NCBI GenBank assembly: GCA_030840805.1
Contig: JAVEDU010000047.1
Location: 1 to 38,017 of the forward strand
Direction of reading: 5' to 3'
Origin: Actinomycetota bacterium
Lineage (GTDB): Bacteria; Actinomycetota; Actinomycetes; Mycobacteriales; HKI-0501
Length of the DNA stretch: 38,017 bases
Each line of letters begins with the position of its first letter. The first letter of the stretch is position 1. The notes below the pieces were generated by a model. The model was not told where the DNA came from and ran no database searches. It worked only from the letters and a program-made list of their open reading frames with translations. Shown one piece after another: positions 1-38,017 of the stretch. A program made the translations under genes and the position numbers.

Positions 1-616
1 CGGTGAGCGGCGTGCCCCGGCCCTGACAGGCCAGTGCTGGCGAGCCGTCATCGAAGTACCACGTCTGGGCGGCAGGACGGGCGGTCACCTCCGCCCACAC
101 CGCGCCCACGTGGGTGCGCTGATGCAGGGTCCGCCAGGACCGGTCCGGCATCCAGAGCCACATCGGCGCACCCGACAGGCCGCCCACCGCGCCGTCGACA
201 AACCGCATCATCGGCCGGATCTCGGCGCGAGGACTCGGCAAGCGAAGGAGATTCAGTGCCTGAACAGCCAAGTCGCCTGGCGCCACACCGGAACGACGGC
301 TCGGGGTTGGTCCCGGTCTTGGCTGGATGACGCACGCAAGTGGACTCATCATCGTGGTGCAGGTCGGGTCGTAGTGCGTTACGGGGGCGGTCCACCTGGC
401 GCTGCCACGATCAGCGGCAGACGGTCCGCCCGCGGGATGTACGGGCACATGGGCTAGCGAGCCGACACATGTTCGAACGATTCCGCCCCACACATGCCTG
501 ACGCTGACGTGGGCACACCCGCCCTGAGCATCGCGCATGCCGACCATGAGCCCTCCGAGTAGCACGCCGAGCGAAACTCCAGCGGCCACCGCCATAGCTG
601 ATCGGCGCGTTAACAC
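1..616 (-). CDS. Secreted protein, C-terminus beyond window edge
   Basis: An open frame without stops runs leftwards from a GTG at 616 (or ATG at 595) and leaves the window. The N-terminus has basic residues (LTRRS) and then a hydrophobic stretch (MAVAAGVSLGVLLGGLMVGM), so it is a signal peptide or anchor. Further in are a proline-rich stretch, then GDLAVQALNLLRLPSP, then GAPMWLWMPDRSW, GAVWAEVTARPAAQTWYFDDG and CQGRGTP. That series resembles a group of uncharacterised actinobacterial exported proteins whose C-terminus carries a W-x-F-G-D-G / C-x-G-x-G-T-P signature; this is from memory. The GTG at 616 overlaps the TAA of the lipoprotein gene before it (GTGTTAA), which suggests coupled translation. 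No good ribosome binding site is visible, so the start is uncertain. Codon choice (CTT, TTG, AGT, AAT) is less GC-biased than in the rest of the window. Function unknown. Confidence 0.6.
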   Translation of the reverse strand, partial: MLTRRSAMAVAAGVSLGVLLGGLMVGMRDAQGGCAHVSVRHVWGGIVRTCVGSLAHVPVHPAGGPSAADRGSARWTAPVTHYDPTCTTMMSPLACVIQPRPGPTPSRRSGVAPGDLAVQALNLLRLPSPRAEIRPMMRFVDGAVGGLSGAPMWLWMPDRSWRTLHQRTHVGAVWAEVTARPAAQTWYFDDGSPALACQGRGTPLT

Positions 617-1167
617 TTCGACCCCGGCCGTTGATCGAGCGCATAGACCCGCCAGATCCCGTCATCGCCGATCTTGAAGTACGCCTGGTCGGGATCGCGG
701 GACTGCCCTCGGAATGTCACGCGGCCCGTGGCTCGGTCGGTGCGAATAGTCATGCGCATATCCAGGCACCCGAACACGATCGCCTCACGACCGCTCCGGC
801 TGACCATCTGCTGCAGGACCACGGGTGTTCCGGATGCGACTTCGTTCTTGTCGTCGAAACCTCTGGCCAACCGGAGCAGCTCCGGCACCAGCGGGTCAGC
901 GGCAACAGGTCCAAGGGCGGCGCGGCGCTGATTCGGCTCTGCTGCAAATACGGCCGGCAGCGTCTCGGTCCAGAAGCGGCGGTACTGCGCGAGGATCTGG
1001 TCCTCCGCAGTCCCCGTCGGCGACACGCTCGGAACAGGCGAGGCAGGAGTCGACGGCGGCAGGGGCGGATCGACCGGACCCTTCCCGGAGTCACCGGTGC
1101 AGCCCGAAGCGCCGAGGACCAGCACAGCCCCCGCGACCACCACGTTCCGCCGGAACCACCCGGTCAC
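610..1167 (-). CDS. Lipoprotein paralogue 1 of 3
   Basis: A 185-residue predicted lipoprotein. I chose the GTG at 1167 because a TACAGT -10 box lies exactly 7 bp before it, and because this start puts the lipobox Cys at residue 23 (LVLGASGC), as in both neighbouring paralogues. After a Pro/Ser/Thr-rich linker comes the domain shared by all three: QILAQYRRFWTETLPA, a short helical region with TPVVLQQMVSRSG, then VFGCLDM, and FKIGDDGIWRVY near the end. Two mature-domain cysteines (in GCLD and the final residue) recur in all three copies and may form a disulphide. This copy is the most divergent, with GCLDMRM where the others have GC(L/I)DSSG. The fold looks like a small secreted domain of the type often called hypothetical in actinobacteria. 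No enzymatic motif is visible. Confidence 0.8.
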   Translation of the reverse strand: MTGWFRRNVVVAGAVLVLGASGCTGDSGKGPVDPPLPPSTPASPVPSVSPTGTAEDQILAQYRRFWTETLPAVFAAEPNQRRAALGPVAADPLVPELLRLARGFDDKNEVASGTPVVLQQMVSRSGREAIVFGCLDMRMTIRTDRATGRVTFRGQSRDPDQAYFKIGDDGIWRVYALDQRPGSKC

Positions 1168-1180
1168 GCCGCACACTGTA
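1168..1180 (-). promoter_or_regulatory. Leaderless promoter, -10 TACAGT
   Basis: TACAGT (1180-1175, minus strand) is followed by 7 bases and then GTG at 1167. A TANNNT box 6-8 bp before a start codon is the known arrangement for leaderless transcripts in actinobacteria. No convincing -35 is visible. The block from CTACAGT to the GTG is identical in front of lipoprotein 3. Confidence 0.65.
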
Positions 1181-1234
1181 GAGCCGCCGACCGTCCGTTC
1201 GGCAGCCCCCGCCGCAAGGCTGTGGACGGCCAGT

Positions 1235-1747
1235 TCAGCAGCTCTCGGTGTTGCCGAACTCGGTCTTCGACGCCCGCCACACACCGTCCGTGCCCTGGAC
1301 GAACGTCACGGTCACCGGGTTCGTCGCCGGGCCCTTGTTGACCTTGCGGCCGGTCCGCCGGTCCACCGCGCCGGCCCCGCTGGAGTCCAGGCACCCGGTG
1401 ACCACGGCGCTCTTTCCGGTCCGCCGGACCGACTGGCGCAACGGCACATCGTTCCCGTACTGCGTCTGCCCATTCCGCTCGAGCGTCGCCAGCCCGGCGA
1501 GCGCGCGACTCAGCGCGGGCTCGGTCAGTGTGGCCGCCAGGATCTTCTTCCGCGCATTCGCCTCCGCCGCCGTGGCGGCGGGAAGCGTCTCGGTCCACAG
1601 TTTCCGGTACTGGCCCAGGATCTGAGCCTCCGCGGGCGGCGACGTCGACGGCTCCGCCGCCGGTTTCCCCCCGCTGCTGCACGCCGGCACGACGAGCACC
1701 GCGAGCGCACCCACAACCAGGATCATTCGCCCGAATCGTCCGGTCAC
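1235..1747 (-). CDS. Lipoprotein paralogue 2 of 3
   Basis: A 170-residue predicted lipoprotein, paralogue of the genes on either side. The GTG at 1747 was chosen from the TACAGT box 7 bp upstream and because the lipobox Cys then falls at residue 23 (AVLVVPAC). The linker is short (SSGGKPAAEPSTSPP), then QILGQYRKLWTETLPA, YGNDVPLRQSVRRTG, VVTGCLDSSGAGAVDRRTG and FVQGTDGVWRAS, with a C-terminal Cys. The 68-bp gap to gene 1 and 41-bp gap to gene 3, plus its own promoter, suggest separate transcription of a tandem duplication rather than a simple operon. Role unknown: it is an exported, membrane-tethered domain with no catalytic motif I recognise. Confidence 0.85.
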   Translation of the reverse strand: MTGRFGRMILVVGALAVLVVPACSSGGKPAAEPSTSPPAEAQILGQYRKLWTETLPAATAAEANARKKILAATLTEPALSRALAGLATLERNGQTQYGNDVPLRQSVRRTGKSAVVTGCLDSSGAGAVDRRTGRKVNKGPATNPVTVTFVQGTDGVWRASKTEFGNTESC

Positions 1748-1783
1748 GCGCGCCACTGTAGGGGCGTTCGGCGGCCCCGTCAG
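1748..1783 (-). promoter_or_regulatory. Leaderless promoter, -35 CTGACG / -10 TACAGT
   Basis: On the minus strand, CTGACG (1783-1778) and TACAGT (1760-1755) are separated by 17 bp. The GTG start lies 7 bp beyond the -10. This is the most complete of the three lipoprotein promoters. Confidence 0.65.
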
Positions 1784-1787
1784 CACT

Positions 1788-2354
1788 TCAGCAGCGCGGA
1801 TCCTTCGGGAAGTACATCCCGTACACACGCCATACCCCGTCATCACCCAGCGTGAACGTCATCAGCACCGCCTCGCGCCGCAGGCCACGACTGACGTACT
1901 GCCCCGTCTCGATGTCGATACTGCCCGTCCCGGACGAGTCGATGCAGCCCTTGAGCGCCGCGGCGTTGCCCCTCCGCTGAAGCACCTGGCTGACCGGCAC
2001 CGCGTGCCCGTACAGCGTGTGGCCGGCGCGGTCCATCGACAGGAGCAGCGCGAGCGCGCTGCTGAGCGCCGGTTCGACCATGATCGGCTCGAGGATCGCG
2101 CGCCGCTCCCCGCGGGGGACGGCCGCCACCGCGGGCAGCACCGTCGTCCAGTACCGCCGGTACACCGCGAGGATCTGTTGCTCGGCCGTGCCGGTCGGTG
2201 CCGCGGTCACCGATTTCGGCGCCGGCGACGACAATTGTGGCGCGGCGCTCGGGGACGGTCTCGGCATCGGCGATCTCTCGTTCGCGCAGGCCGGCGTTCC
2301 GAGCACGACCATGGCCGCCGCGACGACGGCTGCGCACCGGAACCTGCTGGACAC
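1788..2354 (-). CDS. Lipoprotein paralogue 3 of 3
   Basis: A 188-residue predicted lipoprotein. The GTG at 2354 is preceded by TACAGT at a 7-bp distance and gives a lipobox Cys at residue 23 (VVLGTPAC). A longer reading from GTG 2363 is possible, but that codon overlaps the -10 box. Domain hallmarks match the two paralogues downstream: QILAVYRRYWTTVLPA, LYGHAVPVSQVLQRRG, LKGCIDSSGTGSIDIETG, FTLGDDGVWRVYG and a terminal Cys. The Ser/Pro/Ala linker after Cys23 is longer than in paralogue 2. It is the most upstream copy of the tandem set. Function unknown. Confidence 0.85.
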   Translation of the reverse strand: MSSRFRCAAVVAAAMVVLGTPACANERSPMPRPSPSAAPQLSSPAPKSVTAAPTGTAEQQILAVYRRYWTTVLPAVAAVPRGERRAILEPIMVEPALSSALALLLSMDRAGHTLYGHAVPVSQVLQRRGNAAALKGCIDSSGTGSIDIETGQYVSRGLRREAVLMTFTLGDDGVWRVYGMYFPKDPRC

Positions 2355-2367
2355 GCCGCACACTGTA
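2355..2367 (-). promoter_or_regulatory. Leaderless promoter, -10 TACAGT
   Basis: TACAGT (2367-2362, minus strand), then 7 bases, then GTG at 2354. Same sequence and spacing as for lipoproteins 1 and 2. No clear -35. Confidence 0.65.
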
Positions 2368-2461
2368 GGGCCGCCCCGGGTAAAGCGGACGTCCCCTGAC
2401 GGATCGCCATCAAGCCGTCACGAGCAGTGAAGTCTCCCGCCCGATCGGCCGATGACGTCCT

Positions 2462-3016
2462 ATGGTCGCCCCCCTCCCCTCGGTGCCCCGCGGCATCGCC
2501 GCGGAGCTCATCGAGCGGTGCGGGGACGACGTGCGCTTCCTGCACCACCGCCGCGGGCAGCGGCCCGGGAAGGCCGTCATCCCGCTGGTCGCGATCGCGG
2601 CGAGCGGGATCTATGTCATCGGTACGCCGGACCACGCCGCCGAGATCCGGCCGCGGCGCGAGCGCGGGCGCACCGTCGAGGTGCTCGATCTGGGGGAGGC
2701 CGACCCGGCCGCGGTGCTGGACGACCTCGGCCGGCAGCTGGCGGCGGTGCGGTCCGCGCTGGCGGGTCACGGATTCGGCCGTCCCGTCACCGCGCACAGC
2801 CTGCTGTGCCTGCGACCCCGATCCGGTTCGCTCGTCGGGAGCCCGACCGTCGCCGGCGTTCCGCTCCTCACCCCGTTGGGCACCGCCCGGGTCCTGACCG
2901 GCCCCGGTCACCTCGACGGCGCCGTCCGGCAGGCCGTGTACGAGCACCTCGACCGGCACCTGCCCCCGGGTGAGCACGCGCGTACGAACCGCGCACAACC
3001 GATGCCCCACCCATAG
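2462..3016 (+). CDS. NERD-like domain protein, catalytic residues lost
   Basis: A 184-residue protein. The pattern HHRRGQRPGKAVIPLVAIAASGIYVIGTPDHAAEIR, a later LDDLGRQLAAVRSAL, then SLLCLRPRSG and VAGVPLLTPLGTARVL follows the layout of small actinobacterial NERD (nuclease-related) domain proteins. Those normally read R.PGS.A.IDHI.V...GVYVIDAKRY, with the Asp-His and Asp-x-Lys residues of a PD-(D/E)XK-like site. Here the first position reads PLV and the second GTP, so both motifs are gone. I infer a degenerate, probably non-nucleolytic member; the family match is from memory. No ribosome binding site is visible, so the start is uncertain. The TAG stop lies inside the putative -10 of the next gene. 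Confidence 0.6.
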   Translation: MVAPLPSVPRGIAAELIERCGDDVRFLHHRRGQRPGKAVIPLVAIAASGIYVIGTPDHAAEIRPRRERGRTVEVLDLGEADPAAVLDDLGRQLAAVRSALAGHGFGRPVTAHSLLCLRPRSGSLVGSPTVAGVPLLTPLGTARVLTGPGHLDGAVRQAVYEHLDRHLPPGEHARTNRAQPMPHP

Positions 3017-3025
3017 GGTGTCCCC
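3014..3025 (+). promoter_or_regulatory. Possible leaderless promoter of pgm, TAGGGT-N6-ATG
   Basis: TAGGGT at 3014-3019 lies 6 bp before the ATG of phosphoglucomutase, and no Shine-Dalgarno sequence is present. The first three bases of the box are the stop codon of the preceding gene. This fits the TANNNT leaderless pattern but is a single weak example. Confidence 0.35.
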
Positions 3026-4672
3026 ATGTCGGTCCACCCCGGCGCCGGCCAGTCGGCCGAGCCCGAAGATCTCGTCGATGTCCCGCACCTGGTGACCGCG
3101 TACTTCGCGGGGCACCCCGACCCCGCCGTGCCCGAGCAACGGGTCTCCTTCGGCACCTCGGGCCACCGTGGGTCGTCGCTCGACACCGCCTTCACCGCCG
3201 ACCACATCGCGGCCACGAGCCAGGCGATCTGCGAGTACCGCGCGGCCAACGGCATCGACGGTCCGCTGTTCCTCGGCCGGGACACCCACGGCCTGTCCGA
3301 GCCGGCCTGGGTCACGGCACTGGAGGTCTTCGCCGCCAACGGCGTGACCGTGCTGGTCGACGCGGCGGACCGGTACACGCCGACGCCGGCCGTCTCCCAC
3401 GCGATCCTCACCCACAACTCCACCCGCACGGGCGCCCGGGCCGACGGTGTCGTGGTCACCCCGTCGCACAACCCGCCCCGGGACGGTGGCTTCAAGTACA
3501 ACCCGCCGGACGGCGGTCCGGCGGGCAGCGACATCACCCAGTGGATCCAGGACACCGCCAACGCGCATCTCGCCGACGGGCTCCGGCAGGTGCACCGGAT
3601 CCCGTTCGCGCGGGCACGGGCCGCCGAGACCACGCGCACGTACGACTACATCGGTTCCTATGTGGACGACCTGCCGTCCGTGGTGGACCTCGACGCGATC
3701 CGCCACGCGGGGATCCGCATCGGAGCCGACCCGCTCGGCGGTGCCAGCGTCGACTACTGGGGCGCGATCGCGGAGCGGCACAAGCTCGACCTGACCGTGG
3801 TGAACCCGCTGGTCGACCCGACGTGGCGGTTCATGACGCTCGACTGGGACGGCAAGATCCGGATGGACTGCTCGTCCCCGTACGCGATGGCGTCGCTCAT
3901 CGCCCAGCGTGACTCCTACCAGATCGCCACCGGGAACGACGCCGACGCCGACCGTCACGGCATCGTCACCCCGGACGCCGGCCTGATGAACCCGAACCAC
4001 TACCTGGCCGTGGCGATCGAGTACCTGTGCACGAACCGCCCCGACTGGCCCGCCGACGCGGCGATCGGCAAGACGTTGGTCAGCTCCTCGATGATCGACC
4101 GGGTCGCCGAGTCCCTGGGCCGACGGCTGGTAGAGGTGCCGGTGGGGTTCAAGTGGTTCGTGCCCGGGCTGCTCGACGGCTCGATCGGTTTCGGCGGGGA
4201 GGAGAGCGCGGGCGCCTCGTTCCTGCGCCGCGACGGCCGCCCGTGGACCACCGACAAGGACGGCATCATCCTCGCCCTGCTCGCCGCCGAGATCCAGGCC
4301 GTGACCGGCGAGTCGCCGAGCCGGCACTACGCGCGGCTGGTGGAGCGGTTCGGCGACCCGGCGTACGCCCGCGTCGACGCCCCCGCCAGCCGGGACGAGA
4401 AGGCCAAGCTCGGCGCCCTCTCCCCGGAGCAGGTCACCGCCACCGAGCTCGCCGGGGAGCCGATCACCGGCAAGCTGACGAGCGCGCCCGGCAACGGCGC
4501 CGCGATCGGCGGCCTGAAGGTGACCACCGAGTCGGGCTGGTTCGCCGCCCGGCCGTCCGGTACCGAGGACGTCTACAAGGTGTACGCGGAGAGCTTCCGG
4601 GGTCCCGAGCATCTCGCCCAGCTCCAGGACGAGGCCCGCAGGCTCGTGTCCTCGGCGCTCGGCGCATCGTGA
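3026..4672 (+). CDS. pgm: Phosphoglucomutase (alpha-D-glucose-specific)
   Basis: A 548-residue cytosolic enzyme interconverting glucose 1-phosphate and glucose 6-phosphate, linking glycolysis with glycogen, trehalose and cell-wall sugar synthesis. The length matches bacterial Pgm (about 546). Landmarks are FGTSGHRG near residue 43, the phosphoserine loop TPSHNPP (Ser about residue 147), the magnesium loop DADADRHG, the sugar-binding GEESAGASF and the phosphate-binding [14 protein letters not shown] near the C-terminus. All active-site motifs are intact. It lies 9 bp after the NERD-like gene and 29 bp before the TPR-like gene; a functional link to them is not evident. Confidence 0.95.
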
Positions 4673-4701
4673 TCGGCGGGACCGTGCGGTGACCTGGCAC
4701 G

Positions 4702-5619
4702 ATGCACCCTGTGGCAACCCAGCGTAGGAAGGCGCGGTTCGACCGGGTCCGGGTGCGGTACGAGGCGCACCTCGCCGGCGGCGAACTGACCGCGGCGGAG
4801 GTCCTGCTGCGTCAGCTGCTCGCACTGTCCCCGGACTGGGCGGCGGGCTGGTTCGACCTGGGGCTGATTGCCAAGCTGCGCCGCGACTGGACGGCGACCC
4901 GGGACGCCAACGAGCGCGCGCTGGCGCTCGGGGACGGCACGTCCGGCGATCCCGCGGCCTGGAACCTCGGCATCGCGGCCACCGCGCTGGGGGACTGGGA
5001 CACCGCGCGGCGGGCCTGGGCCACCTTCGGGGTGGAGCTGGGGCCCGGTGAGGGACCGATCCACTCCCCGCTGGGACAGGTCGCGATCCGGCTCAACCCG
5101 GAGCCGCGCCGCCCCGGCGAACGGCGCGTGCGGGTCGACGACGCCGAGCGGGGCACCGAGGTGGTCTGGGCGGACCGGCTCAGTCCGGCCCACGCCGTGC
5201 TCACCAGCGTGCCGCTCCCGGAGTCCGGTCACCGGTACGGGGACGTCGTCCTGCACGACGGCGAACCGGCCGGCAGCCGCGAGCTGGCCGACGGCACCGG
5301 CGTGCCCGTGTTCGACGAGCTGGCACGCCTCGTGCCCGCGACGCATCCCACGACCGCCCTCACCGTGTCGGCGCCCGCGGCGGCGGACGTGGACGCGCTG
5401 CTGGAGGTCGTGACGGACGCCGGCCTGCGGGCGGAGGACTGGACCGGTTCGGTCCGGGCGCTCTGCCCGGCCTGCAGCTCCGGCGAGGTCCACGACCACA
5501 CCGGCGGCACCGACTGGCAGCCCGAGCGGGCCGTCGGGATCGCCGGGGACCCCGCGCGGGTCGACGGGATCCTGACCGGCTGGGCGACCGCCGGGCCGGG
5601 CCGCTCCTGGCGCGCCTGA
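4702..5619 (+). CDS. TPR-like repeat protein of unknown function
   Basis: A 305-residue protein. Residues about 15-115 contain at least two TPR-like helical pairs (GELTAAEVLLRQLLALSPDWAAGWFDLGL and AAWNLGIAATALGDWDTARRAW). The C-terminal two thirds contain conserved-looking WADRLSPAHAVLTSVPLPES and RYGDVVLHDGEPAGSR, and then a CPACSSGEVHDH segment. I do not recognise the C-terminal domain; a GDVVLHDG-type strand with a small Cys/His cluster suggests a folded domain rather than disorder. The ATG at 4702 is used; a GTG nine bases later is equally possible, and neither has a clear ribosome binding site. The gene ends 9 bp before the stop of the convergent MFS gene, with no terminator hairpin seen. 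Confidence 0.7.
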   Translation: MHPVATQRRKARFDRVRVRYEAHLAGGELTAAEVLLRQLLALSPDWAAGWFDLGLIAKLRRDWTATRDANERALALGDGTSGDPAAWNLGIAATALGDWDTARRAWATFGVELGPGEGPIHSPLGQVAIRLNPEPRRPGERRVRVDDAERGTEVVWADRLSPAHAVLTSVPLPESGHRYGDVVLHDGEPAGSRELADGTGVPVFDELARLVPATHPTTALTVSAPAAADVDALLEVVTDAGLRAEDWTGSVRALCPACSSGEVHDHTGGTDWQPERAVGIAGDPARVDGILTGWATAGPGRSWRA

Positions 5620-5628
5620 GACCGCCGG

Positions 5629-7170
5629 TCAGCCCAGGTGGACCGGCGCGTCGGAGTCCAGCTCCTCGTGCCGGATCGTCAGGAAGGCGATCACGATCAG
5701 CGCGGACACCACCATGATCACCGCGCCGAGGACGAACGCCCGGGTGAAGCCCGCCGTCTGCGCCTCCAGGATCGCCCGGTTCGCGGCGGTCTGGAGCTGC
5801 TCCGGTAGCAGCTGCCCGGTCGCGACCTGCTCCTTGAGGCCGCGCGCGAGTTCCTGGGCCCGGTGGGTGGCGACCGAACTCGCCACCGTGGACAGCGCCG
5901 CGAGGCCGAGCGCGCCGCCGACCTGCTGGGTCGTGTTGAGCACCGCGGACGCCACCCCGGCGTCGTGCCTGTCGACGCCGTAGACCGCCGTGAGCGTCAG
6001 CGGCACGAACGTCAGGCCCAGCCCCACGGAGAGCACGAGCATCGGCGGCAGCAGGCCGGTGACGTAGCCCGAGTCGACCTCCAGCCCCGACAGCCAGAGC
6101 ATTCCGGCCGCGGACAGCAGCCCGCCCGCACCGGCGATCCACCGTGGGTCCGTCCGGGTGATCAGGTACGAGGCCAGCTGCGCGGCCGCCACGATGCCCA
6201 CGCTGAACGGGAGGAACGCGAACCCGGCCTCCAGCGGTCCCAGCCCCATCGGGCCCTGGACGTACAGGCTGAGGAAGTAGAACATCGCGAACAGCGCGGC
6301 CCCGGTGGCCAGCATCGCGACGTAGGTGACCGCACGGCTGCGGTCGGCGAGGATGCGCATCGGCATCAGCGCATGCCGCGACCGGGCCTCGATCACCAGG
6401 AACAGCACGAGCAGCACCAGCCCGGCCGCGACCGTCGTCACGGTGACCGGGTCGGCCCAGCCGTCGGACGCGGCGTGGTTCAGCCCGTACACCAGCGAGA
6501 CCAGCCCCCCGGTCGCCGTGACGGCGCCCGGCAGGTCGAATGCCCCGCGCTGCGGCATCGACTCGCCGAGCACGCGCGGCGCCAGCAGCACGACGGCGAG
6601 CCCGATCGGCACGTTGATGAAGAACGTCCACCGCCAGGACCACTCGGTCAGCGCGCCGCCGAGGATCAGCCCGATCGCCGCCCCCGCGCCGGACATCGCC
6701 GCGTAGATGCCCATCGCGCGGTTGCGGGCGGCACCGGCCGGGAACGTCGTCGTGATCAGCGACAGCGCCGTCGGAGAAGCGATCGCCGCGCCGACGCCCT
6801 GGAGGACCCGGGCGAAGATCATGCCGGTCGGGTTCGTGACGAGCCCGCCGATCAGCGACGCCACGGTGAACACGGCGACACCCGCGACGAACACCTTCCG
6901 CCGCCCGAGCAGGTCACCGGCCCGGCCGCCGAGCAGGAGCAGCCCACCGAACGCGAGCGTGTACGCGTTGACCACCCAGGACAGGCCGACGTCGCTGAAG
7001 TGGAGGTCGGTCTTGATGTGCGGCAGCGCGATGTTCACGATCGTGCTGTCCAGCACGACCATCAACTGCGCGACGCTGATCACGATCAGCGCGAGTCCGA
7101 GATGCCGGTGACCGTGTCCGTTGTCGCCGGTCTCGTCTTCGGTCAGGTGCCCGGCGGGGGTTGAGCTCAT
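5629..7170 (-). CDS. MFS drug exporter, DHA2 (EmrB/QacA) family
   Basis: A 513-residue, 14-helix proton-coupled efflux protein. Family motifs are visible: LMVVLDSTIVNIALPHI in helix 1 (motif D1 of DHA2), GGRAGDLLGRRKVFVAG (motif A), RVLQGVGAAIASPTALSLI (motif B) and the motif C-like GAAIGLILGG. A polar histidine-rich N-terminal tail (HLTEDETGDNGHGHRH) precedes helix 1. The ATG at 7170 starts just before this tail; no strong ribosome binding site is seen. It follows the second MFS gene by 37 bp on the same strand, so the two may be cotranscribed. DHA2 proteins usually export hydrophobic cations or antibiotics; the substrate here is unknown, and aromatic-acid export is possible given the neighbours. 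Confidence 0.9.
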   Translation of the reverse strand: MSSTPAGHLTEDETGDNGHGHRHLGLALIVISVAQLMVVLDSTIVNIALPHIKTDLHFSDVGLSWVVNAYTLAFGGLLLLGGRAGDLLGRRKVFVAGVAVFTVASLIGGLVTNPTGMIFARVLQGVGAAIASPTALSLITTTFPAGAARNRAMGIYAAMSGAGAAIGLILGGALTEWSWRWTFFINVPIGLAVVLLAPRVLGESMPQRGAFDLPGAVTATGGLVSLVYGLNHAASDGWADPVTVTTVAAGLVLLVLFLVIEARSRHALMPMRILADRSRAVTYVAMLATGAALFAMFYFLSLYVQGPMGLGPLEAGFAFLPFSVGIVAAAQLASYLITRTDPRWIAGAGGLLSAAGMLWLSGLEVDSGYVTGLLPPMLVLSVGLGLTFVPLTLTAVYGVDRHDAGVASAVLNTTQQVGGALGLAALSTVASSVATHRAQELARGLKEQVATGQLLPEQLQTAANRAILEAQTAGFTRAFVLGAVIMVVSALIVIAFLTIRHEELDSDAPVHLG

Positions 7171-7207
7171 ACCGCCAGCAGAACCCGGCGGGCATACCCC
7201 CGCAACT

Positions 7208-8407
7208 TCAGGCCTCCACCCTCCGGTTCGGGCCGAGAGCGACGCCACAGAGCATCGTGCCGAGCCCGATCCCCGCCAGGACGAGGAACGGCACCCGGTA
7301 CCCGCCCATGAGGTCGTGCAGCGCCCCGGCGAGCACGGGCCCCGTGGAGGCGACCAGGAACCCCCCGCCGAGTGCCATGCCGGACAGCCGCGCGGCGGCC
7401 GCCGGGGTGGGGGCGAGGTCAACGAGCAGCGTGAGCCCGAGCGCGAGCTGCCCACCGGCGGCGAGCCCGAGCACACCGGTCCACACCCACGGCGCCCCCA
7501 GCGGCACGAGGGCGAGCAGGAGCAGCATCGTGATGTTCGTGGCCATGCACGCCGCGATCCACGGCCGCCGGGTGCCGGTCCGGTCCGCCAGCAGCGGCAC
7601 GCCGAACGCCGTGAACAGCTGCGTCAGGCTGAACAGCCCGAGCAGCAGCCCCGCGTCCCGCGCCGACCAGCCGGCATCGACGTACATCGGGGAGAGCCAG
7701 GTCAGCTCGGTGTAGAACAGCAGCGACTGCCCGCCCATGTACAGCGTGATCAACCATGCCGTGCCGCTGCGCCACGGCAGCGGACCGCGGGTGGTGACGC
7801 GCTCGTCGCCGTGGACCGCCCGCGTCGCCGGCCACCACACCAGCAGCGCGGCCACGGCCGGCGTGGCCCACACGGCCAGCGCCCACGTCCACCGCGCGCC
7901 GAGGGCGTCGTGCAGCGGTACGGACAGCGCCGAACCGGCCATCGCGCCGCCGACCAGCGCCGTGGTGTAGAGCCCGGTCGCCGCGCCGGCCCGATCCGGG
8001 AACCAGGCCTTGACCAGCCCCGGCAGCAGCGTCCCGCCGATCGCGATCCCGATTCCGGCGACCGTGCTCCCGGCGTACAGCGGGAGCAGTCCCGGCACCC
8101 CGCGGAGCAGCGACCCGATCGCGACCAGCACCAGCGCCGCCGCGAGGCCCCGCTCGCGGCCGATCCGGCGGGCCACCACGGCACCGGCCGGGGCGAAGAT
8201 CCCCATGCACACGACCGGGAGCGCCGTCAGCGCACCGGCGGCCGCGCCGGAGAGGCCCAGTTCGGTGCGGATCGCGTCGAGCAGGGGCGGCACGGCGGCG
8301 ATCGCGGGGCGGAGGTTCAGCGACACGATCACGATCGCGGCCAGCAGCACCGCCGCGGACGCCGGCCGCGCCCGGGTGGGCGTGGCGACGGCGGGAGCGG
8401 ACGTCAT
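7208..8407 (-). CDS. MFS transporter, CynX/NimT-like
   Basis: A 399-residue, 12-helix transporter. The start of helix 1 (LLAAIVIVSLNLRPAIAAVPPLLDAIRTELGLSGAAAGALTALPVVCMGIFAP) carries the SLNLRP.....P pattern of the cyanate permease CynX / 2-nitroimidazole NimT group of MFS proteins. The ATG at 8407 has a good GGAGGA 8 bases upstream. It is divergent from pobA across a 154-bp region that holds an IclR-like palindrome. Position and shared control suggest it moves an aromatic acid such as 4-hydroxybenzoate, but the CynX-type family does not predict the substrate. Confidence 0.85.
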   Translation of the reverse strand: MTSAPAVATPTRARPASAAVLLAAIVIVSLNLRPAIAAVPPLLDAIRTELGLSGAAAGALTALPVVCMGIFAPAGAVVARRIGRERGLAAALVLVAIGSLLRGVPGLLPLYAGSTVAGIGIAIGGTLLPGLVKAWFPDRAGAATGLYTTALVGGAMAGSALSVPLHDALGARWTWALAVWATPAVAALLVWWPATRAVHGDERVTTRGPLPWRSGTAWLITLYMGGQSLLFYTELTWLSPMYVDAGWSARDAGLLLGLFSLTQLFTAFGVPLLADRTGTRRPWIAACMATNITMLLLLALVPLGAPWVWTGVLGLAAGGQLALGLTLLVDLAPTPAAAARLSGMALGGGFLVASTGPVLAGALHDLMGGYRVPFLVLAGIGLGTMLCGVALGPNRRVEA

Positions 8408-8474
8408 GCGAGGGTCCTCCAGGGGTGAACGGCGGTACCGGGATCTTCCCCGCCGTCGCCGGCGCCGGCACACC

Positions 8475-8495
8475 GCCTTCCGTTGAGCGGAAGGC
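8475..8495. promoter_or_regulatory. Palindromic operator between pobA and MFS gene
   Basis: A perfect 8-bp inverted repeat: GCCTTCCG (8475-8482), 5-bp centre TTGAG, CGGAAGGC (8488-8495). The core TTCCGTTGAGCGGAA looks like an IclR-family site. The probable pobA -35 (TTGAGC, 8483-8488) lies inside it, so a bound protein would cover the promoter. It differs in sequence from the tandem boxes of the other operons and may be read by another regulator. Confidence 0.6.
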
Positions 8496-8512
8496 CGCTC
8501 TCCCCGTACCGT
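8483..8512 (+). promoter_or_regulatory. pobA promoter
   Basis: TTGAGC (8483-8488), 18-bp spacer, TACCGT (8507-8512). A leader of roughly 40 bases with AGGAGG then runs to the GTG at 8562. Confidence 0.5.
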
Positions 8513-8561
8513 CCCGCCGTCACGCACGCTGTGGTGACCACGACACGAGGAGGACCCCGCC

Positions 8562-9743
8562 GTGCGCACCCAGGTCGGAATCGTCGGAGCCGGGCCCGCC
8601 GGCCTGCTGCTCTCGCACCTGCTCGACCTGCAGGGCATCGAGTCCGTCGTGCTGGAGTCCCGCAGCCGCTCGTACGTGGAGGCCCGGGTCCGGGCCGGCG
8701 TGCTGGAGCACGGCACCGTCGAGCTGCTGAGGGAGACCGGGCTCGGCGACCGGCTGGTCCGGGAGGGGCTGCGGCACGAGGGCGTCGAGCTGCGGTTCGA
8801 CGGCCGGGGTCACCGGATCGACTTCGCGGAGCTCACCGGCGGCCGGTCGATCACCGTGTACGGGCAGCAGGAGGTCGTGAAGGACCTCGTCGCGGCACGC
8901 GTGGCCGCCGGGGGCGCGGTGCTGTTCGAGGTGTCCGAGGTGGCCGTGCACGACCTGGACGGCGACCGGCCGTCGATCTCCTATGTGGACGCGGCCGGCA
9001 ACGCGCAGACACTGGAATGCGACGTGATCGCCGGGTGCGACGGGTTCCACGGCATCTGCCGGCCGTCCGTCCCGGCGGGTGCGCTCAGCATGCTGGAGCG
9101 GGTCTACCCGTTCGCGTGGCTCGGGATCCTGGCCGAGACGCCGCCGTCCTCGCACGAGCTGATCTACACGAACTCCGACCGCGGGTTCGCGCTGCACTCG
9201 ATGCGTTCCCCGCAGGTGACGCGGAACTACCTCCAGGTACCGCCGGACACGAGGCTGGACGACTGGCCCGACGACCGGATCTGGACCGAGCTGCAGACCC
9301 GGATGGAGCTGGCCGACGGCGGCTTCACGCTGGCCGCGGGACCGCTCATCGAGAAGAGCGTGACGGCGATGCGCAGCTTCGTCGTGGAGCCGATGCAGTA
9401 CGGGCGGCTGTTCCTGGCCGGCGACTCCGCGCACATCGTGCCGCCGACCGGCGCGAAGGGTCTCAACCTCGCGGTCGCCGACGTGCGGGCGCTGTCCCGG
9501 GCGCTCGGCACCTTCTACTCGACGGGGTCCACCGAGGGGCTGGACGCGTACTCGGAGACCTGCCTGCGGCGGGTGTGGCGGGTGCAGCACTTCTCCGGGT
9601 GGATGACGTCGATGCTGCACCGGTTCCCGGACGACGACCGGTTCTCCGGCGGCATCCAGCGGTCGCAGCTGCGGTACACGGTGTCGTCCCGCGCGGCGGC
9701 GACCACGCTGGCGGAGAACTACGTCGGGCTGCCGTTCGACTGA
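8562..9743 (+). CDS. pobA: 4-hydroxybenzoate 3-monooxygenase
   Basis: A 393-residue FAD enzyme that hydroxylates 4-hydroxybenzoate to protocatechuate, using NAD(P)H and O2. It has the dinucleotide fold VGAGPAG at residue 6, the DG motif AGCDGFHG and the GD motif FLAGDSAHIVPPTGAKGLNLA. By alignment from memory with the Pseudomonas fluorescens enzyme, the substrate residues Tyr201, Ser212, Arg214, Tyr222 and Tyr385 are all present here (in VYPFAW, ALHSMR, NYLQV and AENYVG). Length and C-terminus (NYVGLPFD) match the family. The GTG start has AGGAGG at a good distance. It supplies the substrate of the pcaHG dioxygenase 18 kb away and links the aldehyde dehydrogenase product to the ring-cleavage operon. 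Confidence 0.95.
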   Translation: MRTQVGIVGAGPAGLLLSHLLDLQGIESVVLESRSRSYVEARVRAGVLEHGTVELLRETGLGDRLVREGLRHEGVELRFDGRGHRIDFAELTGGRSITVYGQQEVVKDLVAARVAAGGAVLFEVSEVAVHDLDGDRPSISYVDAAGNAQTLECDVIAGCDGFHGICRPSVPAGALSMLERVYPFAWLGILAETPPSSHELIYTNSDRGFALHSMRSPQVTRNYLQVPPDTRLDDWPDDRIWTELQTRMELADGGFTLAAGPLIEKSVTAMRSFVVEPMQYGRLFLAGDSAHIVPPTGAKGLNLAVADVRALSRALGTFYSTGSTEGLDAYSETCLRRVWRVQHFSGWMTSMLHRFPDDDRFSGGIQRSQLRYTVSSRAAATTLAENYVGLPFD

Positions 9744-9808
9744 GCGTGTTGTCCACAGCCGGAGTCGCGCTCTCCCGTCCGGCGAGGGGTCGCCCTGGCG
9801 TCCGGCGG

Positions 9809-9957
9809 ATGCACGCCTACGTGGACGAGAGCCACGACGCCGGGCCGCCGAGCTTCTCCCTGCTCGCTGCGGTACTGGTGGACGAGTCCGGGACGGATCG
9901 GAGCCGGGAGGCGGTGCGGGCCCTGCCCGTCGGCAAGGGCCGCGGCGATCTCGGGCC
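9809..9957 (+). pseudogene. Truncated DUF3800-like remnant
   Basis: Reading from ATG 9809 gives MHAYVDESHDAG, then SFSLLAAVLVDE, then REAVRALPVGKGRGDLGP. This follows the N-terminal pattern of DUF3800-type proteins (M.AYVDES....YLLAAVLV....REAVR.L). The similarity fades by about 9950, the invariant downstream Asp/Glu motifs are absent, and the frame runs into the hairpin and then antisense through the aldehyde dehydrogenase gene. I infer a 5' remnant left after insertion or rearrangement. The end coordinate is approximate. Confidence 0.45.
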
Positions 9958-9963
9958 GGTGGA

Positions 9964-10010
9964 CGTACGGGGCCCGGCTCGCCCCCCGTGGGTGAGCCGG
10001 GCCCCGTACG
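9964..10010. terminator. Strong hairpin terminator after ALDH gene
   Basis: A perfect 17-bp inverted repeat (9964-9980 with 9994-10010, core GGGGCCCGGCTC) around a 13-base loop, starting 3 bases after the ALDH stop codon. There is no clear U tract, as is common in actinobacteria. It probably ends the minus-strand operon and may also stop transcription coming from pobA. Confidence 0.8.
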
Positions 10011-10012
10011 GG

Positions 10013-11488
10013 CTAGAAGGGGTACTGCGTGATCTCGCCCTGCACGGTGAGCCACTGGCCCTCGGTGAACGCCTCGACGTTCGCCGCCGCCCCGCCGAAC
10101 CTCGAGCCCGTGCCGGAGTCCCGCACGCCGCCGAAGGGCGCGTGGGCCTCGTCGCCGACGGTCTGGTCGTTGATGTGCACGATGCCCGACGGGATGCGCT
10201 CCGCCAGCTCCATGCCCTTCATGACATCCCGGGTGAGGATGCCCAGCGACAGCCCGTACGAGGACGCCGCCGCGAGCTCGGCCGCCTCGTCCAGTGTGGA
10301 GAACCGGGCGACCGGCGCGACCGGCCCGAAGACCTCCTCCGCGTACGCGGGCGTGTCGACGGTGACCCGGTCGAGCACGGTCGGCCGGTAGAACAGCCCC
10401 TCGTACGTCCCACCGGCCGCGAGCCGCGCACCGCTCTCGACCGAGGCCGTGACGAGCGCGTGCACCCGGTCGCGCTGCCCGGCGTCGATCAGCGGGCCGA
10501 GCGCGACCCGCGACGTGGCCGGGTCGCCGACCGGCAGGTGGTCCGCCTTCTCGGCGAGTCGCGCCACGTACTCGTCGGCGATCGACTCGTGCACCAGGTG
10601 GCGCCCGGTGGTCATGCAGATCTGGCCCTGGTGCATGAACGACCCGAACGCGGCCGCCGAGAGCGCCCGGTCGAGATCGGCGTCGTCGAGCACGACGAGC
10701 GCGTTGTTGCCGCCGAGCTCCAGGTGCACCCGCTTGAGGTGCCGCCCGGCCGCCTCGCCGACCTTGCGCCCGGCCGCGGTGGATCCGGTGAACGAGATGA
10801 CCCGGGTGTGCGGGTCGGCCACCAGCGCCGCCCCGGCGTCGGCCCCGCCCGGCAGGACGTGCAGCACGCCCTCGGGCAGCCCGGCCTCCTCGAAGATGCG
10901 GGCGATCGAGAAGCCGCCGCTGATCGGGGTGCGTACGTCGGGCTTCAGCACGACCGCGTTGCCGAGCGCCAGCGCCGGAGCGACCGAGCGGATCGACAGG
11001 ATCAGCGGGAAGTTGAACGGCGAGATGACGCCGACGACACCGGCCGGCACGCGGCGGGCGAGCGAGAGCCGCCGGGTCGGCGACGGGAGGATGTCGCCGA
11101 GGCTGTGCGACGGCAGCGCCGAGGCCTCGAAGCACTCGTTCGCCGCGATGTGGGTCTCCAGCGCCGCCTTCGGGGGGATGGCACCGGTCTCCCGGACGAT
11201 CCACCCCTCGATCTCGGCGGCGTGCTGCTCGAACAGGAGACCGGCGCGCCGCAGCACCGCGGCCCGCTCCTCAAAGGGCAGTCGCGCCCACTCGACCTGG
11301 GCCTTGCTCGCGGCGGCACCGGCCTGGGCGATGTCGGCCGCGTTTGCGATGCCGACCCGGCCGAGCTCCTTGCCGGTCGCGGGCTCGATCACGGGGAGGT
11401 CCCCACCGGAGGGCTGGTTCCAGCCTCCGGACGAGACAGAGGACGTCCAGATGCTCGGGTCGAGGAGAGACACGTTGGCTCCATTCAC
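10013..11488 (-). CDS. Aromatic aldehyde dehydrogenase (benzaldehyde type)
   Basis: A 491-residue NAD(P)-dependent aldehyde dehydrogenase. It has the NAD-binding SPFNFPLILSIRSVAPALALGNAVVLKP, FTGSTAAGRKVGE, the catalytic Glu in HLELGGNN and the catalytic Cys in MHQGQICMTTGR. The N-terminus and the C-terminal HAPFGGVRDSGTGSRFGG resemble the benzaldehyde/vanillin dehydrogenase branch (XylC/MdlD/Vdh-like). It is the last gene of the operon; its GTG start overlaps the TGA of the decarboxylase by 4 bases (GTGA), so the two products are likely made together. I infer oxidation of the (4-hydroxy)benzaldehyde released by that decarboxylase. Exact aldehyde preference cannot be read from the sequence. 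Confidence 0.9.
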   Translation of the reverse strand: MNGANVSLLDPSIWTSSVSSGGWNQPSGGDLPVIEPATGKELGRVGIANAADIAQAGAAASKAQVEWARLPFEERAAVLRRAGLLFEQHAAEIEGWIVRETGAIPPKAALETHIAANECFEASALPSHSLGDILPSPTRRLSLARRVPAGVVGVISPFNFPLILSIRSVAPALALGNAVVLKPDVRTPISGGFSIARIFEEAGLPEGVLHVLPGGADAGAALVADPHTRVISFTGSTAAGRKVGEAAGRHLKRVHLELGGNNALVVLDDADLDRALSAAAFGSFMHQGQICMTTGRHLVHESIADEYVARLAEKADHLPVGDPATSRVALGPLIDAGQRDRVHALVTASVESGARLAAGGTYEGLFYRPTVLDRVTVDTPAYAEEVFGPVAPVARFSTLDEAAELAAASSYGLSLGILTRDVMKGMELAERIPSGIVHINDQTVGDEAHAPFGGVRDSGTGSRFGGAAANVEAFTEGQWLTVQGEITQYPF

Positions 11489-13092
11489 GGCTGAAAGGTG
11501 GAATCGGCGACGACGGTGACGTCGAGCAGGAGGGGGGTGTCACGGGAGGCGAGCGTCGGTACGACCTCGTCGAGCACGGCGACCAGGTCGTCGTACGTGT
11601 CGATGCGGCGCGCGGGACAGCCCAGCGACGAGGCGAGCCCGGACAGGCTCACGTCCTCGAACGACGGCCAGGGCGCCTTGCCGCCCTGCGCCTCGGCCAG
11701 CCGGTCCATGATCGCGTACCGGCCGTTGGCCAGGACGACGAACAGCACCCCGGCGCCGTACCGGGCGGCGCTCCACAGTGCCTGTACCTGGTAGAGCGCG
11801 GAGCCGTCGCCCACGACCGCGACGACCGGGCGGTCCGGCGCCGCGAGGCGCACCCCGGCGGCCGCGGGCAGCGCGAAGCCGAGCCCGCCCATCGCCGCCG
11901 ACAGGAAGCCCAGGGGCGCTCGCGCGGGAATCAGTGCGTGCAGGTCGGGCCGGCTGGACGGGGACTCCTCCACGACGATCGCGTCGGCCGGCAGGCGGGA
12001 TGCCAGCGCGGCGAAGACGTGCGCGGCGCGCAGCGGCTCGGACCCGGTCGGCGGTGCGGGTGGAACCCGGCCGCACCGGGGAATCTCCGCAGTAGCAGAC
12101 CGGGCGGGCACCGCATCCGCGAGCGCGTCGACGCCGGCGGCGAGCGGCGCGACGACCGCGAGGTCCGCGGGGCTGTGGTGGGCCTCGGCCGGGTCGTCGG
12201 TCAGCACCGCGATGCGGGTCCCGTCCGCGACCAGTGGGCCGGGCTCGTACGGGTACTGCCGGAACGCCGGCGCACCGACCGCGAGCACCAGGTCGTGACC
12301 GGCCAGAGCCGAACGGAGCCGCGACCGCCCGGCGGGCAGGAACCCGGCGAACTGCGGGTGGTCCTGCGGAAACCCGGCCCGCGCCCCGAACGACTCCTGC
12401 CACACCGGGCAGCCGAGCCGCTCGGCGAGGGACACCAGCGCGGACCAGGTGGCGGCGGAGTCCGCCCCGGCGCCGACGACGAGCGCCGGGGTGGACGACG
12501 ACGAGAGCAGCGACACCAGCCCGGCCACATCGGCCGCCGTCACCCCGCCGGCCCGGGTCACCGCGACCGGAGCGGCCAGCACCTCGTCGTCGCCGAATGC
12601 CTCGGCCCAGTCGTCCATCGGCACGATCACCACCGCGGGACCGCGCCCCGCGACGGCCTCGTGGTACGCCCGGGACACGGCGGACGGCACATCCTGTGCC
12701 CGCAGCGGCGTGGCCGTCCACACCGGATAGTCACCGGCGAGCCCGCTCAGCCGGCCGGCCAGGAACGGCTCCAGCGCGAGATGCCGCCGGTCCTGCTGGC
12801 CGACCAGGACCACGAGCGGCGCCCGGTTGACCCGGGCGGTCGCGAGCGCGCCGACGGCGTTGCCGAGGCCCGCCGTCGTGTGCAGCTGCACGAGCGCGGG
12901 GCGTCCGGACGCGATCGCGTACCCGGTGGCCATCCCGACGACCGACCCCTCGTGCAACGCGAGCACGAACTCCAGGTCCGCCGGCAGGTCGGTGAGGAAG
13001 GAGACCTCGGTCGACCCCGGGTTCGCGAAGATCCTCGTGAGCCCGTGGTGGCGCAGCACGTCGAACGTCGCGTCGCGCACGGTCGTCGTCAT
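11485..13092 (-). CDS. mdlC: Benzoylformate decarboxylase-like ThDP enzyme
   Basis: A 535-residue thiamine diphosphate enzyme, close in length to benzoylformate decarboxylase (528). That enzyme cleaves a 2-oxo-2-aryl acid to the aldehyde and CO2. By recall of the Pseudomonas putida enzyme, Ser26, Glu47 and His70 are present as Ser27 (NPGSTE), Glu48 (LALHE) and His71 (QLHTTAG). The ThDP/Mg motif is GDGSALYQVQALWSAARYG..VVLANGRY. The second catalytic His (His281 in FRYHQYDPG) is not conserved: the segment reads FRQYPYEPG, with Tyr at that place. The ATG at 13092 overlaps the TGA of the IclR gene (ATGA). Coupling to an aldehyde dehydrogenase and the nearby pobA suggests 4-hydroxybenzoylformate as substrate. 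Another ThDP activity, such as a carboligase, is not excluded. Confidence 0.8.
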   Translation of the reverse strand: MTTTVRDATFDVLRHHGLTRIFANPGSTEVSFLTDLPADLEFVLALHEGSVVGMATGYAIASGRPALVQLHTTAGLGNAVGALATARVNRAPLVVLVGQQDRRHLALEPFLAGRLSGLAGDYPVWTATPLRAQDVPSAVSRAYHEAVAGRGPAVVIVPMDDWAEAFGDDEVLAAPVAVTRAGGVTAADVAGLVSLLSSSSTPALVVGAGADSAATWSALVSLAERLGCPVWQESFGARAGFPQDHPQFAGFLPAGRSRLRSALAGHDLVLAVGAPAFRQYPYEPGPLVADGTRIAVLTDDPAEAHHSPADLAVVAPLAAGVDALADAVPARSATAEIPRCGRVPPAPPTGSEPLRAAHVFAALASRLPADAIVVEESPSSRPDLHALIPARAPLGFLSAAMGGLGFALPAAAGVRLAAPDRPVVAVVGDGSALYQVQALWSAARYGAGVLFVVLANGRYAIMDRLAEAQGGKAPWPSFEDVSLSGLASSLGCPARRIDTYDDLVAVLDEVVPTLASRDTPLLLDVTVVADSTFQP

Positions 13093-13850
13093 CGAGCCTC
13101 CGCCAGCGGAGAAGTGTCGGCCGAGAGGACGGCGGCGACCCCGGCCGCGGCCCGCCGCAGCGCCGGCACCCACCGGTCCAGGTCTCTCCGGACACTGTGG
13201 ACGACCAGGCCGAGCGCGGCGCCGGTTCCGGGAACGTTCACCGCAACGGAGCAGGACCCGAGCGACATCTCCTCCGACGTCCGCGCCCAGCCCCGCTTGC
13301 GGACCACCTCGATCTCCCGCGCCAGCCGCGCCGGGTCGACGAGCGTGTACGGCGTGACCCGCACCAGCGGGCCGCACAGGTACGCCGCCCGGAACGACGC
13401 GGGCGCCGCCGCGAGCAGCGCCTTGCCGACGCCGGTGGCATGCAGCGGAAGCCGCCCGCCGACCCGGGACAGGATCGGCACCGCGCGGTGCCCGGTGAGC
13501 TTCTCGACGTAGATCGCCTCGTCGCCGTCGCGGACGGCGAGGTGCACGTTCTCCCGGGTCAGCTCGTACAGGTCCTGCATGAACGGCATCGCGACCTCGC
13601 GGATGCCGCCGTTGACCGGGGCCAGCCGGCCCAGCTCCCACAGCCGGAAGCCGATCGCGTACCGGCCGTCGGCCTCCCGGTCGAGGGCACGCCACTGCTC
13701 CAGCTCGGCGACGAGCCGGAACGTCGTGGAGAGCGGGATCCCGGTGCGCCGCGCGATGTCGGAGAGGGACAGTCGCGGGTGCTCGGCACCGAACGCGCCC
13801 AGGACGGCGAGCGCGCGACCGGTGACCGACCGCCCGGCGAGCTCCGTCAC
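13089..13850 (-). CDS. IclR-family regulator within the decarboxylase operon
   Basis: A 253-residue regulator with an N-terminal winged helix-turn-helix (LSLSDIARRTGIPLSTTFRLVAELEQW, residues about 28-55) and a C-terminal IclR effector domain (VREVAMPFMQDLYELTRENVHLAV.., LPLHATGVGKALLAA). IclR proteins bind aromatic or other small acids and control the adjacent catabolic genes. The GTG start at 13850 overlaps the TGA of the ABC ATPase (GTGA), so it is transcribed with the transporter and enzymes it probably controls. The tandem boxes at 17317-17350 in front of this operon are a candidate target. The other IclR protein in the window (30516) is the alternative reader of these boxes. Confidence 0.9.
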   Translation of the reverse strand: MTELAGRSVTGRALAVLGAFGAEHPRLSLSDIARRTGIPLSTTFRLVAELEQWRALDREADGRYAIGFRLWELGRLAPVNGGIREVAMPFMQDLYELTRENVHLAVRDGDEAIYVEKLTGHRAVPILSRVGGRLPLHATGVGKALLAAAPASFRAAYLCGPLVRVTPYTLVDPARLAREIEVVRKRGWARTSEEMSLGSCSVAVNVPGTGAALGLVVHSVRRDLDRWVPALRRAAAGVAAVLSADTSPLAEAR

Positions 13851-14632
13851 GACCCCACCGGGACCGTGCCCCGCTTGGCGGCCTGGATCTCGGCGTACAC
13901 CTTCGCGCGGAGCTCGGTGAAGCGCGGGTCCGCCCGCGTGGTGAGCTGGTCGCGCTCGTCGGGCAGGTCGACGGTCAGGTCGTCCTGGACGATCGTCGGC
14001 GAGTTGGACAGGACGATCACGCGCTGTCCGAGGTAGACGGCCTCGTCGATGTCGTGCGTGACGAACAGGATCGTCACGCCGAACTTGTGCCACACCGTGC
14101 GGATCAGGTCCTCGAGGTCGGCACGGGTCTGGGCATCGACGGCCGCGAACGGCTCGTCCATGAGCAGCACCTTGGGCTCGTACGCGATGGCGCGGGCGAT
14201 CGCCACGCGCTGCTGCATACCGCCGGAGAGCTGCCACGGGTACCGGCCGTCCGCGTCGGCGAGCCCGACCGCGGACAGCGCCTCGTCCACGAGCTCCCCG
14301 CGCCGGGCCTTCGGGAGCTTCTTCTCCTTGAGTGGCAGCTCGACGTTCTGCCGGACGGTCATCCAGGGAAACAGGCTCCGGCCGTACTCCTGGAAGACGA
14401 CCGCCATGTCCGCCGGCGGGCCGGTGACCTGCCGGCCGGCGAGGGTGACGGTGCCCGCGGTGGGCGTCATCAGCCCCGAGATGCACTTGAGCAGGGTCGT
14501 CTTGCCGCAGCCGGACGGCCCCACCAGGCAGACGAGCTCACCCGCGGCGAGCGTGAACGTCAGGTCGCGCACGGCCTCGACCTTGCGGCCGTCGGCGTCG
14601 TACACCTTCGCAAGACCGGTGACGTCGAGCAT
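13847..14632 (-). CDS. ABC importer ATPase, SsuB/TauB type
   Basis: A 261-residue ATPase with Walker A GPSGCGKTT (about residue 39), Q-loop VFQEYGRSLFPWMTV, signature LSGGMQQRVAIARAIAYEP, Walker B VLLMDEPF and H-loop FVTHDIDEA. The VFQE..LFPW and DEPFAAVDAQTR patterns are those of the nitrate/sulfonate/taurine importer family (NrtCD/SsuB/TauB). It powers the two permeases upstream and lies 10 bp after the second one. The C-terminus overlaps the IclR gene by 4 bases. Confidence 0.93.
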   Translation of the reverse strand: MLDVTGLAKVYDADGRKVEAVRDLTFTLAAGELVCLVGPSGCGKTTLLKCISGLMTPTAGTVTLAGRQVTGPPADMAVVFQEYGRSLFPWMTVRQNVELPLKEKKLPKARRGELVDEALSAVGLADADGRYPWQLSGGMQQRVAIARAIAYEPKVLLMDEPFAAVDAQTRADLEDLIRTVWHKFGVTILFVTHDIDEAVYLGQRVIVLSNSPTIVQDDLTVDLPDERDQLTTRADPRFTELRAKVYAEIQAAKRGTVPVGS

Positions 14633-14642
14633 GGTCAACCCT

Positions 14643-15434
14643 TCAGTTGGACCCGCGGGCAGCACGCCGCAGGCCGAGGTACCAGGACAGGACGCGGCGC
14701 TCGACCACGCCGAAGACCATGGCGAGCCCGAAGCCGAGCAGACCGAGCAGCACGATGCCGGTCCACATCTCGGGGATCGCGAACCCGCGCTGGAACTGCA
14801 CGATCGTGAAGCCCAGGCCGCTCGACGCGGCGAACATCTCGCTGATCACCATGAGGATGATCGCGATCGACAGCGCCTGCCGGAGCCCGGCCATGATCTG
14901 CGGGCTGGCGGAGCGGAGCACCAGCGTCCGCAGCCGGGTGCCGCCGCGGATGCCGTAGCTGCGGCAGGTGTCGGCGAGCACGGGGTCGACGGCGCGGACG
15001 CCCTCGACGGTGTTGAGCAGGATCGGCCAGATGCAGCCGGAGATGATGACCGCGACCTTCATCGTCGAGTCGATCCCGGCGAACAGGATCAGCACCGGCA
15101 CGAGGACCGGCGGCGGGATGGCGCGGAAGAACTCCAGCACCGGCTCGCTGAACGCCCGCAGCCGCGGCGACGAGCCGATCAGGACGCCGAGCGCGATGCC
15201 GAGAACCCCGGCGAGGGAGAAACCGGCCAGCAGCCGCAGCACGCTCGGCAGCGCGTCGGTACGGAGCCGCTCGGGCGTCCACACCTCACCGAACACCCCG
15301 GCGATGGTGCCGGGCGTCGGGACGAACAGGCTGGTGTTCGCCCGGCTCAGGTACCACCACAGCACGATCAGGAACACCGGCAGCGCGAGGATCTGGGCCA
15401 CCCGCAGGGCGAGCCGGGACAGCGGGGCGCTCAC
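14643..15434 (-). CDS. ABC importer permease 2, SsuC/TauC type
   Basis: A 263-residue inner-membrane permease of the nitrate/sulfonate/taurine family, with about six helices. The EAA-type cytoplasmic loop is ADTCRSYGIRGGTRLRTLVLRSASPQIMAGLRQ. The GTG start at 15434 overlaps the stop of permease 1 (GTGA). Two different permeases in tandem point to a heterodimeric channel, which is less common than the single SsuC-like permease. Confidence 0.9.
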   Translation of the reverse strand: MSAPLSRLALRVAQILALPVFLIVLWWYLSRANTSLFVPTPGTIAGVFGEVWTPERLRTDALPSVLRLLAGFSLAGVLGIALGVLIGSSPRLRAFSEPVLEFFRAIPPPVLVPVLILFAGIDSTMKVAVIISGCIWPILLNTVEGVRAVDPVLADTCRSYGIRGGTRLRTLVLRSASPQIMAGLRQALSIAIILMVISEMFAASSGLGFTIVQFQRGFAIPEMWTGIVLLGLLGFGLAMVFGVVERRVLSWYLGLRRAARGSN

Positions 15435-16303
15435 ACCGTCACCTCCCCGCGGACGGACGAGTGCCAGCGCAGCAGGCGGCGTTCGACCACCCGGACGACG
15501 ATGTTGACGATCACGCCGAGCGCGCCGGTGGCGATGACCAGCGCGTACACGTCCGCGGTGGCGCCGCTGGACTGCGCGACGGCGATCGACTGGCCGAGAC
15601 CGGGACTTCCGATGATCAGCTCGGCGGTGACCGCGAGGATCAGGGCGACGGCGGCGCCGAGCCGCAGGCCGGTGAGCACGTACGGCAGCGCCGACGGCCA
15701 GGCCACATGGCGCACGCGGGACCAGCGGGACAGCCCGTACGAGCGGGCGGTGTCCTCGGCGACGGGATCGATGTCCGCGACGCCGTAGAGCACCTGGATG
15801 TACACCTGCCAGAAGGCCGCGTACACGACCAGCATCAGGGTGGAGCGGATGTCGGTGGCGAACATGAGAGCCGCGAGCGGGATCAGGGCGACCGACGGGA
15901 TCGGCCGGAGGAACTCCGCCGTCGAGGCGGTGAACGCCCGCAGTGCGGGGACCGCGCCGACGACGAAGCCGAGGACCACCGCAGCGGCGAACGCGATCGC
16001 CAGGCCGAGCGCCCACGCAACGACGGTGTCGCCCACGGCGGTCCAGAACGCCGGGCGCCCCATCTCGTCGGCGAGCGTGCGGAGGACGGCGGAGGCGGGG
16101 GGCAGGAACTGGGTGGAGACCAGTCCGACCCGGGGCACGGCCTCCCACCCGGTGAGGAACGTGACGATGCCGAGGAGGCCGAGGACCGCGTTCGGCAGGC
16201 CCCGGCGGCGCCGCGAGAGCGGCTGGGCCGGACCCGCGGCCGAGCCGGCCACCGTGGGGACGGTGGCCGGCCGGCCGGGGGTGGGGGCGGTCACCAGGGT
16301 CAC
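15431..16303 (-). CDS. ABC importer permease 1, SsuC/TauC type
   Basis: A 290-residue permease. A 35-residue Pro/Ala-rich, basic N-terminal tail precedes the first helix (AVLGLLGIVTFLTGWEAVPRV). The EAA loop reads AEDTARSYGLSRWSRVRHVAWPSALPYVLTGLRL. GTG at 16303 overlaps the TGA of the binding protein (GTGA); a second in-frame GTG nine bases later is also possible. It is homologous to the following permease and probably pairs with it. Confidence 0.9.
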   Translation of the reverse strand: MTLVTAPTPGRPATVPTVAGSAAGPAQPLSRRRRGLPNAVLGLLGIVTFLTGWEAVPRVGLVSTQFLPPASAVLRTLADEMGRPAFWTAVGDTVVAWALGLAIAFAAAVVLGFVVGAVPALRAFTASTAEFLRPIPSVALIPLAALMFATDIRSTLMLVVYAAFWQVYIQVLYGVADIDPVAEDTARSYGLSRWSRVRHVAWPSALPYVLTGLRLGAAVALILAVTAELIIGSPGLGQSIAVAQSSGATADVYALVIATGALGVIVNIVVRVVERRLLRWHSSVRGEVTV

Positions 16304-17265
16304 CCGAGCTCCGAGAGGAGCGCGCCGACGTCGGGCTTGTTCTTGACCAGGCCGTCCTGCTGCGCGAGGTCCGCGAGGGTCTGGACCGACGCACGGTTGA
16401 CCTCGGTCGGGTACTTCGGCAGCGTCATGTCGGCGATCACCTCGGCGGGGATCTTCGTGTAGGTGCCGAGGATCTTGCGGACCTCGTCCGGGTGCGCGTC
16501 GGCGTACGCGAGAGACTCGTTCATCGCCTCGGTGAACCGCTTCACCAGGTCGGGCTTCTCCTTCAGCATCCGCTCGGACGTGAAGTAGGTGGCCACCGTG
16601 AGGTTCGGGGCGGCATCGACGAAGTTCCACGCCACCGGCCGGGCGCCCTGCGAGATCGACTGGGTCAGGAAGGGCTCGACCACCCAGGCCGCGTCCACCC
16701 GGTTGTTCTGCAGCGCCGCCGGCATGTCCGGGAACGGCAGCTCGACGAACCCGACCTTCGACGGGTCGCCGCCCGCCTTGCGAACCGAGGCGCGGACCGT
16801 GGTGTCCCCGATGTTCTGGAGGTTGTTGACCGAGACCTTCTTGCCGACGAGGTCCTCCGCCGACGTGATCGGGCTGTTGCCCTTGACGACGACCGCGCCG
16901 AAGTCCTTGCCGGCCACACCGATCGAGGAGACGCCGTTGGTGAGGATCTTCAGCGGGAGGTTCTTGTCGCGGGCGACGAGCAGCGACGTGACGTTGCCGA
17001 ACGCGAACTGGTACTGGCCGCTGACCACGCCAGGGACGCTGGCCGCGCCGCCGGAGCCGGTCTGCAGGGTGAGGTCGATCCCACGCTCGGAGAAGAAGCC
17101 CTGCTGCTTGCCGAGGTAGATCGGAGCCACGTCGACGATCGGGATGACCCCTGCGGTGACCTTGTCGGTGCCACCCTTGCCGGAGTCGGAACTCGAACCA
17201 CCGCACGCCGCGGTGGTCGCGAGGAGGGCCGCCGCGGAGAGCAGCGCGAGGAGTGGTCGACGCAT
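16300..17265 (-). CDS. ABC importer substrate-binding lipoprotein, NMT1/SsuA type
   Basis: A 321-residue exported binding protein. The signal is MRRPLLALLSAAALLATTAAC with the lipobox at Cys21, then a Gly/Ser linker and VTAGVIPIVDVAPIYLGKQQGFFSERGIDLTLQ, the typical start of NMT1/ThiY/SsuA-like domains. Later QYQFAFGNVTSLLVARDKNLPLKIL and VDAAWVVEPFLTQS fit the family. The ATG at 17265 was chosen over a GTG further up because of the AGGAG 6 bases upstream. It is the first gene of the operon binding protein - permeases - ATPase - IclR - decarboxylase - aldehyde dehydrogenase, so the ligand is presumably the substrate of those enzymes. Family members bind sulfonates, taurine, nitrate, pyrimidine precursors or aromatic acids. 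Confidence 0.9.
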   Translation of the reverse strand: MRRPLLALLSAAALLATTAACGGSSSDSGKGGTDKVTAGVIPIVDVAPIYLGKQQGFFSERGIDLTLQTGSGGAASVPGVVSGQYQFAFGNVTSLLVARDKNLPLKILTNGVSSIGVAGKDFGAVVVKGNSPITSAEDLVGKKVSVNNLQNIGDTTVRASVRKAGGDPSKVGFVELPFPDMPAALQNNRVDAAWVVEPFLTQSISQGARPVAWNFVDAAPNLTVATYFTSERMLKEKPDLVKRFTEAMNESLAYADAHPDEVRKILGTYTKIPAEVIADMTLPKYPTEVNRASVQTLADLAQQDGLVKNKPDVGALLSELG

Positions 17266-17316
17266 CGGGGCTCCTGTCACCGGTGGCGGTGGCCACCTTG
17301 AGGTTCAATGGGAAGC

Positions 17317-17350
17317 GTTCGCATTACGAACGGATGTGCTCTAAGCGAAC
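17317..17350. promoter_or_regulatory. Tandem 15-bp operator of the decarboxylase operon
   Basis: Two boxes written on the plus strand: GTTCGCATTACGAAC (17317-17331) and GTGCTCTAAGCGAAC (17336-17350), separated by 4 bp. The upstream box shares its end with the -10 hexamer. The layout is identical to that at 23682-23715 and 23873-23906. Most likely target of an IclR/PcaR-type dimer pair. Confidence 0.75.
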
Positions 17351-17378
17351 CGTAAAGCGTGACCCTGGTCACGGTCAA
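17349..17378 (-). promoter_or_regulatory. Promoter of the transporter-decarboxylase operon
   Basis: Minus strand: TTGACC (17378-17373), 18-bp spacer, TACGGT (17354-17349). The spacer contains a 16-bp palindrome, CGTGACC-2-GGTCACG (17358-17373). The tandem operator begins inside the -10 and extends downstream, so binding should block initiation. Confidence 0.65.
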
Positions 17379-17539
17379 GGGCTTCACGCCATGTCGCGCA
17401 CGCCTCGAACGATCCCGCGCACGGCCCCCGTCGGGCGCCACCATCGACCCCCACGGTGGACGCGGGGGTGGCTCCGACCCAATGTCCGAGTCGTCCCCTT
17501 TAGTGTTCGTATCGAGAACTCCTGTTCGCGCTGCGTGCA

Positions 17540-18973
17540 TCACGTCGTGAGCGGACGCTCCGCCGGGATCGGCGGTGCCGGGCCACGGGCGACCTCGTAC
17601 GCCGCTCCCACGCGCAGCACCCGGCCCTCCTCGTACGCCCGTCCGACGATCTGGAGGCCGATCGGCAGCCCCGCCGCCGACACACCGCACGGCACCGACA
17701 GGGCCGGCAACCCGGCCACGTCGAACACCGACGTCAGCCGGGTCAGCATCCGCTCGATGTGGAGCTCCACGCCGCCCACGACGACGTGGTCCGGGCCGAT
17801 CTCCGGCGCGGGCGCCGGCACGGTCGCCGAGACGAGCACGTCGACCTCGGCCAGCGCACCGACCAGCCAGGCCGCGGCGGCCGCGGTCCGCCGCCGCGCT
17901 GCCGCCACCGCCGCCGCGTCCACCGGCCGGCCGAGGAGGTACCTCAGCTCGGGCCCGAACAACTCCGGTGCGCGGGCGAAGTTCGCCGCGTGATGCGGCA
18001 CCGCCTCCGCGTGGACGATCGTGAACACCTCGGCCACCAGCGGTCCGAAGTCCGGCGGCACGACCTCGCGGACCTCGCAGCCGAGGTCCGCGAGGGTGCC
18101 CACCGCCCGGCCGACCGCGGCCGCGACCGCGGGGTCCAGCACGTCGGTGAACCAGCCGCCGAGGACGCCGACCCGCAGACCGGACAGGTCCTCACCGGTC
18201 TCCTCGTCGCCGAAGGTGCCGGCGTCCGCGGTCCGTGGATCCGCCGGGTCCGCCCCGAGGATCGCCCGGAACAGCAGCGTCACGTCCCGGACCGTGCGCG
18301 CGAGCGGGCCGACGTGGTCCAGGGACGGCGCGAGCGGCTCGATGCCGTACAGGCTCACCCGCCCGTAGGTGGGCTTCAGCCCGACGCAGCCGGACAGCGC
18401 CGCCGGGATCCGCACGCTTCCGCAGGTGTCCGTGCCGATGCTGCCGAGTGACGTGCCCGCGGCGATCGACGCGGCCGAGCCGCCGGAGGAGCCCCCGGGG
18501 ATGTGCCCACGCCGGTGCGGGTTGTGGGTCGCCCCGAAGTGGACGTTGGTCGTCGTGCCGCCCCACGCGAACTCGTGCGTCGCGTGCTTGCCGAGCAGCA
18601 CGGTCCCGGCCGCGCGCAGCCGGGCGGCCACCGTGGCGTCCCGTTCGGGGACACGTCCCGTGTGGAGGATGCTCCCCGCCGTCGTCCGGATGCCCGCCGT
18701 GTCGACGAGGTCCTTCAGCCCGATCGGGATGCCGTGCAGCGCACCCCGGTGGCGCCCCCGCGCCAGCTCGTCGGCCGCCCGCCGGGCATCCGCGCGGGCC
18801 CGCGCGGCGGTCAGTGTCACGTACGCGCGGATCCCGGGGTCGACCGCCGCGATCCGCGCGAGATACGCCTCGGTCAGCTCCACCGGTGACAGCTCCCCGG
18901 CGGCGATCCGCGCGGACGCCGCCGCCAGGTCCAGGCCGATCAGGCCCAGGTCGATCGGCTCCGGGTCGATCAC
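17540..18973 (-). CDS. Amidase (amidase signature family)
   Basis: A 477-residue hydrolase of the amidase signature family, which cleaves carboxamides to acid and ammonia. The Ser-cisSer-Lys triad is visible: Lys in PIGLKDLVDT, cis-Ser in GGSSGGSAA and the nucleophile in GTDTCGSVRIPA. The family's usual DTGGS reads DTCGS here, which is tolerated elsewhere. It is the last gene of the Liv-type importer operon: GTG 18973 overlaps the TGA of the LivM-like permease (GTGA). I infer that the importer brings in an aromatic amide or related compound and this enzyme frees the acid. Mandelamide hydrolase (MdlY) belongs to the same family, which would suit the mandelate-like genes next door. The true substrate is unknown; no GatC partner is present, so a GatA role is unlikely. 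Confidence 0.88.
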   Translation of the reverse strand: MIDPEPIDLGLIGLDLAAASARIAAGELSPVELTEAYLARIAAVDPGIRAYVTLTAARARADARRAADELARGRHRGALHGIPIGLKDLVDTAGIRTTAGSILHTGRVPERDATVAARLRAAGTVLLGKHATHEFAWGGTTTNVHFGATHNPHRRGHIPGGSSGGSAASIAAGTSLGSIGTDTCGSVRIPAALSGCVGLKPTYGRVSLYGIEPLAPSLDHVGPLARTVRDVTLLFRAILGADPADPRTADAGTFGDEETGEDLSGLRVGVLGGWFTDVLDPAVAAAVGRAVGTLADLGCEVREVVPPDFGPLVAEVFTIVHAEAVPHHAANFARAPELFGPELRYLLGRPVDAAAVAAARRRTAAAAAWLVGALAEVDVLVSATVPAPAPEIGPDHVVVGGVELHIERMLTRLTSVFDVAGLPALSVPCGVSAAGLPIGLQIVGRAYEEGRVLRVGAAYEVARGPAPPIPAERPLTT

Positions 18974-19983
18974 GACGGCCGGTCCACTCGGTACCCGATC
19001 GGGAACAGCCTGATCCCGGTCCGCCGGCTCAGCGCGCCCCACAGCCCGCCGCGCAGCCACAGCGCGGCGGCGATCGCGACGAGCCCCACCAGCACCAGGT
19101 ACCAGCTGCCGTAGTCGGCGAGCGCCTGCTGGAGCGCGAAGAACACGACCGAGCCGACCAGCGCACCCTCGATGTGCCCGATGCCCCCGATCACCACAAT
19201 GAAGATCATGTACGCCGACCACTGGACGCTGAAGACGGAGTCCGGCCGGACGTTGAGGGTGCTGACGAGCAGCAGTCCGCCCGCGGCGCCGCAGCCGGCC
19301 GCGGACACCAGGTAGACGATCCGCTTCGCCCGGGTCACGTCCACGCCGACCGACCGGGCGGCCACCTCGTTGTCCCGTACCGCCGTGAGCGCGAGCCCGA
19401 GGCGGCTGCGCAGCAGGAGGTAGGACCCGACGACGCACGCCACCACCATGGTGAGCGCGGTCCAGTAGGTGCCCGCCTCCCGCAGCGTCTGGTCCAGCTC
19501 CGACAGCGTGGTGAGGGACCGGCCGCTGCCGCCGCCGAGCGCGTCGCTGCGGACCACGACCAGCCGGTACGCCTCGGCGATGACCCAGGTGCCCACCGCG
19601 AAGTAGTCGCCCCGCAACCGGAACGCCAGCAGCGAGGTGGGGATCGCGATGACCGCGCAGACCACCGCGGCGAGGAACACCCCGAGGAACGGCTGCACGC
19701 CCAGATCGGACATCCACAGCACCGCGTACGCCCCGAGGCCCACGTAGGCCTGCTGGCCGACCGAGACGAGCCCCGCGAAGCCGGCGAGCAGGTTCCACAT
19801 CGTCGCCATGATCAGCAGGATGAAGAACGTCACCAGGGTGGACGTCACGGTGGTGTACGCGACGAACGGCAGGAAGGCGAGCACCAGCACGGCGAGACCG
19901 AGCAGGGGCGCACCGACCCGGGTCGAGCGCTGGGAGCGGCGGACCCGGACCGTGGCCGGCGCCGTGGTCACGGCGGCGGTCAC
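18970..19983 (-). CDS. ABC importer permease, LivM type
   Basis: A 337-residue membrane protein of the branched-chain amino acid permease family (LivM). It has FAGLVSVGQQAYVGLGAYAV near residue 70 and the cytoplasmic loop TAVRDNEVAARSVGVDVTRAKRIVYLVSAAGCGAAGGL. The stretch IVVIGGIGHIEGALVGSVVFFAL is the characteristic GG.G...G...G. late helix. GTG 19983 overlaps the stop of the LivH gene (GTGA). It forms the heterodimeric channel with LivH. Confidence 0.92.
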   Translation of the reverse strand: MTAAVTTAPATVRVRRSQRSTRVGAPLLGLAVLVLAFLPFVAYTTVTSTLVTFFILLIMATMWNLLAGFAGLVSVGQQAYVGLGAYAVLWMSDLGVQPFLGVFLAAVVCAVIAIPTSLLAFRLRGDYFAVGTWVIAEAYRLVVVRSDALGGGSGRSLTTLSELDQTLREAGTYWTALTMVVACVVGSYLLLRSRLGLALTAVRDNEVAARSVGVDVTRAKRIVYLVSAAGCGAAGGLLLVSTLNVRPDSVFSVQWSAYMIFIVVIGGIGHIEGALVGSVVFFALQQALADYGSWYLVLVGLVAIAAALWLRGGLWGALSRRTGIRLFPIGYRVDRPS

Positions 19984-20846
19984 ATCGACCTCGCCGGGAG
20001 CAGGCCCTGCGGCCGGAAGGCCAGCACGGCGAGGAACAGGAGATGCCCGGCGAGCAGCGTCAGGGCGGGATCGATCTGCGCGGCGACCGTCTGCGCGAGG
20101 CCGAGCACGATTCCGCCGACGAACGTGCCCCACAGCGAGCCGAGTCCGCCGATCACCACGGCCTCGAACGCGAAGATCAGCCGGCTCGGCCCGATGTTCG
20201 GGTCGAACGAGGACCGCATCGCGAACATCAGGCCCGCGAGGGCGACGGTGGCGAACGCGAGGGCCGTCGCGATGCCGTACACGTGCCGGCTGTCCGCGCC
20301 GACGAGCGTCGCGGCCTCCGGATCGTCGGAGGTGGCCCGCACGATGCGGCCCAGCTGGGTCCGGGACAGGAACAGCTGCAGACCCACCAGCACGCCCGCG
20401 GCGAGCAGGAACGTCAGCACCGCGAGGTAGGACACCGAGATGTCGTCGGTGATCCGGAGCGAGGCCGACACCAGCGAGCCGACGTCGAGCGTGCGACTGT
20501 CCGCCGAGAACGACTCGAGCAGCAGGTTCTGGACCACGATCGACAGTCCGAACGTCACCAGCAGCGTCGCGAGCGGCCCGGCCGCGAGGCTGCGCTCGAG
20601 CAGTCCGCGGTGGACGAGGTACCCGAGCACCGCGAAGACGGGCACCACCACGACGGTGGCCCAGAGCGCGGAGACGCCGGTGACGGTCGCGGTGGCGTAC
20701 GCCAGGAACGCCGCGAGCACGGCCAGGTCGCCGTGCGCAAGGTTGACGATGCGCATCACGCCGAACAGCAGCGACAGCCCACAGGCGAACAGCGCATACA
20801 GTCCGCCGAGCAGGATGCCCTGTACGAGGGCGTTGACCCAGTCCAC
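19980..20846 (-). CDS. ABC importer permease, LivH type
   Basis: A 288-residue membrane permease of the LivH family. It starts WVNALVQGILLGGLYALFACGLSLLFGVMRIVNLAHGDLAVL, the classic LivH opening (G...GG.YAL...GL.L..G....N.AHG). The cytoplasmic loop is IVRATSDDPEAATLVGADSRHVYGIATALAFA. GTG at 20846 shares its G with the TAG of the preceding ATPase, a one-base overlap. Confidence 0.92.
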   Translation of the reverse strand: MDWVNALVQGILLGGLYALFACGLSLLFGVMRIVNLAHGDLAVLAAFLAYATATVTGVSALWATVVVVPVFAVLGYLVHRGLLERSLAAGPLATLLVTFGLSIVVQNLLLESFSADSRTLDVGSLVSASLRITDDISVSYLAVLTFLLAAGVLVGLQLFLSRTQLGRIVRATSDDPEAATLVGADSRHVYGIATALAFATVALAGLMFAMRSSFDPNIGPSRLIFAFEAVVIGGLGSLWGTFVGGIVLGLAQTVAAQIDPALTLLAGHLLFLAVLAFRPQGLLPARSM

Positions 20847-21571
20847 TAGTCGGTTCCTCCTGCGACGGCGGGGGGCAGGCCGAAGTACGCCTGCTCGATC
20901 TGGTCGGGCGTGAGCTCGGCGGGAGTGCCCTCGAGGACCGAGCGGCCCTCGAGCAGGCACTGCACGCGGTCGGCCACCCGGAGTGCCTGGGAGACGTCCT
21001 GCTCGACGACCAGGACGGTCGTGCCGGCGTCGAGGATCTCCGGGAGCACCTCGTAGATGCGGCGCACGATGACCGGCGCGAGACCGAGCGACACCTCGTC
21101 GAGCAGGAGGAGGCGCGGGTTGCTCACCAGCGCGCGACCGATCGCGACGGCCTGCTGCTCGCCGCCGGACAGCTGGGAGGCGACCTGCCGCCGCCGCTCG
21201 ACCATCCACGGGAACAGCTCCTGGACCCGCGCGATCGTCCACGGGCCGGGGCGCTTCCGGTAGGTACCGACGAGGAGGTTCTCCTCGACGGTGAGCGAGG
21301 GGAACAGCCGCCGCCCCTCCGGCACCAGGGCGATCCCCGCGGCGACCCGCCGGTGGGCCGGCATCGCGGTGATGTCCTGCCCGTCGAAGCGGATCGTGCC
21401 GCGGGACGGCCGCAGCACGCCGGCGAGGGCGCGGAGCAGGGTGGACTTCCCCGCGCCGTTCGCGCCGATGACGGCCAGCGTGACGCCGTCGGAGACGCTG
21501 AGGTCGAGGCCGTTCACGGCGGCCAGCTGACCGTGCCGGACCTCCAGGTCCGACACCTCGAGCAGGGTCAT
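20846..21571 (-). CDS. ABC importer ATPase, LivF type
   Basis: A 241-residue ATPase with Walker A GANGAGKSTL, the LivF hallmark LVPEGRRLFPSLTVEENL, signature QLSGGEQQAVAIGRALVSNP, Walker B LLLLDEVSLGLAP and the H-loop VVEQDVSQAL. Works with the LivG ATPase as a heterodimer. ATG 21571 overlaps the TGA of livG (ATGA). The ending ELTPDQIEQAYFGL is typical of LivF. Confidence 0.93.
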   Translation of the reverse strand: MTLLEVSDLEVRHGQLAAVNGLDLSVSDGVTLAVIGANGAGKSTLLRALAGVLRPSRGTIRFDGQDITAMPAHRRVAAGIALVPEGRRLFPSLTVEENLLVGTYRKRPGPWTIARVQELFPWMVERRRQVASQLSGGEQQAVAIGRALVSNPRLLLLDEVSLGLAPVIVRRIYEVLPEILDAGTTVLVVEQDVSQALRVADRVQCLLEGRSVLEGTPAELTPDQIEQAYFGLPPAVAGGTD

Positions 21572-22350
21572 CGCAGCAACTTTCCGAGTAGGTCCGGGGC
21601 GGTGCGCTCCGGCGCGGCGGGGGCGGCCTCGGGATCGGACCCGAGGTACACCTCCCGCACCGCGGCGCTCGCGAGCACCTCGGCGGGCGTGCCGTCGCCG
21701 ATGATCGACCCGCCGGCGAGGCAGACGAGCCGGTCGACGGTGCTGGTCAGCGCGCGGACGACGTGCTCGATCCACACGATCGCCAGCCCCCGGCCGCGGA
21801 GCGCGCGGACGATCGCGACCAGCTCCTCCACCTCGGGGTCGGTGAGCCCGCCCGCGACCTCGTCCAGCAGGAGCAGCCGGGGCCGGGTGCCCAGCGCGCG
21901 GGCGACCTCCAGCCGCTTGCGCTGGAGCAGCGTGAGGGCGCCGGCGCGCAGGTTCGCCTGCGCCGCCAGCCCCGTCTCCGCCAGCACCGACGTGGCCAGC
22001 TCGTATCCGGCCCGGGTCGGCAGGCCCGCGCCGTAGCGGGCGGCGACGAGGACGTTCTCGAACACGGTCATGTCCTCGAACGGCCGCGGCACCTGGTACG
22101 TGCGCCCCAGGCCGAGCCGGCAGCGCGCGGCCGCGTCCCGGGACGTGACGACGGCACCGTCGAACCGGACCTCGCCGTCGTCCGGCGCCAGGTCGCCGGA
22201 GATCATCGAGAAGAGCGTCGTCTTGCCGGCACCGTTCGGCCCCACGATGCCGAGGGCCTCACCGTGGCCGACGGACAGGTCGATCCCGTCGGCCACGGTG
22301 ACCAGGCCGAACCGCTTGGTGATGCCGGCCAGCTCGAGGAGAGCCGTCAT
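21568..22350 (-). CDS. ABC importer ATPase, LivG type
   Basis: A 260-residue ATPase with Walker A GPNGAGKTTLFSMISG, the LivG hallmark LGRTYQVPRPFEDMTVFENVLVAA, a signature region (ALTLLQRKRLEVARALGTRP) and Walker B LLLLDEVAGGLTDPE. The signature reads LTLLQRKRLE rather than the usual LSGGQ; a shortened signature of this type (LxxxxRxxLExARAL) is common in LivG. It extends about 30 residues past the usual end with an Ala/Pro-rich tail. ATG 22350 overlaps the stop of the binding-protein gene (ATGA). Confidence 0.92.
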   Translation of the reverse strand: MTALLELAGITKRFGLVTVADGIDLSVGHGEALGIVGPNGAGKTTLFSMISGDLAPDDGEVRFDGAVVTSRDAAARCRLGLGRTYQVPRPFEDMTVFENVLVAARYGAGLPTRAGYELATSVLAETGLAAQANLRAGALTLLQRKRLEVARALGTRPRLLLLDEVAGGLTDPEVEELVAIVRALRGRGLAIVWIEHVVRALTSTVDRLVCLAGGSIIGDGTPAEVLASAAVREVYLGSDPEAAPAAPERTAPDLLGKLLR

Positions 22351-23645
22351 CCCGTCGGCAGCAGGTCGCCGCCCACGGGGACGTGCGGGACCTGGCTGTT
22401 GTCGACGATGACGAGGTCCCAGGCGAAGTCCTTGCCCTTGCGCCACTGCGCGCCGGCGAGCTTCTGGACGGCGACGCCGGGGACCGGTCCGGCCGTGAAG
22501 TCCAGCGCACCGCCCATGCACTCGATCTTCATGTCCTTGAGCTCCTGCGCGACGGCCTTGCGGTCGCGCGGGTCGTCGGCCGAGCCGAGGGCCGAGACGG
22601 CGATCTCGAACAGCGAGTAGACCGACCCGAGGGCCTGCGTCCACTGCTTGCCGGTGTCCTTGGCGTAGTTGTCCGCAAGCTGCTGGGCGGTCGTGCCGTC
22701 GAGGGTGGACTTGTACGGGTGCACCGGACTCCACCACACGTCGGTGGCGATGTTGTTGGCGAGCGGACCGAGCGCCTCCGCCTCGGACGGGAACAGCATC
22801 ACCTTCGCGACGGTGGCGAGCTTCGGCCTGTACCCCTGCTGCGCGGCCTGCTTCCAGTACGTGTTGAAGTCCGGCGGCAGCGGCGTGGTGGTGAACAGCT
22901 CGGCGCCGGCGCCCTTGAACTTCGCGATCTGGGCGCTGTAGTCGCTGATGCCGTTCTGGTAGGAGCCACCGTCCACCATCGTGTAGCCCTTGCGCTTCAT
23001 GACCGGCGGGAAGCCCTGCCGGAACGCGTTGGCGTCCGAGTCGTTCGGCCACAGCGTGGCGACCTTCTTGTTGGTCCCCATCCGGTCCCACATGGACACG
23101 AAGCAGTTCGTGATCTCGGTCATCCCGAAGTAGAACATCGTCGTGTACCGGAACTCGGTGCCCTCCTTGGCGCCCCGGCCGAAGTACCACGCCTCCCACG
23201 GCGCGATCGTGCCGACGCACGGGATGCCGTTGGCCTCGCACTGGTCGGCCACCGGGTTCGTGGTGTCCGGAGTGGAGGAGGCGACGATCAGGTCGACCTT
23301 GTCCTCGAAGATGAGCTGCCGGGCGACATCGGAGGCGCGGTTCGGGTTGGACTGGCTGTCCTTGACGATGATCTCGATCTTGGTCTTCTTGCCGCCCGCG
23401 GTGATGCCGTCCCGCAGCGCCTCGCGGATCTGCTTGACGATGAACTCGTCGGCAGCACCGAACCCGGCGAGCGGGCCGGTCTGCGGGCTGACGTAGCCGA
23501 TCTTCAGTGCGCCGGACGAGCTGCCGCCGGAGCCCTTGAGCCCGCCGCACGCGCCCAGGAGGCCGCCGCCGCCGACCGCGACCGCTCCCAGGCCGATCGC
23601 CCTGAGCACGTTCCGGCGGCTCATCTCGCTGTTGATCCCGGTCAC
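22347..23645 (-). CDS. ABC importer substrate-binding lipoprotein, LivK-like, Tat-exported
   Basis: A 432-residue periplasmic-binding-type protein (Leu/Ile/Val-binding family, Peripla_BP_6). The N-terminus has a twin-arginine motif SRRNVLRAIGLGAVAVGGGGLLGAC, so Tat export followed by lipid anchoring is likely. Next come ALKIGYVSPQTGPLAGFGAADEF and VARQLIFEDKVDLIVASSTPDTTNPVADQCEANGIPCVG. Start choice: GAGGAG abuts the ATG at 23651 too closely but sits 6 bases before GTG 23645, so I use that GTG. Sister proteins in this family bind aromatic acids as well as amino acids. First gene of an operon ending with an amidase, and under the tandem operator shared with the pca genes, so an aromatic ligand is likely. 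Confidence 0.9.
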   Translation of the reverse strand: MTGINSEMSRRNVLRAIGLGAVAVGGGGLLGACGGLKGSGGSSSGALKIGYVSPQTGPLAGFGAADEFIVKQIREALRDGITAGGKKTKIEIIVKDSQSNPNRASDVARQLIFEDKVDLIVASSTPDTTNPVADQCEANGIPCVGTIAPWEAWYFGRGAKEGTEFRYTTMFYFGMTEITNCFVSMWDRMGTNKKVATLWPNDSDANAFRQGFPPVMKRKGYTMVDGGSYQNGISDYSAQIAKFKGAGAELFTTTPLPPDFNTYWKQAAQQGYRPKLATVAKVMLFPSEAEALGPLANNIATDVWWSPVHPYKSTLDGTTAQQLADNYAKDTGKQWTQALGSVYSLFEIAVSALGSADDPRDRKAVAQELKDMKIECMGGALDFTAGPVPGVAVQKLAGAQWRKGKDFAWDLVIVDNSQVPHVPVGGDLLPTG

Positions 23646-23681
23646 CGACATCTCCTCGCCCCGCCGTCGCCGGCATCGGTT

Positions 23682-23715
23682 GTGCGCATTGCGAACTGAC
23701 GTGCTCATAGCGCAC
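23682..23715. promoter_or_regulatory. Tandem 15-bp operator of the Liv-amidase operon
   Basis: Plus-strand reading: GTGCGCATTGCGAAC (23682-23696) and GTGCTCATAGCGCAC (23701-23715), 4 bp apart. They lie between the promoter and start codon of the minus-strand operon. Same layout as the two other operators; the second box is an almost perfect palindrome. Confidence 0.75.
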
Positions 23716-23727
23716 CTGTGATGTGGC

Positions 23728-23756
23728 ACACTATGAGCAGTCGGTGGGCTCGTCAA
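23728..23756 (-). promoter_or_regulatory. Promoter of the Liv-amidase operon
   Basis: Minus strand: TTGACG (23756-23751), 17-bp spacer, TAGTGT (23733-23728). This is a near-consensus SigA-type promoter; the tandem boxes start 12 bp beyond the -10, so they cover the early transcribed region. Confidence 0.7.
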
Positions 23757-23823
23757 CGATCTTCGTCAAACTCCCCGGCCCGAGCACGGACGCACCGGTA
23801 GCAATCGGGTGACGACGGTCCGT

Positions 23824-23843
23824 GGAGCCGCTCTCGCGGCTCC
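23824..23843. repeat. Hairpin between divergent promoters
   Basis: A perfect 8-bp stem GGAGCCGC / GCGGCTCC around TCTC, immediately before the -35 of the pca operon and about 70 bp upstream of the opposite promoter. It could be a regulator site or a chance GC-rich palindrome. Confidence 0.4.
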
Positions 23844-23844
23844 G

Positions 23845-23874
23845 TTGACCGACGCGCGGGGGTATGTCTATTGT
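23845..23874 (+). promoter_or_regulatory. Promoter of the pca operon
   Basis: TTGACC (23845-23850), 18-bp spacer, TATTGT (23869-23874). The last two bases of the -10 are the first two of the operator. Confidence 0.7.
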
Positions 23875-23906
23875 TCGAAGTCTGAACGGGTGTTTGCATA
23901 GCGAAC
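23873..23906. promoter_or_regulatory. Tandem 15-bp operator of the pca operon
   Basis: GTTCGAAGTCTGAAC (23873-23887) and GTTTGCATAGCGAAC (23892-23906), 4 bp apart. A GGAG ribosome binding site follows directly and ATG is at 23917. PcaR-type IclR regulators are known to bind 15-bp GTTCG...C.AC-type boxes at pca promoters (from memory), so the IclR gene at the end of this operon is the natural reader. Confidence 0.75.
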
Positions 23907-23916
23907 GGAGACCCCG

Positions 23917-24732
23917 ATGGCGAGCATCGTTTCGCTCCACGACGGAGTTCGGGACCTGGTACGCGACGGCGACGTCGTGGCGATGGAGGGGTTCACCCAC
24001 CTGATCCCGTTCGCGGCGGGCCACGAGATCATCCGACAGGGCCGGCGTGACCTCACCCTGGTCCGGATGACGCCCGACGTCATCTACGACCAGCTCATCG
24101 GCGCCGGCTGCGCGCGCAAGCTGGTCTTCTCCTGGGGCGGCAACCCCGGCGTCGGGTCGCTCCACCGGTTCCGTGACGCGGTCCAGAACGACTGGCCCGT
24201 ACCGCTGGAGATCGAGGAGCACAGCCACGCCGGGATGGCGAACCGGTACGTCGCCGGCGCGTCCGGACTGCCGTTCGCGGTGCTCCGGGGCTACACCGGA
24301 ACCGACCTCGTGCGTCACACCGAGAACATCAAGACCGTGACCTGCCCGTTCACCGGGGAGGTGCTCACCGCGGTCCCGCCGGTCAACCCGGACGTCGCGA
24401 TCATCCACGCGCAGCGCGCGGACCGCAGCGGCACCGTGCAGATGTGGGGCATCACCGGCGTGCAGAAGGAGGCGGTGCTCGCGGCCAAGCGTTCGCTGGT
24501 CACGGTCGAGGAGATCGTCGACGAGCTCACCCCGGTGCCGGGCGGGGTCGTCCTCCCGTCCTGGGTGGTCACCGCGGTCGCCGAGGTGCCCGGCGGCGCC
24601 GCTCCCTCCTACGCGCAGGGCTACTACGAGCGCGACAACGACGCGTACAAGGCGTGGGACGCGGTGGGACGCGACCGGGACACCTTCACGACCTGGCTGT
24701 CCGACACCCTCGGAGTGGGAGCACGCGCATGA
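23917..24732 (+). CDS. pcaI: 3-oxoadipate CoA-transferase subunit A
   Basis: A 271-residue alpha subunit of a class I CoA-transferase, which with PcaJ moves CoA from succinyl-CoA to 3-oxoadipate. It begins IVSLHDGVRDLVRDGDVVAMEGFTHLIPFAAGHEIIR, the standard GD.V...GF opening, and contains RMTPDVIYDQLIGAGCARKLVFSWGGNPGVGSLHRFRDA. GGAG lies 6 bases before the ATG. It starts the nine-gene pca operon. The related IpdA (steroid degradation) is an alternative family name, but the operon context settles the role. Confidence 0.93.
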   Translation: MASIVSLHDGVRDLVRDGDVVAMEGFTHLIPFAAGHEIIRQGRRDLTLVRMTPDVIYDQLIGAGCARKLVFSWGGNPGVGSLHRFRDAVQNDWPVPLEIEEHSHAGMANRYVAGASGLPFAVLRGYTGTDLVRHTENIKTVTCPFTGEVLTAVPPVNPDVAIIHAQRADRSGTVQMWGITGVQKEAVLAAKRSLVTVEEIVDELTPVPGGVVLPSWVVTAVAEVPGGAAPSYAQGYYERDNDAYKAWDAVGRDRDTFTTWLSDTLGVGARA

Positions 24733-25514
24733 CCACCGCACCGGAGACCACGGAGGTGACCTGGACCTCCGACGAGATGATGAGCGTCGCGGCGTCCCGG
24801 GCGCTCGGCGGCGTCACGGCGTGCTTCGTCGGCATCGGCCTGCCGAGCACCGCCGCGAACCTGGCCCGCCGCACCCACGCCCCCGACCTGGTGCTGGTGT
24901 ACGAGTCCGGCACCCTGGGCTCGAAGCCGGACGGCCTGCCGCTGTCGATCGGCGACGGGGCGCTCGCCCAGACGGCCGATGCCGTGGTGAGCGTCCCGGA
25001 GATCTTCAACTACTGGCTCCAGCCCGGGCGGATCGACGTCGGGTTCCTCGGCGCCGCGCAGATCGACCGGTACGCCAACATCAACACGACGGTGATCGGC
25101 ACCGACTACGCCGACCCGAAGGTCCGCCTGCCCGGCGCGGGCGGCGCCCCCGAGATCGCGGCCTCCTGCGGCGAGGTCATCGTCGTCGTCCGGCAGAGCG
25201 CCCGGTCCTTCGTCGACCGCGTCGACTTCGTGACCTCGGTCGGGTACGGGCGCGGGAAGGGCGACCGCGAGCGGCTGGGACTGTGCGGCCGCGGTCCGTC
25301 CCGGGTGATCACCGACAAGGGCATCCTCGAGCCGGACCCGGACACCTGCGAGCTGACCCTGACCAGCCTCCACCCCGGTGTCACCGTCCGGGAGGCACGC
25401 GAGAGCATCGGCTGGGACCTGCGGGTCTCGCGCGACCTCGTGACCACGCCGCCACCCACCGGGGAAGAGCTGACGGTGCTGCGCGGCCTCACCGACCCGA
25501 AGGGCTCGAAATGA
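24729..25514 (+). CDS. pcaJ: 3-oxoadipate CoA-transferase subunit B
   Basis: A 261-residue beta subunit carrying the catalytic glutamate, expected at Glu59 in VYESGTLGS. It continues with AQTADAVVSVPEIFNYWLQPGRIDVGFLGAAQIDRYANINTTVIG. The ATG overlaps the pcaI stop (ATGA), fitting equimolar production of the two subunits. Confidence 0.93.
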   Translation: MTTAPETTEVTWTSDEMMSVAASRALGGVTACFVGIGLPSTAANLARRTHAPDLVLVYESGTLGSKPDGLPLSIGDGALAQTADAVVSVPEIFNYWLQPGRIDVGFLGAAQIDRYANINTTVIGTDYADPKVRLPGAGGAPEIAASCGEVIVVVRQSARSFVDRVDFVTSVGYGRGKGDRERLGLCGRGPSRVITDKGILEPDPDTCELTLTSLHPGVTVREARESIGWDLRVSRDLVTTPPPTGEELTVLRGLTDPKGSK

Positions 25515-26698
25515 GCAACGACGTCTACGTCCTCGATGCGGTCCGTACCCCGTTCGGGCGGTACGGCGGTGCGCTGGCCGAGTTCCGCCCCGACGACCTC
25601 GCCGCGCACGCCGTGCGGTCGCTGCTGGCGCGCTCGCCCGAGCTGGACCCGGCCGCGGTGGAGGACGTCATCCTCGGCGACGCCAACCAGTCCGGCGAGG
25701 ACAACCGCAACGTCGCGCGGATGGCCGCGCTGCTCGCCGGGATGCCGACCTCGGTGCCCGGTTCCACCGTGAACCGGCTCTGCGGCTCCGGGCTCGACGC
25801 GGCGATCGGCGCCAGCCGCGCGGTGGCCGCCGGGGACGCCTCGCTGATGATCGCGGGTGGCGTCGAGTCGATGAGCCGCGCACCGTGGGTGCTCCCGAAG
25901 CCCGAGCGCGGTTACCCCCGCGGCCACGAGACGCTGCACTCCACCACGCTCGGCTGGCGGATGGTCAACCCGGCGATGCCCGAGCGGTGGACCATCTCGC
26001 TCGGCGAGAGCGCGGAGGCGCTGGCCGACCGGTACGGCATCTCCCGTGAGGCGCAGGACGAGTTCGCCGTGCGGAGCCACCGGGGCGCCGCCGCGGCCTG
26101 GGACGCCGGCGTCTTCTCCGACGAGATCGTCGTCGTGCCGGGGTCGGACCTGACCCGCGACGAGGGCATCCGCCCCGACTCGTCCGCCGAGGCGCTGGCC
26201 CGGCTCAAGCCGGTGTTCCGGCCGCAGGGCACCGTCACGGCCGGTAACGCCTCGCCGCTGAACGACGGCTCGGCGGCGCTGCTGATCGGCGACGAGGCGG
26301 GCGCGGCCGCCGCGGGCCGTACCCCGCTGGCGCGGATCGCCGGCCGGGGCGCCGCGGGCGTGGACCCCGACGTGTTCGGCATCGGTCCGGTCGAGGCCGC
26401 CCACCGTGCACTGAAGCGGGCCGGGATCGGCTGGGGTGACCTGGCGGCCGTCGAGCTGAACGAGGCGTTCGCCGTGCAGTCCCTGGCCTGTCTCGCGGAA
26501 TGGCCGGACCTCGACCCGGCGATCGTCAACGTCCACGGCGGCGCGATCGCGATCGGGCATCCGCTCGGCGCGTCCGGCGCCCGCATCCTCGGCTCGCTCG
26601 CCCACGACCTGCACCGGCGCGGCGGCGGGTGGGGGCTCGCCGCGATCTGCATCGGCGTGGGCCAGGGCCTCGCCGTCGTCCTGGAGGGAGTCGCGTGA
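25511..26698 (+). CDS. pcaF: 3-oxoadipyl-CoA thiolase
   Basis: A 395-residue thiolase that splits 3-oxoadipyl-CoA to succinyl-CoA and acetyl-CoA, the last step of the pathway. It has the nucleophilic Cys91 in NRLCGSG, ELNEAFA, the catalytic His in HGGAIAIGHPLGASG and the C-terminal Cys in CIGVGQG. All are intact. The ATG overlaps the pcaJ stop (ATGA), and its own stop overlaps the pcaH start (GTGA). Confidence 0.95.
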   Translation: MSNDVYVLDAVRTPFGRYGGALAEFRPDDLAAHAVRSLLARSPELDPAAVEDVILGDANQSGEDNRNVARMAALLAGMPTSVPGSTVNRLCGSGLDAAIGASRAVAAGDASLMIAGGVESMSRAPWVLPKPERGYPRGHETLHSTTLGWRMVNPAMPERWTISLGESAEALADRYGISREAQDEFAVRSHRGAAAAWDAGVFSDEIVVVPGSDLTRDEGIRPDSSAEALARLKPVFRPQGTVTAGNASPLNDGSAALLIGDEAGAAAAGRTPLARIAGRGAAGVDPDVFGIGPVEAAHRALKRAGIGWGDLAAVELNEAFAVQSLACLAEWPDLDPAIVNVHGGAIAIGHPLGASGARILGSLAHDLHRRGGGWGLAAICIGVGQGLAVVLEGVA

Positions 26699-27417
26699 CC
26701 GACCTCGTTCTCCCGCGATACCGCACCGACGAGACCGCGAACGTCCCGCTGCTGTACCCGGACTACAAGAGCACCCGGTCCCGGTCGCCGGGCAAGCCGC
26801 TCGTCCTGCTGCCGCACCAGCTGACCGAGGTGACCGGCCCGCTGTTCGGCGAGGACCGGGTCCGGCCCGGCGACAGCGACCTCACCGGGGCACCCGGCGG
26901 CGAGGCCATCGGCCAGCGGATCATCGTGCACGGCCGCGTGCTCGACTCCGACGGCCGGGCCGTGCCGGACGCGCTGCTGGAGGTGTGGCAGGCCAACGCC
27001 GGCGGGCGGTACCTGCACGCCAACGGCGAGTGGCCCACCCCGCTGGACCCGAACTTCACCGGTCTCGGCCGGGCCGTCACGGACAGCCTCGGCCGGTACC
27101 GGTTCGTCACGATCAAGCCCGGGGCGTACCCGTGGGGTAACCACCACAACGCCTGGCGTCCCGCGCACATCCACTTCTCGCTGTTCGGCCGGGCGTTCAC
27201 GCAGCGGCTCGTCACGCAGATGTACTTCCCGGACGACCCGCTGTTCGCGTACGACCCGATCTGGAACTCGATCCCGGACGAGCGCGCCCGGCAGCGGCTC
27301 GTGTCCCGCTTCGACCTGGCGGCGACCGAGCCCAACTGGGCGCTCGCGTTCGAGTTCGACATCGTGCTGCGGGGTAGCGACGCAACCCCGTTCGAGGCGG
27401 AGGTGGACGACGAATGA
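26695..27417 (+). CDS. pcaH: Protocatechuate 3,4-dioxygenase beta subunit
   Basis: A 240-residue subunit carrying the non-haem Fe(III) of the ring-cleaving dioxygenase, which converts protocatechuate to 3-carboxy-cis,cis-muconate. The four iron ligands can be placed at Tyr106 (GRYLH), Tyr145 (GAYPWG), His158 and His160 (PAHIHFS), matching the spacing in the Pseudomonas enzyme. The intradiol signature LLEVWQANAGGRY is present. GTG start overlaps the pcaF stop (GTGA). Confidence 0.95.
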   Translation: MTDLVLPRYRTDETANVPLLYPDYKSTRSRSPGKPLVLLPHQLTEVTGPLFGEDRVRPGDSDLTGAPGGEAIGQRIIVHGRVLDSDGRAVPDALLEVWQANAGGRYLHANGEWPTPLDPNFTGLGRAVTDSLGRYRFVTIKPGAYPWGNHHNAWRPAHIHFSLFGRAFTQRLVTQMYFPDDPLFAYDPIWNSIPDERARQRLVSRFDLAATEPNWALAFEFDIVLRGSDATPFEAEVDDE

Positions 27418-27971
27418 GACCGTCCCGGCAGCAGACGCCCTCGCAGACCGTCGGCCCGTACCTGCACATCGCGCTGCCCTGGGCCGACGGCGCGTACGCG
27501 GTGCCCGCGGGCACGCCCGGCGCGATCTGGCTGCGTGGACGGCTGACCGACGGCAACGGTGACCCCGTGCCGGACGGCCTCGTCGAGACCTGGCAGGCGG
27601 ACCCGGACGGCCGGTTCGACCACCCCGACGACCCGCGCGGCGCCGTACCGGCCGCGAACGGTTTCCGCGGGTTCGGCCGCTGCCCCACCGGCCCGGACGG
27701 GGAGTACGCCATCCTCACGCTGAAGCCCGGCGCGGTGTCCGGCCAGGCCCCGCACGTGGACATCTCGGTGTTCGCCCGGGGGCTGCTGGACCGGGTCGTC
27801 ACGCGGCTCTACTTCGCCGACGAGGCCGAGGCGAATGCCGCGGACCCCGTGCTCCGGAACCTGCCCACCGACGCCGACCGTGCGACGCTGGTCGCCGAGC
27901 GGACCGAGGACGGATACCGCCTGGACATCCGGTTGCAGGGAGATCATGAAACCGTCTTCTTCGCCCTCTGA
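27414..27971 (+). CDS. pcaG: Protocatechuate 3,4-dioxygenase alpha subunit
   Basis: A 185-residue alpha subunit, homologous to PcaH but lacking the iron ligands, as usual. It starts QQTPSQTVGPYLHIALPW, then IWLRGRLTDGNGDPVPDGLVETWQADPDGRF, GFRGFGRCPTGPDGEYAILTLKPG and APHVDISVFARGLLDRVVTRLYF, all typical of PcaG. ATG overlaps the pcaH stop (ATGA). Confidence 0.95.
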   Translation: MRPSRQQTPSQTVGPYLHIALPWADGAYAVPAGTPGAIWLRGRLTDGNGDPVPDGLVETWQADPDGRFDHPDDPRGAVPAANGFRGFGRCPTGPDGEYAILTLKPGAVSGQAPHVDISVFARGLLDRVVTRLYFADEAEANAADPVLRNLPTDADRATLVAERTEDGYRLDIRLQGDHETVFFAL

Positions 27972-29304
27972 GGGCGGGCTGTTCGACGGCGTACTCGCCC
28001 GCGGCGCCGTCCGCGACCAGGTCGGCGACACCGCGTGGCTCCAGGCCATGCTCGACGCCGAGGCCGCGCTGGCGTACGCCGGGGCGGAGGTCGGCCTGAT
28101 CGGGCGCGACCAGGCCGGGACGATCGCCGCGTTCTGCCGGGTGGACCGCTACGACCTCGGGGAGCTGGGCCGGGACGCCGCCGCGGGTGGCAACCCGGTC
28201 ATCCCGCTCGTCCGGGCCCTGACCGCGGCCGTCTACGAGGCCGACCCCGAGGCCGCGAAACACGTGCACCGCGGAGCCACCAGCCAGGACATCCTCGACA
28301 CCGCGGCGATGCTCGTCGCGTACCGCGCGCTCGAGCCGATGCTGGCCGACCTCACCGCCACCGCGGAGACGGCGGCGCGGCTCGCGGACGAGCACCGCGC
28401 CACGCTGATGCCCGGCCGGACGCTGCTCCAGCACGCGCTGCCGATCACGTTCGGCCTCACCGCCGCGGGCTGGCTCGTGGCGCTCGACACCAATGCCGGG
28501 CGCCTGTCCGACGTGCGGGACGACCGGCTCGCCGTCCAGCTCGGCGGCGCCTCGGGCACGCTCGCGTCGCTGGCGGGCTCCGGCGTCGAGGTCGTCGCCG
28601 CGTACGCCGACGTACTGGGGCTGGCGGAACCGGTGCTTCCGTGGCACACCGATCGAACCCGCGTCGCGGAGCTGGCCGGTGCGCTGGGAACCGTGGCCGG
28701 AGCCGTCGCGAAGATCGGGCGTGACGTCGCGCTCCTGGCCCAGACCGAGGTGGCCGAGGTCCGCGAGGAGGCCCCCGGCGGGTCGTCGACGATGCCCCAC
28801 AAGCGGAACCCCGTCTCCGCCGTCTCCGCCGTCGCGGCGGCGCAGCGGGCGCCCGGGCTGGTGTCCACCCTCCTCGGGGCGATGGCGCAGGAACACCAGC
28901 GGGGCGCGGGGTCCTGGCACACCGAGTGGCTTCCGCTGCGGGACCTGCTCGGCACGGTCGGGTCGGCGGTCGCGTCGCTCCGGGACTGTCTCGGCGGGCT
29001 CGTGGTGGACGCCGACCGCATGCGCGCGAACCTCGACCTCACCGGGGGGCACCTGCTGACCGAGCGGGTCACCACGGCACTGACGACGAGGCTCGGGCGG
29101 CTGGCGGCACACGACACCGTGACGAGGGCGTCCGCGGAGTCGGTGGCGTCCGGGCGACCGCTCGGCGAGGTCCTCGCCGAGTCCGGGATCCCCGCCGACG
29201 AGGTCGCGGCGCTGCTCGACCCGGCCTCCTACCTCGGCAGCGCCGATGAGTTCATCGATCGGGCGCTGGCCGCCCACGAGTCCACTGTGGAGGAAGAGTC
29301 GTGA
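27946..29304 (+). CDS. pcaB: 3-carboxy-cis,cis-muconate cycloisomerase
   Basis: A 452-residue member of the fumarase/aspartase superfamily that forms 4-carboxymuconolactone. It has VHRGATSQDILDTA near residue 105, the loop signature GGSSTMPHKRNPV and ALPITFGLTAAGWLVAL. I use ATG 27946 with GGGAG just upstream. This gives a 26-base overlap with pcaG, the largest in the operon; a later start at GTG in GGLFDGVLARG would reduce it but would cut conserved N-terminal residues. Confidence 0.93.
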   Translation: MKPSSSPSEGGLFDGVLARGAVRDQVGDTAWLQAMLDAEAALAYAGAEVGLIGRDQAGTIAAFCRVDRYDLGELGRDAAAGGNPVIPLVRALTAAVYEADPEAAKHVHRGATSQDILDTAAMLVAYRALEPMLADLTATAETAARLADEHRATLMPGRTLLQHALPITFGLTAAGWLVALDTNAGRLSDVRDDRLAVQLGGASGTLASLAGSGVEVVAAYADVLGLAEPVLPWHTDRTRVAELAGALGTVAGAVAKIGRDVALLAQTEVAEVREEAPGGSSTMPHKRNPVSAVSAVAAAQRAPGLVSTLLGAMAQEHQRGAGSWHTEWLPLRDLLGTVGSAVASLRDCLGGLVVDADRMRANLDLTGGHLLTERVTTALTTRLGRLAAHDTVTRASAESVASGRPLGEVLAESGIPADEVAALLDPASYLGSADEFIDRALAAHESTVEEES

Positions 29305-30068
29305 CGGAACTGCACCACGTCGTGGAGGGCCCCGAGGACGCACCCGTCGTCCTGCTCGCCGGTTCGCTCGGCAGCACGCTGGAGATGTGGGACCCGCAGG
29401 TGCCGGCGCTGACGGAGCACTTCCGGGTGGTGCGGTACGACCACCGCGGACACGGCAAGAGCCCGGTCGTGCCCGGTCCGTTCGACCTGGCGGACCTCGG
29501 CGGCGACGCGCTGGAGCTGCTGGACCGGCTCGGGGTCGAGCGCGCGCACCTCGTCGGGCTGTCCCTCGGCGGGATGGTGTCGATGTGGATGGCGGCGCAC
29601 GCGCCGGAACGGGTCGACCGGGTCGGGCTGCTCTGCACCTCGGCCCAGCTCGGTCCCGCGTCGAACTGGACGGACCGGGCCGCGCTCGTCCGCGCCGGCG
29701 GCACCGCGGCGGTCGCCGAGGCGGTCCTCGACCGGTGGTTCACTGCGCCGTTCGCCGCCCGCGAGCCCGCGCTGATCGGGCGGATGCGGGCGATGGTCGC
29801 GGACACCCCCGCCGAGGGGTACGCCGCGGCCTGCGAGGTGATCGGCCGGATGGACCTCACCGGCGACCTCGCGTCGATCACCGCGCCGGTGCTGGCGATC
29901 GCCGGTGCCGACGACCCGGCCACTCCGCCGGTACACCTGGAGGCGATCGTCGCCGGGGTGCCCGACGGTCGGCTGGCCGTCCTCGACCGGGCCGCGCATC
30001 TCGCAAGCACCGAGCAGGCCGCGGCCGTGAACCAGCTGCTCGTCGGCCACCTGACGCCGGCCGGATGA
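29301..30068 (+). CDS. pcaD: 3-oxoadipate enol-lactonase
   Basis: A 255-residue alpha/beta hydrolase converting 3-oxoadipate enol-lactone to 3-oxoadipate. It has the oxyanion region VVLLAGSLGSTLEMW, YDHRGHGKS, nucleophile Ser88 in VGLSLGGM, an Asp in IAGADDPATPP and the catalytic His in RAAHLAS. GTG overlaps the pcaB stop (GTGA). In many actinobacteria this domain is fused to PcaC as PcaL; here the two are separate genes joined by ATGA. Confidence 0.93.
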   Translation: MTELHHVVEGPEDAPVVLLAGSLGSTLEMWDPQVPALTEHFRVVRYDHRGHGKSPVVPGPFDLADLGGDALELLDRLGVERAHLVGLSLGGMVSMWMAAHAPERVDRVGLLCTSAQLGPASNWTDRAALVRAGGTAAVAEAVLDRWFTAPFAAREPALIGRMRAMVADTPAEGYAAACEVIGRMDLTGDLASITAPVLAIAGADDPATPPVHLEAIVAGVPDGRLAVLDRAAHLASTEQAAAVNQLLVGHLTPAG

Positions 30069-30481
30069 CCGGGGACCGGCACGCCGAGGGCATGGAGGTC
30101 CGCCGGGCCGTCCTGGGCGACGCGCACGTCGACAGGGCGGTCGCGAACACCACCGAGTTCACGGCGCCGTTCCAGGACTTCATCACCCGGTACGCGTGGG
30201 GTGACGTGTGGACCCGGCCCGGGCTGGACCGGCGTACCCGCAGCGTCGTCACCCTCACCGTGCTCACCGCGCTGGGGCACGAGAACGAACTGGCGATGCA
30301 CGTCCGCGCCGCGGTCCGCAACGGTCTGTCCGCGGACGAGATCGGCGAGGTGCTGCTGCACACCGCGATCTACGCGGGCGTCCCGGCGGCGAACACCGCG
30401 TTCGCGATCGCCCAGCGGGTCCTCGCCGAGATTGCCGCCGAGTCCGCTGGAGACGCCGGAGAATCCGTGGACGCCGGTTAA
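30065..30481 (+). CDS. pcaC: 4-carboxymuconolactone decarboxylase
   Basis: A 138-residue small alpha-helical AhpD-like enzyme that decarboxylates 4-carboxymuconolactone to the 3-oxoadipate enol-lactone. Characteristic segments are MEVRRAVLGDAHVDRAVANTTEFTAPFQDFITRYAWGDVWTRPGLDRRTRS, then ALGHENELAMHVRAAVRNGLSADEIGEVLLHTAIYAGVPAANTAF. The length equals stand-alone PcaC, and the sequence order matches the C-terminal half of PcaL. ATG overlaps the pcaD stop. Confidence 0.93.
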   Translation: MTGDRHAEGMEVRRAVLGDAHVDRAVANTTEFTAPFQDFITRYAWGDVWTRPGLDRRTRSVVTLTVLTALGHENELAMHVRAAVRNGLSADEIGEVLLHTAIYAGVPAANTAFAIAQRVLAEIAAESAGDAGESVDAG

Positions 30482-30515
30482 CCTGCGTGTTCACCACCAG
30501 CCGAGGGGAACGCCG

Positions 30516-31322
30516 ATGACCGAGCCGGAGCCGCGGGGCGCACATTTCGTGCAGTCCCTGGAGCGCGGGCTGGCGGTGATCCGCGCGTTCGACGCGGCCT
30601 CGCCGGAGCTCACGCTCAGCGACGTCGCCCGCGCCACCGGGCTGACCCGGGCGGCGGCGCGGCGGTTTCTCCTGACGCTGCTCGACCTGGGGTACGTCCG
30701 GACGGACGGCCGGCTGTTCTCGCTCACCCCGCGGGTGCTGGAGCTCGGCTACTCGTACCTGTCGAGCATCTCGCTGCCGGAGGTGGCCGAACCGCATCTG
30801 GAACGACTCGTCGCCGAGGTGCACGAGTCGTCCTCGGTGTCGGTCCTCGACGGGGACGATGTCGTGTACGTGGCGCGCATCCCCACCTCCCGGATCATGG
30901 CGGTGTCGATCAACGTCGGCACCCGGTTCCCCGCGTACGCCACCTCGATGGGCCGGGTGCTGCTGGCCGGGCTGACCGAGGAGGAGCTGGACGCGTACCT
31001 GGCCCGGACCGAGCTGCGCCGACTGACGCCCAAGACGATCACCTCGACGAAGGCACTGGCGGCCGAGTTGGCCCGGGTGCGGGCGCAGGGCTGGTCGCTG
31101 GTCGACCAGGAGCTGGAGGAGGGGCTGCGCGCGATCGCCGCCCCGATCCGGGACCGGTCGGGGCGGGTCGTCGCCTCGGCCAACGTGTCGGCGCACGCCA
31201 GCCGGACCACGCCGGACGACATCCGCCGCGATCTGCTGCCGCCGCTGCTGGGCGCCGCGGCGCGCATCGAGGCGGATCTGCAGGTGGCGAGCCGCGGGTC
31301 CGGCCGGTCCGCGATCGGCTGA
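30516..31322 (+). CDS. pcaR: IclR-family regulator of protocatechuate catabolism
   Basis: A 268-residue IclR regulator. The N-terminal helix-turn-helix is LTLSDVARATGLTRAAARRFLLTLLDLGYV (about residues 33-62), then the PcaR/PobR-type stretch FSLTPRVLELGYSYLSS. The effector domain includes VYVARIPTSRIMAVSINVGTRFPAYATSMGRVLLAG, which closely follows the pattern of PcaR, PcaU and CatR proteins. GAGGGG lies 6 bases before the ATG. It is separated from pcaC by 34 bp with no terminator, so it is probably part of the operon and autoregulated. Inferred effector: protocatechuate or 3-oxoadipate. Best candidate to bind the three tandem-box operators. Confidence 0.9.
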   Translation: MTEPEPRGAHFVQSLERGLAVIRAFDAASPELTLSDVARATGLTRAAARRFLLTLLDLGYVRTDGRLFSLTPRVLELGYSYLSSISLPEVAEPHLERLVAEVHESSSVSVLDGDDVVYVARIPTSRIMAVSINVGTRFPAYATSMGRVLLAGLTEEELDAYLARTELRRLTPKTITSTKALAAELARVRAQGWSLVDQELEEGLRAIAAPIRDRSGRVVASANVSAHASRTTPDDIRRDLLPPLLGAAARIEADLQVASRGSGRSAIG

Positions 31323-31360
31323 CCATCCGGGCAGGGACCCCGGGACCCGGCGGCGTTCGT

Positions 31361-31373
31361 TACGGTGCCGATC
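31361..31373 (+). promoter_or_regulatory. Leaderless promoter of patatin-like gene, TACGGT-N7-ATG
   Basis: TACGGT (31361-31366) is followed by 7 bases and ATG 31374, with no Shine-Dalgarno. Same geometry as the lipoprotein promoters; it decides between ATG 31374 and the GTG at 31365 that overlaps the box. Confidence 0.6.
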
Positions 31374-32225
31374 ATGGCTGACAGGGCACTGGTGCTGGGT
31401 GGCGGCGGCGTCACGGGGATCGCCTGGGAACTGGGGCTGCTCTGCGGCCTGCGGGACGAGGGCGTGGACCTGACGACCGCGGAGCTCGTCATCGGCACCT
31501 CGGCGGGTTCCGCGGTGGGCGCCCAGATCACCGGCGGGGCGGACCTCGCCGACCTCTACGCGCGGGAGGCGAACGCCCACGCCGACTCCCCGTCGAAGGA
31601 GAAGGCGGTCACGCTGGACCTCGACCGGATGATGGCCTCCATCGCCGCCGTGGCGGCCGGGGCCACCTCGGCGCTGGAGCTGCGGGCCCGGATCGGCCGG
31701 CTCGCCCGGGAGGCGGACACCGTGCCGGAGGCGGAGCGGCTCGACATCATCGCCTCGCGCCTGCCGTCCGCGGAGTGGCCCGCGCGGTCGCTGCTGATCA
31801 CCGGGGTGGACACCGAGACCGGCGAGCTCGTGGTGTGGAGCCGCGAGTCCGGTGTTCCGCTGGTGTCCGCGGTGGCGGCGAGCTGCGCCGTGCCGATCGT
31901 CTGGCCCCCGGTGACGATCGACGGCCACCGGTACATGGACGGCGGGGTCCGGTCCGGTACCAACGCCGACCTGGCCGCGGGCGCGGATGCCGTCGTGGTG
32001 ATCGCGCCGATGGGTGACGCGCCCGCGTTCTCCGGCACGGGCCTGCCGGCGGAGCTGGCCGAGCTCGGTGCCACCGTCCGGACCGCGGTCGTGCGGCCGG
32101 ACGAGGCGGCCCTCGCCGCGATCGGGCCGAACGTCCTCGACCCGAGCCGCAGGTCGGCCGCCGCCCAGGCGGGACGGGCGCAGGCGAAGCAGGTCGCCGA
32201 GCAGGTCCGCGACGCCTGGATCTGA
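31374..32225 (+). CDS. Patatin-like phospholipase
   Basis: A 283-residue patatin-fold acyl hydrolase. The oxyanion hole GGGGVTGIAWELG is at residues 9-21, the nucleophile Ser43 in GTSAGS and the catalytic Asp in MDGGVRSGTNADLA, so the Ser-Asp dyad is intact. No signal peptide; probably cytosolic or membrane-peripheral. Such proteins cleave lipid acyl chains. It begins 51 bp after pcaR with its own leaderless promoter, so it need not belong to the pca operon. It converges on the MMPL gene with a long palindrome between them. Confidence 0.88.
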   Translation: MADRALVLGGGGVTGIAWELGLLCGLRDEGVDLTTAELVIGTSAGSAVGAQITGGADLADLYAREANAHADSPSKEKAVTLDLDRMMASIAAVAAGATSALELRARIGRLAREADTVPEAERLDIIASRLPSAEWPARSLLITGVDTETGELVVWSRESGVPLVSAVAASCAVPIVWPPVTIDGHRYMDGGVRSGTNADLAAGADAVVVIAPMGDAPAFSGTGLPAELAELGATVRTAVVRPDEAALAAIGPNVLDPSRRSAAAQAGRAQAKQVAEQVRDAWI

Positions 32226-32236
32226 GGCCCTTACCT

Positions 32237-32303
32237 CGCGTTGATCATGGGGTTTGCAACAGACACGCCAGCGTGTCGTGTTGCAAACCCCATGATCATC
32301 GCG
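32237..32303. terminator. Long palindrome, probable bidirectional terminator
   Basis: Arms TGATCATGGGGTTTGCAACA (32242-32261) and its exact complement (32279-32298), extended outside by CGCG/CGCG past one mismatch and inside by GACACG/CGTGTC with a one-base bulge, leaving a CCAG loop. It lies between convergent genes and overlaps the MMPL stop codon. It is unusually long and rather AT-rich in its outer part for this genome, so it may be a dispersed repeat used as a terminator. Confidence 0.75.
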
Positions 32304-34533
32304 AGGGTGTGCCGGCGGGCACCGGGTCGGGGCGGCGCGCCGGCTCGTCTGCCGGGGGCTCGACCTCCTCCAGTCCGACCCTCTGCTGGATCCGCTGGAG
32401 CCAGGCCGGGGCCCACCAGTTCGCGCTCCCCAGCAGCGCCATCGTGGCCGGCACGAGCAGGGCACGGACCACCGTGGCGTCGACCGCGATCGCGAGGAAC
32501 ATCCCGACGCCGATGAGCTTCATGAACGTCAGCCCGGAGAGCGAGAACGCCCCGATCACCACCATGAGCAGCAGTGCGGCCGAGGTGATGATGCCGCCGG
32601 TGCGCTCCATCCCGTACGCGACCGCCTCCCTCAGCGGCTTGCCGGCGCGGTGGGCCTCCGCGATGCGGGAGAGCAGGAACACCTCGTAGTCGGTGGACAG
32701 TCCGAACAGGATCGCCAGCATCAGCACCGGGATGGTGGCGTCGATCGGACCGGCCGTGGCGCCGAACAGGTGGGCGAGGTGGCCCTCCTGGAAGATCCAG
32801 ATCACCGCGCCGAACGAGGCGCCCAGCGACAGCGTGCTCAGCACGATCGCCTTGAGCGGGATCACCAGCGAGCCGAACGCGAGGAACATCAGCACCAGGA
32901 CCGCCGCGGCGAGGACCAGCAGCAGCCACGGCAGCTTGTCGCCGACGGCGTCCACCGTGTCGACGAGCTGCGCGGTCGTCCCGCCGACCAGGAGATCGGA
33001 GGTGCCGGCCGGCGGCGCGAGGTCACGGAGGTCCCCGACGGCCGCACGGGCGGCGTCGGACTTCCCGCCGCCGTCCATCCGTGCCTCCAGGAGCACCATG
33101 TCGTCGGCCGCGGCCGTCTGCCGCACCTGCGCCACCCCGTCGACCCGCTCGGCCGCCGCGAGGACCGACCGCACGCCGGCCTCGGTCGGGGCCGCGCCGT
33201 CGCGTCCGACCACGAGGACCCGGGTCGCGTCGCCGGTCGCCGCCGGGAGCCGGTCGGCCAGGGTTTCGGTGGCGACCCGGACGTCGTTCCCCTTCGGCAG
33301 CACGGAGGAGTCGATCAGGCCGAACTCCGCGTTCCGAAACGGCGTGGCGAGCAGCACGAGCACCGCGCCGACCAGGACCACCACGATGATCGGCCGGCGC
33401 ATGACGATCTGCGCGATCCGGCGCCACGCGCCGGTGCGGGCGGGATCGGCGGTGGCGGCGGTACGGCGGGCCCACGGCCGCGGGATGCGGAGAGAGTCCA
33501 CCCGGTGCCCGAGGACGGCGAGCAGCGCGGGAAGCACCGTGACGGCGCCGACCGCGGAGACCGCCACGGCGGCCATGCCGCCGATACCGATGGACCGCAG
33601 GATCGTCTGCGGAAACACCAGGAGCCCGGACAGGGCGGCGACCACGGTGAGGCCGGACACCAGGACGGTGCGGCCCGCGGTCGAGAGCGTGCGTTCGAGG
33701 GCGCGGCGGACCTGCTCGCGGTCGGTACCGGGGCGGGCGGCGAGCTCCTCACGGAACCGGCTGACGATGAACAGCCCGTAGTCGATGGCGAGGCCCAGAC
33801 CCAGCAGGGTCACGACGTTCATCGCGAACACCGACACGTCGGTGAACCCGGTGAACAGCCGGAGGACGCCGAGCGCCCCGACGATCGCGAGCCCGCCGAT
33901 CACCAGCGGGAGACCGGCCGCGACGAGCCCGCCGAACACGAACACGAGCAGGACGAGCAGGACCGGGAAGGAGATGAGTTCGGCGCGAGTGAGGTCGGCC
34001 TCGGCCTGGTCCATGACCGAGGACCCCATCGGCGCCTCGCCGGTGAACTTCACGGTGAGGCCGTCGACGCCGTACACCCGGCCGTCGGGCCCGTGCAGGT
34101 CGCCGGACACGGCGCGCCAGGACGTGATGCGCTCACCCGGGTCGGCGCCCTTCAGCCGTACCAGCACGGCGCCGGTGCGCTTGTCCTCGGACAGCAGGAT
34201 GGGCGACTGCCACCACCCGACGGAGGAGGCGAACCGGTCCCTCGGCAGCTCGGTGAGGGTCCGCTGGACGGCCCGGACGAGCGCGGGATCGTCGAGGCGC
34301 CCGCCCGCCGGGACCGTGTAGACCGCCACGACGTCCGACGCCTGCCGGCCGAGCGTGCGCTCGACGGCGTGGTCGGTTCGGACGGACTCGCTGCCGGGTA
34401 CCTCGTACCCGCCCTGCTGGAGCCGGTCGACGAGGCTGGAGGAGGCGAGCCCGGCGACCACGGCGAGCAGGAGGGCAATCCCGAGGACCCACCATCGGCG
34501 CCGGTCCGCCGTCGCTGCCCAGCTCGTCAGCAT
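32296..34533 (-). CDS. MMPL-family RND transporter
   Basis: A 745-residue inner-membrane RND protein with two MMPL domains, each with a helix, a large outer domain and a five-helix bundle. It has GLGLAIDYGLFIVSRFREEL and AILFGLSTDYEVFLLSRIAEAHR, the paired Asp-Tyr proton-relay motifs of MmpL/actinobacterial exporters. The C-terminal tail is Pro/Glu-rich. ATG 34533 has GAGGGAG 5 bases upstream. It is divergent from a TetR gene 77 bp away, the usual arrangement for a repressor-controlled exporter of lipids, siderophores or drugs; the substrate is unknown. Confidence 0.92.
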   Translation of the reverse strand: MLTSWAATADRRRWWVLGIALLLAVVAGLASSSLVDRLQQGGYEVPGSESVRTDHAVERTLGRQASDVVAVYTVPAGGRLDDPALVRAVQRTLTELPRDRFASSVGWWQSPILLSEDKRTGAVLVRLKGADPGERITSWRAVSGDLHGPDGRVYGVDGLTVKFTGEAPMGSSVMDQAEADLTRAELISFPVLLVLLVFVFGGLVAAGLPLVIGGLAIVGALGVLRLFTGFTDVSVFAMNVVTLLGLGLAIDYGLFIVSRFREELAARPGTDREQVRRALERTLSTAGRTVLVSGLTVVAALSGLLVFPQTILRSIGIGGMAAVAVSAVGAVTVLPALLAVLGHRVDSLRIPRPWARRTAATADPARTGAWRRIAQIVMRRPIIVVVLVGAVLVLLATPFRNAEFGLIDSSVLPKGNDVRVATETLADRLPAATGDATRVLVVGRDGAAPTEAGVRSVLAAAERVDGVAQVRQTAAADDMVLLEARMDGGGKSDAARAAVGDLRDLAPPAGTSDLLVGGTTAQLVDTVDAVGDKLPWLLLVLAAAVLVLMFLAFGSLVIPLKAIVLSTLSLGASFGAVIWIFQEGHLAHLFGATAGPIDATIPVLMLAILFGLSTDYEVFLLSRIAEAHRAGKPLREAVAYGMERTGGIITSAALLLMVVIGAFSLSGLTFMKLIGVGMFLAIAVDATVVRALLVPATMALLGSANWWAPAWLQRIQQRVGLEEVEPPADEPARRPDPVPAGTPSR

Positions 34534-34557
34534 GTCGCTCCCTCGCGGTTCGTTATG

Positions 34558-34577
34558 CTGCCTAACACTGCTTACGG
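34558..34577. promoter_or_regulatory. Possible TetR operator region
   Basis: Between the MMPL and TetR starts lies a 10-bp direct repeat (CTGCCTAACA / CTGCTTACGG), itself flanked by an inverted GTTCGT (34548-34553) / ACGAAC (34583-34588) pair. Either could be a repressor site. No confident -10/-35 pair could be assigned. Confidence 0.35.
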
Positions 34578-34610
34578 CGTTCACGAACTGTCAAGGAGCC
34601 GCCCGAGGTC

Positions 34611-35348
34611 ATGGCAGAGATCACAGCCGCCCCCGGTCGGCGCGCACGGCTCCGGGCCCGAACCCTCGATGATCTCGGCCTGGCCACCCGCCACCTGCTC
34701 GTCGAAGAGGGGGTGCACGCCGTCACGATCTCGGCCGTCGCCGCGACCGTCGGCATGTCCGCACCCGCGCTTTACCGCTATGTCGACAATCGGGACGGTC
34801 TCCTGAAGCTGGCCTCGGCGGCCGTCGCCCGCGACCTGGCGGCGACCCTGCTCGACGCCCGCCGCCGGGTACCCGACGACCCGCTCGTCCAGACCCTCAC
34901 GCTGTGCCGGACGTTTCGGAGCTGGGCGTTGGACCACCGGCGCGAGTTCGGCCTGCTGTTCGCCGACGCGTCGGTCCCGTCCGAGCTCCGCGCCGGCGGC
35001 CAGGGCGAGCCGGCGGCCGAGGCGCTGGCCTGGGCCTTCGAGGAGATCGTCCTGCGGCTGTGGGCGGCGAGCCGGTTCCGCGTCCCGGCCGACGAGGACC
35101 TCGCCACCCCGCTGCGGGAGTCGCTGGAGCCGTACCGCGAGCGGCTCACCGCGAGCGCCCGCGCGGCCCGGCTCGACCTCGGGGAGATCCCGCTCGGGGC
35201 GACGTACACGCTGCTGCACTACTGGACGCGCGTGTACGGGCTCATCTCGATGGAGATCTCCGGTCACCTGGACCACGCGCTGGCGGACGCCGGCCCGCTC
35301 TTCGAGGCACTCCTGACCGAACTGGAGGTCCAGGTCACCGGACCTTGA
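34611..35348 (+). CDS. TetR-family repressor
   Basis: A 245-residue regulator with an N-terminal TetR helix-turn-helix (VHAVTISAVAATVGMSAPALYRYVDNRDGLLKLAS, about residues 37-70). The C-terminal ligand domain contains LHYWTRVYGLISMEISGHL, the TetR C-terminal WHG-type pattern. Divergent from the MMPL exporter, which it most likely represses. Ends at a hairpin that overlaps its stop codon. Confidence 0.92.
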   Translation: MAEITAAPGRRARLRARTLDDLGLATRHLLVEEGVHAVTISAVAATVGMSAPALYRYVDNRDGLLKLASAAVARDLAATLLDARRRVPDDPLVQTLTLCRTFRSWALDHRREFGLLFADASVPSELRAGGQGEPAAEALAWAFEEIVLRLWAASRFRVPADEDLATPLRESLEPYRERLTASARAARLDLGEIPLGATYTLLHYWTRVYGLISMEISGHLDHALADAGPLFEALLTELEVQVTGP

Positions 35349-35375
35349 TCATCACTGACCGGAAAAATGATCAAG
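35344..35375 (+). terminator. Hairpin terminator after tetR
   Basis: Inverted repeat CTTGATCAT (35344-35352) / ATGATCAAG (35367-35375) with a 14-base loop ending in an A run. The outer TTGATCAT word is the same as in the palindrome at 32241. Confidence 0.6.
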
Positions 35376-35429
35376 AACCCGGCCGGCCGAGTCGAGACAT
35401 CTCCGACAACACCTGGAGGTGTGCACTAC

Positions 35430-38017
35430 GTGAGATCCACCCGTCGACTCCTGGGGCTCGTGGCGACCGCCGCGGCCCTCGGCGGCGCGCTCGTGGCCCC
35501 CGCCACGCCCGCGTTCGCCATCCCCGCGACCCCGTCATCGTCCATCACCGCCCGCGCCGCGGACGGCTCCCCCCCGACCGACGTGACCGTGGGCGACAGC
35601 GTCGACGTGGCCGCGGTCGCACCCATCACCCGGTACGGCCAGACCCGGCAGACCATCGAGACCTCGTGGAGCCCGGCCGCGGCCCGGTTCACCGCCGGCA
35701 GCGTCACCGCGCCGGAGGGGTGGCCCGTCGAGTACACCGCCGACGGCGAGACCTGGGACACCAGCGTCCCCGCCGGCACTGTGACCGGTGTCCGCACCTC
35801 GGGTGACGTGCAGAGCAAGGGCTACACGAACGGCGCGCAGACCAGCACCACCACCGCGACCGGTCAGCTGAGGACGGCGCCCACCTTCCAGGGTGCGTCC
35901 GGCGGCGACGGCTGGGACGTGTTCCTCGCCGGGGACAAGGTGCTCAACGTCTGGCACCACAACCCGAGCACGTACAACCTCGACTGCCACCTGCGGACGG
36001 ACGGCTCGTCCTGCGACACGTCCGTGTACTCCCTCCCCGGCTACACCACCTCCAGCGCCTCGGGCGGCTCGGTGGTCGACAACAAGGTGTACTCGATCGT
36101 CGGCCAGACCTCGTCGAACTCCTTCGGCGCCTTGTGCACCGACGTGTCGACCACGCCGTTCACCAGCTGCGGCTACCACCCGCTGCGGACGGGCAGCTCC
36201 TTCTACGATGAGCTCGGCAGCCAGTCGATCGTCGGCGACCGGGTGTACACGCCGCTGGGCACCGGAGAGCTGCTCTGCTTCGACGTTTCCGACAACGCGG
36301 CCTGCGGCGGCCAGCCGTACGTCCTCCCCGACTTCGGCAGCGCGGGTGTCGTGCCCGCGTTCGCCACCGCGGTGGACACCAAGCTGTTCGTCACCGCGAC
36401 GAGCGTCTACTGCTTCGACGGCGCCACCGGCAACCCGTGTGCGGGCACCTGGCCCGCCGGCAGCCTGACCGGTCAGGTCACGTCGGTGGCGCCCGCGCGC
36501 GCCACCGACGGCACCCTCACCGGGGTCTGCTCACTCATGCCGGCCACGGCCTGCCTGGACCTGAGCGGCGCGTCCGTCCCCTACCCGGCCGGGCTCGCCG
36601 CCCTCCTCGCGGCCAAGGCACCCGGCCAGATGGCCGGCTACGCGGACTGGGCCTTCACCGGCACCCGGCAGTACTGGGCCGCGAACGACGCGTACTGGAA
36701 CGGCGTGCCGGTCTGCTACGACTGGACGACCGACACGGCCTGCGCCGGCTTCACCCCCGCCCCCGGCGGGATCGGAACCGCGCGGTACGCGATCCGCACC
36801 GACCCGACCAGCCCGGACTGCCTGTGGTCCAACGGCGACGACGGGAAGATCACGTCGTTCAACGGGCGCACGGGTGCGGTCGGCTGCTCGTTCGGCGACC
36901 CTGTGCTCGTCCTGCCGTACACCGTCTTCGTCCCCCGCATGGGGTGCCTCGAGACGGGCCGCGTCCGCGCGTGGGAGGACCTCACCTTCACCACGCCGGG
37001 GAACGTGGACGTCACCGACCTCCGCGTCACGGTGAAGAAGGCCGACGGCAGCACCGTCGCGGGCTGGACCGCGATCACGCCCACCGTGGGCGGCACGCTC
37101 GACCTCACCACGCTGGATGCGGCCGAAACCGGCACCAAGCCCTCGTTCGAGGTCACGGCGCTCGGCGTAGCCGAGGACGACGCGGCCACGATCACCGGCG
37201 CGCTCACGTACTCGTCCGATGCTCCCGAGCTGTGCGTCCGGCTCGCCGTGGTGCAGAACTGCCCCACGCTCACGCCGGGCATCTCCGCCGACCCGACGGT
37301 CCCGGTGGCGCCGTTGACGGTCTCCGGCCGCACCGTCTCGACGGTCGGCAGCACGGACGTCGCCACCCCGCTCTCGATCGACGTGAGCCGGGGGGCGATG
37401 AGCGGCTGCCTCGCCGGCGTGGACGGCACGGTCGTCCGCAGCTATCCCGGCGGGACCACCCCGCTCGGCAGCACCGAGGTCCACCTCCTCGGCCCGACGG
37501 GCGCCGTCGTCGCCGAGGGCACCACCGACCTGGCCGGTAGGTACGCGTTCGACAACGTGCACCCCGGCGCCTACAAGGTGGCCGTCGGTGCCCACCGGGA
37601 GAACGTCACGCTCGCGGCCACGGACGCCAAGACGGTCGCGGTCGCGATCCCCGTCACCGCCCCGGCCGCCCGGCCGGTCACCGGGACGACCCTGCAGCAC
37701 ACGGCGGCCACCTTCCCGGTCGATGTGACGACCGACCCGGTCACCGGCGTCGACGCCGAGTCGGTCGTGCTGTTCGACCCGGAGGCGGAGGCGTGGGTGA
37801 CCACGGTCGCCGTCTCCGGTGAGGGCACCTGGACGGTCACCGCGGAGGGCTCGCTCCGGTTCACGCCCGTCGTGGCGTTCACCGGGACCGCCACGGCGAT
37901 CGGGTACCGCGTGGCCGACGGATACGGCACGACCGCGTCGTCGACCGCGACGGTCACGGTCAGCTCGGTTCCGCCGACGGCGGCGCCGGTCACCGGGTCG
38001 GGTGTCCAGGGCCAGGC
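35430..38017 (+). CDS. Large secreted surface protein with CshA-type repeat, C-terminus missing
   Basis: An open frame runs from GTG 35430 to the window end (862 codons). GGAGG lies 10 bases before this GTG; a GTG at 35421 is too close to it. The signal peptide is RSTRRLLGLVATAAALGGALVAPATPAFA. Residues about 150-520 hold repeated short blades with paired cysteines (VYCFDGATGNPCAG, LLCFDVSDNAACGG, VCYDWTTDTACAG), resembling a PQQ-like beta-propeller with disulphides. About 660-735 is a CnaB/SdrD-like domain (GSTEVHLLGPTG, AGRYAFDNVHPGAYKV). From about 745 on is a CshA-type fibril repeat (FTPVVAFTGTATAIGYRVADGYGTTASSTATVTV), and another seems to begin at the edge. It is probably an adhesin-like wall or extracellular protein. 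Confidence 0.85.
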   Translation, partial: MRSTRRLLGLVATAAALGGALVAPATPAFAIPATPSSSITARAADGSPPTDVTVGDSVDVAAVAPITRYGQTRQTIETSWSPAAARFTAGSVTAPEGWPVEYTADGETWDTSVPAGTVTGVRTSGDVQSKGYTNGAQTSTTTATGQLRTAPTFQGASGGDGWDVFLAGDKVLNVWHHNPSTYNLDCHLRTDGSSCDTSVYSLPGYTTSSASGGSVVDNKVYSIVGQTSSNSFGALCTDVSTTPFTSCGYHPLRTGSSFYDELGSQSIVGDRVYTPLGTGELLCFDVSDNAACGGQPYVLPDFGSAGVVPAFATAVDTKLFVTATSVYCFDGATGNPCAGTWPAGSLTGQVTSVAPARATDGTLTGVCSLMPATACLDLSGASVPYPAGLAALLAAKAPGQMAGYADWAFTGTRQYWAANDAYWNGVPVCYDWTTDTACAGFTPAPGGIGTARYAIRTDPTSPDCLWSNGDDGKITSFNGRTGAVGCSFGDPVLVLPYTVFVPRMGCLETGRVRAWEDLTFTTPGNVDVTDLRVTVKKADGSTVAGWTAITPTVGGTLDLTTLDAAETGTKPSFEVTALGVAEDDAATITGALTYSSDAPELCVRLAVVQNCPTLTPGISADPTVPVAPLTVSGRTVSTVGSTDVATPLSIDVSRGAMSGCLAGVDGTVVRSYPGGTTPLGSTEVHLLGPTGAVVAEGTTDLAGRYAFDNVHPGAYKVAVGAHRENVTLAATDAKTVAVAIPVTAPAARPVTGTTLQHTAATFPVDVTTDPVTGVDAESVVLFDPEAEAWVTTVAVSGEGTWTVTAEGSLRFTPVVAFTGTATAIGYRVADGYGTTASSTATVTVSSVPPTAAPVTGSGVQGQ

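Follow-up and report, generated by a model that had tools for sequence, protein, structure and literature searches.

Three related genes for putative lipoproteins lie in a row near the start of contig C67 of an Actinomycetota bacterium, and each is preceded by the same -10-like hexamer, TACAGT, at the same distance from a GTG codon. To what kind of module do these genes belong, how are they started, and does keeping three of them matter? We addressed these questions in the 38,017-nt stretch of DNA under analysis (the window, on contig C67), in the 4.46-Mb genome from which it comes and in related genomes. The features concerned are the following.

1..616, minus strand: 5' part of c2, a gene truncated by the contig end and continued at the start of contig C72; its product is secreted, with a PKD-like domain predicted in a relative
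610..616, minus strand: GTGTTAA, the c2 start codon, sharing bases with the final codon and the stop of copy 1
610..1167, minus strand: copy 1, lipoprotein-like gene with a GTG start, 185 aa, Cys23, terminal Cys codon overlapping the start of the next gene
1175-1180, minus strand: TACAGT (-10-like) of copy 1, 7 nt to GTG
1235..1747, minus strand: copy 2, lipoprotein-like gene with a GTG start, 170 aa, Cys23, ending in CTGCTGA without an overlapping start
1755-1760, minus strand: TACAGT (-10-like) of copy 2, 7 nt to GTG
1788..2354, minus strand: copy 3, lipoprotein-like gene with a GTG start, 188 aa, Cys23, ending in CTGCTGA without an overlapping start
2362-2367, minus strand: TACAGT (-10-like) of copy 3, 7 nt to GTG

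An earlier note on this DNA had described three tandem related reading frames with GTG exactly 7 nt after TACAGT, and this was borne out at all three. TACAGT-N7-GTG occurs three times in the whole genome, each time before one of these copies (the reversed pattern occurs six times), and none of the other TANNNT-N7-GTG sites has TACAGT. Counted from that GTG, a hydrophobic stretch and a cysteine at residue 23, where the note had placed the lipobox Cys, were found in every copy by inspection of the sequence. Copies 2 and 3 have a Pro at position -2 relative to Cys23, which departs from the usual lipobox motif. The claim that paired cysteines of the mature domain are conserved amid divergence is also correct: C134 and C185 (copy 1 numbering) are invariant, while the proteins are 40-43% identical. 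At E <= 1, the genome holds the three copies plus one weak match on contig C74.

The same note considered the domain uncharacterised. This stands at the level of sequence families, since the lipoproteins have no Pfam family, their best NCBIfam E-value of 0.0031 is far under the cut-off, and the best PHROGs row, described as a lipoprotein, is not significant (E 0.012). A PDB sequence search returned one row (E 0.12) and phage records gave no match. It does not stand for the predicted structure. An AlphaFold2 model built on 21 homologues (mean pLDDT 87) has helices at residues 57-109 and strands at 112-181. Foldseek found 45 PDB matches to it (E <= 0.001), among which ARC6/PARC6 and Tim44 domains rank highest and some proteins carry NTF2-like in their titles, and the best chain in VIA-align superimposed with a Z of 14.7 and an rmsd of 2.6 over 126 residues. 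The domain is thus predicted to have the NTF2-like fold of a cone-like helix and curved sheet arrangement, which it would share with VirB8-like TraM (3wz3), ARC6/PARC6 and Tim44 domains (Z of 10.1 for 3wz3, 14.7 for 5had and 10.8 for 3qk9). However, identity in the listed fold alignments is 7-14%, the lipobox, terminal Cys and PKD-like partner are features of the present proteins, and membership in this superfamily does not imply a function, which the fold alone does not show. Likewise, the resemblance to VirB8/TraM-type proteins, which have a transmembrane anchor and an exoplasmic NTF2-like domain and are encoded in conjugation clusters, is one of fold only (3wz3, rmsd 3.0 over 122 residues).

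The three copies differ at their 3' ends. Only in copy 1 does the gene run into another start: the TGT inside GTGTTAA is its terminal Cys codon, the GTG is the start of c2, and the two genes overlap by 4 nt. Contigs C67 and C72 have an exact 108-bp end in common (window 1-108; positions 1-108 of the C72 record, L059), and therefore c2 has been split by the assembly. Within the genome, c2 matches occur on these two contigs only, and the next predicted gene after c2 on C72 is on the opposite strand. The overlap is widespread among relatives. In 55 of 65 rows the terminal Cys codon and its preceding base form an NTG start, with A, G or T as N, that overlaps the stop; these rows comprise 7/10 in the clade of the window copies (described below), 40/44 in rows linked to Tad genes and 8/11 in the others. 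Three of those 55 rows (L048, L055 and L110) have no c2 match; they are also the three that lack c2 among the 61 homologous regions, the other 58 of which contain it. A tandem pair in genome G079 likewise has the overlapping start in one of its two copies.

In the model of a c2 relative, residues of about 101-260 were modelled well and the first hundred poorly. Foldseek gave no match to this model at E <= 0.001. In a second fold comparison the top chain was a carbohydrate-binding module (Z 9.9), and the next seven were PKD domains (Z 8.2-9.2). A PKD-like domain in c2 is therefore probable on the strength of the model, but it is less sure than the NTF2-like fold, as a Z of 8.2-9.2 is not far above that of unmatched models. 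Homologues of c2 occur in 194 plasmid records, and many among the 30 matches listed are annotated as 'ATP/GTP-binding protein', a name frequent among c2 homologues (L145, L146 and these matches). Because a Pfam search of four c2 sequences found no domain, this name looks like a carried-over error.

The earlier note had proposed a search for the family and its copy number in related genomes. A 21-row profile matched 121 of the 298 genomes of the order at E <= 1e-6, and on copy number the search added the tandem copies of G079. In addition to the window, we inspected 61 regions: 20 selected from an earlier homologue search, the next 40 by profile score (one stop-containing match being skipped) and one plasmid record. 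A TadA-like ATPase gene is present in 44 of these 61 regions, which are best-scoring rather than random and are related to each other, and 43 of the 44 also have a SAF/CpaB-like match. Pfam identified SAF, T2SSE and T2SSF domains in one such cluster, with one of the two T2SSF matches under the cut-off. In plasmids of Kineococcus and Streptomyces sp. SN-593 the order is lipoprotein homologue, c2, SAF protein, another protein, CpaF/TadA-type ATPase, further Tad genes and TadE; S. canus has the same gene order, with a putative lipoprotein homologue in first place. At the head of these Tad clusters stand KRAD_RS23335/KRAD_RS23340 (Kineococcus radiotolerans pKRAD01), whose annotated ends overlap, and RVR_RS36550/RVR_RS36555 (Streptomyces sp. 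SN-593 pRVR1), where c2 is annotated 'ATP/GTP-binding protein'; in both pairs the first gene is a lipoprotein homologue by tblastn and the second is c2. These two pairs are accompanied by genes for SAF, a CpaF/TadA-type ATPase, T2SSF and TadE, whereas in the window no Tad genes follow, the TadA ATPase, T2SSF and CpaB-like genes do not occur together at the locus, and the lipoprotein gene is present three times. A c2 match in Microbacterium plasmid B (L147, 6001-6522) follows the Tad genes and has genes for a LysM protein and an A24 peptidase next to it, and hence the place of c2 in the cluster can move. A SAF/CpaB protein encoded in the Flp pilus operon of an actinobacterium has been studied (PMC8467076), and the terms lipoprotein and NTF2 are absent from the accessible part of that paper. 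Literature searches, in the text they made available, returned no description of the lipoprotein-c2 pair, which is not proof of absence.

How the genes are started was judged from their relatives. Row L109 of the 65, which has no lipobox, was excluded from this test, and matches shorter than 110 aa had been removed ahead of the count. None of copies 1-3 has an SD-like sequence before its start. In G001 and G002, which are of the same family, ATG starts align with the GTG of the window copies (MTGRF and MTGHF versus VTGRF, VTGWF and VSSRF) and are preceded at 6-8 nt by TATTCT or TACCCT, and in genus g13 TACCGT stands 6 nt before the start. The window copies fall in a clade of 10 rows (support 99/94), in which TANNNT is found 5-8 nt before a start in 9 rows, the exception being L042; a control shifted upstream gave a mean of 1.0% and a maximum of 10%, and SD-like starts number 0/10. 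The features of an actinobacterial leaderless gene, TANNNT about 12-13 nt upstream and no SD sequence, are thus found in copies 1-3 and in 9/10 clade rows. The leaderless GTG start put forward in the earlier note is supported by this comparison, in which other TANNNT hexamers keep the position, and copies 1-3 probably start translation without a leader.

This arrangement is common in the phylum. According to the available text of two studies, leaderless genes can be told by a TANNNT some 12 nt ahead of the start and are on average 19.2% of the genes in Actinobacteria (PMC3160421). In M. tuberculosis they make up 26% of the genes that have a primary start site, and a conserved -35 motif was not found (PMC3898074). 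Copies 1-3, with TANNNT, a GTG start, no SD-like sequence and no -35 seen, are of the same sort as such genes; what is peculiar to this locus is that three paralogues share one hexamer. Of 61 predicted genes sampled from four stretches of the same genome, 8 have TANNNT before one of their first six starts (3.6% at shifted positions), and these include copies 2 and 3 but not copy 1. Genome-wide, TANNNT-N7-GTG occurs 133 times versus 173 for the reversed control and TANNNT-N6-GTG 148 times versus 177, i.e. there is no enrichment. Such bare counts neither support nor refute leaderless starts, and functional support therefore comes from the homologues.

The rows linked to Tad genes behave differently, with a TANNNT start in 1/44 and an SD-like start in 31/44, where the SD criterion is permissive (mean 22% at shifted positions) and the choice of start is uncertain. 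Fisher's test of 9/10 versus 1/44, which ignores relatedness, gives 2e-8, and on the tree the leaderless label requires 5 changes versus 12.1 when shuffled. Orphan rows outside the window clade are leaderless in 3/10 and SD-like in 5/10, so that the orphan and leaderless states are not coupled there. The window belongs to a Tad-free clade with leaderless-type starts.

Our preferred explanation, to which we give an even chance, is that the locus derives from an accessory module of actinobacterial Tad (type IVc) pilus clusters and now stands alone, with more copies and a raised dosage of lipoprotein relative to its partner. The module would consist of an NTF2-like lipoprotein and the secreted, PKD-like c2, with the final codon of the lipoprotein gene overlapping the c2 start. 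Each copy would be transcribed from its own -10 element, with the mRNA beginning at the GTG. Cys23 would be lipidated, a Pro/Ser-rich linker would place the NTF2-like domain outside the membrane, and the two cysteines of that domain may form a disulphide. Copy 1 and c2 would be made together and bind each other. As copy 1 alone keeps the overlapping partner start, copies 2 and 3 would supply extra lipoprotein but no partner, above the coupled ratio; this lends only indirect support to the suggestion in the earlier note that dosage matters. Most likely, the module would serve the assembly of a surface appendage or of the envelope, in trans or independently of pili. The genome does have TadA-like ATPase genes on contigs C84 and C15 (weaker matches on C80 and C22; the only SAF match is on C81), and no lipoprotein or c2 homologue was found on C84 and C15 (loci L143 and L144). 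Their location away from the module, which has no Tad cluster beside it, counts against a Tad-derived origin. A broader version, tentative and less likely than not, is that the pair is an unrecognised exoplasmic Tad module and that one clade left the pilus operon, switched from SD to leaderless initiation and here tripled the lipoprotein with one partner. If true, this would be a traceable natural case of a switch in initiation mode together with a change in stoichiometry on leaving an operon. The earlier note had overlooked three things: the partner gene, the association of the family with Tad pili, and the division of its members into those with SD-like and those with leaderless starts. They tie an unannotated lipoprotein family and c2 to actinobacterial Tad clusters, which gives both a testable role, and the homologue set, with its Tad-free clade and Tad-linked group, is useful for asking why genes change initiation mode.

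A plainer account, which we regard as doubtful, sees nothing more here than tandem duplication. The promoter would have been duplicated along with the gene, the common TACAGT would reflect descent or gene conversion, and there would be no role for dosage or for separate control. The promoter had been called identical, and this is true of the hexamer, its spacing and a few flanking bases (CTACAGTG before and GCGTG at the start), but the spacer differs in copy 2 and no -35 element common to the three copies was seen. The full 16-mer from TACAGT to GTG is identical in copies 1 and 3 only, and that they share even a spacer of no known role speaks for duplication, as do the tandem copies in G079 and the frequency of leaderless starts in the phylum. 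The claim that independent control matters found no backing, as beyond the -10 hexamer and spacing no regulatory sequence is common to copies 1-3. Against simple duplication is the contrast between the divergence of the proteins and the identity of hexamer and spacing in all three. The tree also disagrees: copies 1 and 3 group with the G001/G002 genes (98/86) and copy 2 lies outside this set, so the duplications look old. This suggests, tentatively as the branch of copy 1 is long, that they are older than the split of the two genera. If so, TACAGT was kept or re-homogenised while the proteins drifted to about 40% identity.

It is rather unlikely that the genes are a single operon whose transcription begins mainly at copy 3, with the inner TACAGT sites weak or unused. 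The layout would permit it, as the three reading frames are on one strand with gaps of only 40 and 67 nt, and a terminator scan found none between them. A sigma-70-type promoter scan of 500-2560 gave 0 sites and an Rfam search of window 1-4000 gave nothing. Yet the inner sites retain the hexamer and the 7-nt spacing, and none of the three starts has an SD-like sequence ahead of it.

Less probable still is that these are small-molecule-binding or enzyme-like NTF2 proteins whose linkage to Tad is incidental. Many of the VIA-align matches of the lipoprotein model are indeed enzymes, e.g. dehydratases, but the order lipoprotein-c2-SAF-TadA recurs in several families of the order, and the most conserved positions over 21 relatives are a Cys plus Leu, Gly, Asp and Trp. 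Translation of a leadered transcript from a second in-frame GTG three codons upstream, present in all three copies, is very improbable, since that codon overlaps the -10 element, has no SD-like sequence before it and is not where the relatives start.

A few minor observations were made along the way. Near 6500-6640 of L044, the reading frame of the G002 homologue loses the C-terminal end of the family, perhaps through a frameshift or a sequencing error. Elsewhere in the window, the gene at 3008-4672 (plus strand), which we take to be phosphoglucomutase-like, also has a leaderless-type start, its ATG lying six nt after TAGGGT. At 31323-32222 (plus strand), TACGGT stands 7 nt before the ATG of a protein whose GGGG and GTSAG motifs are presumably patatin-like.
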